Assembly: GCA_028289885.1 (NCBI GenBank)
Contig: JAQGKX010000151.1
Coordinates: 1 to 42,615 of the forward strand
Length of the DNA stretch: 42,615 nucleotides
Reading direction: 5' to 3'
Origin: Sphingomonadales bacterium
GTDB taxonomy: Bacteria; Pseudomonadota; Alphaproteobacteria; Sphingomonadales; Sphingomonadaceae
The position numbers and the translations under genes are program-made. Each line of letters opens with the position of its first letter. The stretch's first letter is position 1. Positions 1 through 42,615 of the stretch are shown in pieces. The notes below the pieces were generated by a model. It ran no database searches. It saw only the letters and a list, made by a program, of their open reading frames with translations, and was not told the origin of the DNA.

Positions 1-678
1 ACGGCCGCATCGTGCGGAGCCGGTAACGCGATGCACGACAGCGTTACCGCGCTTGGTGGCATGATCCCGCTGTTCAAGATGCAGTTGGGTGAGGTCGTCA
101 TCGGCGGCGTCGGCGCGGGCATCTATGGCTTCCTGATGTTCGCCATTCTTGCGGTGTTCGTCGCTGGCCTGATGGTCGGACGCACCCCCGAATATGTCGG
201 CAAGAAGATCGAATCGCGTGAGGTCAAACTGGCGGTGCTTGCCATCGCCGTGCTGCCGCTGATCATCCTCGGCTTCACGGCGGTCAGTTCGGTGTTGCCG
301 GCAGGGCTTGCTGGTCCTCTTAACAAGGGACCGCATGGCTTCTCCGAAATCCTCTATACCTTCACGTCCGCGGTCGCGAACAACGGCTCGGCCTTCGGCG
401 GCATCACTTCAGGCACGCCTTATTATAATGCGATGATCGGCATCGCGATGTGGATCGGGCGGTTCTTCGTGATCGTGCCGATGCTCGCCATCGCGGGGTC
501 GCTCGCTGCCAAGAAGTTCACGCCGCAGTCCTCGGGGTCGTTCCCGACCACCGGCGGCCTCTGGGTCGGGCTTCTCGTCGGGATCATCCTGATCCTCGGC
601 GGTCTTACCTTCCTCCCGAGCCTCGCGCTTGGTCCAATCGCCGATCATCTTGCGATGATCAGCGGCAAACTCTCCTGA
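1..678 (+). CDS. kdpA: KdpA, K+-transporting ATPase potassium-binding subunit (5' end missing)
   Basis: This is the C-terminal part of KdpA, the channel-like subunit that selects and binds K+ in the KdpFABC complex of the inner membrane. Reading frame 1 is open from the first base and starts inside the motif [17 protein letters not shown], so the gene begins upstream of the window. About 225 residues are visible. They hold several hydrophobic segments and the motif [10 protein letters not shown], which matches the last pore loop of the Trk/KdpA superfamily. The stop (676-678) is 14 nt before the kdpB ATG, as expected for one operon. The family assignment is firm because of the motifs and because kdpB and kdpC follow directly. 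Confidence 0.96.
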
Positions 679-692
679 TTGGGGTTCGAACA

Positions 693-2729
693 ATGGCCCG
701 CATTGCAACTAAATCCCTTTTTACCGCAGACCTTATCGGTCCTGCAATTGCTGACTCTTTCAAAAAGCTCGACCCGCGACAGCTGATCCGCAACCCGGTC
801 ATGTTCGTCGTGGCCGTCGTCGCGCTGCTGCAGACGGTGCTGCTGTTCGTCGGCCATGACGGGCTGACAACAGGTTTCAAACTGCAACTGGTAGTCTGGC
901 TGTGGCTGACGGTGTTGTTCGGCACGTTCGCCGAAGCCATTGCCGAAGGGCGCGGCAAGGCGCAGGCGGCAAGCCTTCGCGCAACCAAGTCCGATCTGAC
1001 AGCCATGCGATTGCTGCCGAACGGAGATAGTTACGAGGGCGTGCCCGCAAGCGCGTTGCGGTCGGGCGATATCGTCCTAGTCACGACCAATGAACTGATC
1101 CCCGCCGACGGTGAAGTCATCGAAGGGGTCGCATCGGTCAACGAAGCCGCCATCACCGGTGAATCCGCCCCCGTGATCCGCGAAGCCGGCGGCGACCGGT
1201 CGGCGGTCACGGCGGGAACGCGCGTGTTGTCCGACCAGATCAAGATCCGCGTGACGGCCGATCCGGGCGAGGGTTTTCTGGATCGGATGATCGCTCTGGT
1301 GGAAGGTGCCGAACGTCAAAAGACCCCGAACGAAATCGCGCTGACCATTCTCCTCGTGGGTCTGACGATCATTTTCCTTATCGCGGTCGCCACGATCCCC
1401 GGCTTCGCAAGCTATGCTGGCGGCAATATCCCCGTCACCATTCTCGCAGCACTGCTAATCACGCTTATTCCGACGACGATTGCAGCCCTGCTTTCGGCGA
1501 TCGGCATCGCTGGAATGGACCGGCTTGTGCGCTTCAACGTCCTCGCCAAATCGGGGCGCGCCGTCGAAGCCGCTGGCGACATAGACGTGCTTTTGCTCGA
1601 CAAGACCGGCACGATCACCATTGGCGACCGTCAGGCAACCGAGTTCCGCCCCGTCGGCGGCACGACGCTGAACGAACTGGCCGAGGCTGCATTACTCTCT
1701 AGCCTTGCCGATGAAACCGCCGAGGGTCGCTCGATCGTCGTTCTGGCGCGTGAGAAGTTCGAGGTCACGATAAAGGAACTTCCTGCGGGTTCGGTAGTCA
1801 TTCCTTTCACCGCCCAGACGCGCGTTTCGGGCGTGAACTTCGGCGATACGCTCATCCAGAAGGGTGCCGTCGATTCGGTCCTGAAGGCAAACCCGGGCGC
1901 AGGCAGCACCCCCGCCGCTGTCGAACTCCGCAAGATCAGCGATGAGGTCGGTCGCGCAGGCGGCACCCCGCTCGCAGTCGTCCGCAACGGCCGGTTGCTC
2001 GGTGTCATCTTCCTCAAGGACATCGTCAAGGCGGGCATCCGCGAACGCTTCGTGGAATTGCGCGCCATGGGCATCCGCACGGTGATGATCACCGGCGACA
2101 ACCCGCTGACCGCCGCATCGATCGCGGCCGAAGCGGGCGTCGATGATTTCATGGCGCAGGCAACGCCCGAGGACAAACTCGACCTGATCCGTAAGGAACA
2201 GACCGGCGGGCGGCTGGTCGCAATGTGCGGCGACGGCACCAACGACGCGCCCGCACTTGCCCAGGCCGATGTTGGCGTGGCGATGAATACCGGTACGCAG
2301 GCGGCGCGCGAAGCCGGCAACATGGTCGATCTCGACAGCGACCCCACCAAGCTGATCGAGGTCGTCGGCCTCGGCAAGCAGTTGCTGATGACGCGGGGCG
2401 CGCTGACGACCTTTTCGGTCGCGAATGACGTGGCAAAGTATTTTGCCATCATACCCGCCATGTTCCTTGTGCTGTATCCGGGGCTGGCGGTGCTCAACGT
2501 CATGCATCTTGCAACACCGCAAAGTGCCATATTGTCGGCGATCATCTTCAACGCGCTGATCATTCCGGCATTGGTTCCGCTGGCGCTCCGCGGCGTCACT
2601 TACAAGCCAATGGCTGCCGGACCGCTCCTCGCACGGAACCTCGCCATCTACGGTCTCGGTGGTCTCATCGCACCGTTCGTCGGCATCAAGATCATCGACA
2701 TGGCTGTCAACGGCCTCGGCCTCGCTTAG
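693..2729 (+). CDS. kdpB: KdpB, K+-transporting P-type ATPase catalytic subunit
   Basis: This is the ATP-hydrolysing subunit of KdpFABC, a P-type ATPase of 678 residues, the usual family length. Visible motifs are the actuator-domain ITGES, the phosphorylation motif DKTGT with the acceptor Asp at residue 303, [10 protein letters not shown] in the nucleotide/phosphorylation region, and the hinge motif [16 protein letters not shown]. Hydrophobic segments flank the actuator domain and occur again near the C-terminus. The same frame is open upstream into kdpA, but ATG 693 begins the conserved sequence [10 protein letters not shown] and lies 14 nt after the kdpA stop, so it is the likely start. 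KdpC follows after 10 nt. Confidence 0.98.
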
Positions 2730-2739
2730 GGATTCCATC

Positions 2740-3324
2740 ATGGGCAACGACTTCACATCCGCTATTCGTCCGGCACTCGTCTTCACCGGCCTCTTCGCGG
2801 TGCTTCTCGGGCTCGCCTATCCTGCGCTTATCACCGGGATTGCGCAGACCGCTTTCCCAGCTCAGGCAAATGGCAGCCTGATCCGCGAGAACGGCACTGT
2901 CATCGGTTCCGAACTGATCGCGCAAGGGTTCACCGGAGACCGCTATTTCCATCCCCGACCTTCCGCCGCGGGCAAGGGTTATGATGGTCTGGCCTCGGCG
3001 GGATCGAACCTCGGACCTGCATCGCAGGCACTTACCGACCGGGTGAAGGCCGATGTGGCCACGCTCTCGGCGGCTGTCCCGGGTCGCCGGGTGCCCGCTG
3101 ACCTCGTAACGACATCGGGATCGGGGCTCGATCCTCACATCACGCCCGAGGCGGCATTTTATCAGGTCGACCGGATTGCCAAGGCCCGCGGTATTTCGGC
3201 TGCGACAGTCAGCGCAATTGCTGAAATGTCGGTTGAGCATCCATTGCTTGGTATCCTCGGCGAAGAACGCGTAAACGTGTTGCTCCTCAATCGCGCTCTC
3301 GATCGCGAAGCCGCCAAAAAGTGA
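2740..3324 (+). CDS. kdpC: KdpC, K+-transporting ATPase accessory subunit
   Basis: This 194-residue protein has one N-terminal membrane helix (about residues 10-35) followed by a periplasmic domain, the normal KdpC architecture. Recognisable family motifs are [15 protein letters not shown] and [12 protein letters not shown] with the following [10 protein letters not shown]. KdpC stabilises the KdpFABC complex and supports its ATP-dependent transport. ATG 2740 follows the kdpB stop by 10 nt; the frame is open further upstream inside kdpB, but that extension is not family-like. The next gene, a KdpE-type regulator, starts 10 nt after the kdpC stop, where kdpD is normally found. Confidence 0.97.
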
Positions 3325-3334
3325 TCCTGTTCCC

Positions 3335-4027
3335 GTGACTCCGATCAACAAGATACTGATCGTCGAAGACGACCTTCATATTCGACGGCTGTTACGGACA
3401 GCGCTCGCGCGCATGAAATACGCGGTGGCCGAGGCCGAAAATGCACGCGATGCACTCTCGTTGCTAGAGATCGAGAAGCCCGACGTGGTGCTTCTCGATC
3501 TCGGCCTGCCGGACCGCGATGGGCTGGAAATGATCCAGTTGATCAAGGCGCGCTCGACCGCGACGCTGATCGTCGTCTCCGCCCGGGAGGCAACCGATGC
3601 AAAAGTTACAGCGCTCGACCTTGGCGCAGACGATTATCTGACAAAACCGTTCGACACAGAGGAACTGCTGGCCCGGATCAGGACCGCGCTTCGCCATCGT
3701 ATGTCTAAAGAAATCGATTCGGTGACTGTTACGTTTTCAGACGTGCAAATCGATCTTGAGCGCCGGGTCGTGAAAAAAGCCGGGGAAGAAATTCATCTTT
3801 CCCCCAAGGAATATGCGGTGCTTTCAGAACTGGCGCGAAAGCCCGATCGCGTCATCAGCCACACATCGATCCTGCAAACGGTCTGGGGCGCTGGTGGGGA
3901 TAATCGGGTTGATTACCTGCGCATCATCGTGCGGACGCTGCGCCAAAAGCTCGAAATTGATGCCGCCGCGCCCCAAATTATTATCAACGAACCGGGTGTC
4001 GGATACCGTTTACGCACAGGCTCATGA
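3335..4027 (+). CDS. kdpE: KdpE-type two-component response regulator
   Basis: This is an OmpR/PhoB-family response regulator of 230 residues. The receiver domain (about 1-120) shows the acidic pair E11-D12, the phosphoacceptor Asp55 in VVLLDLGLPD, Ser82 and Lys104 in DYLTKPF. The C-terminal winged-helix domain (about 130-228) contains LSPKEYAVL and VDYLRIIVRTLRQKLE, close to KdpE. It presumably activates kdpFABC transcription at low K+ or high osmolarity. The start is a GTG at 3335, 10 nt after kdpC. No histidine kinase gene lies between kdpC and this gene, and none is found in the rest of the window, so the partner kinase must be upstream or elsewhere, or a non-cognate kinase is used. Confidence 0.9.
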   Translation: MTPINKILIVEDDLHIRRLLRTALARMKYAVAEAENARDALSLLEIEKPDVVLLDLGLPDRDGLEMIQLIKARSTATLIVVSAREATDAKVTALDLGADDYLTKPFDTEELLARIRTALRHRMSKEIDSVTVTFSDVQIDLERRVVKKAGEEIHLSPKEYAVLSELARKPDRVISHTSILQTVWGAGGDNRVDYLRIIVRTLRQKLEIDAAAPQIIINEPGVGYRLRTGS

Positions 4028-4084
4028 ACTCTCCCGGCTGACGTGAGGGATGCTTCCCGTTGCTGTGGCGGAAGGGTTTTGTCG

Positions 4085-4447
4085 TTAGTTTACGATGACA
4101 AATTTGCTGTTCCAGATCACCACGTTAATGCACGAACTGCTGACAGTCGACATTGTGGACGACCGTTCGATCCGGATGCCGTTCGAACCGACTGGCCGCA
4201 ATCGGAACTGCCAGGGCTGCAACTTGCAGGCTCCAGGAATAAGAGCAGTCAGATCGGCAATATTATCTGCTTGCTTGCCCGTGCGCATGAGGTCCAGTTT
4301 GCGTTTTTCAGCTTGGCTGACCCGCGACGTGGGCTTCTGGATTTCGTCATTTCGCTGCGCCGCAAAAGACACTGCACTATAACTAAAAAATACCCAGACA
4401 CAGGTTGCCGCTAGAACCTTGCGCCGGATAGATTCTATCTTACACAA
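4085..4447 (-). CDS. Doubtful small secreted hypothetical protein
   Basis: A 120-residue reading frame lies alone on the minus strand in the low-GC gap between kdpE and the EPS operon. Its N-terminus looks like a signal peptide: a basic start (IRRKV), a hydrophobic stretch (about residues 11-28) and an AQ cleavage-like site. The C-terminal part is mixed polar and hydrophobic with two cysteines (GACKL and SSSCINVV). The only start giving the full signal peptide is TTG (4447-4445), with no clear ribosome binding site. I recognise no family. A shorter overlapping plus-strand frame has no protein-like features. This may be a real lineage-specific gene or chance. Confidence 0.35.
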   Translation of the reverse strand: MCKIESIRRKVLAATCVWVFFSYSAVSFAAQRNDEIQKPTSRVSQAEKRKLDLMRTGKQADNIADLTALIPGACKLQPWQFRLRPVGSNGIRIERSSTMSTVSSSCINVVIWNSKFVIVN

Positions 4448-4645
4448 AAATATGGCGATATTCCAATGGCTTAAAGAAAAATACGTAAGTCTTTTGCTCT
4501 GACTGTTGTGTGATTCGGTCCTCTACCAACTGTCTCGTAAATATACAATTCAGGCCGGATAATCACCAGCTGAGAAAACTTCTCGCAGTCGCAACATTTT
4601 TAGACTATGTCATGACTTGGTCGCTGCGAGGGGCGCAAAAGAGTC
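4448..4645. promoter_or_regulatory. AT-rich leader region upstream of the EPS export operon
   Basis: This non-coding stretch before the first EPS gene is clearly AT-richer than its surroundings and should hold the promoter of the export operon. I could not pick a convincing -35/-10 pair by eye. Its 3' end carries one arm of an inverted repeat whose second arm covers the predicted ATG of the OPX gene. Confidence 0.4.
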
Positions 4646-4649
4646 ATGA
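4610..4649 (+). repeat. 8-bp inverted repeat overlapping the OPX start codon
   Basis: TCATGACT at 4610-4617 and its exact reverse complement AGTCATGA at 4642-4649 are separated by 24 nt. The second arm contains the ATG at 4646-4648. In mRNA it could form a hairpin that covers this start. It could equally be a DNA operator or chance. Confidence 0.45.
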
Positions 4650-5260
4650 GAAGGATTGTCGTGCGGTATTTCGGTTCCTCAGTCATTTTCGTGCGGTTTT
4701 TCGCGGCGCTTTCGGCCATTTGCATGTCGGTACCAGCTCTTGCGCAAGCTAATGGCGTAACGGGAACTGCCGCGCCCACTGCAAAAACCTCTTCGCCAGC
4801 GGGCGAATATCAACTTGGCGTTGGCGACAAGGTCAGGATCATCGTCTTCAATGAGCCGACCTTGTCCGGTGAATTTGCCGTCAGCGACAATGGTTCGCTG
4901 TCGGTCCCATTGATCGGTGATGTCAAGGCGAGCGGCCGTTCGTCGCAGGAGGTCGTTCTCGATATCCAAAACAAGCTGGCAGACGGGTATCTTCGGGGAC
5001 CCCAGGTAAGTCTCGACGTCCTTACCTACCGTCCTTTCTATATTCTTGGCGAAGTGTCGAAGCCAGGGGAATACCCATATTCCAGCGGGTTAACGGTCAT
5101 GAATGCCGTCGCCCGCGCCGAAGGATTTACCTATCGCGCCAACAAGCGAAAAGTATTCATTAAACATGCTGGCGAGGCAGACGAGGCCTTGGTCAAGCTG
5201 GTGCCCGACCTGGCGGTTAAGCCGGGCGATACGATCAGAATCGGTGAGCGTTATTTCTAG
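4646..5260 (+). CDS. OPX polysaccharide export protein (Wza/GumB/ExoF family, short form)
   Basis: The product (204 residues) has an N-terminal signal peptide ending near PALAQ. A Poly_export domain follows (GEYQLGVGDKVRIIVFNEP... to about residue 125), then a single SLBB-type segment (YILGEVSKPGEYPYSSGLTVMNAVARAEGF). It ends shortly after PGDTIRIGERYF. There is no C-terminal amphipathic helix of the kind that forms the outer-membrane pore in E. coli Wza, and no lipobox cysteine is evident. It should therefore act as a periplasmic or outer-membrane-attached conduit needing a partner barrel. The start is uncertain: ATG 4646 is annotated, but GTG 4661 is preceded by GAGAAGG at good spacing and still keeps a signal peptide. 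It is the first gene of the export operon. Confidence 0.93.
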   Translation: MRRIVVRYFGSSVIFVRFFAALSAICMSVPALAQANGVTGTAAPTAKTSSPAGEYQLGVGDKVRIIVFNEPTLSGEFAVSDNGSLSVPLIGDVKASGRSSQEVVLDIQNKLADGYLRGPQVSLDVLTYRPFYILGEVSKPGEYPYSSGLTVMNAVARAEGFTYRANKRKVFIKHAGEADEALVKLVPDLAVKPGDTIRIGERYF

Positions 5261-5296
5261 AAACTTCATTCATTCGGAAAGAGAACAGGGGCGGAA

Positions 5297-5752
5297 ATGA
5301 AAATTCAGCATAAAATCGTTCGCACGACGGCCTTGGCGCTTTTGATCGCCGGTGTATCGACGGGGGCTATCGGTAGTCAGGTCGCTCTGGCGCAGACTGC
5401 AGCCAGCGTTCCGGACCCGGCGGCCGTTGCCGCTCTTGTCGCCAGTCTCGAGGCTGCCATTGCGGCTCAGCCCGCAACCGCGAAACAAGCCGACGTCGAG
5501 GCCGCGATCGCGTTCACCATCGACCAGGCCAAGCAGCCCAAGGCTGTCGCGATCGCGGCGCTCAACGCGTTGAAGAAGCGCAAGAAGTGGCCGCCTGTCA
5601 TCTTGAAGGCGATTAACAGCAGCCTTGCCCTGCTCGAATCGAGCGCCGGCGGTGGTACCGGTGGCGTCGGCGGCGGAGGTGGCACGAGTGCGCTTGGTAA
5701 CGGGCCGGGTTCCGGCGGCGGCGGCGGCACCGACTATTCGACCAATCAGTGA
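5297..5752 (+). CDS. Secreted Ala-rich/Gly-rich small protein of the EPS export operon
   Basis: This 151-residue protein has a clear signal peptide (MKIQHKIVRTTALALLIAG, cleavage near ALAQ). An Ala-rich, probably helical middle follows (about 35-115; PDPAAVAALVASLEAAIAAQ), with a basic patch ALKKRKKW. The tail is low-complexity Gly-rich (about 117-145, runs of five glycines) and ends GTDYSTNQ. I recognise no domain and no catalytic motif. The gene sits between the OPX gene and the beta-barrel gene, and its stop overlaps the barrel start by one base (TGATG). That suggests translational coupling and a role at the outer membrane, perhaps in assembling the export pore. The ATG at 5297 follows a purine-rich GGGGCGGAA site. 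Confidence 0.85.
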   Translation: MKIQHKIVRTTALALLIAGVSTGAIGSQVALAQTAASVPDPAAVAALVASLEAAIAAQPATAKQADVEAAIAFTIDQAKQPKAVAIAALNALKKRKKWPPVILKAINSSLALLESSAGGGTGGVGGGGGTSALGNGPGSGGGGGTDYSTNQ

Positions 5753-7074
5753 TGAAGGTCATGGGGGGAAAAACCGCGCTGATGGGCAGGCTTAGCCTGG
5801 CGACGGTGGTGGCGTGTACACTTTCCGGCCACGCGTCGGCTCAGTCGATCAGCACGCAGGTGTTCGACTCGAACATACCGCTTACTTACGACCGGGGACG
5901 TAACGAGAGCGTAACGGACCGGGACAGGCCGGAATATGCGGCAACCGGGATTATTGCGGGGGGCTTTACCGTGCTTCCCTCGGTGACGGTGGCTGCGGGC
6001 TTTACCGACAATGTCTATCAGACTTCGACGCCGAAAACTTCGAGTGCGATTGCCACGGTCTCGCCAAAGCTGGTGGTTCAGTCGAACTGGTCGCTGAACC
6101 ACCTGCAGCTCGACGCTGCCGGTAATTTCGTTCGATATCTCAGTCAGTCGTCGCGCAACGAGGACGGATGGACCGTAGGCGGACAGGGCCGGATCGACTT
6201 GGGGGCGGACACGGCTCTGAACCTTGGTGCGCGTACCAGCCGTTTGTTCGAAACGCCTTTTTCCGGCACGGGCGTACCCATCTCGCGTAGCGCACTCCCC
6301 GTCCAGGCGACCATTTTCCAGGCGCAAACGGAGATGAAGCTTGCGCGGACACGTTTCGTGCTGTCAGCGGATCATTCGATCTACAATTACTTGCCAGCGC
6401 AGGGCTTGAACGGTGGCACATTCACGCGTGACTCGTTCGACCGAACGATCAATCGTGGCATTGGCTATGCCGAATATGGCCTGACGCCCGATGCCGGAGT
6501 GTTCGTTCAAGGAACCTACACCGATACTAACTATGGTATCCCGCTTTCGCCGGGGGTGGCCAATCGCGACTCTTCGGAGGTCAAAGGACTGGCGGGTGCC
6601 ACCTTCGACCTGACGGCATTGTTGAGGGGGAGCATTGGATTCGGCTATATAAAGCGAAGTTATGATTCGCCGCTTTACCATGATGTCCGGGGATTTTCCT
6701 TTGACGGAAAGATCGAATATTTCCCGAGCAAATTGACCACGGTCACCTTGATCGCCCGGCGCGACATCGAGGATTCGACGTTGGCGGGTTCCAGCGGCTA
6801 TTTCGACAACGGCATCGCACTCCGGGCCGACCATGAGGTTCTAAGAAACCTCATCGTCAATATCGGCGCAGATTATGAGCACGACGTGTATAGCGGGATT
6901 GTTGCGAATGCCGATATCTATCGCGTTTCAGGTGGCGCGCTTTACCTGTTGAGCCGTATGCTGCGCCTCGATGCCAACGTTGGTTATCGCCGTCGTACGA
7001 CCGATACCCCCATATTGATCGGTCCGAATATCGATGAACTTCGCGGCACATTGGGCATAACCGTCAAACTCTAA
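5752..7074 (+). CDS. Outer-membrane beta-barrel protein of the EPS export system
   Basis: The product (about 440 residues) has a signal peptide ending near GHASAQ. The rest is made of alternating amphipathic strands typical of an outer-membrane barrel, for example VTVAAGFTDNVYQTS, ARTRFVLSADHSIYNY and RLDANVGYRRRTTD, and it ends with a hydrophobic strand LRGTLGITVKL. It resembles the OMP beta-barrel proteins often found in Gum/Xag-type EPS clusters. I infer that it provides the outer-membrane pore or a docking barrel for the short OPX protein encoded two genes upstream. The start is ATG 5752, overlapping the previous stop by one base; GTG 5749 is also possible. It is followed by the BY-kinase gene after 20 nt. 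Confidence 0.85.
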   Translation: MKVMGGKTALMGRLSLATVVACTLSGHASAQSISTQVFDSNIPLTYDRGRNESVTDRDRPEYAATGIIAGGFTVLPSVTVAAGFTDNVYQTSTPKTSSAIATVSPKLVVQSNWSLNHLQLDAAGNFVRYLSQSSRNEDGWTVGGQGRIDLGADTALNLGARTSRLFETPFSGTGVPISRSALPVQATIFQAQTEMKLARTRFVLSADHSIYNYLPAQGLNGGTFTRDSFDRTINRGIGYAEYGLTPDAGVFVQGTYTDTNYGIPLSPGVANRDSSEVKGLAGATFDLTALLRGSIGFGYIKRSYDSPLYHDVRGFSFDGKIEYFPSKLTTVTLIARRDIEDSTLAGSSGYFDNGIALRADHEVLRNLIVNIGADYEHDVYSGIVANADIYRVSGGALYLLSRMLRLDANVGYRRRTTDTPILIGPNIDELRGTLGITVKL

Positions 7075-7094
7075 GACGCAATTGGACGACCATA

Positions 7095-9254
7095 ATGGAC
7101 GCTTATACGAGTAGGGAACCTGGGGCAGCTTGGACTCCGCCCGGGCAAAACGTCGAGGTATCAAATATTTTCCGCCAGATTACGTCGATATTGCGTCGCC
7201 GCTGGTTGATGATTGCCACGATCATACTTGTGATATTCGGCGCTGCCCTGGTCACGGCGATGATGCTCACTCCAAAATACGAAGCCGTTGTGCGCATCAA
7301 GATCGATCCGTCACCGGGAGCGGCCATGGGGCAGATGTCCGAACAGACATCTTTTCCCGACCAGGCCATCGTCGATACCGAAGTCACCGTCATGCAGTCG
7401 CTGGACGTGGCGAGGTCGGTCGTCCGCAAGCTGGGTCTCGAGCGTGATCCCGAGTTCTCGCGTGGTTTGCAGCCGCTGGCGAGCAATGCGCCGCGCGCTG
7501 CTGTTGATGCGAGGCGCGACCAGGTTGCAACCGCAGTGCTCGGGGCGACGACTGCCAAGCGGGAAAAGGCGACCTATATCGTCGAGCTGACGACGGCATC
7601 CGAGGATCCGGTAAAGGCCGCCCGCATCGCCAACACGTTCGCCAGTCAATATATCGAGGCCAGTCTGGGCCGACGTTCTGGAACTGCCGAGAAGCAGGCT
7701 GGATATTTGCAGGAACAGCTGAAGACGCTGAGCCAGCAGGCGACAGCCGCCGATGCGCAGCTTACAGAATATCGTGCGCGCGCCGGGGTCATCGGTTCGG
7801 GGGGCGGTGCATCGACTTTAACAGACCAGCAGATCGCGCCTTTGGCCATGCAATTTGCCACTGCCCAGTCGGAGGCTGCTGCTGCTGCCGCTAAAATCCG
7901 GTCGGCGCAAACTCAGATTGGCGCGGGCGGCATCGGTGGCGTCTCTGCCGTGCTGAACTCGGACGTGATCCGCAATTTGCGAGCGCAGCGTGCCGTCTTG
8001 CAACAGGAACAGGGCGAGGTGATGACGCGCTATGGTCCAAAGCACCCTGAAACCCTCAAGATCACTCAGCAGCTGACCGACATCGACAATCAGATCAACG
8101 AAGAAGCCAAGCGCATCATTGCCGGCCTCGGCGCGGATGGCGGGTCGGCGAGCGCAAGAGCGCAAAGCCTTGCTTCTGATCTGGGCAAGCTGCGCGCACA
8201 GCAGGCGCGGGACACGCGTTCGTCGGCCATGGCGGACACTTACCAGCGACAGGCGGACTCCGCGCAGGCCGCCTATAATCGACTTGCCGAAAAAGCACAG
8301 GCGTCGTCACAGGCAGCAAGCAGTTCAATTGCGCTTGCCCAGATTATCGAAGACGCGGTCGCTCCAACCACGCCAAGCAAGCCGAACAAAAAATTGCTGC
8401 TGGCGGTTGGTCTGCTCGGGGCTATCGCTGCTGCCCTTGGAGCCGTGGCGATATTGGAAATCGTGAATACCGGTATAATGTCGGTGACCGACGTGCAAAA
8501 TCTCGGCCTCCAGTCGCTTGCCACCGTGCCACGGCTTTCAAAATCGCAGCGCGAGGGGGGCGAGGCTCCGGCAGATCTGATTTATTCAAAGCCCGTGGGG
8601 TCCTATGCAGAGGCGTATCGAACGGTGCGATCCTCATTGATCCTCGGTCACCAGAACGTCGCGCGGGTTATCACAATTGCGTCGACGCTGCCTGACGAGG
8701 GCAAGACCACGGCGACGTTGTCGCTGGCGCGGGTCATGGCCCTTGCCGGCGAACGGACCATTGCGATCGATTGCGATCTCAGGCGTGCCGGACTGACCAA
8801 AGCAGTCGGTCTCGTGTCGGAGCATGGCCTTATCGAAGTGCTTCGAGGCGAGGTGACGTTGGAGTCGGCAATCAAGCGAGACCCCTCGACGACGCTCGAC
8901 GTGCTGCCGCTGGCTGGGGAGGTTTTCAGCCCCGAGGATATGTTCAGCGGCGATGCCATGCCAAACTTGCTTGCCAAGTTGCGTGAACGATATGACCATA
9001 TTATCCTCGACACCCCTCCATTGCTGGGCGTTGCCGATGCGCGATCGCTGGCGGTTATGTCGGACGCCGTTGCGATGGTGATCAAATGGAATGCCACGCC
9101 ACGCAATGCGGTTCGCGCGGCATTGGAGATGCTCCGCCATGACGAGGCGAATCTCGTCGGCGCAATCCTGTCGATGGTCGATCGGTCGACGGAAGCCTAT
9201 GGCGCGCTCTATTACTCCCAGAAATATACGAATTATTACAAGGAAAGTGCTTGA
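7095..9254 (+). CDS. Polysaccharide co-polymerase with BY-kinase domain (Wzz/Wzc/GumC-ExoP type)
   Basis: A single 719-residue protein combines a chain-length determinant with a bacterial tyrosine kinase. The N-terminal Wzz domain has a membrane helix (about 37-58) and a long periplasmic coiled-coil-like region rich in Ala/Gln (about 190-420). A Pro-rich motif (APTTPSKPNKK) precedes the second helix (about 433-455). The cytoplasmic kinase shows Walker A (PDEGKTT, Lys537), Walker A' (AIDCDLRR, Asp559/Asp561) and Walker B (IILDTPP, Asp639). It ends with a Tyr cluster YGALYYSQKYTNYYK, the autophosphorylation tail. It controls Wzy-dependent polymer length. No Wzb-type phosphatase gene is seen in the window. 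The downstream gene overlaps its stop by 4 nt. Confidence 0.96.
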   Translation: MDAYTSREPGAAWTPPGQNVEVSNIFRQITSILRRRWLMIATIILVIFGAALVTAMMLTPKYEAVVRIKIDPSPGAAMGQMSEQTSFPDQAIVDTEVTVMQSLDVARSVVRKLGLERDPEFSRGLQPLASNAPRAAVDARRDQVATAVLGATTAKREKATYIVELTTASEDPVKAARIANTFASQYIEASLGRRSGTAEKQAGYLQEQLKTLSQQATAADAQLTEYRARAGVIGSGGGASTLTDQQIAPLAMQFATAQSEAAAAAAKIRSAQTQIGAGGIGGVSAVLNSDVIRNLRAQRAVLQQEQGEVMTRYGPKHPETLKITQQLTDIDNQINEEAKRIIAGLGADGGSASARAQSLASDLGKLRAQQARDTRSSAMADTYQRQADSAQAAYNRLAEKAQASSQAASSSIALAQIIEDAVAPTTPSKPNKKLLLAVGLLGAIAAALGAVAILEIVNTGIMSVTDVQNLGLQSLATVPRLSKSQREGGEAPADLIYSKPVGSYAEAYRTVRSSLILGHQNVARVITIASTLPDEGKTTATLSLARVMALAGERTIAIDCDLRRAGLTKAVGLVSEHGLIEVLRGEVTLESAIKRDPSTTLDVLPLAGEVFSPEDMFSGDAMPNLLAKLRERYDHIILDTPPLLGVADARSLAVMSDAVAMVIKWNATPRNAVRAALEMLRHDEANLVGAILSMVDRSTEAYGALYYSQKYTNYYKESA
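9240..9247 (+). promoter_or_regulatory. Ribosome binding site supporting a TTG start at 9251
   Basis: AAGGAAAG lies inside the end of the BY-kinase gene. Its GG core sits about 7 nt before TTG 9251, which overlaps the kinase stop as TTGA. Confidence 0.6.
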
Positions 9255-9916
9255 ACGACCGGCCTGACAAGGCCGGGGGCAACGCTCGCGTCCATCGCTC
9301 GATTTGCGCATGTGCGCTGGTTGTAATGCTGTTGGTCGCGGGCAAGGCGTTATCCGATGAAATCTTCGTGGCCCGGATGCGTTTGCTGGCACAGGCTAGT
9401 CCGGGGTATGCGGCCATAGCATTAGCTGTCCCGAACGACACCGCGCCCACTTCCATCCCGGCGCGCGCGGCGCTGTATCTGGCACTGGCATCGGGTCGCG
9501 CCGCCTCGGTAAACGATTTTGGCGATCACCGCTCGGCCTTGGTCAAAGCTGCCGCGGCAAACGTCGCGGCCGCAAAGGATTGCCGCCCCTATTGGGGAGA
9601 GGCGGACGTGGCACAAACATATATCGACATGATCGCGTCCGGCCCGACCTCTCCGACGACCGTATCAAGTCTCGGTCGATCCTATGCGTCCGGGCCGTAC
9701 CTCGATGATGCCGCACCCTGGAGGCTGGTGCTGGCGGTCGAAAGTTGGCCCCAACTCGACGCGGCGACCCGGGGTCGTTCGGTTGACGAGGCGTTATGGT
9801 TGAGCGGCAGATCGGGAGCCAAGTATAATATTGTCCAGTCTATCCTGGGTGCCAGCGCCATGAACGACGAGGTTCGGGCGCGGCGTAATTCCTACCTTGC
9901 CCGTCCGTCATCCTGA
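9251..9916 (+). CDS. Single-pass membrane protein of unknown function coupled to the BY-kinase
   Basis: This 221-residue protein is not recognised as any family. It has one hydrophobic segment (about 17-34, SICACALVVMLLVAGKAL) behind a basic N-terminus. A largely helical Ala-rich domain follows, containing two cysteines (one in CACAL, one in KDCRPYWGE) and several conserved-looking tryptophans. It probably faces the periplasm. The TTG start overlaps the kinase stop by 4 nt and has a good ribosome binding site, so translation is likely coupled. Its 3' end overlaps the convergent O-antigen-ligase-like gene by 25 nt. Position suggests an accessory role in polymerisation or export; the exact role is unknown. 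Confidence 0.8.
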   Translation: MNDRPDKAGGNARVHRSICACALVVMLLVAGKALSDEIFVARMRLLAQASPGYAAIALAVPNDTAPTSIPARAALYLALASGRAASVNDFGDHRSALVKAAAANVAAAKDCRPYWGEADVAQTYIDMIASGPTSPTTVSSLGRSYASGPYLDDAAPWRLVLAVESWPQLDAATRGRSVDEALWLSGRSGAKYNIVQSILGASAMNDEVRARRNSYLARPSS

Positions 9917-11265
9917 TCGACAGCCAACTGCCCTGACTGGCGATCCGCCCGCGTCCTGATGGAGCGGCCCCAGATCAGCGACGCGAGGAAAACGGTAAGC
10001 CCGAAAACCGCCGGCACATCCAGCTGTATATCGACCATCGACGTCGCACCGATCAGTATCACCGAAACGATCGCCCCGCGTAACAATGGGTCCTGCCGAT
10101 CGGTCCGTTGCGAAGCCGCAGCGCGCCGGGCCATCAGGACAAATGCCAACACCAGCAGTCCGAGATACGGTATCCCTCCTGCCAGCATCAGCGAAATTGC
10201 AGCGTTGTGCGGAGCGTGCAGATACCAGAACGACATCGCTTCGACCGGGCTGCCCAGACTGTGCAGATTGATCTCATCGAACGAGGACGGGCCATATCCG
10301 ATCCAGGGCGATTGCAGGACAATCTGCCAATAGTGGGAAAAGATTTCCAGCCGTCCGGTTCCGTCCTGGCCAAACGACGCAAAGCGGCTGATCGTCATCT
10401 CGCCAGCCACCGCAGTCAGAAAAGCGATCGCAACAGCACCGGTTGCCACGCTTATCGCACCGATCCAGCTGAGCGCGGCGTTGCGAAGCGCTCTGTCGCC
10501 AACAGCCAATCCGATCAGGCACACTGCCAGTAATGACAAAACCGTTCGCGATCCTGTGGCGGCGCAGGCGGCGATCCCCATCACGCAACCGAGCAGGCCG
10601 ACAAACCACCAGATTGCAGCACTTCCGCTGACCGGCCCGCCACGCGCCACCCGCAGGCTGGCAAGAACGCTGGTCAGCCCCAGGATCGCAGTTACCGCAC
10701 ACAGTGACGCATTTGAATTTGCGTTCAACAGCGTCCCCGTAAACCGCCCCCCCATAATATTCTTGTCATATCCCCAGACGTGCGCAGGATCGATCTGACG
10801 AAGCGCAGCCCCCACGCCGATTGCAACAATTCCCAGGGCTAGGATCCATTGCAGCGCCTCCCGCATGAGCCCACGACGATACCCGATCCATGCGCCAGCG
10901 AGCAGCAAGGCGAGATTGCCGAACACTTTCACGATTCCGGGAAGGAACATATCGGGGGCTGGCCGTTTTGGTGCCCATAGGAAAGCCGTGGGGATGAGCG
11001 CGGGCGCACAAAGCCAGCAGACGGCTGCGCAAATTATCGCAATAACCGGCCACGTCTGACGCCAGAATCGAGCATCGGGAGCGGCAAGGAACAGCACCAC
11101 CAGAGCCGCCAGAATATCGGAGAACGCCGCTGCTACGGCGAGCAACGGGCCGTTGGACCCAAGCATCATCTGTTGGACGAACAACAAAAGGGGGACGACG
11201 AGTGCCGTCGTCCTCACGCGACCCGACATCGATCGTACCGTCTGCCCCGTCATCTTCGCCCCCAT
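9892..11265 (-). CDS. O-antigen ligase/Wzy-like membrane protein
   Basis: A polytopic inner-membrane protein (457 residues) with about ten to twelve hydrophobic segments and a large loop near residues 300-350. That loop carries GTGRLEIFSHYWQIVLQSPWIGYG and the motif HAPHNAAISLMLAGG, the signature of the Wzy_C/O-antigen ligase superfamily. Members either polymerise lipid-linked repeat units (Wzy) or ligate glycans to an acceptor (WaaL). A second protein of this superfamily is encoded at 17421-18701, so one may be polymerase and the other a ligase or modifying enzyme; sequence alone does not decide. The start is ATG 11265; an in-frame ATG at 11253 is also possible. It is monocistronic on the minus strand and divergent from the next glycosyltransferase. 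Confidence 0.88.
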   Translation of the reverse strand: MGAKMTGQTVRSMSGRVRTTALVVPLLLFVQQMMLGSNGPLLAVAAAFSDILAALVVLFLAAPDARFWRQTWPVIAIICAAVCWLCAPALIPTAFLWAPKRPAPDMFLPGIVKVFGNLALLLAGAWIGYRRGLMREALQWILALGIVAIGVGAALRQIDPAHVWGYDKNIMGGRFTGTLLNANSNASLCAVTAILGLTSVLASLRVARGGPVSGSAAIWWFVGLLGCVMGIAACAATGSRTVLSLLAVCLIGLAVGDRALRNAALSWIGAISVATGAVAIAFLTAVAGEMTISRFASFGQDGTGRLEIFSHYWQIVLQSPWIGYGPSSFDEINLHSLGSPVEAMSFWYLHAPHNAAISLMLAGGIPYLGLLVLAFVLMARRAAASQRTDRQDPLLRGAIVSVILIGATSMVDIQLDVPAVFGLTVFLASLIWGRSIRTRADRQSGQLAVDQDDGRAR

Positions 11266-11433
11266 GGGTACGCGCTATCGTCTGCAAGCAGGCGGGGCAA
11301 TGGCACAGGACCGAAAGTGTGGGCAATTCTGACACAATCGTGCCGTTTCTGCCGTTATCATGGGTTCTCCGAGAAGGTTATTTGAACCGAAAGTCCCTAT
11401 CGGCTAAACGCCAGGCGAGGAAAAGGGGGACAT

Positions 11434-12441
11434 ATGACCGATGGCCGCGACGCCGAGCTGCTCGATTTCATCGTCCTTACCTGCAGGCTCCGCCGTAACG
11501 ACTTCCGCCATCACCTTGCGCGCGAACTTGCCGGGCTGGGCCACAAAGTTTTGTATATTTACCTGAAGCGGCGGCCCGAACTGACCGATCTGGCGACCGG
11601 CGAGACACGGCAATTGAGCCTGCCCGACCTTGTCCGCTTTTTTTGGAGCTTCCGAAAAAAACGCCGAAAGCCTGTCGTCTTTAATTCAACCAACCTCGTA
11701 TTTCCTGTCTTGAATGCCTTTCTGCGGCGGATCAGCGGGACGCGATGGGTTACGGATATGCATGACGACCTGCTGTACGATGCTCACGGCGGGCGACGAG
11801 TGCGCGAGCGCGTTAAACTGGCTCTGATGGTCAGCCAATCGGACGTGATCGTCCATGCCGCTCCGACCTTGCAGGAATTGTTTCCACATTCGCATCATCT
11901 CGGCAATGGTTCGTCCCTGCCTGCACTACCAAAGACGCGCGAGGATCGTAGCCAGGTCCTCGTCATCGCCAGCCTCGACGACCGGTTCGATTTCGAACTG
12001 ATGCAAAGCGCGGCGCTGGCCGATCCGGCACGACATTTCTCGATCCACGGCCATATCGTAAAGGGCGGCGACGCGGGCGCGGCACTGGATCGGCTGCTGT
12101 CGATCACCTCGAACATCAGCTATCACGGCCCCTATGCCGACCCCGATCTTCCCGCGCTGTTCGCCCGATATCTGGTCAGCTTCGCCCCCTATCGCGTCGA
12201 CCATCAGCTAACGCGTTATATCGACCCGCTGCGATTCTATCATTGCCTGGCAACGGATACGGGCCTCGTCACCACCGCAATCCCGCAGGCGCTGGTGATG
12301 ACGGACCGTTTGAAAATCATTCATGACGCGCAGGAAGTTGGAGAGGCTATCGATCGAGCGATTGCCGAGCGGACTCAGCCGGGAACGAGCTGGCATGACG
12401 TGGCGGTCAGGCTCGTCGCCATTCTAAATCTCGAAAAGTAA
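11434..12441 (+). CDS. GT-B glycosyltransferase (TuaH/GumK-like)
   Basis: This 335-residue soluble or membrane-associated protein is probably a glycosyltransferase of the EPS repeat unit. The N-terminal half has a Rossmann-like start (LLDFIVLTCRLRRNDFRHHLARELAGLGHKVLYIYL) and an acceptor-side motif TDMHDDLLYDA. The C-terminal half carries a GT-B donor-site pattern, RYIDPLRFYHCLATDTGLVTTAIPQ, similar to the NPLKLYEYLA motif of TuaH-like and glucuronosyltransferase-like enzymes. The donor sugar cannot be read from sequence. ATG 11434 has a strong ribosome binding site (AAAAGGGGGA). It diverges from the O-antigen-ligase-like gene, with a 168-nt shared promoter region. Confidence 0.82.
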   Translation: MTDGRDAELLDFIVLTCRLRRNDFRHHLARELAGLGHKVLYIYLKRRPELTDLATGETRQLSLPDLVRFFWSFRKKRRKPVVFNSTNLVFPVLNAFLRRISGTRWVTDMHDDLLYDAHGGRRVRERVKLALMVSQSDVIVHAAPTLQELFPHSHHLGNGSSLPALPKTREDRSQVLVIASLDDRFDFELMQSAALADPARHFSIHGHIVKGGDAGAALDRLLSITSNISYHGPYADPDLPALFARYLVSFAPYRVDHQLTRYIDPLRFYHCLATDTGLVTTAIPQALVMTDRLKIIHDAQEVGEAIDRAIAERTQPGTSWHDVAVRLVAILNLEK

Positions 12442-12555
12442 TCCTGAATAAAGTCTGGCAATCGATCATCGGGTAACCATGGAAAGCATTATCATTTCGC
12501 ACCGCAACATGAGATAAGGCGGTGCTGTTGAGACATAAGATCAGGTGTGAGTGAT

Positions 12556-12996
12556 ATGAGGAGCCTGAACAGGCTGAGTGCGTTGCGAAACCTTCTTGTC
12601 GATGCCAAGCGCTGGTACCTGGGCAAGGTATGGGGAATGGACATCCACCCGACTGTGCAATTCTCGCTGAGCGCGCATTTCGACAAGACATATCCAAGGG
12701 GCATTCACATCGGCGAGGAAAGCTACGTGGCCCTGCAGGCCGTGGTGCTGGCGCACGACACGACCCGCCACATGTACCGCGACACGCATATCGGACGCCG
12801 TTGTTTTATCGGCGCGCGCAGCCTGATCCTTCCCGGCATCACGATCGGTGACGAGTGCATCGTTGCTGCCGGTGCCGTCGTGACGCGGGACGTACCGCCA
12901 CGGTCCATCGTCGCCGGAAACCCTGCTGTCGTCGTCCGGAGCGACATCGAGGTTGGCCCCTATGGGCGACTTAGTGCAACAAAACCGGCAGCTTAG
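12556..12996 (+). CDS. Left-handed beta-helix (hexapeptide) O-acyltransferase
   Basis: The product (146 residues) belongs to the LbH acyltransferase superfamily (WcaF/NodL/LacA type). Hexapeptide-repeat sequences are visible in IHIGEESYVALQAVVLAHD, THIGRRCFIGARSLILPG and ITIGDECIVAAGAVVTRDVPPRSIVAGNPA. The last is the family's typical C-terminal repeat and PxxS.VAGNPA motif, and His in AHDTTRH is the probable catalytic base region. It likely acetylates a sugar of the EPS repeat unit in the cytoplasm using acetyl-CoA. ATG 12556 is chosen; an in-frame GTG at 12547 is the alternative. It follows the glycosyltransferase by about 115 nt and is followed 17 nt later by another glycosyltransferase. 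Confidence 0.88.
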   Translation: MRSLNRLSALRNLLVDAKRWYLGKVWGMDIHPTVQFSLSAHFDKTYPRGIHIGEESYVALQAVVLAHDTTRHMYRDTHIGRRCFIGARSLILPGITIGDECIVAAGAVVTRDVPPRSIVAGNPAVVVRSDIEVGPYGRLSATKPAA

Positions 12997-13013
12997 TGCA
13001 GTAAAGGATTCAG

Positions 13014-14141
13014 ATGGCTAATGTGGCTAAATATACTGTACTATTTGCACAGTTAGATCGATTTTCCTACACTAACGACGCAATAAGTTCACACCTTCCG
13101 GCTGCATTAGGCGATGATTATAAAATAGAAGAAGTGCGGGTCTATCGCAAGATCGTCGATAATCCTCTGTACCTTTCTCTTTGCTTAGTGGCGATGATCC
13201 TGCATCATGGGCCGAAGGCCGCTCTACGCCGGCAGGGCATGAATCAGAGACTATTTAAGACACCATTCTTTTTCGGTATCGCCGGATGGTACATCAGGCG
13301 ATATGCGAGCAAAATCCCTGACCTTGTCGCGGTCTTTCAGACACAATGCTTGTTCAATTCCAAGGTGCCCGACAAGCCTTTTATCATTTATACTGATAAC
13401 ACGATTTTGAATCCGATTAACGGGCATGTGCGCTCGGGTGGGATATCCTCAAGGATCGTTCAACTTGAACGACAGGCCTATCACGATGCGGCGTTGGTGA
13501 TGACCGCGTCCAGCCATGTCGCCGACTCTTTGGTAAAAGACTACGGCCTGCCGCGGGCGCAAACACAAACGGTGCTGATTGGCGCCAATGCCAAGCCAAC
13601 TCAAAGTTTGAGCTCGGTTCATAATCCAGTTCAACGAATCTTGTTTGTTGGGATCGACTGGGAACGTAAGGGAGGGCCGGAACTCATTGAAGCATTTCTA
13701 ACTCTTCTGGAGCGTTTTCCGAAGGCTCACTTGACGATTGTGGGTGCTTCTCCCCAACTGGACCATCCAAATATTACGGTTGTCGGCAAGGTAGCTATCG
13801 ATAAGGTCGGTCAGTTTATCGCCGACAGCACAATATTCTGCATGCCAAGTCGTCTCGAACCTATGGGCATCGCGCCCATTGAAGCGGCACAACATGGCCT
13901 GCCTGTGGTCGCCACGAGAACAGGCGGTTTGACAGATAGCGTTATCGACGGCGAAACGGGGTTTCTTGTCCCGGTCGGAGACGTCGGGGAACTTGCCAAA
14001 GCCTTGGACAAGCTCCTTTCTGACCCTGTTCTCGGGTCTAGGATGGGGGCTGCAGGTAGGGCACATGTCGCGCGTTTTACATGGCCCGCGGTTTGTGCCG
14101 AGATGGCCGAAGGCATCAAAAAGGTGATTGCTCTTGAATGA
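13014..14141 (+). CDS. Family 4 glycosyltransferase (GT-B)
   Basis: A 375-residue GT4-type glycosyltransferase. The acceptor domain spans about 1-195. The donor domain begins at RILFVGIDWERKGGPELIEAF and continues with AHLTIVGASPQ. It contains the diagnostic EPMGIAPIEAAQHGLPVVATRTGGLTDSVIDGETGFLVPVGD, that is the E-x7-E nucleotide-sugar motif. It probably adds one sugar of the EPS repeat unit from an NDP-sugar in a retaining reaction. ATG 13014 is preceded by AAAGGA at good spacing. Base composition is visibly more AT-rich than in upstream genes (for example 13021-13140), marking the start of a compositionally different block. Confidence 0.93.
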   Translation: MANVAKYTVLFAQLDRFSYTNDAISSHLPAALGDDYKIEEVRVYRKIVDNPLYLSLCLVAMILHHGPKAALRRQGMNQRLFKTPFFFGIAGWYIRRYASKIPDLVAVFQTQCLFNSKVPDKPFIIYTDNTILNPINGHVRSGGISSRIVQLERQAYHDAALVMTASSHVADSLVKDYGLPRAQTQTVLIGANAKPTQSLSSVHNPVQRILFVGIDWERKGGPELIEAFLTLLERFPKAHLTIVGASPQLDHPNITVVGKVAIDKVGQFIADSTIFCMPSRLEPMGIAPIEAAQHGLPVVATRTGGLTDSVIDGETGFLVPVGDVGELAKALDKLLSDPVLGSRMGAAGRAHVARFTWPAVCAEMAEGIKKVIALE

Positions 14142-14333
14142 GCGTGGCTAACGGCTTCTTAGATTCAATGATGGGTGCGTTGCTGCTTACTTAGTCTCTA
14201 AAACGCAGAACTATTTCGGAAATCCACGATGTTTGCACACCTCGCGGCGTTCTCTAACGGGCATATAGGTCCCTTAAACCTGTGTGCAACGGCAATGAGC
14301 TGGGAATTATTGCGGGCAGTATGACTAAAACAA

Positions 14334-16301
14334 TCATTGCCCTCTTGATGTCCCGTTCGGGCCATCAAACAAGCTGTCGAAGTCACCAAGTTCGCGAGCG
14401 ATTGCGGGCCTTAGATGATTATTGTCGCGATAAAGAGAATGGCCGCTGGACCCTGTCATTTTGCACAGACTATCTGCGCACAACACCGCGCTAGGATTGA
14501 AGATATCTACAGAGTTGATCCCCGATTGAACCATTATTTGGCTAATATTAAAACTATCATTTGGGCGCATCTTTTGCTCCGGATATCGGTCAAATCCGAG
14601 AGACCCGGTATTTTCGCGGAACGCGATTTTCGCAATGGTATTTGGTACGTCGAAGGGGGGACTTGGAGCATCTGGGACGATGGACACCTTAAGTCCATGG
14701 GCGACTAGCGCACTCACGAATGTCGTGAGCAGCAACTGTGCCGCTTGTTTTCCGGTGACAGCATCGAAGCTTTCACATCCCCTGACGCCCGTCACGCACA
14801 ACATCGTAGTTTTGCGAAAGTCTCCAAAATAATCATTCCAGGCGTTGATGATAATAACCTTTTTATATCTCCCCTGAAAAGCCAAGTGCTCGATTTGCGA
14901 ATTAAGTTCTCCGCAAGCGATATTCGACCGTTTCGCTACTCTTGGCACGGAAGGACAGCCTGCCAACGTGAAGAAGTCCAACGTCTGGTTATACTTCTTG
15001 GCAGAATTGAGAAAACCAGGGAGCCACATCTGCGCGTGGGAATCTCCCAAGACCAAGACTGACGATGGTTGGCCGCTACCAAATCGGCAAAGTCGTCCGT
15101 CGCAATTGGCGGGAAATTGCCATTCGGACTTTGCGGCGACCGTGTCAGCAAGCAGGGAGCGAGTGGAACGAGACGACCGTTCAGGCCACCCTTGCGAGCA
15201 GATCACGCCAGCGCAGGCGACCGCGACAAGAGTATAGCCAACGCTGCTGAGTTTTAGCAGCCAATTGCTTCCGGTCCCCGATCGACTAGCGCTAAAACGC
15301 TTTTCAACAAAATAGAATGAGAGCATTCCAAGAGCGATGCTCAAGCCAATCGCCGACCATCGAATGGCAGTGCCATCTAGATCAAAATACCGCAGAGATA
15401 CCCGTACAGGCCAGTGCCAAAGATAAATCGAGTAAGACCATTCGCCGATCCGCTGGACCATCCTGTTGGAAAGTAAGGACTGCTCTCCACGATCGGAGTA
15501 TATCACAGCAGCGGTACCCAGAACGGGGAGCAAAGCTGCAAATCCCGGCCATATCGTCGATAAATCGAAGATAAAGAATGATAAAAGGATCGCCAGAATG
15601 CCAATGACCTCTGCATATCGAGCGGTCGTGTTTGATCGGGGGGTGCCAAGCAAATAGACGATCCCGCCGAGCGTCATCTCCGGGGCGCGCGCAGGAAACA
15701 TATAAAATAGCAACGAAGACATGTTGCCCCCACCGACCATAGGCAAGAAAGCCAGCAGGGAAAATCCAACGACCGTAAAGCCGACGAAAATCAGCAGCAA
15801 ATACCTGCTTGGGAAACGGCCGATAATTGCCAAAACGATCGGATATATAATATAAAATTGCCATTCAACAGAAAGCGACCAAGTATGTAGAAACCACATA
15901 CTTTCTGCAGCTTCCGTGAAATATCCAGACTGCAAGTAATAATAAAAGTTCGATATGAATAACAAGCTCGTTAGGCCAGAGTACCCCATTTGCTTATAGG
16001 AGATCGGGTCAACTATCATCGCACCACACACGACACATACGGCGATCATCGTCATGAGTGCCGGAGCGATCCTGCGAAGCCGAGCGAGGTAAAATCCACG
16101 TAACGTATAGGTATTCTGGCTTAGACCTCTCAGAACTATGAGGGTCATGAGGTAGCCGGAGATCACGAAAAAAACGTCAACTCCGCCAAATCCCCCAATA
16201 AAGCCTGATATATTGAAGTGATAAAGAAGGACGCCAGATACGGCAATTGCTCGTAGGCCATTTATGTCTTTACGAAGCCGCGGCTTGACGTATCCATTCA
16301 T
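14334..16301 (-). CDS. Acyltransferase 3 fused to SGNH domain (OafA/YrhL family)
   Basis: A 655-residue protein with two parts. The N-terminal acyltransferase-3 domain (about 10-365) has around ten membrane helices. Family motifs there are DINGLRAIAVSGVLLYHF (the conserved R...H), GGVDVFFVISGYLMT and SLSVEWQFYIIYP. The C-terminal periplasmic SGNH domain (about 415-645) shows VLVLGDSHAQMWLPG with the nucleophile Ser and a late YRDNNHL motif supplying Asp/His. Such proteins transfer acetyl or other acyl groups to surface glycans, here probably EPS O-acetylation. It is the last gene of the minus-strand operon, 37 nt after the preceding acyltransferase. The AT-richness of this gene is clear compared with the flanking EPS genes. 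Confidence 0.95.
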   Translation of the reverse strand: MNGYVKPRLRKDINGLRAIAVSGVLLYHFNISGFIGGFGGVDVFFVISGYLMTLIVLRGLSQNTYTLRGFYLARLRRIAPALMTMIAVCVVCGAMIVDPISYKQMGYSGLTSLLFISNFYYYLQSGYFTEAAESMWFLHTWSLSVEWQFYIIYPIVLAIIGRFPSRYLLLIFVGFTVVGFSLLAFLPMVGGGNMSSLLFYMFPARAPEMTLGGIVYLLGTPRSNTTARYAEVIGILAILLSFFIFDLSTIWPGFAALLPVLGTAAVIYSDRGEQSLLSNRMVQRIGEWSYSIYLWHWPVRVSLRYFDLDGTAIRWSAIGLSIALGMLSFYFVEKRFSASRSGTGSNWLLKLSSVGYTLVAVACAGVICSQGWPERSSRSTRSLLADTVAAKSEWQFPANCDGRLCRFGSGQPSSVLVLGDSHAQMWLPGFLNSAKKYNQTLDFFTLAGCPSVPRVAKRSNIACGELNSQIEHLAFQGRYKKVIIINAWNDYFGDFRKTTMLCVTGVRGCESFDAVTGKQAAQLLLTTFVSALVAHGLKVSIVPDAPSPPFDVPNTIAKIAFRENTGSLGFDRYPEQKMRPNDSFNISQIMVQSGINSVDIFNPSAVLCADSLCKMTGSSGHSLYRDNNHLRPAIARELGDFDSLFDGPNGTSRGQ

Positions 16302-16338
16302 CGAAGTAATATTCTGATCCTATCAAAAAACATTAATA

Positions 16339-17424
16339 CTATGTCCGGCTCAAAATCTTGATCCGTCGCCGCAATGGAACATCAAATATTACGAGGGAAG
16401 TCCAGGACGCTAAGGCTACCCCCGGAAATGCAGACACGAAAACGAAGCCTTCACCTAAATGGAATAGGTGAGAAACTTGCCGTAACATTGCTATTATAGG
16501 AACGTGCAACATGTAAACTGGAAACGACAATTTACCAAGTAGCACCATTACTCGAGAGGTTAGACCTGATGGCTCCGATCGGGAAGCTACGATAATCAAC
16601 GCGGGAAAGACGGTCAGAACAATCAAGGACGAAGCCCATCCAAAAAGACTGTAGTATGGGCAAAACAAGATTCCAAAAAACATAAGACACAGCAGTAACG
16701 GGGAGATTTTCGGTACCCACTGAACCCGCTCTTTTGCAAGGCACAACCAACTCCCGACACTGAAGCCAAATACGGCTCGAACTAATCCATGGTAAAACGA
16801 TTCCCACTCTGCCCCAAAGTCGAGCGTCCCAGCATCTATCGAGAAGAATATTAGCAATAATCCTGTTATCAGGACTGTGATTGGCAGTATTCTCCGCCAA
16901 ATCATAATGTTATAGGCGAACAAGAGATTTGCTATCAATTCAAGTAAAAGGGACCAAGCTGGAATGTTCAACGGATAAAGGTAAGACGCCCCTGTTGAAA
17001 AGTTTGGTGCCATAAAAAAAGCGAAGATCGCGACAAGGTTGAAAGGCTGGTCACGAGACGCATTGTGGCCAAAATAATGTCCCCCGAACCATGATGCGAC
17101 GCCAAGCACGGTTCCGAGAAGATATAACGGATACAATCGCAGAAATCTTGCAATCATAAATCGCCCGGGCGTTAGTTCGCCCGATCTCAGCACATTAAAG
17201 TATCTGAGTGTAATGACGAAGCCAGACAATGAAAAGAACAAATCAACGCTAAGATAAGCAGATGGTATTAACCGGGTGGTGGTCAAATGATAACTAACCA
17301 CGCATAGGGCCGCGATGCCACGCAACCCCTCCAGCGTAACAAGAAGCCCGTGGTCCTGCGTAGCTTGAGTTCTCCCCGCGTGGGACATGGCCTCCAAGGG
17401 CAGGGATGATCTCATCTCGTTCAT
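16339..17424 (-). CDS. Acyltransferase 3 family membrane protein
   Basis: This polytopic membrane acyltransferase (361 residues, about ten helices) lacks an SGNH domain. Recognition motifs are LEGLRGIAALCVVSYHL (R...H), YLSVDLFFSLSGFVITLRY and PLNIPAWSLLLELIANLLFAY. It ends with VFDVPLRRR-like sequence (IFDVPLRRRIK). It probably transfers an acyl group (acetyl, pyruvyl-like or succinyl) to the growing EPS or its lipid-linked unit. Its start overlaps the stop of the upstream Wzy-like gene by 4 nt (ATGA), so the two are translationally coupled. Base composition is AT-rich relative to the rest of the locus. Confidence 0.94.
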   Translation of the reverse strand: MNEMRSSLPLEAMSHAGRTQATQDHGLLVTLEGLRGIAALCVVSYHLTTTRLIPSAYLSVDLFFSLSGFVITLRYFNVLRSGELTPGRFMIARFLRLYPLYLLGTVLGVASWFGGHYFGHNASRDQPFNLVAIFAFFMAPNFSTGASYLYPLNIPAWSLLLELIANLLFAYNIMIWRRILPITVLITGLLLIFFSIDAGTLDFGAEWESFYHGLVRAVFGFSVGSWLCLAKERVQWVPKISPLLLCLMFFGILFCPYYSLFGWASSLIVLTVFPALIIVASRSEPSGLTSRVMVLLGKLSFPVYMLHVPIIAMLRQVSHLFHLGEGFVFVSAFPGVALASWTSLVIFDVPLRRRIKILSRT

Positions 17425-18701
17425 GGCTTAGGCCCACTCGATGCCTCAAAAGGTGACAAGCCGGGGCGGTCGTGGCGTACCTTTCTCAGCATTACTGATC
17501 CCCAGGTAAGCCAGAAGACGCCGGCAGTTCCTGGCTCGGAGAAGGTCGACTCGGAAATTGACCGAACTAAAATAAAGATCAATATCAGGACCGGTAGCAA
17601 GGCAGCATCGACACGTTTCGATACGAGTTTGAAGCCCAAACGTAGCGATCGCACAAAATCCAGAATTATCAGTACAACGGCGACTAAACCCATTTGCAGC
17701 CACAAATCCAACCAGGTATTATGACCATTCAAGGGCTTAAACCCGGCGGCCGACCAGATTCCAATCCTATCTGGCGTGTCATACGCCCAGAAGTTAAAAC
17801 CATATCCAGTCCATGGGCTTTTCTGGATTAATATCCAAACTGCGGCCCAGATCGGTGTCCGCCCTGTCAAATCCCCACTTCGTCCCGCAATGTTTTCAAA
17901 CAGGTTGGGCACTGCAATGAGGAGCAAAACAATTGTTGCCGTCAAAGCCGTTATAGCTGCAACTGTAATCAAGACGGCTGCCCTAGGCACGCGCCCGAGA
18001 AACGTGATGACGGTGAACAGGGTACCCACAACCAAAAGACCCGTTATCGCCGTAATGGAGTTTGACATTATGATCATGACAACACTTGGAATGATCGTAG
18101 CTGATGCAAATGAAAGAGATATCGATTTTGTTTGGTAAGCACAAATGGTGACGATTAGCCCAAGTCCATACGCGAATCCCGCCGCATTTTTGTCGGTTAA
18201 AGCTCCGCGCCAAAGAGATTCATAAGCACCAAAATAATTGCTCAATCCATATTGAGGAAAAACAATCGCCATAAATATCGAAAGGACTGAAGATATAAAG
18301 AAGGCAATTGTGAAGTTTCTGTAAGTCTTTCTAACTGTTGTTATTTGGCTGAATAATATGCCGAAGCCCACTACTGGGAGTAAACGTAAACTGCGGTTCA
18401 GTGACGACGCAGGATCGGGTGAGTAAGTTGTGGATATGAATGCAATTAAGACAAATGCATACACAAGAAAGTCATGGTAGAAGGGGTTCTCACGATCTCG
18501 CATCAACAGCATTACGCCGATACTCGTTGTAAATAGCAACAGCAGCCATGGCATAATATCCGATTTACCAAACTGTAGATTGGTAACGCCGATGCTCTGG
18601 AAGTATGCATCGGGAGTGTAGAACGTCCCGATTACGGGGACGGTTACCATCATTACCATCCAAAGATCGACCAACCCGAAGCTACGTATTTGACCTTTCA
18701 T
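17421..18701 (-). CDS. O-antigen ligase/Wzy-type polymerase candidate
   Basis: A 426-residue inner-membrane protein with ten or more hydrophobic segments. Its large loop has GDLTGRTPIWAAVWILIQKSPWTGYGFNFW and, further on, LNGHNTWLDLWLQMGLV. This matches the Wzy_C/O-antigen ligase superfamily and is especially close to EPS polymerases of the ExoQ type (GRTPIW...SPWTGYG). I favour this gene as the repeat-unit polymerase because it lies in the same operon as the flippase and the acyltransferases. It is among the most AT-rich genes in the window: 18061-18120 has 21 G+C of 60. It is coupled by ATGA to the downstream acyltransferase. Confidence 0.9.
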   Translation of the reverse strand: MKGQIRSFGLVDLWMVMMVTVPVIGTFYTPDAYFQSIGVTNLQFGKSDIMPWLLLLFTTSIGVMLLMRDRENPFYHDFLVYAFVLIAFISTTYSPDPASSLNRSLRLLPVVGFGILFSQITTVRKTYRNFTIAFFISSVLSIFMAIVFPQYGLSNYFGAYESLWRGALTDKNAAGFAYGLGLIVTICAYQTKSISLSFASATIIPSVVMIIMSNSITAITGLLVVGTLFTVITFLGRVPRAAVLITVAAITALTATIVLLLIAVPNLFENIAGRSGDLTGRTPIWAAVWILIQKSPWTGYGFNFWAYDTPDRIGIWSAAGFKPLNGHNTWLDLWLQMGLVAVVLIILDFVRSLRLGFKLVSKRVDAALLPVLILIFILVRSISESTFSEPGTAGVFWLTWGSVMLRKVRHDRPGLSPFEASSGPKP

Positions 18702-18840
18702 GTCATGAAACCAGAACTGAAGTATGCGTTATTGGGGAAATGACCATATATATATACCATTACCCATTGCGCGGATATAAATCTCCTGCGTTCCGAGCTT
18801 TCGGTCAAACTCAAAGTTTTTCCTTGCGCCATGGCCATCC
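18702..18840. other. AT-rich gap inside the minus-strand EPS operon
   Basis: This 139-nt gap separates the flippase-GT-acyltransferase part of the operon from the AT-rich polymerase-acyltransferase part. It contains an alternating AT run (around 18749-18758, TATATATATA). It may hold an internal promoter for the distal three genes, or mark the junction of a transferred cassette. No gene is seen in it. Confidence 0.35.
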
Positions 18841-19926
18841 TTATTGATCCGCAACAATGGGTCGTAAATTACGTGCGACCCACGGTCGCGTGATTGCTAT
18901 CAGCTTGCGCTCGACGATCAGATGATAGGCTATGCCACCCAACGCGGCGGCGATGGCCATGATCAGGATTGCCCATTCCCCTGGGATCGATCGGCCAAGG
19001 ATGCGGCTCAACACCTGGCACGTTGCGATCAGTATCAGCGGATGGATCAGGTAAAGCGCATATGAGCTGGCACCGAAGACTGCCAGATGTCGGGGCAGGG
19101 CGGTGCTTGGCCGCCGCCGCTCGCGTTCGACGGTGCCGATGACGAACAGCATTGCCATCGAGCCGAACGCCAGACGACCGACGAGTTCGTCATCCTGAAT
19201 TCCGGAAACGCCAAGGAAGGCGAAAAATCCCGCTGCTCCGATAGCGGCCAACAGCTTCGGATATGGCACATGCCCCCGGCGGAGAAGCGCCGCGATCCAG
19301 ACGCCGCCGATGAAATCAAGATTGAACGGGCTTAGGAAGAAGGAGGCCGGGAAGACCATGCTTGGATGAAAAACATGCGCAACGACTATGGCCAGCGCCC
19401 ACGGCGGCAGGATCAGCATCCATGCTCGACCGTAAACAATAAAGACGGTGAACAGGGCATAGAAGAATATCTCATAGGTCAGTGTCCATGCCACCCCGAG
19501 AACCGGATGATCGGGATTGGGCGTCAGGAAAATCGACAATACCATGTTGAGCGGATCCCTTTGGCTCGCATCCCCGCCGCCGCTGACCGCATAGAATAGG
19601 ATCAAGGGAAACAGGATTCCCCAATAAGGAGGGTAGATGCGCAGGAACCGCTTTCGGATATAATTATCGGCTCGCGCGGGTTGCCCAAGGTCTTTCCAGT
19701 GCGCCCAGCTTATGATGAAGCCACTCAAGACGAAAAAGAAATCGACGCCGACGTTGAAATTTTCGAACAGGTTCGCGAACGGGGGGTGGCTCCAGAACCG
19801 GGGCTCCGCGACGATCCGCGAGGCGTGATACATTACCACCATCATGGCAGCGACACCGCGGCCCAGCTGCAGCATCTCGAACTTCTGAGCCGGGACAGAT
19901 GTGGGGTTGGCCTGGCCCTTAGGCAT
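18841..19926 (-). CDS. Acyltransferase 3 family membrane protein
   Basis: The product (361 residues) is an acyltransferase-3 protein without an SGNH domain. Motifs: MLQLGRGVAAMMVVMYHASRIV (R...H), NVGVDFFFVLSGFIISWAHW, and GVAWTLTYEIFFYALFTVFIVYG. About ten hydrophobic segments follow. It probably acylates the EPS. The frame is open upstream to 20139, but that extension is out-of-family sequence antisense to nothing coding and lies inside the upstream glycosyltransferase gene. ATG 19926 (MPKGQANPTS) fits better and overlaps the glycosyltransferase stop by 8 nt. Unlike the two acyltransferase genes downstream, its GC content is high. Confidence 0.93.
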   Translation of the reverse strand: MPKGQANPTSVPAQKFEMLQLGRGVAAMMVVMYHASRIVAEPRFWSHPPFANLFENFNVGVDFFFVLSGFIISWAHWKDLGQPARADNYIRKRFLRIYPPYWGILFPLILFYAVSGGGDASQRDPLNMVLSIFLTPNPDHPVLGVAWTLTYEIFFYALFTVFIVYGRAWMLILPPWALAIVVAHVFHPSMVFPASFFLSPFNLDFIGGVWIAALLRRGHVPYPKLLAAIGAAGFFAFLGVSGIQDDELVGRLAFGSMAMLFVIGTVERERRRPSTALPRHLAVFGASSYALYLIHPLILIATCQVLSRILGRSIPGEWAILIMAIAAALGGIAYHLIVERKLIAITRPWVARNLRPIVADQ

Positions 19927-21064
19927 GCGATATCTCTCTCGCATCGCTGCTACGGTCAGCTGCGCGCCCGCCCTTGCGCACCCGATCGAACACGGCCTCG
20001 GTTTCGCGAGCAGCCTTTTCCCAACTGAACCGGCGGGCGTTTGCAATGGCGCGCTCGCGCAAGTCCGCAGCCACTGCGGGGTCGCCGAACACGGTGGAGA
20101 TTGCAGCGGCGAGCGCGTCGGCGTCGCCTGGATCGACAAACAGGGCGCCCTCGCCAGCGACCTCGCGCAGCACCGGGATGTCCGAGCAGATCACCGGTAC
20201 TTCCAGCGTGTGAGCCTCAAGTATCGGCAGGCAGAATCCTTCGACAAGCGACGTGTTGATATAGACTTTGGCGTTTGCGTACAGTGTGCGCAACGCGTCG
20301 TCGGACACCGCTCCCGCCATTTCGATCGACGCGGCCGGAAAGCGTGCGTTCAATGTCGGCACCAGGCCGATATCGTCCCGCCCGACCAGAATGACGCGCG
20401 GGGCGCGGTGCTCGAGCGCCAGACGATTGAGGGCAGCCCATAGCAGGCCGACATTCTTGTTTGGCGTGATGTTCGCGACCATCAGGGCATAGGGCGCGTC
20501 GGTCTCCCTTGCGGTCGCGTCATTTGCACCAATGGCGATCGGTGAGGCTTCATGGATGACGCTCGAGCGATCCGTGAGATCGGGATAAGCAGACACAAGC
20601 GTATCGCGCGTGGCGTTGGATACGCAAATGACGTGTGCGGCCCGGCGGAACCCCCTCGCCGTAGCAAAGCGCCATTGAAGCCGCTGCTGCCACGGATAGA
20701 TTGCCCGATGCGTCACCCGATAGAGATCGTGGACGACCGCAACACTGGTTTCCATATGTGCCAGCATCGTCGTCGGCTGTGGGTGAAAGATGAGATCGGC
20801 CCCAACTGCGCGTTTCAGGCGAGGCAGCTCAACGGTATTTGCGATCAGCATCCGTGTCTCGTTACGCGGCACCTGACGATGAACGGTACGCAGCCCGAGT
20901 GACCTGATTTCGGGAGGGATCGCGGCAGCCGTCCAATTTGTCGCGAGGACATAGTCATACCGGCCATGCGTCACCAGCGCCGCGATGGTGTTCCAGGTAA
21001 ATACCGAAAGGCCCGTTACCCGGTCGGGATAGGGGGTGACGTGATTGATCAGGACGCGGGCCAA
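19919..21064 (-). CDS. Family 4 glycosyltransferase (GT-B)
   Basis: A 381-residue GT4-type enzyme beginning ARVLINHVTPYPDRVTGLSVFTWN. It has an acceptor-domain motif VAVVHDLYRVTH and RAAHVICVSNATRDTLV. The donor domain contains YALMVANITPNKNVGLLW, VILVGRDDIG and VEGFCLPILEAHTLEVPVICSDIPVLREVAGEGALFVDPGD, with the E-x7-E motif. It resembles mannosyl/rhamnosyltransferases of EPS clusters; the sugar is not decidable. The start is a TTG at 21064, six bases after a perfect AAGGAGG, so the open frame up to 21313 is not used. Its end overlaps the downstream acyltransferase, and it starts 34 nt after the flippase stop. Confidence 0.94.
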   Translation of the reverse strand: MARVLINHVTPYPDRVTGLSVFTWNTIAALVTHGRYDYVLATNWTAAAIPPEIRSLGLRTVHRQVPRNETRMLIANTVELPRLKRAVGADLIFHPQPTTMLAHMETSVAVVHDLYRVTHRAIYPWQQRLQWRFATARGFRRAAHVICVSNATRDTLVSAYPDLTDRSSVIHEASPIAIGANDATARETDAPYALMVANITPNKNVGLLWAALNRLALEHRAPRVILVGRDDIGLVPTLNARFPAASIEMAGAVSDDALRTLYANAKVYINTSLVEGFCLPILEAHTLEVPVICSDIPVLREVAGEGALFVDPGDADALAAAISTVFGDPAVAADLRERAIANARRFSWEKAARETEAVFDRVRKGGRAADRSSDAREISHA

Positions 21065-21070
21065 GAAAAA

Positions 21071-21077
21071 CCTCCTT
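21071..21077 (-). promoter_or_regulatory. Strong Shine-Dalgarno defining the TTG start of the glycosyltransferase
   Basis: Read on the minus strand this is AAGGAGG, followed by six bases and TTG 21064. It decides the start against longer frames that lack conserved sequence. Confidence 0.85.
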
Positions 21078-21098
21078 CGCGCCGCAATGCTGCGTCGA

Positions 21099-22517
21099 TC
21101 ATATGCTCGTGGCCATTTCGGTCGAGGGCTCGGGCGCGGGCCGAACCATCCGCCAGAATCCGACGAGCCGCCGGACCGACACCGGAAGCGCCAGTACGAT
21201 GAACGGTACCGCGATTGCCCATAGCCCCAACTCACGCCAGAACAGCCCGACCGCTGCCGCTGCCCACCAGAGTGCGGCGACGCGGTAGTCGGGCGATCCG
21301 ATCTGGCGCGCAACGAAGACGTGCATCAATCCATAGGCGGGGATGGCCGCAAGTTCGCCATATCCATACCCCTGCGCTCCGACATGGCGCACCGCAAACC
21401 ACGCGACCACGCCGAATAAAACGACATGCACTGTATAGGTGATCCCAAGGTCACGATTCCGATCGATCACCGACATGACCGCCGAATGGACGTTGAACGT
21501 CGCAATCGTCAGGTAGGCAAGCGCGATATACGGATAAAAGTCCATGACCGGCGCCCATCGTGCCCCGAAAACGATCGGGACTATGAATTGTCCCAACCAG
21601 CCGAATCCCAGCAACACGGCACCCACGACCAACGTCTGGATTTCCATGCCCTCGGTAACGGCTTTCCGAAGCTTTGCCGTATCATGTTGTATCCGCGCAA
21701 GGACTGCGACGGAAAGGCGCCACGCGACGGTCTTGGCGATGCTGAGCATTTCCAATATTCCGATTGTCATGCCGATCAGGCCGACCGCCTGCGCGCCCAT
21801 GACCGGCCCTATTATCAAGGGGTTGACCAGCATGCGGAGCTGCCACACCCAATTGGCGAAAGCGAATGTGCCTGCATAGTTTATGATTTGTCGTGCAATC
21901 TTTCCGTCCCAGCCGAAACGCGGCATGGATTTGGAAAGCCAATGCGCCAGAATGCAAAACGAAACCTGCTGCAACAGCAGCGCCGCTCCAAGCGAAACAG
22001 CACCGAACCCCGAAAGTGCCAGTGCTGCCGCAAGCGCGTAATAAGCGACATCGCCACCGATTTCGACGGCAGCGACGCTTCGGTAGTCAAGCGCCCGCTC
22101 CAGTTGCGCGGTTGCCGGAATCGTCAGCATTTGAAACGGCAGCCCCAATGCCATGACCGCCATGACCGCCGAATAGCCTGCAACGTTGGTCCAGACGGAC
22201 AATAAGCCGCGGGTTGCCTCCAGCATGCCGCAAAGCGCCAGGGCCGCCGCGAACAGCATGGTGTAGGCAGTCCTGAGCGTGGCCCGCGAAACATCGCCTT
22301 CATGCCGCAAGAGGAAAACGCCAACCCCCGCCGTTCCGACCAGATTGGCGTACAGGTAAATGCTGTAGGCAGCGACATAGCTGCCGTATTTCGCGGGCCC
22401 CAATATCCGCGTGATGATCATGATGCCGACCATTTTCAGGCCAACGCCCAGTATTTGCCTGCTCATCAGATAGATACCACCGCGCAAGGCGCTGGAGCGA
22501 AGCGACGTGGCACTCAC
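21099..22517 (-). CDS. Polysaccharide flippase (Wzx-like, MOP superfamily)
   Basis: This 472-residue polytopic protein has twelve or more hydrophobic segments and the N-terminal flippase signature RGGIYLMSRQILGVGLKMVGIMIITRILGP followed by YGSYVAAYSIY. It belongs to the MOP/MVF polysaccharide transporter group. It should flip undecaprenyl-PP-linked EPS repeat units from the cytoplasmic to the periplasmic side for polymerisation by the Wzy-like protein. The start overlaps the stop of the upstream polysaccharide deacetylase gene by 4 nt, and the glycosyltransferase gene follows with 34 nt between stop and start. It appears to be the only flippase in the window. Confidence 0.93.
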   Translation of the reverse strand: MSATSLRSSALRGGIYLMSRQILGVGLKMVGIMIITRILGPAKYGSYVAAYSIYLYANLVGTAGVGVFLLRHEGDVSRATLRTAYTMLFAAALALCGMLEATRGLLSVWTNVAGYSAVMAVMALGLPFQMLTIPATAQLERALDYRSVAAVEIGGDVAYYALAAALALSGFGAVSLGAALLLQQVSFCILAHWLSKSMPRFGWDGKIARQIINYAGTFAFANWVWQLRMLVNPLIIGPVMGAQAVGLIGMTIGILEMLSIAKTVAWRLSVAVLARIQHDTAKLRKAVTEGMEIQTLVVGAVLLGFGWLGQFIVPIVFGARWAPVMDFYPYIALAYLTIATFNVHSAVMSVIDRNRDLGITYTVHVVLFGVVAWFAVRHVGAQGYGYGELAAIPAYGLMHVFVARQIGSPDYRVAALWWAAAAVGLFWRELGLWAIAVPFIVLALPVSVRRLVGFWRMVRPAPEPSTEMATSI

Positions 22518-23353
22518 TTGGGAGTACCGGCATCGACGCTTGCCTGTTCGCCGGGCAGGTCGATGGCCACGATGCTGGCCCCCTGCTGCTGCAAGCGCGA
22601 AAGGATGAGACGCAGCATCGATGGCGTGTTCCGTGGCCAGTCATGCAGGAGGATAACGCCGCGGTCGGGCATCCTGGAGAACAACCTGCGATAACTCACC
22701 GTCGCTGGATCGTTCCGCCAGTCTTCGGGACTTGCATCGATGCCAGCCAAGGCGAAATCATTTGTTTTGAGGAAAGCGGCAAATGCGGGCGTCATCTTCC
22801 AATTCAAGCCTCCATTATCCGGAAGTCGGATGAGCCGCCGAATTCCGGGAAGGGATGGCCGATTCCAGGCACTGTCCTCGACTGCTTCGGCTCCGCGTCG
22901 CATATTGTCTTCGATTTCACTCTCGTTCGGACCTCCAAATTTGGCATGATCCCATGAATGGCTGCCGATCGTGTGACCGGCCCTGAGGATTTGATCGACC
23001 AGTTCGGGATGTGCAGCCGCCCTTTTCCCGACCATGAAGAACGTCGCACGAACGCAGTTCGACCGCAGGATTTGCAGGAGTTCGGGAAGTGTCTCCGGGG
23101 TTGGTCCATCGTCGATCGTCAGGACGAATTCATTGGGTTTCAGGGTAAGCCCGCTCGGCTTGACCATTGTTCCGAAGCCGAGAGATCCCGCATCGACGCC
23201 CAACCTCCGCCCGGTCAACGGTCCTGTGCAGCCGGGATCGGCAACGATCTCCGCAGCTTGCGGACTGGCGCCTGCACCAGCCCCTCCGCCTGTACCGCAG
23301 CCCGACAGCAACAGAGCCGTCACAAGCCCGATAATAATGTGATTCGACCCCAT
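22514..23353 (-). CDS. Polysaccharide deacetylase (NodB domain) lipoprotein
   Basis: The 279-residue product begins with a lipoprotein signal peptide (GLVTALLLSGCGTGGG, with a lipobox-like LLSGC), so it is probably anchored in a membrane facing the periplasm. The NodB/CE4 domain shows motif 1 TIDDGPTPE, motif 2 SHSWDHAKF (the two metal-binding His), motif 3 near RLPDNG, an EDW motif (SPEDWRN) and motif 5 GVILLHDW. It should remove N- or O-acetyl groups from a glycan, plausibly the EPS. ATG 23353 (MGSNHIII) is chosen over an upstream ATG-less extension because it begins the signal peptide and follows a GAAGAAG site. It is the first gene of the long minus-strand operon. Confidence 0.93.
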   Translation of the reverse strand: MGSNHIIIGLVTALLLSGCGTGGGAGAGASPQAAEIVADPGCTGPLTGRRLGVDAGSLGFGTMVKPSGLTLKPNEFVLTIDDGPTPETLPELLQILRSNCVRATFFMVGKRAAAHPELVDQILRAGHTIGSHSWDHAKFGGPNESEIEDNMRRGAEAVEDSAWNRPSLPGIRRLIRLPDNGGLNWKMTPAFAAFLKTNDFALAGIDASPEDWRNDPATVSYRRLFSRMPDRGVILLHDWPRNTPSMLRLILSRLQQQGASIVAIDLPGEQASVDAGTPK

Positions 23354-23475
23354 CGGCACTTCTTCTCGTCGGAGTGCGGCTTGCTGCACCTGCGAACAAC
23401 GGATACCATTACGGGGATCGATTGGACAGGGGCTGATGACATGTTGCGAAACAATTGTCCGAAAGGTTGCAGTTC
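23354..23475. promoter_or_regulatory. Divergent promoter region between deacetylase and GH10 operons
   Basis: This 122-nt gap separates the starts of two divergent EPS operons, so both promoters must lie in or near it. I see no clear consensus boxes by eye. Confidence 0.45.
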
Positions 23476-24600
23476 GTGATCACGCGACGGAGGGCCTTGG
23501 TTGCAGCCGCAACCGTTGGTTTGACGGGGGTTTTGGTTGGCACTTCTCTGACGGAAGCACGTTCTTACGGTGACTCTTTGAAACGGCGCGCACGGCGAAG
23601 CGGGCGGAGTTTCGGATTCGAGATCGATTCAAAAACATTGCCAAAAAGTAGCGCGATGCGGAATATCGTTGCAGAACAAGCCGACGTCATTGTCGCGGGA
23701 TTTGAGATGAAATGGTGGGCTGTCGAGCCATCGCAGGGAACATTTGACTTTAGCAGGGCGCAGACCCTGGTCGATTTTGCCAGACATCGGCATCTGCAGG
23801 TCAGGGGGCACGCCGCCATGTGGTATCGTGCGATCCCGCAATGGGCCGTCACCGATATCCGCGGTCCGAAGGCAATCGACGCGATGACCACTCATGTTCG
23901 GCAAGTCGTCGGTCATTGGCGCGGACAATTGATTGAATGGGACGTCGTGAACGAAGCCATCGAACCCGCCGACGATCTCCCCGGCGGATTGCGGAAAGCG
24001 CCATTCGGACGCGAAATGGGTTACGATTGGATAGAACAATGTTTTCGCGCCGCGCACGAAGCAGATCCGCAAGCAAAACTATACTATAATGAATTTGGGA
24101 TAGAGGAAGACCTGCCCGCGAGCGAGGTCAAGCGCAGGGCCGTTCTGGCGTTACTGGCAGAAATGAAGAAGCGTAATGTGCCGATCCACGGACTGGGTAT
24201 TCAGTCTCATCTGGCGGTGGTTAGGCCTTTCAGTTCGACGGTCTTTCGAAGATTTCTGCAGGACGTTGCCGCCATGGGACTGAAAATCCGGCTTACCGAA
24301 TTCGACGTGTCGGGTCATAAGATCCTCGGTCCCGAAATGTGGCGGGACGGGCGAATTGCCTCCCGCGCCAAGACCTACCTCGAAACCGCGTTCGATGAAG
24401 CGGCAGTCGTTGGTCTGGTCTGCTGGGGCGTCCGCAACCAGGATAGCTGGCTCCAGTCGGAAGAGTGGGCGCGTCCCCCCGGTGCCCCACCCCTGAGACC
24501 TCTGCCTTATGACGATGCGTTCAAGCCAACACCTCTATGGTCTGCAATCGCACAAGCGTTCGACGGCGCGCCGCAACGCACGGGCATCGCCAGGGCATGA
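23476..24600 (+). CDS. Secreted GH10-family endo-glycanase (xylanase-like)
   Basis: A single-domain GH10 protein (374 residues) behind a Tat-like signal (TRRRALVAAATVGLTGVLVG). Fold motifs include FEMKWWAVEPSQGTFDF, VRGHAAMWY, the acid/base WDVVNEA (Glu160), YYNEFGIEE, GIQSHL, the nucleophile in RLTEFDV (Glu275) and CWGVRNQDSWL. In typical xylanases the third loop reads GHTLVWH; here the His is Tyr (GHAAMWY), so the substrate may not be xylan. In an EPS operon it more likely trims or releases the EPS than feeds on plant xylan. GTG 23476, with AAAGG upstream, is chosen; TTG 23455 is a weaker alternative. Its stop overlaps the next gene's ATG (ATGA). Confidence 0.92.
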   Translation: MITRRRALVAAATVGLTGVLVGTSLTEARSYGDSLKRRARRSGRSFGFEIDSKTLPKSSAMRNIVAEQADVIVAGFEMKWWAVEPSQGTFDFSRAQTLVDFARHRHLQVRGHAAMWYRAIPQWAVTDIRGPKAIDAMTTHVRQVVGHWRGQLIEWDVVNEAIEPADDLPGGLRKAPFGREMGYDWIEQCFRAAHEADPQAKLYYNEFGIEEDLPASEVKRRAVLALLAEMKKRNVPIHGLGIQSHLAVVRPFSSTVFRRFLQDVAAMGLKIRLTEFDVSGHKILGPEMWRDGRIASRAKTYLETAFDEAAVVGLVCWGVRNQDSWLQSEEWARPPGAPPLRPLPYDDAFKPTPLWSAIAQAFDGAPQRTGIARA

Positions 24601-25709
24601 CAGGATCGTCGTTGGATCGCGGTAAACCGATACAGATAATGGTGTGGTGTGCGGCACGGGGCGGCATGCGCAGCGTGGTCGAGGCTTATCGAAACGACGG
24701 CTTTCTTGCGGCCGAAAACGTCAGGCTTGTCACGTCCTACGTCGATGGCGGCTTCCTGTGGCGACAAGTCGTGCTGCTTGGCGGCTTGGCCAGGTTTGTC
24801 TGGCTCTTGGCGACGCGACGCGTGGGGTTGGTGCACTGCCATGCGGCAATGAGGGGCAGTTTCTGGCGTAAGGGAATATTCGCGTCGATTGCGCGCCTGT
24901 TCGGGAAGCCTGTCATTCTCCACCTTCACGGTTCCGAGATGACGGCCTTTTATCATGGATTGCCGCCATGGGCGCGCTCGCTTGTGCGGCGGCATCTCGA
25001 AAAGGCCACCTGCGTCATTGCCCTCTCGGAAAGCTGGCGCGACTTCATCCGGTCGATTGCGCCTGCTGCCAATGTCGTCGTCGTGCCGAACTACGTAAAA
25101 TTGCCGCCCTTGCCCGACATTGCCGCGCGTAACGCTGGTGAAATTCTGTTCCTGGGGCTCGTCGGCGATCGCAAGGGCGTCTTCGACCTGATACCCGCGT
25201 TTGCAGCAGTTCATCGCGACCATCCCTCTGCGCGATTGATCATCGGTGGAAATGGCGAGATTGAACGGGCCAAGCTATGTGCTCTGGAAAATGGCGTCTC
25301 CGATGCTGTTGAACTGGTCGGCTGGACCGATGGTCCGGCTAAAGCCGCGTTGCTGGCGCGCGCCGGGATGTTTGTCCTTCCTTCGCATAACGAGGGATTG
25401 CCGATGAGTGTGCTGGAGGCAATGAGCAATGGTCTCCCCGTCATTTCAACGCGCATCGGGGGTATTCCTGAATTGATAACCGATGGCGTGGACGGCATCC
25501 TGATAGAAAGCGGAGACGTGGATGGCCTGGCGGCGGCGCTCGCCGACCTGTTGAGCAATGCGGCGTTGCGCGACCGACTGGGAATTGCGGCGCGTGAAAG
25601 GATCGCTCTCTGCTACAGTGATACCGTCGTGCTGCCCATGCTTGGCCGTCTGTATCGGGAAAGCTGTGGCGAGAACCCGGCAGTTTTACGATCACGGAGC
25701 GCGACATGA
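24597..25709 (+). CDS. Family 4 glycosyltransferase (GT-B)
   Basis: This 370-residue GT4-type enzyme has an acceptor domain with VHCHAAMRGSFWRKG and PVILHLHGSEMTAFYHG. The donor domain has EILFLGLVGDRKGVFDLIPAF, ARLIIGGNGEIERAK and PSHNEGLPMSVLEAMSNGLPVISTRIGGIPELITDGVDGILIESGD, a clear E-x7-E motif. The HLHGS motif is typical of EPS glycosyltransferases of the WcaC/AmsD type. It presumably adds a sugar to the repeat unit. ATG 24597 overlaps the GH10 stop by 4 nt, and its own stop overlaps the acyltransferase ATG by 4 nt; the three genes form one coupled operon. Confidence 0.94.
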   Translation: MTGSSLDRGKPIQIMVWCAARGGMRSVVEAYRNDGFLAAENVRLVTSYVDGGFLWRQVVLLGGLARFVWLLATRRVGLVHCHAAMRGSFWRKGIFASIARLFGKPVILHLHGSEMTAFYHGLPPWARSLVRRHLEKATCVIALSESWRDFIRSIAPAANVVVVPNYVKLPPLPDIAARNAGEILFLGLVGDRKGVFDLIPAFAAVHRDHPSARLIIGGNGEIERAKLCALENGVSDAVELVGWTDGPAKAALLARAGMFVLPSHNEGLPMSVLEAMSNGLPVISTRIGGIPELITDGVDGILIESGDVDGLAAALADLLSNAALRDRLGIAARERIALCYSDTVVLPMLGRLYRESCGENPAVLRSRSAT

Positions 25710-26926
25710 ACGAACAGGTGACAACACAAAACGATGCCGTTGTTCACAAGTCTGCGTTGTCGGTATGGCTCGATTTCTTTCGCTGGGCTGCAGCGTTCGC
25801 GGTCTTATTGGCGCATGTGAGCCACCGTGTGTTGGCGCATTTCGGTGACGTGCCGCATATGCACAAATCTGCACTGGCCTATGCCGTCGGAGGTATCTCG
25901 AGCCTCGGCTCGGCAGCAGTCGTAATATTTTTTGTGTTGAGCGGGTTTCTCGTAGGCGGCGGTACAGTTCGTCAGTACCGAAAAACGGGCCATTTTGGTT
26001 TTTTCGACTATTTCGCGGCACGTCTGTCTCGACTTTGGATTGTTTTGATCCCGGTCTTTGGCATCAGTTTCGTCATGAGCTGGATTGCTGCGGAGTATTT
26101 TATTCCCGATGGACTGCAGGCCCAGCAAGTGTTGGCAGCCGTCGACCTCTCTCACCTGATTTGTAACATCGCGTTTTTGCAAACGGCGGCATGTTCGCAA
26201 TATGGCGGCAACGGAGCCTTATGGTCCCTGTTCAACGAATTCTGGTATTACGTGGCGTGGCCACCTGTCATGCTGGCAATTTGGGGCGTGGGATATACAC
26301 GAACGTTTCGGTACTTTTTATTTATACTTCCCGTTGTTGCTTTAAGCATGTTATCGCATTGGCAGTTCGTCGGGTCGAACATTGCAGTTTATTTCGGGAT
26401 TTGGTTGATCGGGGTATTCGCTGCGGACTTCTCATCCACTCGCTTCAAAATGCCAGTTGCCCCGTCGGCACTGATTTTCGTGGCAACGGTATTTGTCTGG
26501 CGCTTGTTCAGCTCAAGTGAAGTGCAAGGGACAAATTTCTGGCGCGAGTTTCCATTGGATTTGTTATTGGCGGTCGGTTTCGCGAATTTGGTAATCGCCA
26601 TGAAAGCATCTTCTGGTTTGCGCTTTCCACCCTTTAAACGGCTTCATCAGCCAATGGCTGGTTTTTCATTCACCCTTTATTGCATCCACACTCCCCTGCT
26701 CAATTTCATGGGTCTAATCATGCTTTCGCTTTGGGCCACTGGCTCGCACATGCTGCCATCGTCAAAGGCGTTCCTTATTTACGGGGCAAATGTCTTGATT
26801 TGCCTCGTGGTCGCCTATCTGCTCTCGTTAGCAACCGAGCGGCACACATACCAACTACGCATATTGATGGCGCGAAAGATGCGTGAAGTGCGTGATTACT
26901 GGACAAGGACTCCGATCACCCCCTGA
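25706..26926 (+). CDS. Acyltransferase 3 family membrane protein
   Basis: A 406-residue acyltransferase-3 protein with about ten hydrophobic segments and no SGNH domain. Motifs: WLDFFRWAAAFAVLLAHVSHRV (R...H), LGSAAVVIFFVLSGFLVGGG, and NGALWSLFNEFWYYVAWPPVML. The last helix region has FSFTLYCIHTPLL, usual for this family. It is the fourth AT3 protein in the locus and probably decorates the EPS. ATG 25706 overlaps the glycosyltransferase stop (ATGA), and its 3' end overlaps the convergent PssE-like gene by 11 nt. Confidence 0.94.
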   Translation: MNEQVTTQNDAVVHKSALSVWLDFFRWAAAFAVLLAHVSHRVLAHFGDVPHMHKSALAYAVGGISSLGSAAVVIFFVLSGFLVGGGTVRQYRKTGHFGFFDYFAARLSRLWIVLIPVFGISFVMSWIAAEYFIPDGLQAQQVLAAVDLSHLICNIAFLQTAACSQYGGNGALWSLFNEFWYYVAWPPVMLAIWGVGYTRTFRYFLFILPVVALSMLSHWQFVGSNIAVYFGIWLIGVFAADFSSTRFKMPVAPSALIFVATVFVWRLFSSSEVQGTNFWREFPLDLLLAVGFANLVIAMKASSGLRFPPFKRLHQPMAGFSFTLYCIHTPLLNFMGLIMLSLWATGSHMLPSSKAFLIYGANVLICLVVAYLLSLATERHTYQLRILMARKMREVRDYWTRTPITP

Positions 26927-27413
26927 CTGGTTCGGGCTTTGACTCATCAGTGATGAAAGACCGCAGCCGGGCGATCAAAGGCGCGCTTTTAGCGCTGTTG
27001 CCCATTTCCAGGGGCAGAAGCGACGGCCTCAGCAGCAGCTCCTCCAGTTCCTCGTCGGTGCGTGCGATGTAGATTCCCTCGCGGTCTTCCAGTGAGGCCA
27101 CTGTTGCCAGTTGGTGCTCGTTGCGATGTTCCCCGAGACTCGCTCTCCTCGGGAACAGGATCAGCGGCTTTGCGCTGCGACCCGCGCACAGGATCGTCCC
27201 GATCCCGGCGTGGCCGACTATCAGGCTAGCCTTTGCGACCAGTTCGTCGAAGGTTTTTGGATCGAGCTGCGCGTGCGCCGTCAGATGCCCCGGCCGGGCC
27301 CCCGCATCGCAAGTCTGTGCAACCATGTCCAGGCCGTGGCGTCCCGCGATTTCGTCAAGCAGCGTGATCAGGCGCGGGAAGGGCAATTGCGTTCCGACGG
27401 TCGCGAAGATCAT
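26916..27413 (-). CDS. PssE/Alg13-like glycosyltransferase subunit (GT28 C-domain)
   Basis: The 165-residue protein begins MIFATVGTQLPFPRLI, the Alg13/EpsF/PssE start. It has the donor-site motifs KASLIVGHAGIGTIL and SAKPLILFPRRASLGEHRNEHQ, typical of the C-terminal half of GT28 (MurG-like) enzymes. Alone it is half an enzyme; it pairs with the Alg14-like protein encoded just upstream. In Rhizobium the PssD/PssE pair adds glucuronic acid to the first glucose of EPS, so a similar second-step role is plausible here. Its start overlaps the PssD-like stop by 4 nt (27410-27413), so equal production of the two halves is likely. Confidence 0.92.
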   Translation of the reverse strand: MIFATVGTQLPFPRLITLLDEIAGRHGLDMVAQTCDAGARPGHLTAHAQLDPKTFDELVAKASLIVGHAGIGTILCAGRSAKPLILFPRRASLGEHRNEHQLATVASLEDREGIYIARTDEELEELLLRPSLLPLEMGNSAKSAPLIARLRSFITDESKPEPVRG

Positions 27414-27877
27414 AGCACCGACCCCTCATATTCGGCTCCGGTTGCCGCCGCGACCGCAGGCCATTGCGACATCCACAGGTCGGCGTGACGCTTTGCCTTG
27501 GTCCCCGCCATCGACAGTTCCTCGGCGTTTGCAACGCTATCGACCCATATCGTCCGCGCGCCCATCCTCTTGCCGAGCGCCAGTGCGATGACGCCGGGCA
27601 GGGCACCTGTCGTGATGATGACATCGGGCCTCACCCTCGCGATCAACAGGGCAAGTTGAACGACACAAAGGACTGCCTGCATCGGTCGGTTGCGATTGCA
27701 GTCGGGAATGATCCGCACATTGGCCAAGCCGGCGCGCTCCCCCAGCCCCGAAAGGGTCGTAGCATAGGTGACTGCAAGGTCCGCAAATGCGGGTCGAAGC
27801 AGCATCATCTGCTCCCAGTGGCCGCCGCCCGAAGCGACGGCCAGAACCTTGCGGCTTTGAATCATTTTATTGGACAT
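27410..27877 (-). CDS. PssD/Alg14-like glycosyltransferase subunit
   Basis: A 155-residue Alg14/PssD family protein. Motifs are KVLAVASGGGHWEQMMLLRPAF (the GGGH acceptor-side loop), VCVVQLALLIARVRPDVIITTGALPGVIALALGKRMGARTIWVDSVANAEELS and a C-terminal QWP motif (LWMSQWPAVA). In the family, this subunit anchors the enzyme at the membrane and contributes the acceptor site, while the Alg13/PssE half binds the nucleotide sugar. The hydrophobic stretch around residues 65-80 fits membrane attachment. It follows the SGNH gene by 67 nt and is coupled to the PssE-like gene. Confidence 0.92.
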   Translation of the reverse strand: MSNKMIQSRKVLAVASGGGHWEQMMLLRPAFADLAVTYATTLSGLGERAGLANVRIIPDCNRNRPMQAVLCVVQLALLIARVRPDVIITTGALPGVIALALGKRMGARTIWVDSVANAEELSMAGTKAKRHADLWMSQWPAVAAATGAEYEGSVL

Positions 27878-27944
27878 AGCGGCTCATACTGGCGGACCTA
27901 ACATCGATGCTGCAGTGCATCAACCGACGCTTTGTTACCAACTG

Positions 27945-29465
27945 TTACAGCCCCCAGGGGGGCCTGGGATCGGCGATCTTGCGATAAATCGGTCGATCGA
28001 TCTTGGCCGTGAAGGACGACGACATGGTTTTGGGCCAATAGATGGACAAGATCGTGCCACCAATCCGATCGAAAATAGCCCCCGGTGGGATTTGCATCGG
28101 CTTGGTCACGATCCAATATCCGCCCCGGCCAGGATAGGATGTCGAAAACTGCACGCTGCTCTCGTTCATCGCTATTTGTGCCACGCGGGCAGTCGAACCC
28201 TGACCAACGCTCGCGGTCATTCGAGCGACCGAAAAGGACGCGGCGTCATTCGCTTCGACGTGCAGGTACATCTGAATCCAGTCGCCCGCCGCCAGACCCG
28301 CTGGAGCGATGACGGGCGGGAATTGGATATCGGCCTGGTGATAAGCCGTGCCCAACGCGTCGTTCAGCGGATTCACGGCGAGCACTATCCGGTTATAGGT
28401 TCCCGCCGCTTCGATCGATGCCGCCACCCCCGACGTTCCGCGAGTTCGGTTGACGACATAGCCGGTTGGAACGGTTCCGGTCGCCCCGTTCTGCAACGTG
28501 CCGGTCGTGCCATTCATTTGCGCAATGCTGCTGGCGAGGTAGTTCGCGAGGGTGACATCGGTGCTGAAAATGGTGCCTGCCGCGATCATCGACTGCAATA
28601 CCGGCAACAGATATTGAACGCCGATGACATACGCTCCGGCAGGCCCGGGGTGAACGTTATCGCTGCTGAACAGGCTGGTGTTGATCCCGTCCGGACCGGT
28701 CGAGGAGACGAGCGCGTCGTAAGGGTCGAGTATTTTGACTCCCGATCGACCCGCCTGCGCCCTGACCCATGTGTTGACGTCACGAATTACCTGATGGCGC
28801 AGGTCGCCAACCGGCCAGTCCGCCCGCGGGTAAAGCGTGGAGAGGACCACCCAGATCCCGCGCTGCGTCGCATTGCTGATGATCGCATCCAGCTTGCCCG
28901 TGACATAGGCCGCACTCGCGCCATTGCCAGCTCCCCCGGTTGCGCCTGGATCGGCACTGGCTGGATCGCCAGAGTTGATCGAATTCGTGCCCGCGTTCAG
29001 GATCAATATCTGCGGATTGCGAGAAAGCGCATAGGCGGTGCGGTTCAATATCCCGAACCCATTCCCCACCCGGCCATCGACGAGATGATCCCCGGCAATC
29101 CCCTGATTGGCACCGCTCCACTGAATGCCCTGTCCGGCACCAGCCCAGGGGGAAGCCGGGTCATACCAATAATCGAAGTTGAACCGGGGGTCTGCTGCAA
29201 GCGCCGCCTCGATCACGCCCGATGCGCTTTGGCCGACCGCAAGCGTTCCGATGGAGAAAGCGTTGAACTGGGTAAAACTGTCACCGAAACCCTCGACACG
29301 GGCACCGGTGGGGAGTGGCAAGGCGGGCAGCGCAATCAGTGTACCGGGCAGTGAGGGCGCGGCACTGGCGCCCGCGAACGCGGTGGGCACGGTGCCCGAT
29401 GTCTGGGACGACGATGGCCCGGTGAGCGAAATCAGCGCAACCAGCGCAATGACGACCCGGCGCAT
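27945..29465 (-). CDS. Secreted SGNH/GDSL esterase with extra C-terminal domain
   Basis: The 506-residue product has a signal peptide (MRRVVIALVALISLTGPSSS). The SGNH hydrolase domain has block I VEGFGDSFTQF (nucleophile Ser63), block III LILNAGTNSIN and block V SSDNVHPGPAGAYV (Asp/His). The region after about residue 290 has no similarity that I recognise; its polar, beta-rich look suggests a carbohydrate-binding or beta-sandwich domain. It probably removes ester groups from the EPS in the periplasm or outside the cell, opposing the acyltransferases. ATG 29465 overlaps the stop of the upstream small secreted protein by one base (TAATG). The frame is open to 30008, but the upstream part is antisense-like sequence without a signal peptide. 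Confidence 0.9.
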   Translation of the reverse strand: MRRVVIALVALISLTGPSSSQTSGTVPTAFAGASAAPSLPGTLIALPALPLPTGARVEGFGDSFTQFNAFSIGTLAVGQSASGVIEAALAADPRFNFDYWYDPASPWAGAGQGIQWSGANQGIAGDHLVDGRVGNGFGILNRTAYALSRNPQILILNAGTNSINSGDPASADPGATGGAGNGASAAYVTGKLDAIISNATQRGIWVVLSTLYPRADWPVGDLRHQVIRDVNTWVRAQAGRSGVKILDPYDALVSSTGPDGINTSLFSSDNVHPGPAGAYVIGVQYLLPVLQSMIAAGTIFSTDVTLANYLASSIAQMNGTTGTLQNGATGTVPTGYVVNRTRGTSGVAASIEAAGTYNRIVLAVNPLNDALGTAYHQADIQFPPVIAPAGLAAGDWIQMYLHVEANDAASFSVARMTASVGQGSTARVAQIAMNESSVQFSTSYPGRGGYWIVTKPMQIPPGAIFDRIGGTILSIYWPKTMSSSFTAKIDRPIYRKIADPRPPWGL

Positions 29466-29944
29466 TATGGTACCCGCGCGAGTGTGACGTTGCACCCGAC
29501 CGAACCAAGCGGCAGGACCGCATCGACGACCGCGTTGCCGCTCAGGGCAATCAGCATTCCACCAGTGGTGTCGCTCGCCGTCTTGGTCAGCATCGGGAGC
29601 ATCGTTGCGCCATCCGGCCCCCGGTATCGCACCGCCAGCGAACCCGCATTGTAACTCGTACACATTTGGCTGACGACATAATTGCCACCGCTGACGGCTG
29701 TCGCGACCGAAGGGGTATTGGCAGCGACAAGTGTCAGGCTTTCCTGTTTCGTGGTCACTGGCATCGGCACCATGGTGCTCACGGTCGAACAGCTTCCATC
29801 GGCTTGCCTGACGCAAAGTGCGGTCCCCGGCGCGTATCCTGCGGGATATTGAATCGAATCGACCGTTTGCGCAGATAGCGGCACGGCACCTGTCCCAAGC
29901 AGCAGCCCCGCCGCCGCCTTCAGAATATGTCTCGAACGAATCAT
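29465..29944 (-). CDS. Small secreted protein of unknown function, coupled to the SGNH esterase
   Basis: This 159-residue protein has a signal peptide (IRSRHILKAAAGLLLGTGAVPLSAQ). The mature part is polar and beta-rich, with three cysteines (ALCVRQADGSCS, QMCTSYN, GSVGCN). The pattern SLAVRYRGPDGATMLPMLTKTASDTTGGMLIALSG looks like a small beta-sandwich or trimeric surface domain. I recognise no family. ATG 29944 is chosen because GGAGG lies five bases upstream; three further in-frame ATGs lie just before it. Its stop overlaps the SGNH start by one base, so the two proteins are probably made together and may act as a pair. Confidence 0.75.
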   Translation of the reverse strand: MIRSRHILKAAAGLLLGTGAVPLSAQTVDSIQYPAGYAPGTALCVRQADGSCSTVSTMVPMPVTTKQESLTLVAANTPSVATAVSGGNYVVSQMCTSYNAGSLAVRYRGPDGATMLPMLTKTASDTTGGMLIALSGNAVVDAVLPLGSVGCNVTLARVP

Positions 29945-29949
29945 CATAG

Positions 29950-29954
29950 CCTCC
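29950..29954 (-). promoter_or_regulatory. Shine-Dalgarno deciding among four clustered ATGs
   Basis: GGAGG on the minus strand lies five bases before ATG 29944; the in-frame ATGs at 29947, 29956 and 29965 are badly spaced relative to it. Confidence 0.6.
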
Positions 29955-30038
29955 ATAATCGCCATCGTTCGCCTTATGTTCTTGAGGCATTGCTGTAGGA
30001 CAGGCCAAAGTGAGCCATAGCGTTTAAGCGGGCAGGGC

Positions 30039-31370
30039 CTATTGGGACGCCACGGTTCCCGGGAGACATTGCGCGGCGTTATCGCGGGCAACTTCCTTGC
30101 AGTTCCATAAGGATTCCTGGGTGCCGCCCTCGCGTTTCGTGAAGGAGAAACTTGCCGATCCGGGGCGGCCACCGATTACTACGTCGGGAATGGCGGCAGC
30201 GGAACGCCAGCCGTAAACAGAGCAGGGGGACTTGCCGGCACAGATTTTCCATGCGGTGATCGCATAGCTGCCCGGATAGTCATTGCCGCCGAACAGGACG
30301 TAATAAATGTGTCGCGCCTCGTCGGAACGGGCCACGCCGCCGCTCGCCTCCACGACGCCCCGACCCGCAACCGTCACCGTTGGGCGGAGGACGAAAGCTG
30401 CTGGTGTGTTTGCGGCTCCAATACCATCGGTTGTAGGCGACGCATCGGCAAAGGACGCGACGGGCGACGAATAGCGGGCGAAGCGCGCGTCGATCAATTC
30501 AGGTCCCGCATAGGCGCCACGGAAAGCCGCCGGTTGTCCCCACGCGCCGCGCCAGCGAAAAAACAAATGCCCGTGGAAAGCAGTTATCTTGTCCATCTGG
30601 CCCGACCAGCGCGGCAGGACCCAGTCGGTGTGATAGTGAGTGGCGTTGCCGACAAGACTGAAAACCCCGCCCGTCAAGGCGCGCTCCGCGCTTGCCCGCG
30701 CGCGAAGCAAGGCGTCCGGCGACGGCGACCGGCGAAGCATTGCCCCGTCGCAAGCGAAGGTGAACTGGCAGCCGGTGGATCGCGCCATACCCTGCGAAAC
30801 GACTCCGCATACGCTTTTGGGAAAGGCTGGATGCCTTAAACGATTGAGCACGACCTGGACGACGGCGGACTGTCCCGCGGCATCGTTACCCGCTTCATAA
30901 TAAGCAGCCAGTGCAAGGCAGGTCAGCGCCTCCTCATGCTCCTGTGGCGTTCCCATCAGGATAAAAGGGCGTGCTGGCATGATCGGCGCGGTTGAAAACG
31001 GCACGGCCGCATTGACCCGGCGGGCGACATCTTCGGTGACGTTGAGATAATCGACCGGTTCGACTTGCGGAGTGACATTGGGGTCGGGAGCATCGGTCGC
31101 GGTGCCGGTCGATGACTTTGCCAGTGCGACGATCGCCAGGTCTTCGCGCGAATAGTTATGCGATGGCGTGGCTGCCGGGTCGAGCACGACCCAGAACGCC
31201 GTGCCAAGCAGGCCGACAAGGGCCGCGACGACGACAAAGCCTATCCAGCGACGTGCGCGCCACGGTATGAAGTCGCGTGTCGCCAACCGCTCGATCCAGC
31301 TGACGGCGGGCACGTTTTCGGGCCGACCCGGAACTTCCGTGCCCATTAGAGGGAGGCGATCAATATGCAT
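30039..31370 (-). CDS. SleB-type cell wall hydrolase (Hydrolase_2), membrane-anchored
   Basis: A 443-residue protein with a cytoplasmic N-terminus and one membrane anchor (about 43-62, WIGFVVVAALVGLLGTAFWVV). A SleB-like hydrolase domain follows (about 145-275): CLALAAYYEAGNDAAGQSAVVQVVLNRLRHPAFPKSVCGVV and CQFTFACDG. The Glu in YYEAGND is the expected catalytic acid. The C-terminal 170 residues are not recognised. Such enzymes cleave peptidoglycan glycan strands, and here one may open the wall for the EPS export machine. Its start lies inside the end of the glycosylphosphotransferase gene (11-nt overlap), so it is cotranscribed with chain initiation. Confidence 0.9.
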   Translation of the reverse strand: MHIDRLPLMGTEVPGRPENVPAVSWIERLATRDFIPWRARRWIGFVVVAALVGLLGTAFWVVLDPAATPSHNYSREDLAIVALAKSSTGTATDAPDPNVTPQVEPVDYLNVTEDVARRVNAAVPFSTAPIMPARPFILMGTPQEHEEALTCLALAAYYEAGNDAAGQSAVVQVVLNRLRHPAFPKSVCGVVSQGMARSTGCQFTFACDGAMLRRSPSPDALLRARASAERALTGGVFSLVGNATHYHTDWVLPRWSGQMDKITAFHGHLFFRWRGAWGQPAAFRGAYAGPELIDARFARYSSPVASFADASPTTDGIGAANTPAAFVLRPTVTVAGRGVVEASGGVARSDEARHIYYVLFGGNDYPGSYAITAWKICAGKSPCSVYGWRSAAAIPDVVIGGRPGSASFSFTKREGGTQESLWNCKEVARDNAAQCLPGTVASQ

Positions 31371-32742
31371 TACGGTGAACGATTACCTTCATCGTCGACA
31401 GCATTATCATAAAGTCGCGCCACATGCTCCAGCCATTGAGATACTCGAGATCGGCCTGTAGCCTGTTGACGAGATCATCGCGACGCGGCGTTGCACCACG
31501 GAACCCGCGAACCTGTGCAAGACCGGTCAGCCCCGGCTTGCAACTGTGCCGATGATGGTACCGAACATCGACCTCCCAGAACAGTTCGTCACCCGCGAGC
31601 GATCCAAGCGCGTGAGGCCGCGGGCCGACGATGCTCATGTTGCCGACCAGCACGTTGACCAGCTGCGGCAGTTCATCGAGGCTCGTTGCCCGGATGAAGC
31701 GTCCGACGCGCGTGATGCGGTCGTCGTCCCGGCTGGCCGAGCGATTGCCTGAAAGGTCAGTCGTTTCGATGCGCATCGAACGAAACTTGAGCATCGAGAA
31801 CAGTCTGTTACCTAAACCGACGCGGTGTTGCTGAAAGAGGGCGGGGCCATTGCTGTCGAGTTTGATCGCACAGGCAACGACGATCATCAACGGCGCGAAA
31901 AAGACCAGGGCGACCGATGCGATGCAAAGATCGATCGTTCGCTTGAGCAGGCGATCCCGTGTCGCCATCGGCCCCGACGAGATGAGCACGGTCGAAAGTC
32001 CGGCGACGTGATGCTGGCCGACAATGCCGATTTCGTCGAGTTCGGGCACGATCAACTGGGCGCGGACATCGATGCCTTTCAGCGCCAATGCCCAGGCCGT
32101 GCGACGTTCGGGCGGGCAGGCGACAGTGACGCTATCGACGCCGTTCAGCCTGCGCGCCAACTGGTCGAGCACGAACGGATCGTTCAACTGCATGTCGGGT
32201 ACTCGGTCCAGGGTCAGCAATTGCATGCCGTGCGGATGCGCAACTTCGATACTGTCGACAACGAGGATATTCGTCATCGCGGTGTCGGGAAACAGAAGCG
32301 ATGTGACGCGTCCGAAAGCAGCCCGCAATACTACCATAAGTGCGGCGGATGCAGCCACACCGTAAAACAGCAACAACCGCGAAAGTTCGTCGGTGGCTTT
32401 GAGAGTGAAACTGACGAACAGGACGATCAGGACAGATGAAAGCAACGACCCGAATGTGGGGACGATGCCCGAACGCCATTTCTGTAATACCCCGGCGCGA
32501 TAGGTAGGCGCATTGAATATCCAGAAGATCGGCAAAAGGGCGACGACCCATGTCATTGCCTGGGACGCCATCGGGTGGCCGAACCGCAATGAACTCGCGA
32601 GCGAAAAGCCGCCCAGAATCGCGAGAACGTCCAACCCTGCCGATGTTACATGGCAACGCTGGCGCAGGCGGCGCAGCGTACTTGCCTGCGCTGCAGCAGA
32701 AAAAAGGTTGTCCGGCCGTGGGCTGAAACTGACATGCTTCAA
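31360..32742 (-). CDS. Polyprenyl glycosylphosphotransferase (EPS chain initiation, WcaJ/ExoY/GumD type)
   Basis: This enzyme (460 residues) transfers a hexose-1-phosphate, usually glucose or galactose, from UDP-sugar to undecaprenyl phosphate. It has an N-terminal set of four membrane helices (about 25-130) and a middle CoA-binding-like domain. The C-terminal transferase domain has [74 protein letters not shown] and [19 protein letters not shown]. The start is chosen as TTG 32742 because AAAGGGGG lies five bases upstream; ATG 32766 and ATG 32820 lack a good site. It heads the operon that ends with the PssD/PssE pair. Confidence 0.95.
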
Positions 32743-32747
32743 AATAA

Positions 32748-32755
32748 CCCCCTTT
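32748..32755 (-). promoter_or_regulatory. Ribosome binding site supporting the TTG start of the glycosylphosphotransferase
   Basis: AAAGGGGG on the minus strand, five bases before TTG 32742. Confidence 0.65.
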
Positions 32756-32814
32756 ATTTCAACCATTCGAACTCTGCGTGGCGAGTGACAGATCATTATG
32801 ACCGGCAAATCGTT

Positions 32815-32829
32815 TTGCACTGCACCATA
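32815..32829. promoter_or_regulatory. TGCACTGCA-type element upstream of the EPS-initiating gene (copy 1)
   Basis: TTGCACTGCACCATA is found here and again, letter for letter, at 34888-34902. It lies 73 nt before the TTG start of the glycosylphosphotransferase (minus strand) and 180 nt before the small ORF at 33010 (plus strand). TGC-rich sites of this kind are bound by PhaR-type regulators in some alphaproteobacteria; that link is an inference. A CATAAT sequence at about 32795-32800 on the minus strand could be the -10 of the EPS gene. Confidence 0.5.
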
Positions 32830-33009
32830 AACATGTCAAATTGGATCGTGGTAAATGTCCCAATATCGGCGATATACCGCACTATCTTTCCGACGTGCCG
32901 AGCCGTAGTCCACAATAAGCAGCTCGTTTGCCCGCCACTTTTATCCGGCGAATGATCACTTGCGAGGAACCCGCTGGATCAATATTCGTTGTGATCTTAA
33001 GAGGTTGCA

Positions 33010-33213
33010 ATGATAAGTTGTTCGGAATTCGATAAACTTACGACCGAGGCGCACGGCGACGCAGCGCCCCGGTTTGTTTCGCTTGACCGAATCGATTGCG
33101 ACCAGCCCTTGATTGCTCCGACCTCCGCACTTTCGGCCGTTCAACTTTTGGCTCTGGTCGGGGCGGGCGTTGCGTGCTGGGCAATCATCGCGCTCGGCAT
33201 TTCGCTGATTTAA
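33010..33213 (+). CDS. Small hypothetical membrane protein
   Basis: This 67-residue ORF has a polar N-terminal half (ISCSEFDKLTTEAHGDAAPRF) and a C-terminal hydrophobic segment (about 43-66, VQLLALVGAGVACWAIIALG). It would be a tail-anchored or single-pass protein. ATG 33010 has AAGAGG at good spacing. I recognise no family. It lies divergent from the glycosylphosphotransferase and 145 nt before the transglutaminase-like peptidase gene. Confidence 0.55.
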   Translation: MISCSEFDKLTTEAHGDAAPRFVSLDRIDCDQPLIAPTSALSAVQLLALVGAGVACWAIIALGISLI

Positions 33214-33358
33214 GCCCGTTGTCGCCACGGCAAAGGGTCTGTCCCGGCCCGTGCACCTGCCTCCAACCCGACATGGCAAACGCCGCGTAAACCTTTCCTC
33301 TGAACCATGTTGAAAGTGGCTTCGCCGCACATCGGTCCTCACTTCGAGGAGATCGACT

Positions 33359-34261
33359 GTGCTTACGGCCACCGGTTCACCATTCTCAATTCTACGCGCG
33401 CTGCCGGTCATGCTGGCAGCGACGGCGACCCCATGTCTGGCGGGGCACACTGCCCAGCCATTTTTATCGCTGGGTGACAGGATCGACGTTCCCCGCGGCT
33501 TTGCCGAAATGTGCACGACGACAAAGGATTTCTGTTCGACGACACCGGCAAGCGCCGATACTGCGATCGTAACTGCTGCCCTGGCGGCACCACAAGGCGC
33601 GCTGTCATCGGGTGCGGGGTTTTCAACCTCGGCGCTGGCTCTGGGCGGGATGGCTATCGTGTCTTCGGCCCCAAACGCGTTGAGCGCGGCTGCTGCTGCC
33701 GGCGATTGTCGTCACGCGCCGGAAATCTCTCCCAGTCGCGTGACGAGCTTTTTCTCGTTCGAGGATAGCGCAGATCGTTACTCCGACATGACCTGTGCCG
33801 TCCTTGCCGAGGTCGTGGCCAGCCCGGTGCCAGTGGCAGCATCGCTCCCCCCATCGACGGCTGTTTCGCTTGCCCCACAAGCAAGTGCCAAGCTGCTCAA
33901 GCGCGTCAACCGCTATGTCAATTCGCGCGTTCAGCAACGCACCGACTTCCAGATTTATGCGCGCGATGAATTATGGGTCCGCAGCGGGGTCGGCCCACAG
34001 GCAATGGGAGATTGCGAGGATATTGCGATCGAAAAGCGCTACGAACTTATCAATGCGGGCTACCCCGCCGATCGTCTGACGTTTGCGGTCGTTTACTCAA
34101 ACGCAAGCGGACTTCATACCGTTCTTCTCGCCAAGACCGACGACGGCGATGTCGTGCTGGACAGCCGGTCACCCTATATTCGGCCATGGTCCGAAGTGGG
34201 ATATAGCTGGATCAGCGTCCAGACTGCAGCCGATCCAATGATTTGGCGACGCGTGGTCTAA
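33359..34261 (+). CDS. Transglutaminase-like cysteine peptidase (BTLCP, LapG-like)
   Basis: A secreted 300-residue protein. The C-terminal domain (about 180-300) is a bacterial transglutaminase-like cysteine proteinase. It has LLKRVNRYVNSRVQQRTDF, the catalytic Cys219 in MGDCEDIAIEKRYELINAGYP, His253 in SGLHTVLLAKT and Asp268 in VVLDSRSPYIRPW. LapG, the best known member, cleaves a giant adhesin under control of LapD; neither is in the window. The N-terminal 170 residues are an Ala/Ser-rich region after a signal peptide. GTG 33359 has GAGGAG eight bases upstream. Many sphingomonad EPS clusters carry a BTLCP gene nearby, in my recollection; its target here is unknown. Confidence 0.9.
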   Translation: MLTATGSPFSILRALPVMLAATATPCLAGHTAQPFLSLGDRIDVPRGFAEMCTTTKDFCSTTPASADTAIVTAALAAPQGALSSGAGFSTSALALGGMAIVSSAPNALSAAAAAGDCRHAPEISPSRVTSFFSFEDSADRYSDMTCAVLAEVVASPVPVAASLPPSTAVSLAPQASAKLLKRVNRYVNSRVQQRTDFQIYARDELWVRSGVGPQAMGDCEDIAIEKRYELINAGYPADRLTFAVVYSNASGLHTVLLAKTDDGDVVLDSRSPYIRPWSEVGYSWISVQTAADPMIWRRVV

Positions 34262-34279
34262 TCCCACCCCCGCATGAAC

Positions 34280-34819
34280 TCAATCAGTTCCCCGTGAATG
34301 CAGATATGCAAGATCTTCGGGCGTATTGATGTTGCTGAACGAAGCTGGAACCATGACGCTGGTGGCGCCCGAAGCGGCGATCCAGCCACGCAGCGAGCGA
34401 TCGGTCGTTGTAGCAAGGTGCCGATCGAGGGCATTGGCCATAAGTGAGGGCCACAAGCCAATCAAATGCTGTCCCTTCACCACTTTCGGTCCCGAACCGT
34501 CAGAGAGCCATGCAGCGAGCAACGGCGGGATAGGGATGACGTCGGCGGCGACCGACAGCACCGCATCATAACCATTCGCCTCTGCAAAATGAAGCGCCGC
34601 GCACAGGCCACCCAGCGGACCAAGGCCGGCGATCGGGCGATCTTCCACGCTTCGCAACCCGGGAAATGCCCGCCCGCAAATGACGATTGCCCCAACCTGC
34701 GGGCTTAACCCTTCGATCACGATGTCGATCAGGGGCCGGTCGTTATAAAGCGCAAGTGCCTTGTCACTGCCGAACCGGCGGGCGCGGCCTCCTGCTATGA
34801 TGGCTCCAAGGATAGTCAC
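34280..34819 (-). CDS. mobA: Molybdenum cofactor guanylyltransferase MobA
   Basis: The 179-residue product matches MobA, which attaches GMP to molybdopterin to make bis-MGD for enzymes of the DMSO reductase family. The N-terminal nucleotide-binding signature is LGAIIAGGRARRFGSDKALALYNDRPLID. The later motifs AGLGPLGGLCAALHFAEANGYDAVLSVAADVIPIPPLL (acidic Asp in the metal site) and NINTPEDLAYL are typical of the family. The protein is slightly shorter than E. coli MobA (194 residues). It converges on the peptidase gene, with an 18-nt gap. No other molybdenum gene is seen in the window. Confidence 0.92.
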   Translation of the reverse strand: MTILGAIIAGGRARRFGSDKALALYNDRPLIDIVIEGLSPQVGAIVICGRAFPGLRSVEDRPIAGLGPLGGLCAALHFAEANGYDAVLSVAADVIPIPPLLAAWLSDGSGPKVVKGQHLIGLWPSLMANALDRHLATTTDRSLRGWIAASGATSVMVPASFSNINTPEDLAYLHSRGTD

Positions 34820-34887
34820 TGCGGAACCATGAAGCTTTTCGCAAATTGTGCAATGCGACGAACCGAGTCGCCTACCGTATTTTTGTG

Positions 34888-34902
34888 TTGCACTGCACCA
34901 TA
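34888..34902. promoter_or_regulatory. TGCACTGCA-type element (copy 2), overlapping a TATAAT box
   Basis: The 15-mer TTGCACTGCACCATA occurs here as at 32815-32829. It runs into TATAAT (34901-34906), so on the plus strand the element sits just upstream of a possible -10, about 100 nt before the unknown gene at 35007. It also lies 69 nt upstream of mobA on the other strand. This arrangement would suit an operator site. Confidence 0.5.
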
Positions 34903-35006
34903 TAATATGATGCCATATGTTTTGTTCATTGCGTTAAGCTCCTGCTAACCATCCGGGCGCATTCTGCAATGAGAGTTGGTTCGTCGTCTTTTAAAGGATC
35001 GGTCGG

Positions 35007-35558
35007 ATGGGTGCACGGGCAAAATATGCGGACGGCGCGTTGACGCTATCCGAAATGCGCGAGTTCGCGGCTTTCAACAGCGGTACCCAGCGATACATCC
35101 GCCGATCTCTGGATATCGGTCTCGGGCGCGGCGATCCGCTCGGCATGTGGTCGCGCGACGTCGTCGAATCCGCCAGCATCAAGGCACAGTCACGGGTCTA
35201 TTCGCGGCTGGACAACATTCGCGCGGTGGTTCCCGATGACAGTGGCCTCGACCGCATCGAACCGTTCATGGCACCGTTGGTGACGATGACGGCCTTCGAT
35301 CTGGGGCAAGGGCGGCTCGACAGTTTCGGTTCCTATCGTTTCCTGTACGAACGGTTGATCGGTGCGAGCGCGCGGCCTTGGTTGCCGGGCGCATTCTGTG
35401 CTGCGGCCTCGATGCCGCATCTTCACCCCGAACTTCGGCGCACCCTGTTGCAGTCGATCAGCGAAGCCGCCGCCACCGCGCCCGGCTGGTCGAACCGCGA
35501 ACCCGGTTTTTACCCCGAATGGGTGGACAAGGTCGATGTGGCGGCCTTGCCGAACTAA
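35007..35558 (+). CDS. Hypothetical protein, no recognised family
   Basis: This 183-residue soluble protein has no signal peptide and no membrane segment. Notable stretches are SLDIGLGRGDPLGMWSRDVVES, VYSRLDNIRAVVPDDSG and ASARPWLPGAFCAAASMPHLHPELRRTLLQS; the sequence looks mostly helical with a C-terminal proline/tryptophan-rich end (NREPGFYPEWVD). I do not recognise a domain. ATG 35007 follows an AAAGGA sequence. The gene converges on the Nudix gene with a 4-nt overlap. Codon use agrees with the neighbours, so it is likely a real gene. Confidence 0.7.
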   Translation: MGARAKYADGALTLSEMREFAAFNSGTQRYIRRSLDIGLGRGDPLGMWSRDVVESASIKAQSRVYSRLDNIRAVVPDDSGLDRIEPFMAPLVTMTAFDLGQGRLDSFGSYRFLYERLIGASARPWLPGAFCAAASMPHLHPELRRTLLQSISEAAATAPGWSNREPGFYPEWVDKVDVAALPN

Positions 35559-36304
35559 CCGCGCCTGACCTCGGCCAGCGGTTCGGCCCAGATTGGGTAA
35601 CCCCGATCCTCTGGTATGCAGAGGGTCGGCACGCCGTCGCGATCCTCGACCCAGGGGACAATCTTTTCAGGCGCGAACTTCGTGGCGTGCGCTTGCGCTT
35701 CGGCAAAATCGGCGAACTGGGCCAGCCGTTCGAGGTTGCGGCGTGTTGGGAAAATCACCTTGACGCGACCGGCATCGGCATCGTCGAGAACCTGTTGCGC
35801 GGTTGCCCAGAACAGCCGCACGTTCTCGGTCTCATCGACAGTCGCCCGCAAGGCGTCGTCGAGAGCCTCTGCCAGATAAAAGCGGGTGTCGAACGACCTT
35901 CGCTCAGGAGCATGCGGGCACCAACGTGAAAACGGCACGAGCAATTCGGGGCGGAGTTCGATCCGCAGTGCTGCCAGCGCATCCGCAAACACCATACCAT
36001 CGTGGAGATGTGCGCGCAATTTGCCAACGGTGGCGGCATCGGTTGCACCGGCGAGACCAACGGCGGTTCCCGCTTCCTCGATCGTTTCCCGGATTGCGGC
36101 GATACGTGCAGCAGCATCATCGGGATCGAATTCGGGGAACCGCTCCGCCAGCATCCGGTCGCCGGGGTCGACGCGCCCGCCCGGAAAGACAATGGCTCCT
36201 GCCGCGAACGCCATCGTGCCCGCGCGTTCGACAAACAGAATTTCACTCAGGGCCGCCCGGCGACGATAGACGATGAGCGTGGCGGCAGGGATCGAGAAGG
36301 TCAT
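35555..36304 (-). CDS. Nudix hydrolase (long-spacer form)
   Basis: A 249-residue Nudix family protein beginning MTFSIPAATLIVYRRRAALSEILFVERAG. The Nudix box is interrupted compared with the standard G-x5-E-x7-REUxEExGU spacing: FPGGRVDPGDRMLAERFPEFDPDDAAARIAAIRETIEEAG has extra residues before RETIEEAG. This longer spacing is known from NUDT7/NUDT19-like hydrolases, some of which act on CoA derivatives; the substrate here cannot be read. The frame is open to 36517, but ATG 36304 begins the Nudix domain and leaves an 87-nt gap to the divergent glycosylase gene. Confidence 0.9.
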   Translation of the reverse strand: MTFSIPAATLIVYRRRAALSEILFVERAGTMAFAAGAIVFPGGRVDPGDRMLAERFPEFDPDDAAARIAAIRETIEEAGTAVGLAGATDAATVGKLRAHLHDGMVFADALAALRIELRPELLVPFSRWCPHAPERRSFDTRFYLAEALDDALRATVDETENVRLFWATAQQVLDDADAGRVKVIFPTRRNLERLAQFADFAEAQAHATKFAPEKIVPWVEDRDGVPTLCIPEDRGYPIWAEPLAEVRRG

Positions 36305-36391
36305 CGCGGATGATCTAGGCGCGCGGTGCGCATTGCGAAAGGGCGGATATCCGGCCAGTGATGCCTGGTAACGTGCAGCGAACCCCACCCA

Positions 36392-36928
36392 ATGCCTGAG
36401 CAAATGATCAAGACTTCGTTTCCGCCAGTCGTCGATCGCAACACGGTCGTCCTCGTTCTCGGAAGTCTTCCGGGCGATCGTTCGCTGGCTGTGCAACGCT
36501 ATTATGCTCATCCGCAAAATCAGTTCTGGGCATTGATGTCGGGGGTTGTCGGCACCGATCTGCGCGCGCTCGATTATGATGCGCGGCTGGGAACCTTGTT
36601 GTCGTGCGGAGTTGGCCTGTGGGACGTCGTCGGCACAGCCTCACGCGTGGGCAGCAGCGATGCGGCCATCCGCGATGTCAGTGCCAACGATCTGGCGGCG
36701 CTTGTCCAGTCCCTGTCATCGCTCCGCGCGATCGGCTTCAATGGCGGAACGGCACTTGCGATTGGTCGGCGGCAACTCGGAGTATTGGCCGACACGCTGG
36801 CAATCGTCGCATTGCCGTCGAGCAGCCCGTTGCACACGGTCGGGATCGCCGCGAAACAGCCTGCCTGGGACCAACTCGCGACGTGGCTGCACCGAACCCG
36901 ACCGCCGGAAACGCCTACCAGAAGTTAG
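36392..36928 (+). CDS. UDG-family 6-like hypoxanthine/deoxyinosine DNA glycosylase
   Basis: The 178-residue protein belongs to the uracil-DNA-glycosylase superfamily, nearest to the hypoxanthine (deoxyinosine) glycosylase branch. Motif 1 reads VLVLGSLPGDRSLAVQRYYAHPQNQFWALM, with the family-typical Asn in HPQNQFW as the likely catalytic residue. Motif 2 reads LPSSSPLHTVG. Such enzymes excise hypoxanthine from DNA as the first step of base-excision repair. ATG 36392 is used; ATG 36404 is possible. Its end overlaps the convergent small secreted protein gene by 14 nt. Confidence 0.9.
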   Translation: MPEQMIKTSFPPVVDRNTVVLVLGSLPGDRSLAVQRYYAHPQNQFWALMSGVVGTDLRALDYDARLGTLLSCGVGLWDVVGTASRVGSSDAAIRDVSANDLAALVQSLSSLRAIGFNGGTALAIGRRQLGVLADTLAIVALPSSSPLHTVGIAAKQPAWDQLATWLHRTRPPETPTRS

Positions 36929-37271
36929 CAGGGTCGGGCGTCGGGGCGTTGCAGGCCGCCCGTATACCACGACGACAATCCTCGACCTGTACACGCCACG
37001 CATACATTGCGTCGGCATAGGCGCGCTGCTGGCGATCGTAGATATGAGCGTCCATCGCAGCTTCGCGATTATGGCTGCGGAGCGCGGTAAGATATGCCGC
37101 CCTGTCCTCTGCATAGCGCGCCTGCTCGTTCGCGTTCATCTTGGTCTGGTGATCGGACTGCGCTGCTGCAGCGTTATTGGCCTGCGCTACGGCTGCCGAC
37201 GGTGGCGTCTGTGCAAGCGCCGGGGATGCGATGGCCAGCGCTGCAAGCGTGGCTAGGCGATAGATTTTCAT
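36915..37271 (-). CDS. Small secreted hypothetical protein, Ala/Gln-rich
   Basis: A 118-residue protein with a signal peptide (MKIYRLATLAALAIASPALAQ). The mature region is Ala/Gln/Asn-rich and probably helical: AAVAQANNAAAAQSDHQTKMNANEQARYAEDRAAYLTALRSHNREAAMDAHIYDRQQRAYADAMYAWR. It ends with a two-cysteine segment (EDCRRGIRAACNAPTPDPANFW). Small periplasmic proteins with this look (repeated helix, C-terminal ACxxP end) are frequent in sphingomonads; the function is unknown. ATG 37271 has GGAGAG five bases upstream and is preferred over ATG 37283. Confidence 0.82.
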   Translation of the reverse strand: MKIYRLATLAALAIASPALAQTPPSAAVAQANNAAAAQSDHQTKMNANEQARYAEDRAAYLTALRSHNREAAMDAHIYDRQQRAYADAMYAWRVQVEDCRRGIRAACNAPTPDPANFW

Positions 37272-37433
37272 GTTTCTCTCCAATGACGTCCGTGAACATC
37301 AAACCCGCGCCCGCTTCATACGTTCCCGAAACGACCTTTACCTGGTGCGCGCCCCCGGCCCTGCAGATAATATCCACGCTGTTCAACGGCGATGAAACCC
37401 GCTTTAATCGAGCCCTACCCGGAGGAGTGTTCG

Positions 37434-38825
37434 ATGCGTAAGGTTTTCTGTGCAGCTTTTGTCGCGGCTATGCTTGCAGGAAGTGCGATGGCGGCACCTG
37501 CCGCTCATCCAAAGGCCGAGACGCAGGCGCTCGAACTCGCAAAGCAGGCGATAGCGTTGCGGTCGGTACGCGGACCCGGCAACCAGACTCCACAGGTCGC
37601 CGCGCTGTACAAGACAGCCTTGGTCGGCGGCGGGTTTGCCGATGCCGACGTCACGATCACGCCCGTGGACGACACGGTCTATCTGATCGCGCGTTGGCCC
37701 GGCAGCGATCCGAAGCTGAAACCGCTTGTGATCTCGGGTCACATGGATGTGGTCGAAGCCAAGCCCGCCGACTGGAAGCGTGACCCGTTCACGCCCGTGG
37801 TCGAGAATGGCTATCTGTTCGGGCGCGGTGCCACCGACATGAAACTGGACGGCACGATCGCGATAGCCTCGCTGATCGAACTCAAGCAATCGGGCTACAA
37901 GCCGCGCCGCGACATCATCATCGAGTTTTCCGGAGACGAGGAAACGGTGATGAAGACGAGCGCGATCATCGCCGAAAAGCTGTCCAATGCCGATCTCGTG
38001 CTCAACATCGACGGCGGTGGCGGGTCGCTGAACGAGCAGACCGGCAAGCCCGAATATTGGACGTGGCAGGGTGCCGAAAAAACCTATGCGGATTTCGAGA
38101 TGACCGTGACCAATCCCGGCGGACATTCGTCTGCCCCGCGCAAGAGCAATGCGATCAACCAGCTTTCGGCGGCGCTGATCCGGATCGGCAATTATCAATT
38201 CAAGCCCGAGGTGAGCGACCTGACGCGCGCTTATTTCGCGCAGGCCGCACGATATGAGGATGCCGAGACCGGTCCCGCGATGCGCGTGTTTGCGGAGAAC
38301 CCCAACGATGCAAAGGCAATTGCCACGCTGACCGCAAATCCATCGACCATCGGCAAGATCGGGACGACCTGCGTGGTGACGATGATCAACGGTGGCCATG
38401 CCACCAACGCGCTGCCGCAACGCGCGACGGCCAACATCAACTGCCGCATTTTCCCCGGGCATAAGCCAGCCGATATCATGGCAGAACTCCAGCGCGTCGC
38501 CGCCGATCCTGCGGTTGCTTTCAAGGATGTGACCGAGGGATCTGTTGCCAATGACGCGTCGCCGATGCGGCCCGATTTCACGGCAGCGGTGACCAGGGCG
38601 ATGGGCATCATCAATCCGGGCTTACCGGTGTTCCCGAGCCAGTCTTCCGGTGCCAGCGACAGCATGTGGTTCCGCTATCACCACGTCCCGAGCTATGGCG
38701 CGAGCCCGGTGTTCATAAAGGATTCGGAGGATTTCAGTCACGGCCTGAACGAGCGGACGCCGATTTCCAACATCGCACCGGCGATCACATATTATCTGTC
38801 GCTGTTCACGGATCTGTCGAAATAG
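37434..38825 (+). CDS. Secreted M20-family metallopeptidase
   Basis: This 463-residue peptidase has a signal peptide (MRKVFCAAFVAAMLAGSAMAA) and therefore acts in the periplasm or outside. It has the M20 zinc-site residues: His103 and Asp105 in SGHMDVVE, Asp135 in GRGATDMKLDG, Glu169-Glu170 in SGDEETVM, and a late His in SEDFSHGLNER. A dimerisation domain (about 220-330; TNPGGHSSAPRKSNA) is inserted as in carboxypeptidase G2/DapE-like enzymes. It probably removes residues from short peptides. ATG 37434 has GGAGGAG seven bases upstream; the frame is open further upstream to 37392 without support. A TPR-sulfotransferase gene follows two bases after the stop. Confidence 0.95.
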   Translation: MRKVFCAAFVAAMLAGSAMAAPAAHPKAETQALELAKQAIALRSVRGPGNQTPQVAALYKTALVGGGFADADVTITPVDDTVYLIARWPGSDPKLKPLVISGHMDVVEAKPADWKRDPFTPVVENGYLFGRGATDMKLDGTIAIASLIELKQSGYKPRRDIIIEFSGDEETVMKTSAIIAEKLSNADLVLNIDGGGGSLNEQTGKPEYWTWQGAEKTYADFEMTVTNPGGHSSAPRKSNAINQLSAALIRIGNYQFKPEVSDLTRAYFAQAARYEDAETGPAMRVFAENPNDAKAIATLTANPSTIGKIGTTCVVTMINGGHATNALPQRATANINCRIFPGHKPADIMAELQRVAADPAVAFKDVTEGSVANDASPMRPDFTAAVTRAMGIINPGLPVFPSQSSGASDSMWFRYHHVPSYGASPVFIKDSEDFSHGLNERTPISNIAPAITYYLSLFTDLSK

Positions 38826-38827
38826 CC

Positions 38828-40420
38828 GTGGTTGCCGGGAACGCCGCCGCCGCCATAGCAGCGGGTATATATGATCCGCAGTTGATGGAGGCGGCGCTGG
38901 CGCTGCACGACAATCGACTGTCGGACGCCGAACCGCTGCTTCGCGCGCATCTGAAGGCCGATCCGTTCGACGTCGCCGCAATCCGCATGATGGCTGAACT
39001 GGCCGGGAGGATAGGGCGGTACAAGGACGCCGAAAACCTGCTGCGCCGCGCGCTGGAACTCGCGCCCGAATTCGGGGCGGCGCGGGCCAATCTTGCGACA
39101 TGCCTTTACCGGCAGAACAGGGCGATCGACGCGATTGCGGAACTCGACCTGCTGTTGCGCGAGGAGCCGGAGAACCTCGGCCACGCCAATATGAAGGCGG
39201 CGGCGCTGGGGCAGGTCGGCGGGTTCGAGGAGGCCATCGAGCTGTACGAACTGATCCTGCCACAGGCCCCCGACCAACCCAAATTATGGATGAGTTACGG
39301 ACATACGCTGAAAACCGTTGGGCGACAGGAGGATGGCATAGCGGCATACCGGCGCGCGCTGTCGATTGCGCCGACGTTGGGCGAAGTTTGGTGGAGTCTG
39401 GCCAACCTCAAGACGGTGAAATTCACCGCAGCCGATGTCGTCGCAATGGAGGCTGCGCTGGCGACGCCGGGCCTTGCCGATCCAGACAAATTCCACCTCG
39501 ATTTCGCTTTGGGCAAGGCATATGAGGACGCCCGCTCGTATGAGATGGCGTTCGCCCATTATGCCGCGGGCAATGCCCTGCGGCGGCAAAGCATCGTCTA
39601 TGACGCCGCGGAAACCAGCAGCTTCGTCGACCGGAGCATAGCAATTGCGACCCCCGCCCTGTTCTCCGCGCACCGCGATGAAGGTTGCCCGGCACGCGAT
39701 CCGATCTTCATTCTGGGAATGCCGCGCGCGGGATCGACGTTGGTCGAGCAAATCCTGTCGAGCCACAGCAAGGTCGAGGGGACGTCCGAACTATCCGATA
39801 TGCCGACGCTTGCCCGACGGGCGGATAATTATCCGGAAAACCTGACCGATATCGCGCCGGAGACACTGCGCGCGCTGGGACAGGAATATCTCGACCGCAC
39901 CCGGGTCCAGCGCAAGACCGACAAGCCGCTGTTCATCGACAAGCTGCCGAACAATTGGGCCCATGTGCCGTTCATCCACTTGATCCTGCCCAACGCGACG
40001 ATCATCGACGCGCGCCGTCATCCGATAGGGTGCTGTTTTTCGAACTTCAAACAGCATTTCGCGCGGGGTCAGGCGTTCAGCTATGGGCTCGACGACATGG
40101 GACGTTATTACGCCGACTATGTCCGCCTGATGGCGCACATCGATGCCATTCTGCCGGGCCGCGTACACCGGGTCGACTACGAGAATATGATCGACGATAC
40201 CGAGGCAGAAGTGCGCGCGTTGCTCACTGCCTGTGGCCTCGACTATGAAGAGCAATGCCTGCGTTTCCATGAAAACGCTCGCGCCGTTCGTACGGCCTCG
40301 TCCGAACAGGTGCGACGACCGATTTTCAGGGATGGAACCGAGGGCTGGCAGGGATTCGAGCCGTGGCTGGGGCCGTTGAAGGAGGCGCTCGGCGATGTGC
40401 TCATTGCCTATCCATCATAG
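38828..40420 (+). CDS. TPR-repeat protein with sulfotransferase domain
   Basis: A 530-residue cytoplasmic protein. The N-terminal half (about 15-210) carries tetratricopeptide repeats (AEPLLRAHLKADPFDVAAIRMMAELAGRIGRYKDAENLLRRALELAPEF and similar). The C-terminal half (about 290-525) is a sulfotransferase fold: 5'-phosphosulfate loop FILGMPRAGSTLVEQILSSH (about 294-313), FIDKLPNNWAHVPFI and 3'-phosphate region IIDARRHPIGCCFSNF. It likely sulfates a small molecule or peptide using PAPS. GTG 38828 starts two bases after the M20 stop; there is no strong ribosome binding site, and ATG 38885 is the alternative. The next gene is a TonB-dependent receptor, a pairing often seen in sphingomonads. Confidence 0.92.
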   Translation: MVAGNAAAAIAAGIYDPQLMEAALALHDNRLSDAEPLLRAHLKADPFDVAAIRMMAELAGRIGRYKDAENLLRRALELAPEFGAARANLATCLYRQNRAIDAIAELDLLLREEPENLGHANMKAAALGQVGGFEEAIELYELILPQAPDQPKLWMSYGHTLKTVGRQEDGIAAYRRALSIAPTLGEVWWSLANLKTVKFTAADVVAMEAALATPGLADPDKFHLDFALGKAYEDARSYEMAFAHYAAGNALRRQSIVYDAAETSSFVDRSIAIATPALFSAHRDEGCPARDPIFILGMPRAGSTLVEQILSSHSKVEGTSELSDMPTLARRADNYPENLTDIAPETLRALGQEYLDRTRVQRKTDKPLFIDKLPNNWAHVPFIHLILPNATIIDARRHPIGCCFSNFKQHFARGQAFSYGLDDMGRYYADYVRLMAHIDAILPGRVHRVDYENMIDDTEAEVRALLTACGLDYEEQCLRFHENARAVRTASSEQVRRPIFRDGTEGWQGFEPWLGPLKEALGDVLIAYPS

Positions 40421-40540
40421 GTCATATGAGTGTCATAAATACCACGCGAGCGGCTAATTCCTGCAGTGCGGCATTAACCGATTGACCTCGACCCCAGCGC
40501 GTAACAGTTTTGACATCATAATCTTTTGGGGGGTTTATCG

Positions 40541-42615
40541 ATGACGTCGCGCCGTTTGCTGACAACAGCACTTCTTGCCACGACGATGCTCGCGGCGACG
40601 CCGGGATTTGCGCAGACCGCCGCTCCAGCCGAAGCGGCCAGCGATACCGGAAGCGAAATCATCGTGACCGCGACGCGCCGTTCGGAAAGCCTGCAGCATG
40701 TCCCGATCAGCATCCAGGCGCTTACGCCCGCAGTGCTCGACCAGCATCAGGTTGCCAGTTTCGACGATTATTCCAAATTGCTGCCCAGTGTCAGCTACCA
40801 GACCTACGGACCCTCACAGGCGCAATTGACGTTCCGTGGCGTGGCCACTGGCGGCGTGGATCTTCCGGGCGGTTCGCTGTCGGCGGCGGGCGTTTACCTC
40901 GACGAAATTCCGGTCACGACGATCGGCGCGCTGCTCGACATCCATATTTACGACGTCGCGCGTGTCGAGGCGCTGGCCGGACCGCAAGGGACGTTGTTCG
41001 GCGCAAGTTCGCTTGCCGGAACCTTGCGCATCATCACCAACCAGCCCGACACGACCAAGTTTTCCGCGGGCTATGACCTGACCGGGAGCAAGTTCGGCAA
41101 GGGGCAGGGCAGCGGCACCGCGGAAGGTTTCGTCAATATCCCCCTAAGCGAAAGCGCGGCGATCAGGGTCGTCGGCTATTATCAGCACGACGGCGGTTAT
41201 ATCGACAACACGCTCGGTTCGCGCACCTACACATTGTCGGACAACGACCCGACCACGAACATCACCCGCACCAATGCCGATCAGGTGAAGAAGAACTTCA
41301 ACGATGTTGATACCTATGGCGGCCGCGTTGCCCTCAAGATCGACCTCGACGACAATTGGACCGTCACGCCGACCGTCATTGCGCAGCACCAGATTGCGCA
41401 TGGAACATTCGGCTTCGACCCGAACGTCGGTGATCTGCAAGTTCATGACTTTTCGCCCGATCGCAACCGTGACAAATGGTATCAGGCGGCATTGACGGTG
41501 CAGGGGAAACTCTCGAACTGGGACGTCACTTATTCGGGTGGCTACCTCCAGCGGTCGATCAAGAACGATCAGGATTATTCTTACTACACTGTCTATTATG
41601 ACAAGCTGGCCGGGTACACGAACTTCCCGATACCCGGCGGTGGATTTCTCGACCCGACGCAGCGGTTCCACAACACGCAGGCGATGACGAAGATGACGCA
41701 CGAATTCCGCGTCAGTTCGCCGGGCAGCGACCCGTTCCGACTGACCGCAGGCCTGTTCATGCAGCGCCAGTCGAACGACAATGCGGCCGATTATATCGTG
41801 CCAGGCCTCGCGGCTACCGGCAGTTCGCTTGCTGTGTTCGGAGACGATGTATTCCGAACCCAAACGCACATCGTCGATCGCGACTATGCGGCTTTCGGCC
41901 AGGCATCGTATGACATCTTGCCAACAGTAACGTTCACTGCCGGTATCCGCGGCTTCATCGCAAAAAATACGCTGACGGGCTTTTCCGGATTTGCCAGCAA
42001 CGCCGTAGATGCCGGTTGCACATTGCCCGTTACCCAAAGCTGCGTGACGGTGGACAAGGTCTACGATCAGTCGGGCGAAACGCATAAAGCCAATCTAACG
42101 TGGCAAATCGATCAGGATCGCATGGTTTATGCGACTTATTCTACAGGATTCAGGCCGGGCGGGAACAACCGGCGCGCGGGTGTTCTTTCCTACGACGCCG
42201 ATACGATCGACAATTATGAAGTCGGCTGGAAGACAAGCTGGTTCGATCACGCATTGCGGCTGAATGGCGCGGTGTTCTACGAAAAATGGAAGAAGCTGCA
42301 ATATGGCCTCGCCCCGGCCGGCTCCGTGGGCGTCGTTAACATTTATAACGCGGGCAATGCGCGGATCTATGGTGTCGAGGCCGATGCGCAGCTGAAACTG
42401 GGAGGGCTGACGCTGTCCGGCAGCGGTTCCTTTATCGATGCAAAGCTGACGACGGATTTCTGCCAGATCGGAGCCGACGGCAATCCCAATTGCGCGGCAG
42501 GCCTGACCGCACCGAAAGGCACGCGCCTGCCTGTCCAGCCCAAATACAAGGGCAACGCCACGGCGCGCTACGAATTCGACATGGGAGAGGCAAAGCCCTT
42601 CCTTCAGGCGAACAT
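40541..42615 (+). CDS. TonB-dependent outer-membrane receptor (3' end missing)
   Basis: The gene starts at ATG 40541, after a G-rich stretch, and runs off the window; about 691 residues are visible. It has a signal peptide (MTSRRLLTTALLATTMLAATPGFAQ). A TonB-box/plug region (GSEIIVTATRRSESLQHVPISIQALTPAVLDQ, YSKLLPSVSYQ, VYLDEIPVTT, VARVEALAGPQGTLFGASSLAGTLRIIT) leads into a 22-strand-type barrel with motifs such as YATYSTGFRPGGNNRR and YEVGWKTSWFDHALRLNGAVFYEKW. It takes up an unknown ligand. It is separated by 120 nt from the TPR-sulfotransferase gene and probably functionally linked to it and to the secreted peptidase. Confidence 0.96.
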   Translation, partial: MTSRRLLTTALLATTMLAATPGFAQTAAPAEAASDTGSEIIVTATRRSESLQHVPISIQALTPAVLDQHQVASFDDYSKLLPSVSYQTYGPSQAQLTFRGVATGGVDLPGGSLSAAGVYLDEIPVTTIGALLDIHIYDVARVEALAGPQGTLFGASSLAGTLRIITNQPDTTKFSAGYDLTGSKFGKGQGSGTAEGFVNIPLSESAAIRVVGYYQHDGGYIDNTLGSRTYTLSDNDPTTNITRTNADQVKKNFNDVDTYGGRVALKIDLDDNWTVTPTVIAQHQIAHGTFGFDPNVGDLQVHDFSPDRNRDKWYQAALTVQGKLSNWDVTYSGGYLQRSIKNDQDYSYYTVYYDKLAGYTNFPIPGGGFLDPTQRFHNTQAMTKMTHEFRVSSPGSDPFRLTAGLFMQRQSNDNAADYIVPGLAATGSSLAVFGDDVFRTQTHIVDRDYAAFGQASYDILPTVTFTAGIRGFIAKNTLTGFSGFASNAVDAGCTLPVTQSCVTVDKVYDQSGETHKANLTWQIDQDRMVYATYSTGFRPGGNNRRAGVLSYDADTIDNYEVGWKTSWFDHALRLNGAVFYEKWKKLQYGLAPAGSVGVVNIYNAGNARIYGVEADAQLKLGGLTLSGSGSFIDAKLTTDFCQIGADGNPNCAAGLTAPKGTRLPVQPKYKGNATARYEFDMGEAKPFLQAN

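Follow-up and report, generated by a model that had tools for sequence, protein, structure and literature searches.

Our analysis describes a small secreted protein family which is fixed inside the gene pair for a short OPX protein and an outer-membrane beta-barrel, and whose occurrence is tightly linked to that of a cysteine protease (BTLCP) resembling LapG and HvyA. The family, called GLY here, and its tie to the protease are the new elements of the locus. The reading we put forward, with about an even chance of being right, is that of a composite export pore combined with an optional accessory or regulatory module, in which GLY is a candidate substrate of the protease. No description of GLY or of a GLY-BTLCP tie was found in the full texts searched, few subscription journals being among them.

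The window, i.e. the whole stretch of 42,615 nucleotides that was analysed, begins with the first base of contig C53, part of a 3.08 Mb genome which comprises 211 contigs and is 84% complete. Those relatives that bear a name belong to Sphingomonas. A five-gene run from 4646 onwards encodes the OPX protein, GLY, a barrel of the BBP2_2 family, a Wzc-like polysaccharide co-polymerase (PCP) and a protein termed HYP, followed by a Wzy_C protein on the opposite strand (Table 1). The rest of the window holds more exopolysaccharide (EPS) genes, including those for a flippase-type protein, a sugar transferase, a second Wzy_C protein, an acyltransferase, a polysaccharide deacetylase, a GH10 hydrolase and the BTLCP, the other genes being named by eye. 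Five OPX matches are present in the window's own genome, among them C106 and C143 near 61.5 kb. The linked BTLCP, HYP and the conserved convergent Wzy were absent from the preliminary description of this DNA.

Table 1. Features of the GLY locus in the window, with positions, strand and basis of assignment
Feature	Position	Strand	Basis
Short OPX protein, 204 aa, Poly_export plus one SLBB, D1D2 type, C-terminus ...GERYF	4646..5260	+	family profiles, PDB comparison
GLY, small secreted protein, 151 aa: signal-peptide-like start, helical-looking domain, Gly-rich tail	5297..5752	+	start and domain by eye
G-T-[AG]-A-[IV]-like motif of the GLY family, here GTGGV	5654..5668	+	alignment of 14 members
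C-terminal tail motif of GLY, here GGTDY; family GG(S)SNY	5723..5737	+	alignment of 14 members
Outer-membrane beta-barrel, BBP2_2, proposed pore; start GTG 5749 or ATG 5752	5749..7074	+	PF10082 E 9.9e-84
Polysaccharide co-polymerase (PCP) with tyrosine autokinase domain, Wzc-like, 719 aa	7095..9254	+	profile matches
HYP, undescribed protein of 221 aa with an N-terminal membrane anchor as judged by eye	9251..9916	+	matches no family
Wzy_C-family polymerase/ligase, convergent	9892..11265	-	Wzy_C profile; conserved with GLY
BTLCP (Peptidase_C93), LapG/HvyA-like cysteine protease, GLY-associated subfamily	33359..34261	+	PF06035 118.5 bits, cut-off 27

The OPX protein matches PF02563 with 74.5 bits and contains one SLBB in the profile search; its closest match in the PDB is another short export protein (9n9a_A, a chain of 186 aa). 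Residues 51–178 align with residues 61–201 of the 359 of Wza (2j58_A) and only 26 residues remain after this part, so that the later domains of Wza and its C-terminal helix are without counterpart, which bears out the earlier claim that the protein ends without the amphipathic helix. The C-terminus reads ERYF, ERFF, ERLF or ERYL in each of the 14 OPX proteins encoded at GLY loci. The separate barrel of about 440 aa, reported to lie two genes after OPX, was likewise found: counted from GTG it has 441 aa, and PF10082 extends across residues 60–439 with 281.8 bits, which makes it a full-length BBP2_2 protein.

The combination of a short OPX protein and a separate barrel is a known design, the composite translocon scheme having already been published (PMC9601211, PMC9603273). 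According to these sources, 1,230 OPX proteins do not exceed 280 aa and 453 of these are coupled to a barrel, for which a composite translocon was proposed (Schwabe et al. 2022, PMC9601211), while Class 3 OPX proteins and Wzp porins are described by Saidi et al. (2022, PMC9603273). Three marks of such a translocon are present in the window, namely an OPX protein of no more than 280 aa with Poly_export that stops in its second domain and, as judged by sequence, lacks a C-terminal helix, an outer-membrane barrel gene within five genes of OPX (here two genes on), and polysaccharide genes nearby (the PCP, two Wzy_C proteins, flippase and sugar transferase). EpsY/EpsX and WzaX/WzpX of Myxococcus and VpsN/VpsM of Vibrio are reported to join a helix-less short OPX protein to an adjoining barrel gene in the same way (PMC9601211, PMC9603273). 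The Wzc-like PCP in the operon is a further shared side of this comparison. Unlike those translocons, the window has a third secreted protein between OPX and barrel, plus a BTLCP, and its barrel belongs to the BBP2_2 family. In Sphingomonas sp. LM7, EPS is reported to be lost when either prmC, which encodes the barrel, or prmD, which encodes the OPX protein, is deleted (PMC11340318). Homology thus permits the sound, if predictive, view that the barrel is the pore; this part of the preliminary description agrees with the scheme of helix-less OPX proteins. The plug, adaptor or assembly factor which it saw in the intervening small protein is one candidate role among several, and the protein is not a generally required part of the pore.

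The GLY protein of the window has 18 Gly among its last 45 residues as against 3 among the first 106, and its TGA stop (5750–5752) overlaps the barrel start, be it GTG 5749 or ATG 5752, just as had been described. As a trait of the family, the Gly-rich tail did not hold: the 14 members have between 6 and 18 Gly in their last 45 residues, i.e. strong Gly-richness is not conserved and the tail motif is. Conserved among the 14 are the helical-looking domain, the G-T-[AG]-A-[IV] motif, a Pro and the C-terminal GG(S)SNY-like tail. The tail pattern is matched by 11 members and, by eye, by a 12th (L089), two tails of the S. faeni type deviate, and the tail Tyr is invariant. At the border of the helical-looking part and the tail lies the G-T-[AG]-A motif, whose G is invariant and whose T occurs in 13 of 14; it continues as TAA in six members, as TGA in four and otherwise in the remaining four, with GTGGV in the window and GIAQI in one member.

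That the small protein is undescribed, as previously proposed, is supported by the database searches. In Pfam the top E value was 0.0021 and each family matched 1 of 14 members, none convincingly; NCBIfam gave no convincing relative (top E 0.16, for the window's copy); the best match in the PDB, to a capsid protein (E 0.018), was taken as chance, and no GLY relatives were found in viral contigs. The constant location in all 14 loci rules out a chance open reading frame, as does the dN/dS of 0.10 in one close pair; in another pair the value is a more relaxed 0.57. GLY is therefore a real, undescribed and restricted family.

The 14 distinct members were identified through the GLY sequence itself, and every one is flanked by OPX and barrel genes of its own strand, which answers in the affirmative the question posed earlier whether the gene always occupies this place. 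Thirteen loci besides the window's thus have a GLY gene in this position, and at least four genera are represented. In detail, a search with the single GLY sequence matched 14 of 298 family genomes, of which 3 were confirmed; the other 11 gave weak matches, were absent from the five profile matches and were dropped. The first GLY profile found 5 of 397 family genomes, and a scan of GTDB species genomes gave 3 loci, two of them new. Within one genus 9 of 121 genomes matched and 8 were real, three smaller genera contributed 1 of 10, 1 of 3 and 2 of 7 genomes, and in 240 class-wide genomes, a set outside whose scope Caulobacter itself lies, the only match was the window's own genome. One further candidate (L092 in G728, profile E 5e-4) was judged false, as neither OPX nor barrel is nearby.

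It has to be considered whether GLY is carried along by the locus as a passenger and contributes nothing to export, which is how the 64-aa prmB seems to behave in the laboratory. The prmB-prmC-prmD genes of Sphingomonas sp. LM7 resemble the window in that a small gene adjoins barrel and OPX genes, and differ from it in the order (PHPT-small-barrel-OPX) and in the size of the small protein; deletion of prmB, which directly precedes the barrel gene, is reported to leave the colonies mucoid (PMC11340318). GLY also evolves fast, with a mean identity of 0.29 among 12 members. However, GLY keeps its slot across 14 loci that represent at least four genera, and this, the invariant Tyr and conserved tail and the purifying selection in one pair argue against this explanation, which we regard as distinctly unlikely.

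GLY is not present in every locus of this kind. In eleven related-barrel loci over 14 kb, OPX directly abuts the barrel with no GLY between them, and in 16 GLY-free loci (15 places, as L063 and L103 are the same one) 14–248 nt separate the OPX stop from the barrel homology. In a barrel tree of 29 rows, the 14 GLY-bearing rows and 8 GLY-free rows together make up a single group of 22, supported at 91/89; the seven outgroup rows were the analyst's choice, and the overlong starts of G355 and G653 were left untrimmed. The GLY-free rows form three groups within the 22, GLY requires 4 changes on the tree, and a single clade of all GLY-bearing barrels is rejected (AU p 1.35e-6). The simplest reading is that GLY was gained once and then lost in several lineages; that the core was transferred into other loci would also be compatible with the tree. 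GLY as a general pore component is ruled out by these related OPX-barrel loci. The preliminary description had named homologous loci that lack the Gly-rich gene and secrete normally as evidence against its proposal; such loci exist, normal secretion being the other half of that statement, and account for 8 of the 22 group barrels, a value which is no frequency as the group is non-random, its GLY-bearing members having been sought by GLY and the others being top barrel matches.

Other genes come and go together with GLY. HYP follows the PCP in 14 of 14 GLY-bearing loci according to phmmer (tblastn had missed L105, L110 and L111), and profiles of HYP and GLY had no match in 11 GLY-free loci, nor in another 8 barrel loci, of which one repeats a place. 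The BTLCP is present in one copy in each of 12 GLY-bearing genomes, on the same contig as GLY and 0.8 to about 28 kb away from it (within 6.5 kb in 10 of the 12), a count that omits S. faeni and PP-F2F-A104-K0414 with their flank of only 6 kb; among 28 GLY-free genomes chosen for related barrels or the same genus no BTLCP was found. The convergent Wzy occurs in all 12 GLY-bearing loci with enough flank. In the loci examined, GLY, HYP, the conserved Wzy and the BTLCP are thus shown by their distribution to be an optional set, present or absent together around a core of OPX, barrel and PCP.

The constant company of the Wzy_C enzyme allows for the explanation that GLY leaves the cell together with the polymer and serves as a matrix or anchor protein, perhaps as the acceptor of a Wzy_C ligation through Ser in its tail, and that the BTLCP then frees the polymer from the surface. 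The signal-peptide-like start and the Gly/Ser-rich tail ending in GGSSNY would suit such a role, and LapG-type proteases are reported to release surface proteins (PMC3032545, PMC4694147). On the other hand, Wzy_C is the sole match over cut-off of the window's convergent Wzy, so ligase and polymerase are not separable here, and we consider a matrix or anchor function very unlikely.

The BTLCP of the window scores above the cut-off of its family profile (Table 1). It belongs to the same family as LapG, a distant relative, with matches to 4u65 (E 1.7e-4) and 4fgo (E 5.9e-4), which we take to be LapG of Pseudomonas and Legionella, and with Asp-Cys-Glu around the catalytic Cys. For the comparison of subfamilies 37 BTLCP loci were used, 12 with and 25 without GLY; three without a match were left out of the latter, leaving 22. 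The Cys-His-Asp triad appears as GDCED, GLH and VLD in 12 of 12 GLY-bearing copies, and the triad residues are kept by all, whereas GLH at the catalytic His occurs in none of the 22 others. Scored against the window's copy, the other GLY-bearing copies reach 99–185 bits and the 22 others at most 52. G027 and G046, which lack GLY, have BTLCPs with 110 and 106 Pfam bits, yet these score 41 and 52 against the window's copy. The lowest GLY-bearing copy has 102.6 Pfam bits; the absence of its subfamily elsewhere refers to the 25 non-GLY loci, the remaining matches having at most 92.2 Pfam bits. By these comparisons, the GLY-associated BTLCPs appear to form a distinct subfamily.

Since the GLY family comes and goes with the BTLCP gene, it is a candidate target of that protease family. 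Against such a tie it can be held that co-inheritance of the whole locus explains the link without any contact, and that BTLCPs occur also without GLY: in the wider sample of 397 they were found in 100 genomes, 5 of them with GLY, i.e. in 95 of 392 GLY-free genomes. Where GLY changes on the barrel tree, the BTLCP goes along with it in all 4 of the independent pairs, too small a number for significance (p 0.125), the rows of this test excluding G156 and G168, two GLY-free genomes of the larger barrel tree that hold BTLCPs. GLY distances in 12 genomes correlate with those of every gene compared; the correlation is best for the barrel, with r 0.70 and a partial value of 0.39 when the PCP is accounted for, and reaches r 0.49 (partial 0.25) for the BTLCP, which favours co-inheritance as much as contact with the protease.

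The same correlation with the barrel speaks for a structural role of GLY, in which it would serve this barrel subtype as adaptor, plug or assembly chaperone, with the protease acting elsewhere and being linked through a locus that moves as a unit. The fixed slot between OPX and barrel and the overlap of stop and start in the window fit this explanation as well. However, 8 barrels of the same tree group manage without GLY, the GLY-free loci examined also lack HYP, and the 28 chosen GLY-free genomes lack the BTLCP. We hold an adaptor or plug to be possible, if rather doubtful.

Four loci (L150, L151, L154 and L156) carry a BTLCP beside OPX and no GLY, hence the BTLCP does not need GLY. In L150 and L151 a BTLCP of another subfamily lies beside OPX and a phosphatase-like gene, and an Ala-rich secreted protein directly precedes the barrel; L154 and L156 have BTLCP, OPX and phosphatase, with no barrel within the stretch covered. 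The phosphatases of all four were named by eye. The Ala-rich proteins showed no significant match to GLY and were rejected as its homologues, and none of 17 GLY-free barrel loci has an open reading frame of the Ala-rich type before the barrel; these loci stand for 16 places, of which the window's own genome contributes two. Being two cases, the parallel between these proteins and GLY is a lead only.

In Caulobacter, the BTLCP HvyA (CCNA_00166) of the capsule export locus is reported to prevent capsulation in G1 cells, for which its catalytic residues are needed; on overexpression, abundance and migration of five export proteins were unaltered, and the available passages name no target (PMC4241560). 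The window resembles this system in having a BTLCP gene with an intact catalytic triad inside a polysaccharide export locus, and differs from it in that those passages of PMC4241560 make no mention of a GLY-like gene. A metallophosphatase is listed in the hvyA locus (PMC4241560). With BTLCP, OPX and phosphatase adjacent, L150 and L151 look closer to it in layout than the window does. In the Lap system, LapG is described to cut LapA between Ala108 and Ala109, the product beginning with AGPSAAGTGG (PMC3032545), and LapG acts on CdrA in P. aeruginosa according to PMC4694147. Unlike that system, none of 12 GLY-bearing genomes showed the LapA-type retention module (NF033682), a weak test given that of 14 controls none scored over the cut-off and 2 below it.

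The following picture would account for the locus. It would produce a Wzx/Wzy-type exopolysaccharide, and the periplasmic D1D2 OPX protein is predicted to pass the polymer to the separate BBP2_2 barrel crossing the outer membrane. GLY would most likely be periplasmic and sit at the OPX/barrel junction, tethered by its conserved C-terminal tail via a flexible linker, where it may gate or tune polymer export. By analogy with HvyA and the Caulobacter capsule, the BTLCP of the locus probably works on the export machinery. The linked BTLCP, the conserved small-residue motif and the lack of a LapA module in the genomes searched make GLY the best substrate candidate that can be named, presumably cut near the G-T-[AG]-A motif, which is a tentative and on the whole doubtful assignment; the strict TAA is found in only 6 of 14 GLY proteins, the window itself having GTGGV. 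Less probable still, and in our judgement unlikely, is the full version of this idea, in which GLY is the dedicated substrate, a tethered gate between OPX and barrel whose cleavage at G-T-[AG]-A switches between export and retention, as a sphingomonad counterpart to the target of HvyA, with the unrelated Ala-rich protein doing likewise in a second type of locus.

How HvyA stops capsulation in Caulobacter was left open in the 2014 paper, as far as its available passages go (PMC4241560). If GLY is indeed a substrate of the BTLCP, proteolytic control of polysaccharide export would become readable as a size shift on a blot.

HYP, a 221-aa protein encoded after the PCP gene, carries the conserved stretches SY..APFL..WR and EAVWL-like and is encoded in 14/14 loci with GLY, the small secreted protein family; it was not found among the GLY-lacking loci examined. 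Of two Wzy_C proteins in one EPS cluster, the first is likewise conserved with the GLY module; one of the pair may therefore be a ligase instead of the polymerase.

Features discussed and their positions
Feature	Position	Strand	Remark
HYP	window 9251-9916	+	undescribed; membrane anchor judged by eye
OPX last residues (ERYF-type)	window 5246-5257	+	comparison of OPX C-termini
Wzy_C protein, first	window 9892-11265	-	
Wzy_C protein, second	window 17421-18701	-	
GH10 family hydrolase	window 23455-24600		within EPS cluster
TPR-sulfotransferase protein	window 38666-40420		close to EPS cluster
Ala-rich, repeat-bearing secreted protein	L150:6295-7212	+	directly upstream of barrel gene
Ala-rich, repeat-bearing secreted protein	L151:12624-13400	-	directly upstream of barrel gene

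The promonan cluster of Sphingomonas LM7 likewise contains a GH10 family hydrolase (prmN). The TPR-sulfotransferase protein may sulfate a surface polymer or have no connection.

L150 and L151, loci of two other genomes, resemble the Caulobacter hvyA locus in layout; each also contains a LapG/HvyA-like cysteine protease (BTLCP), OPX and a phosphatase-like gene. Their Ala-rich proteins showed no relationship to GLY by profile.

All 14 OPX proteins (short polysaccharide export proteins) from GLY loci terminate in ERYF, ERFF, ERLF or ERYL, and those without GLY end in the same, more varied motif (ERHF, ERWF). These residues are a possible barrel-contact motif.
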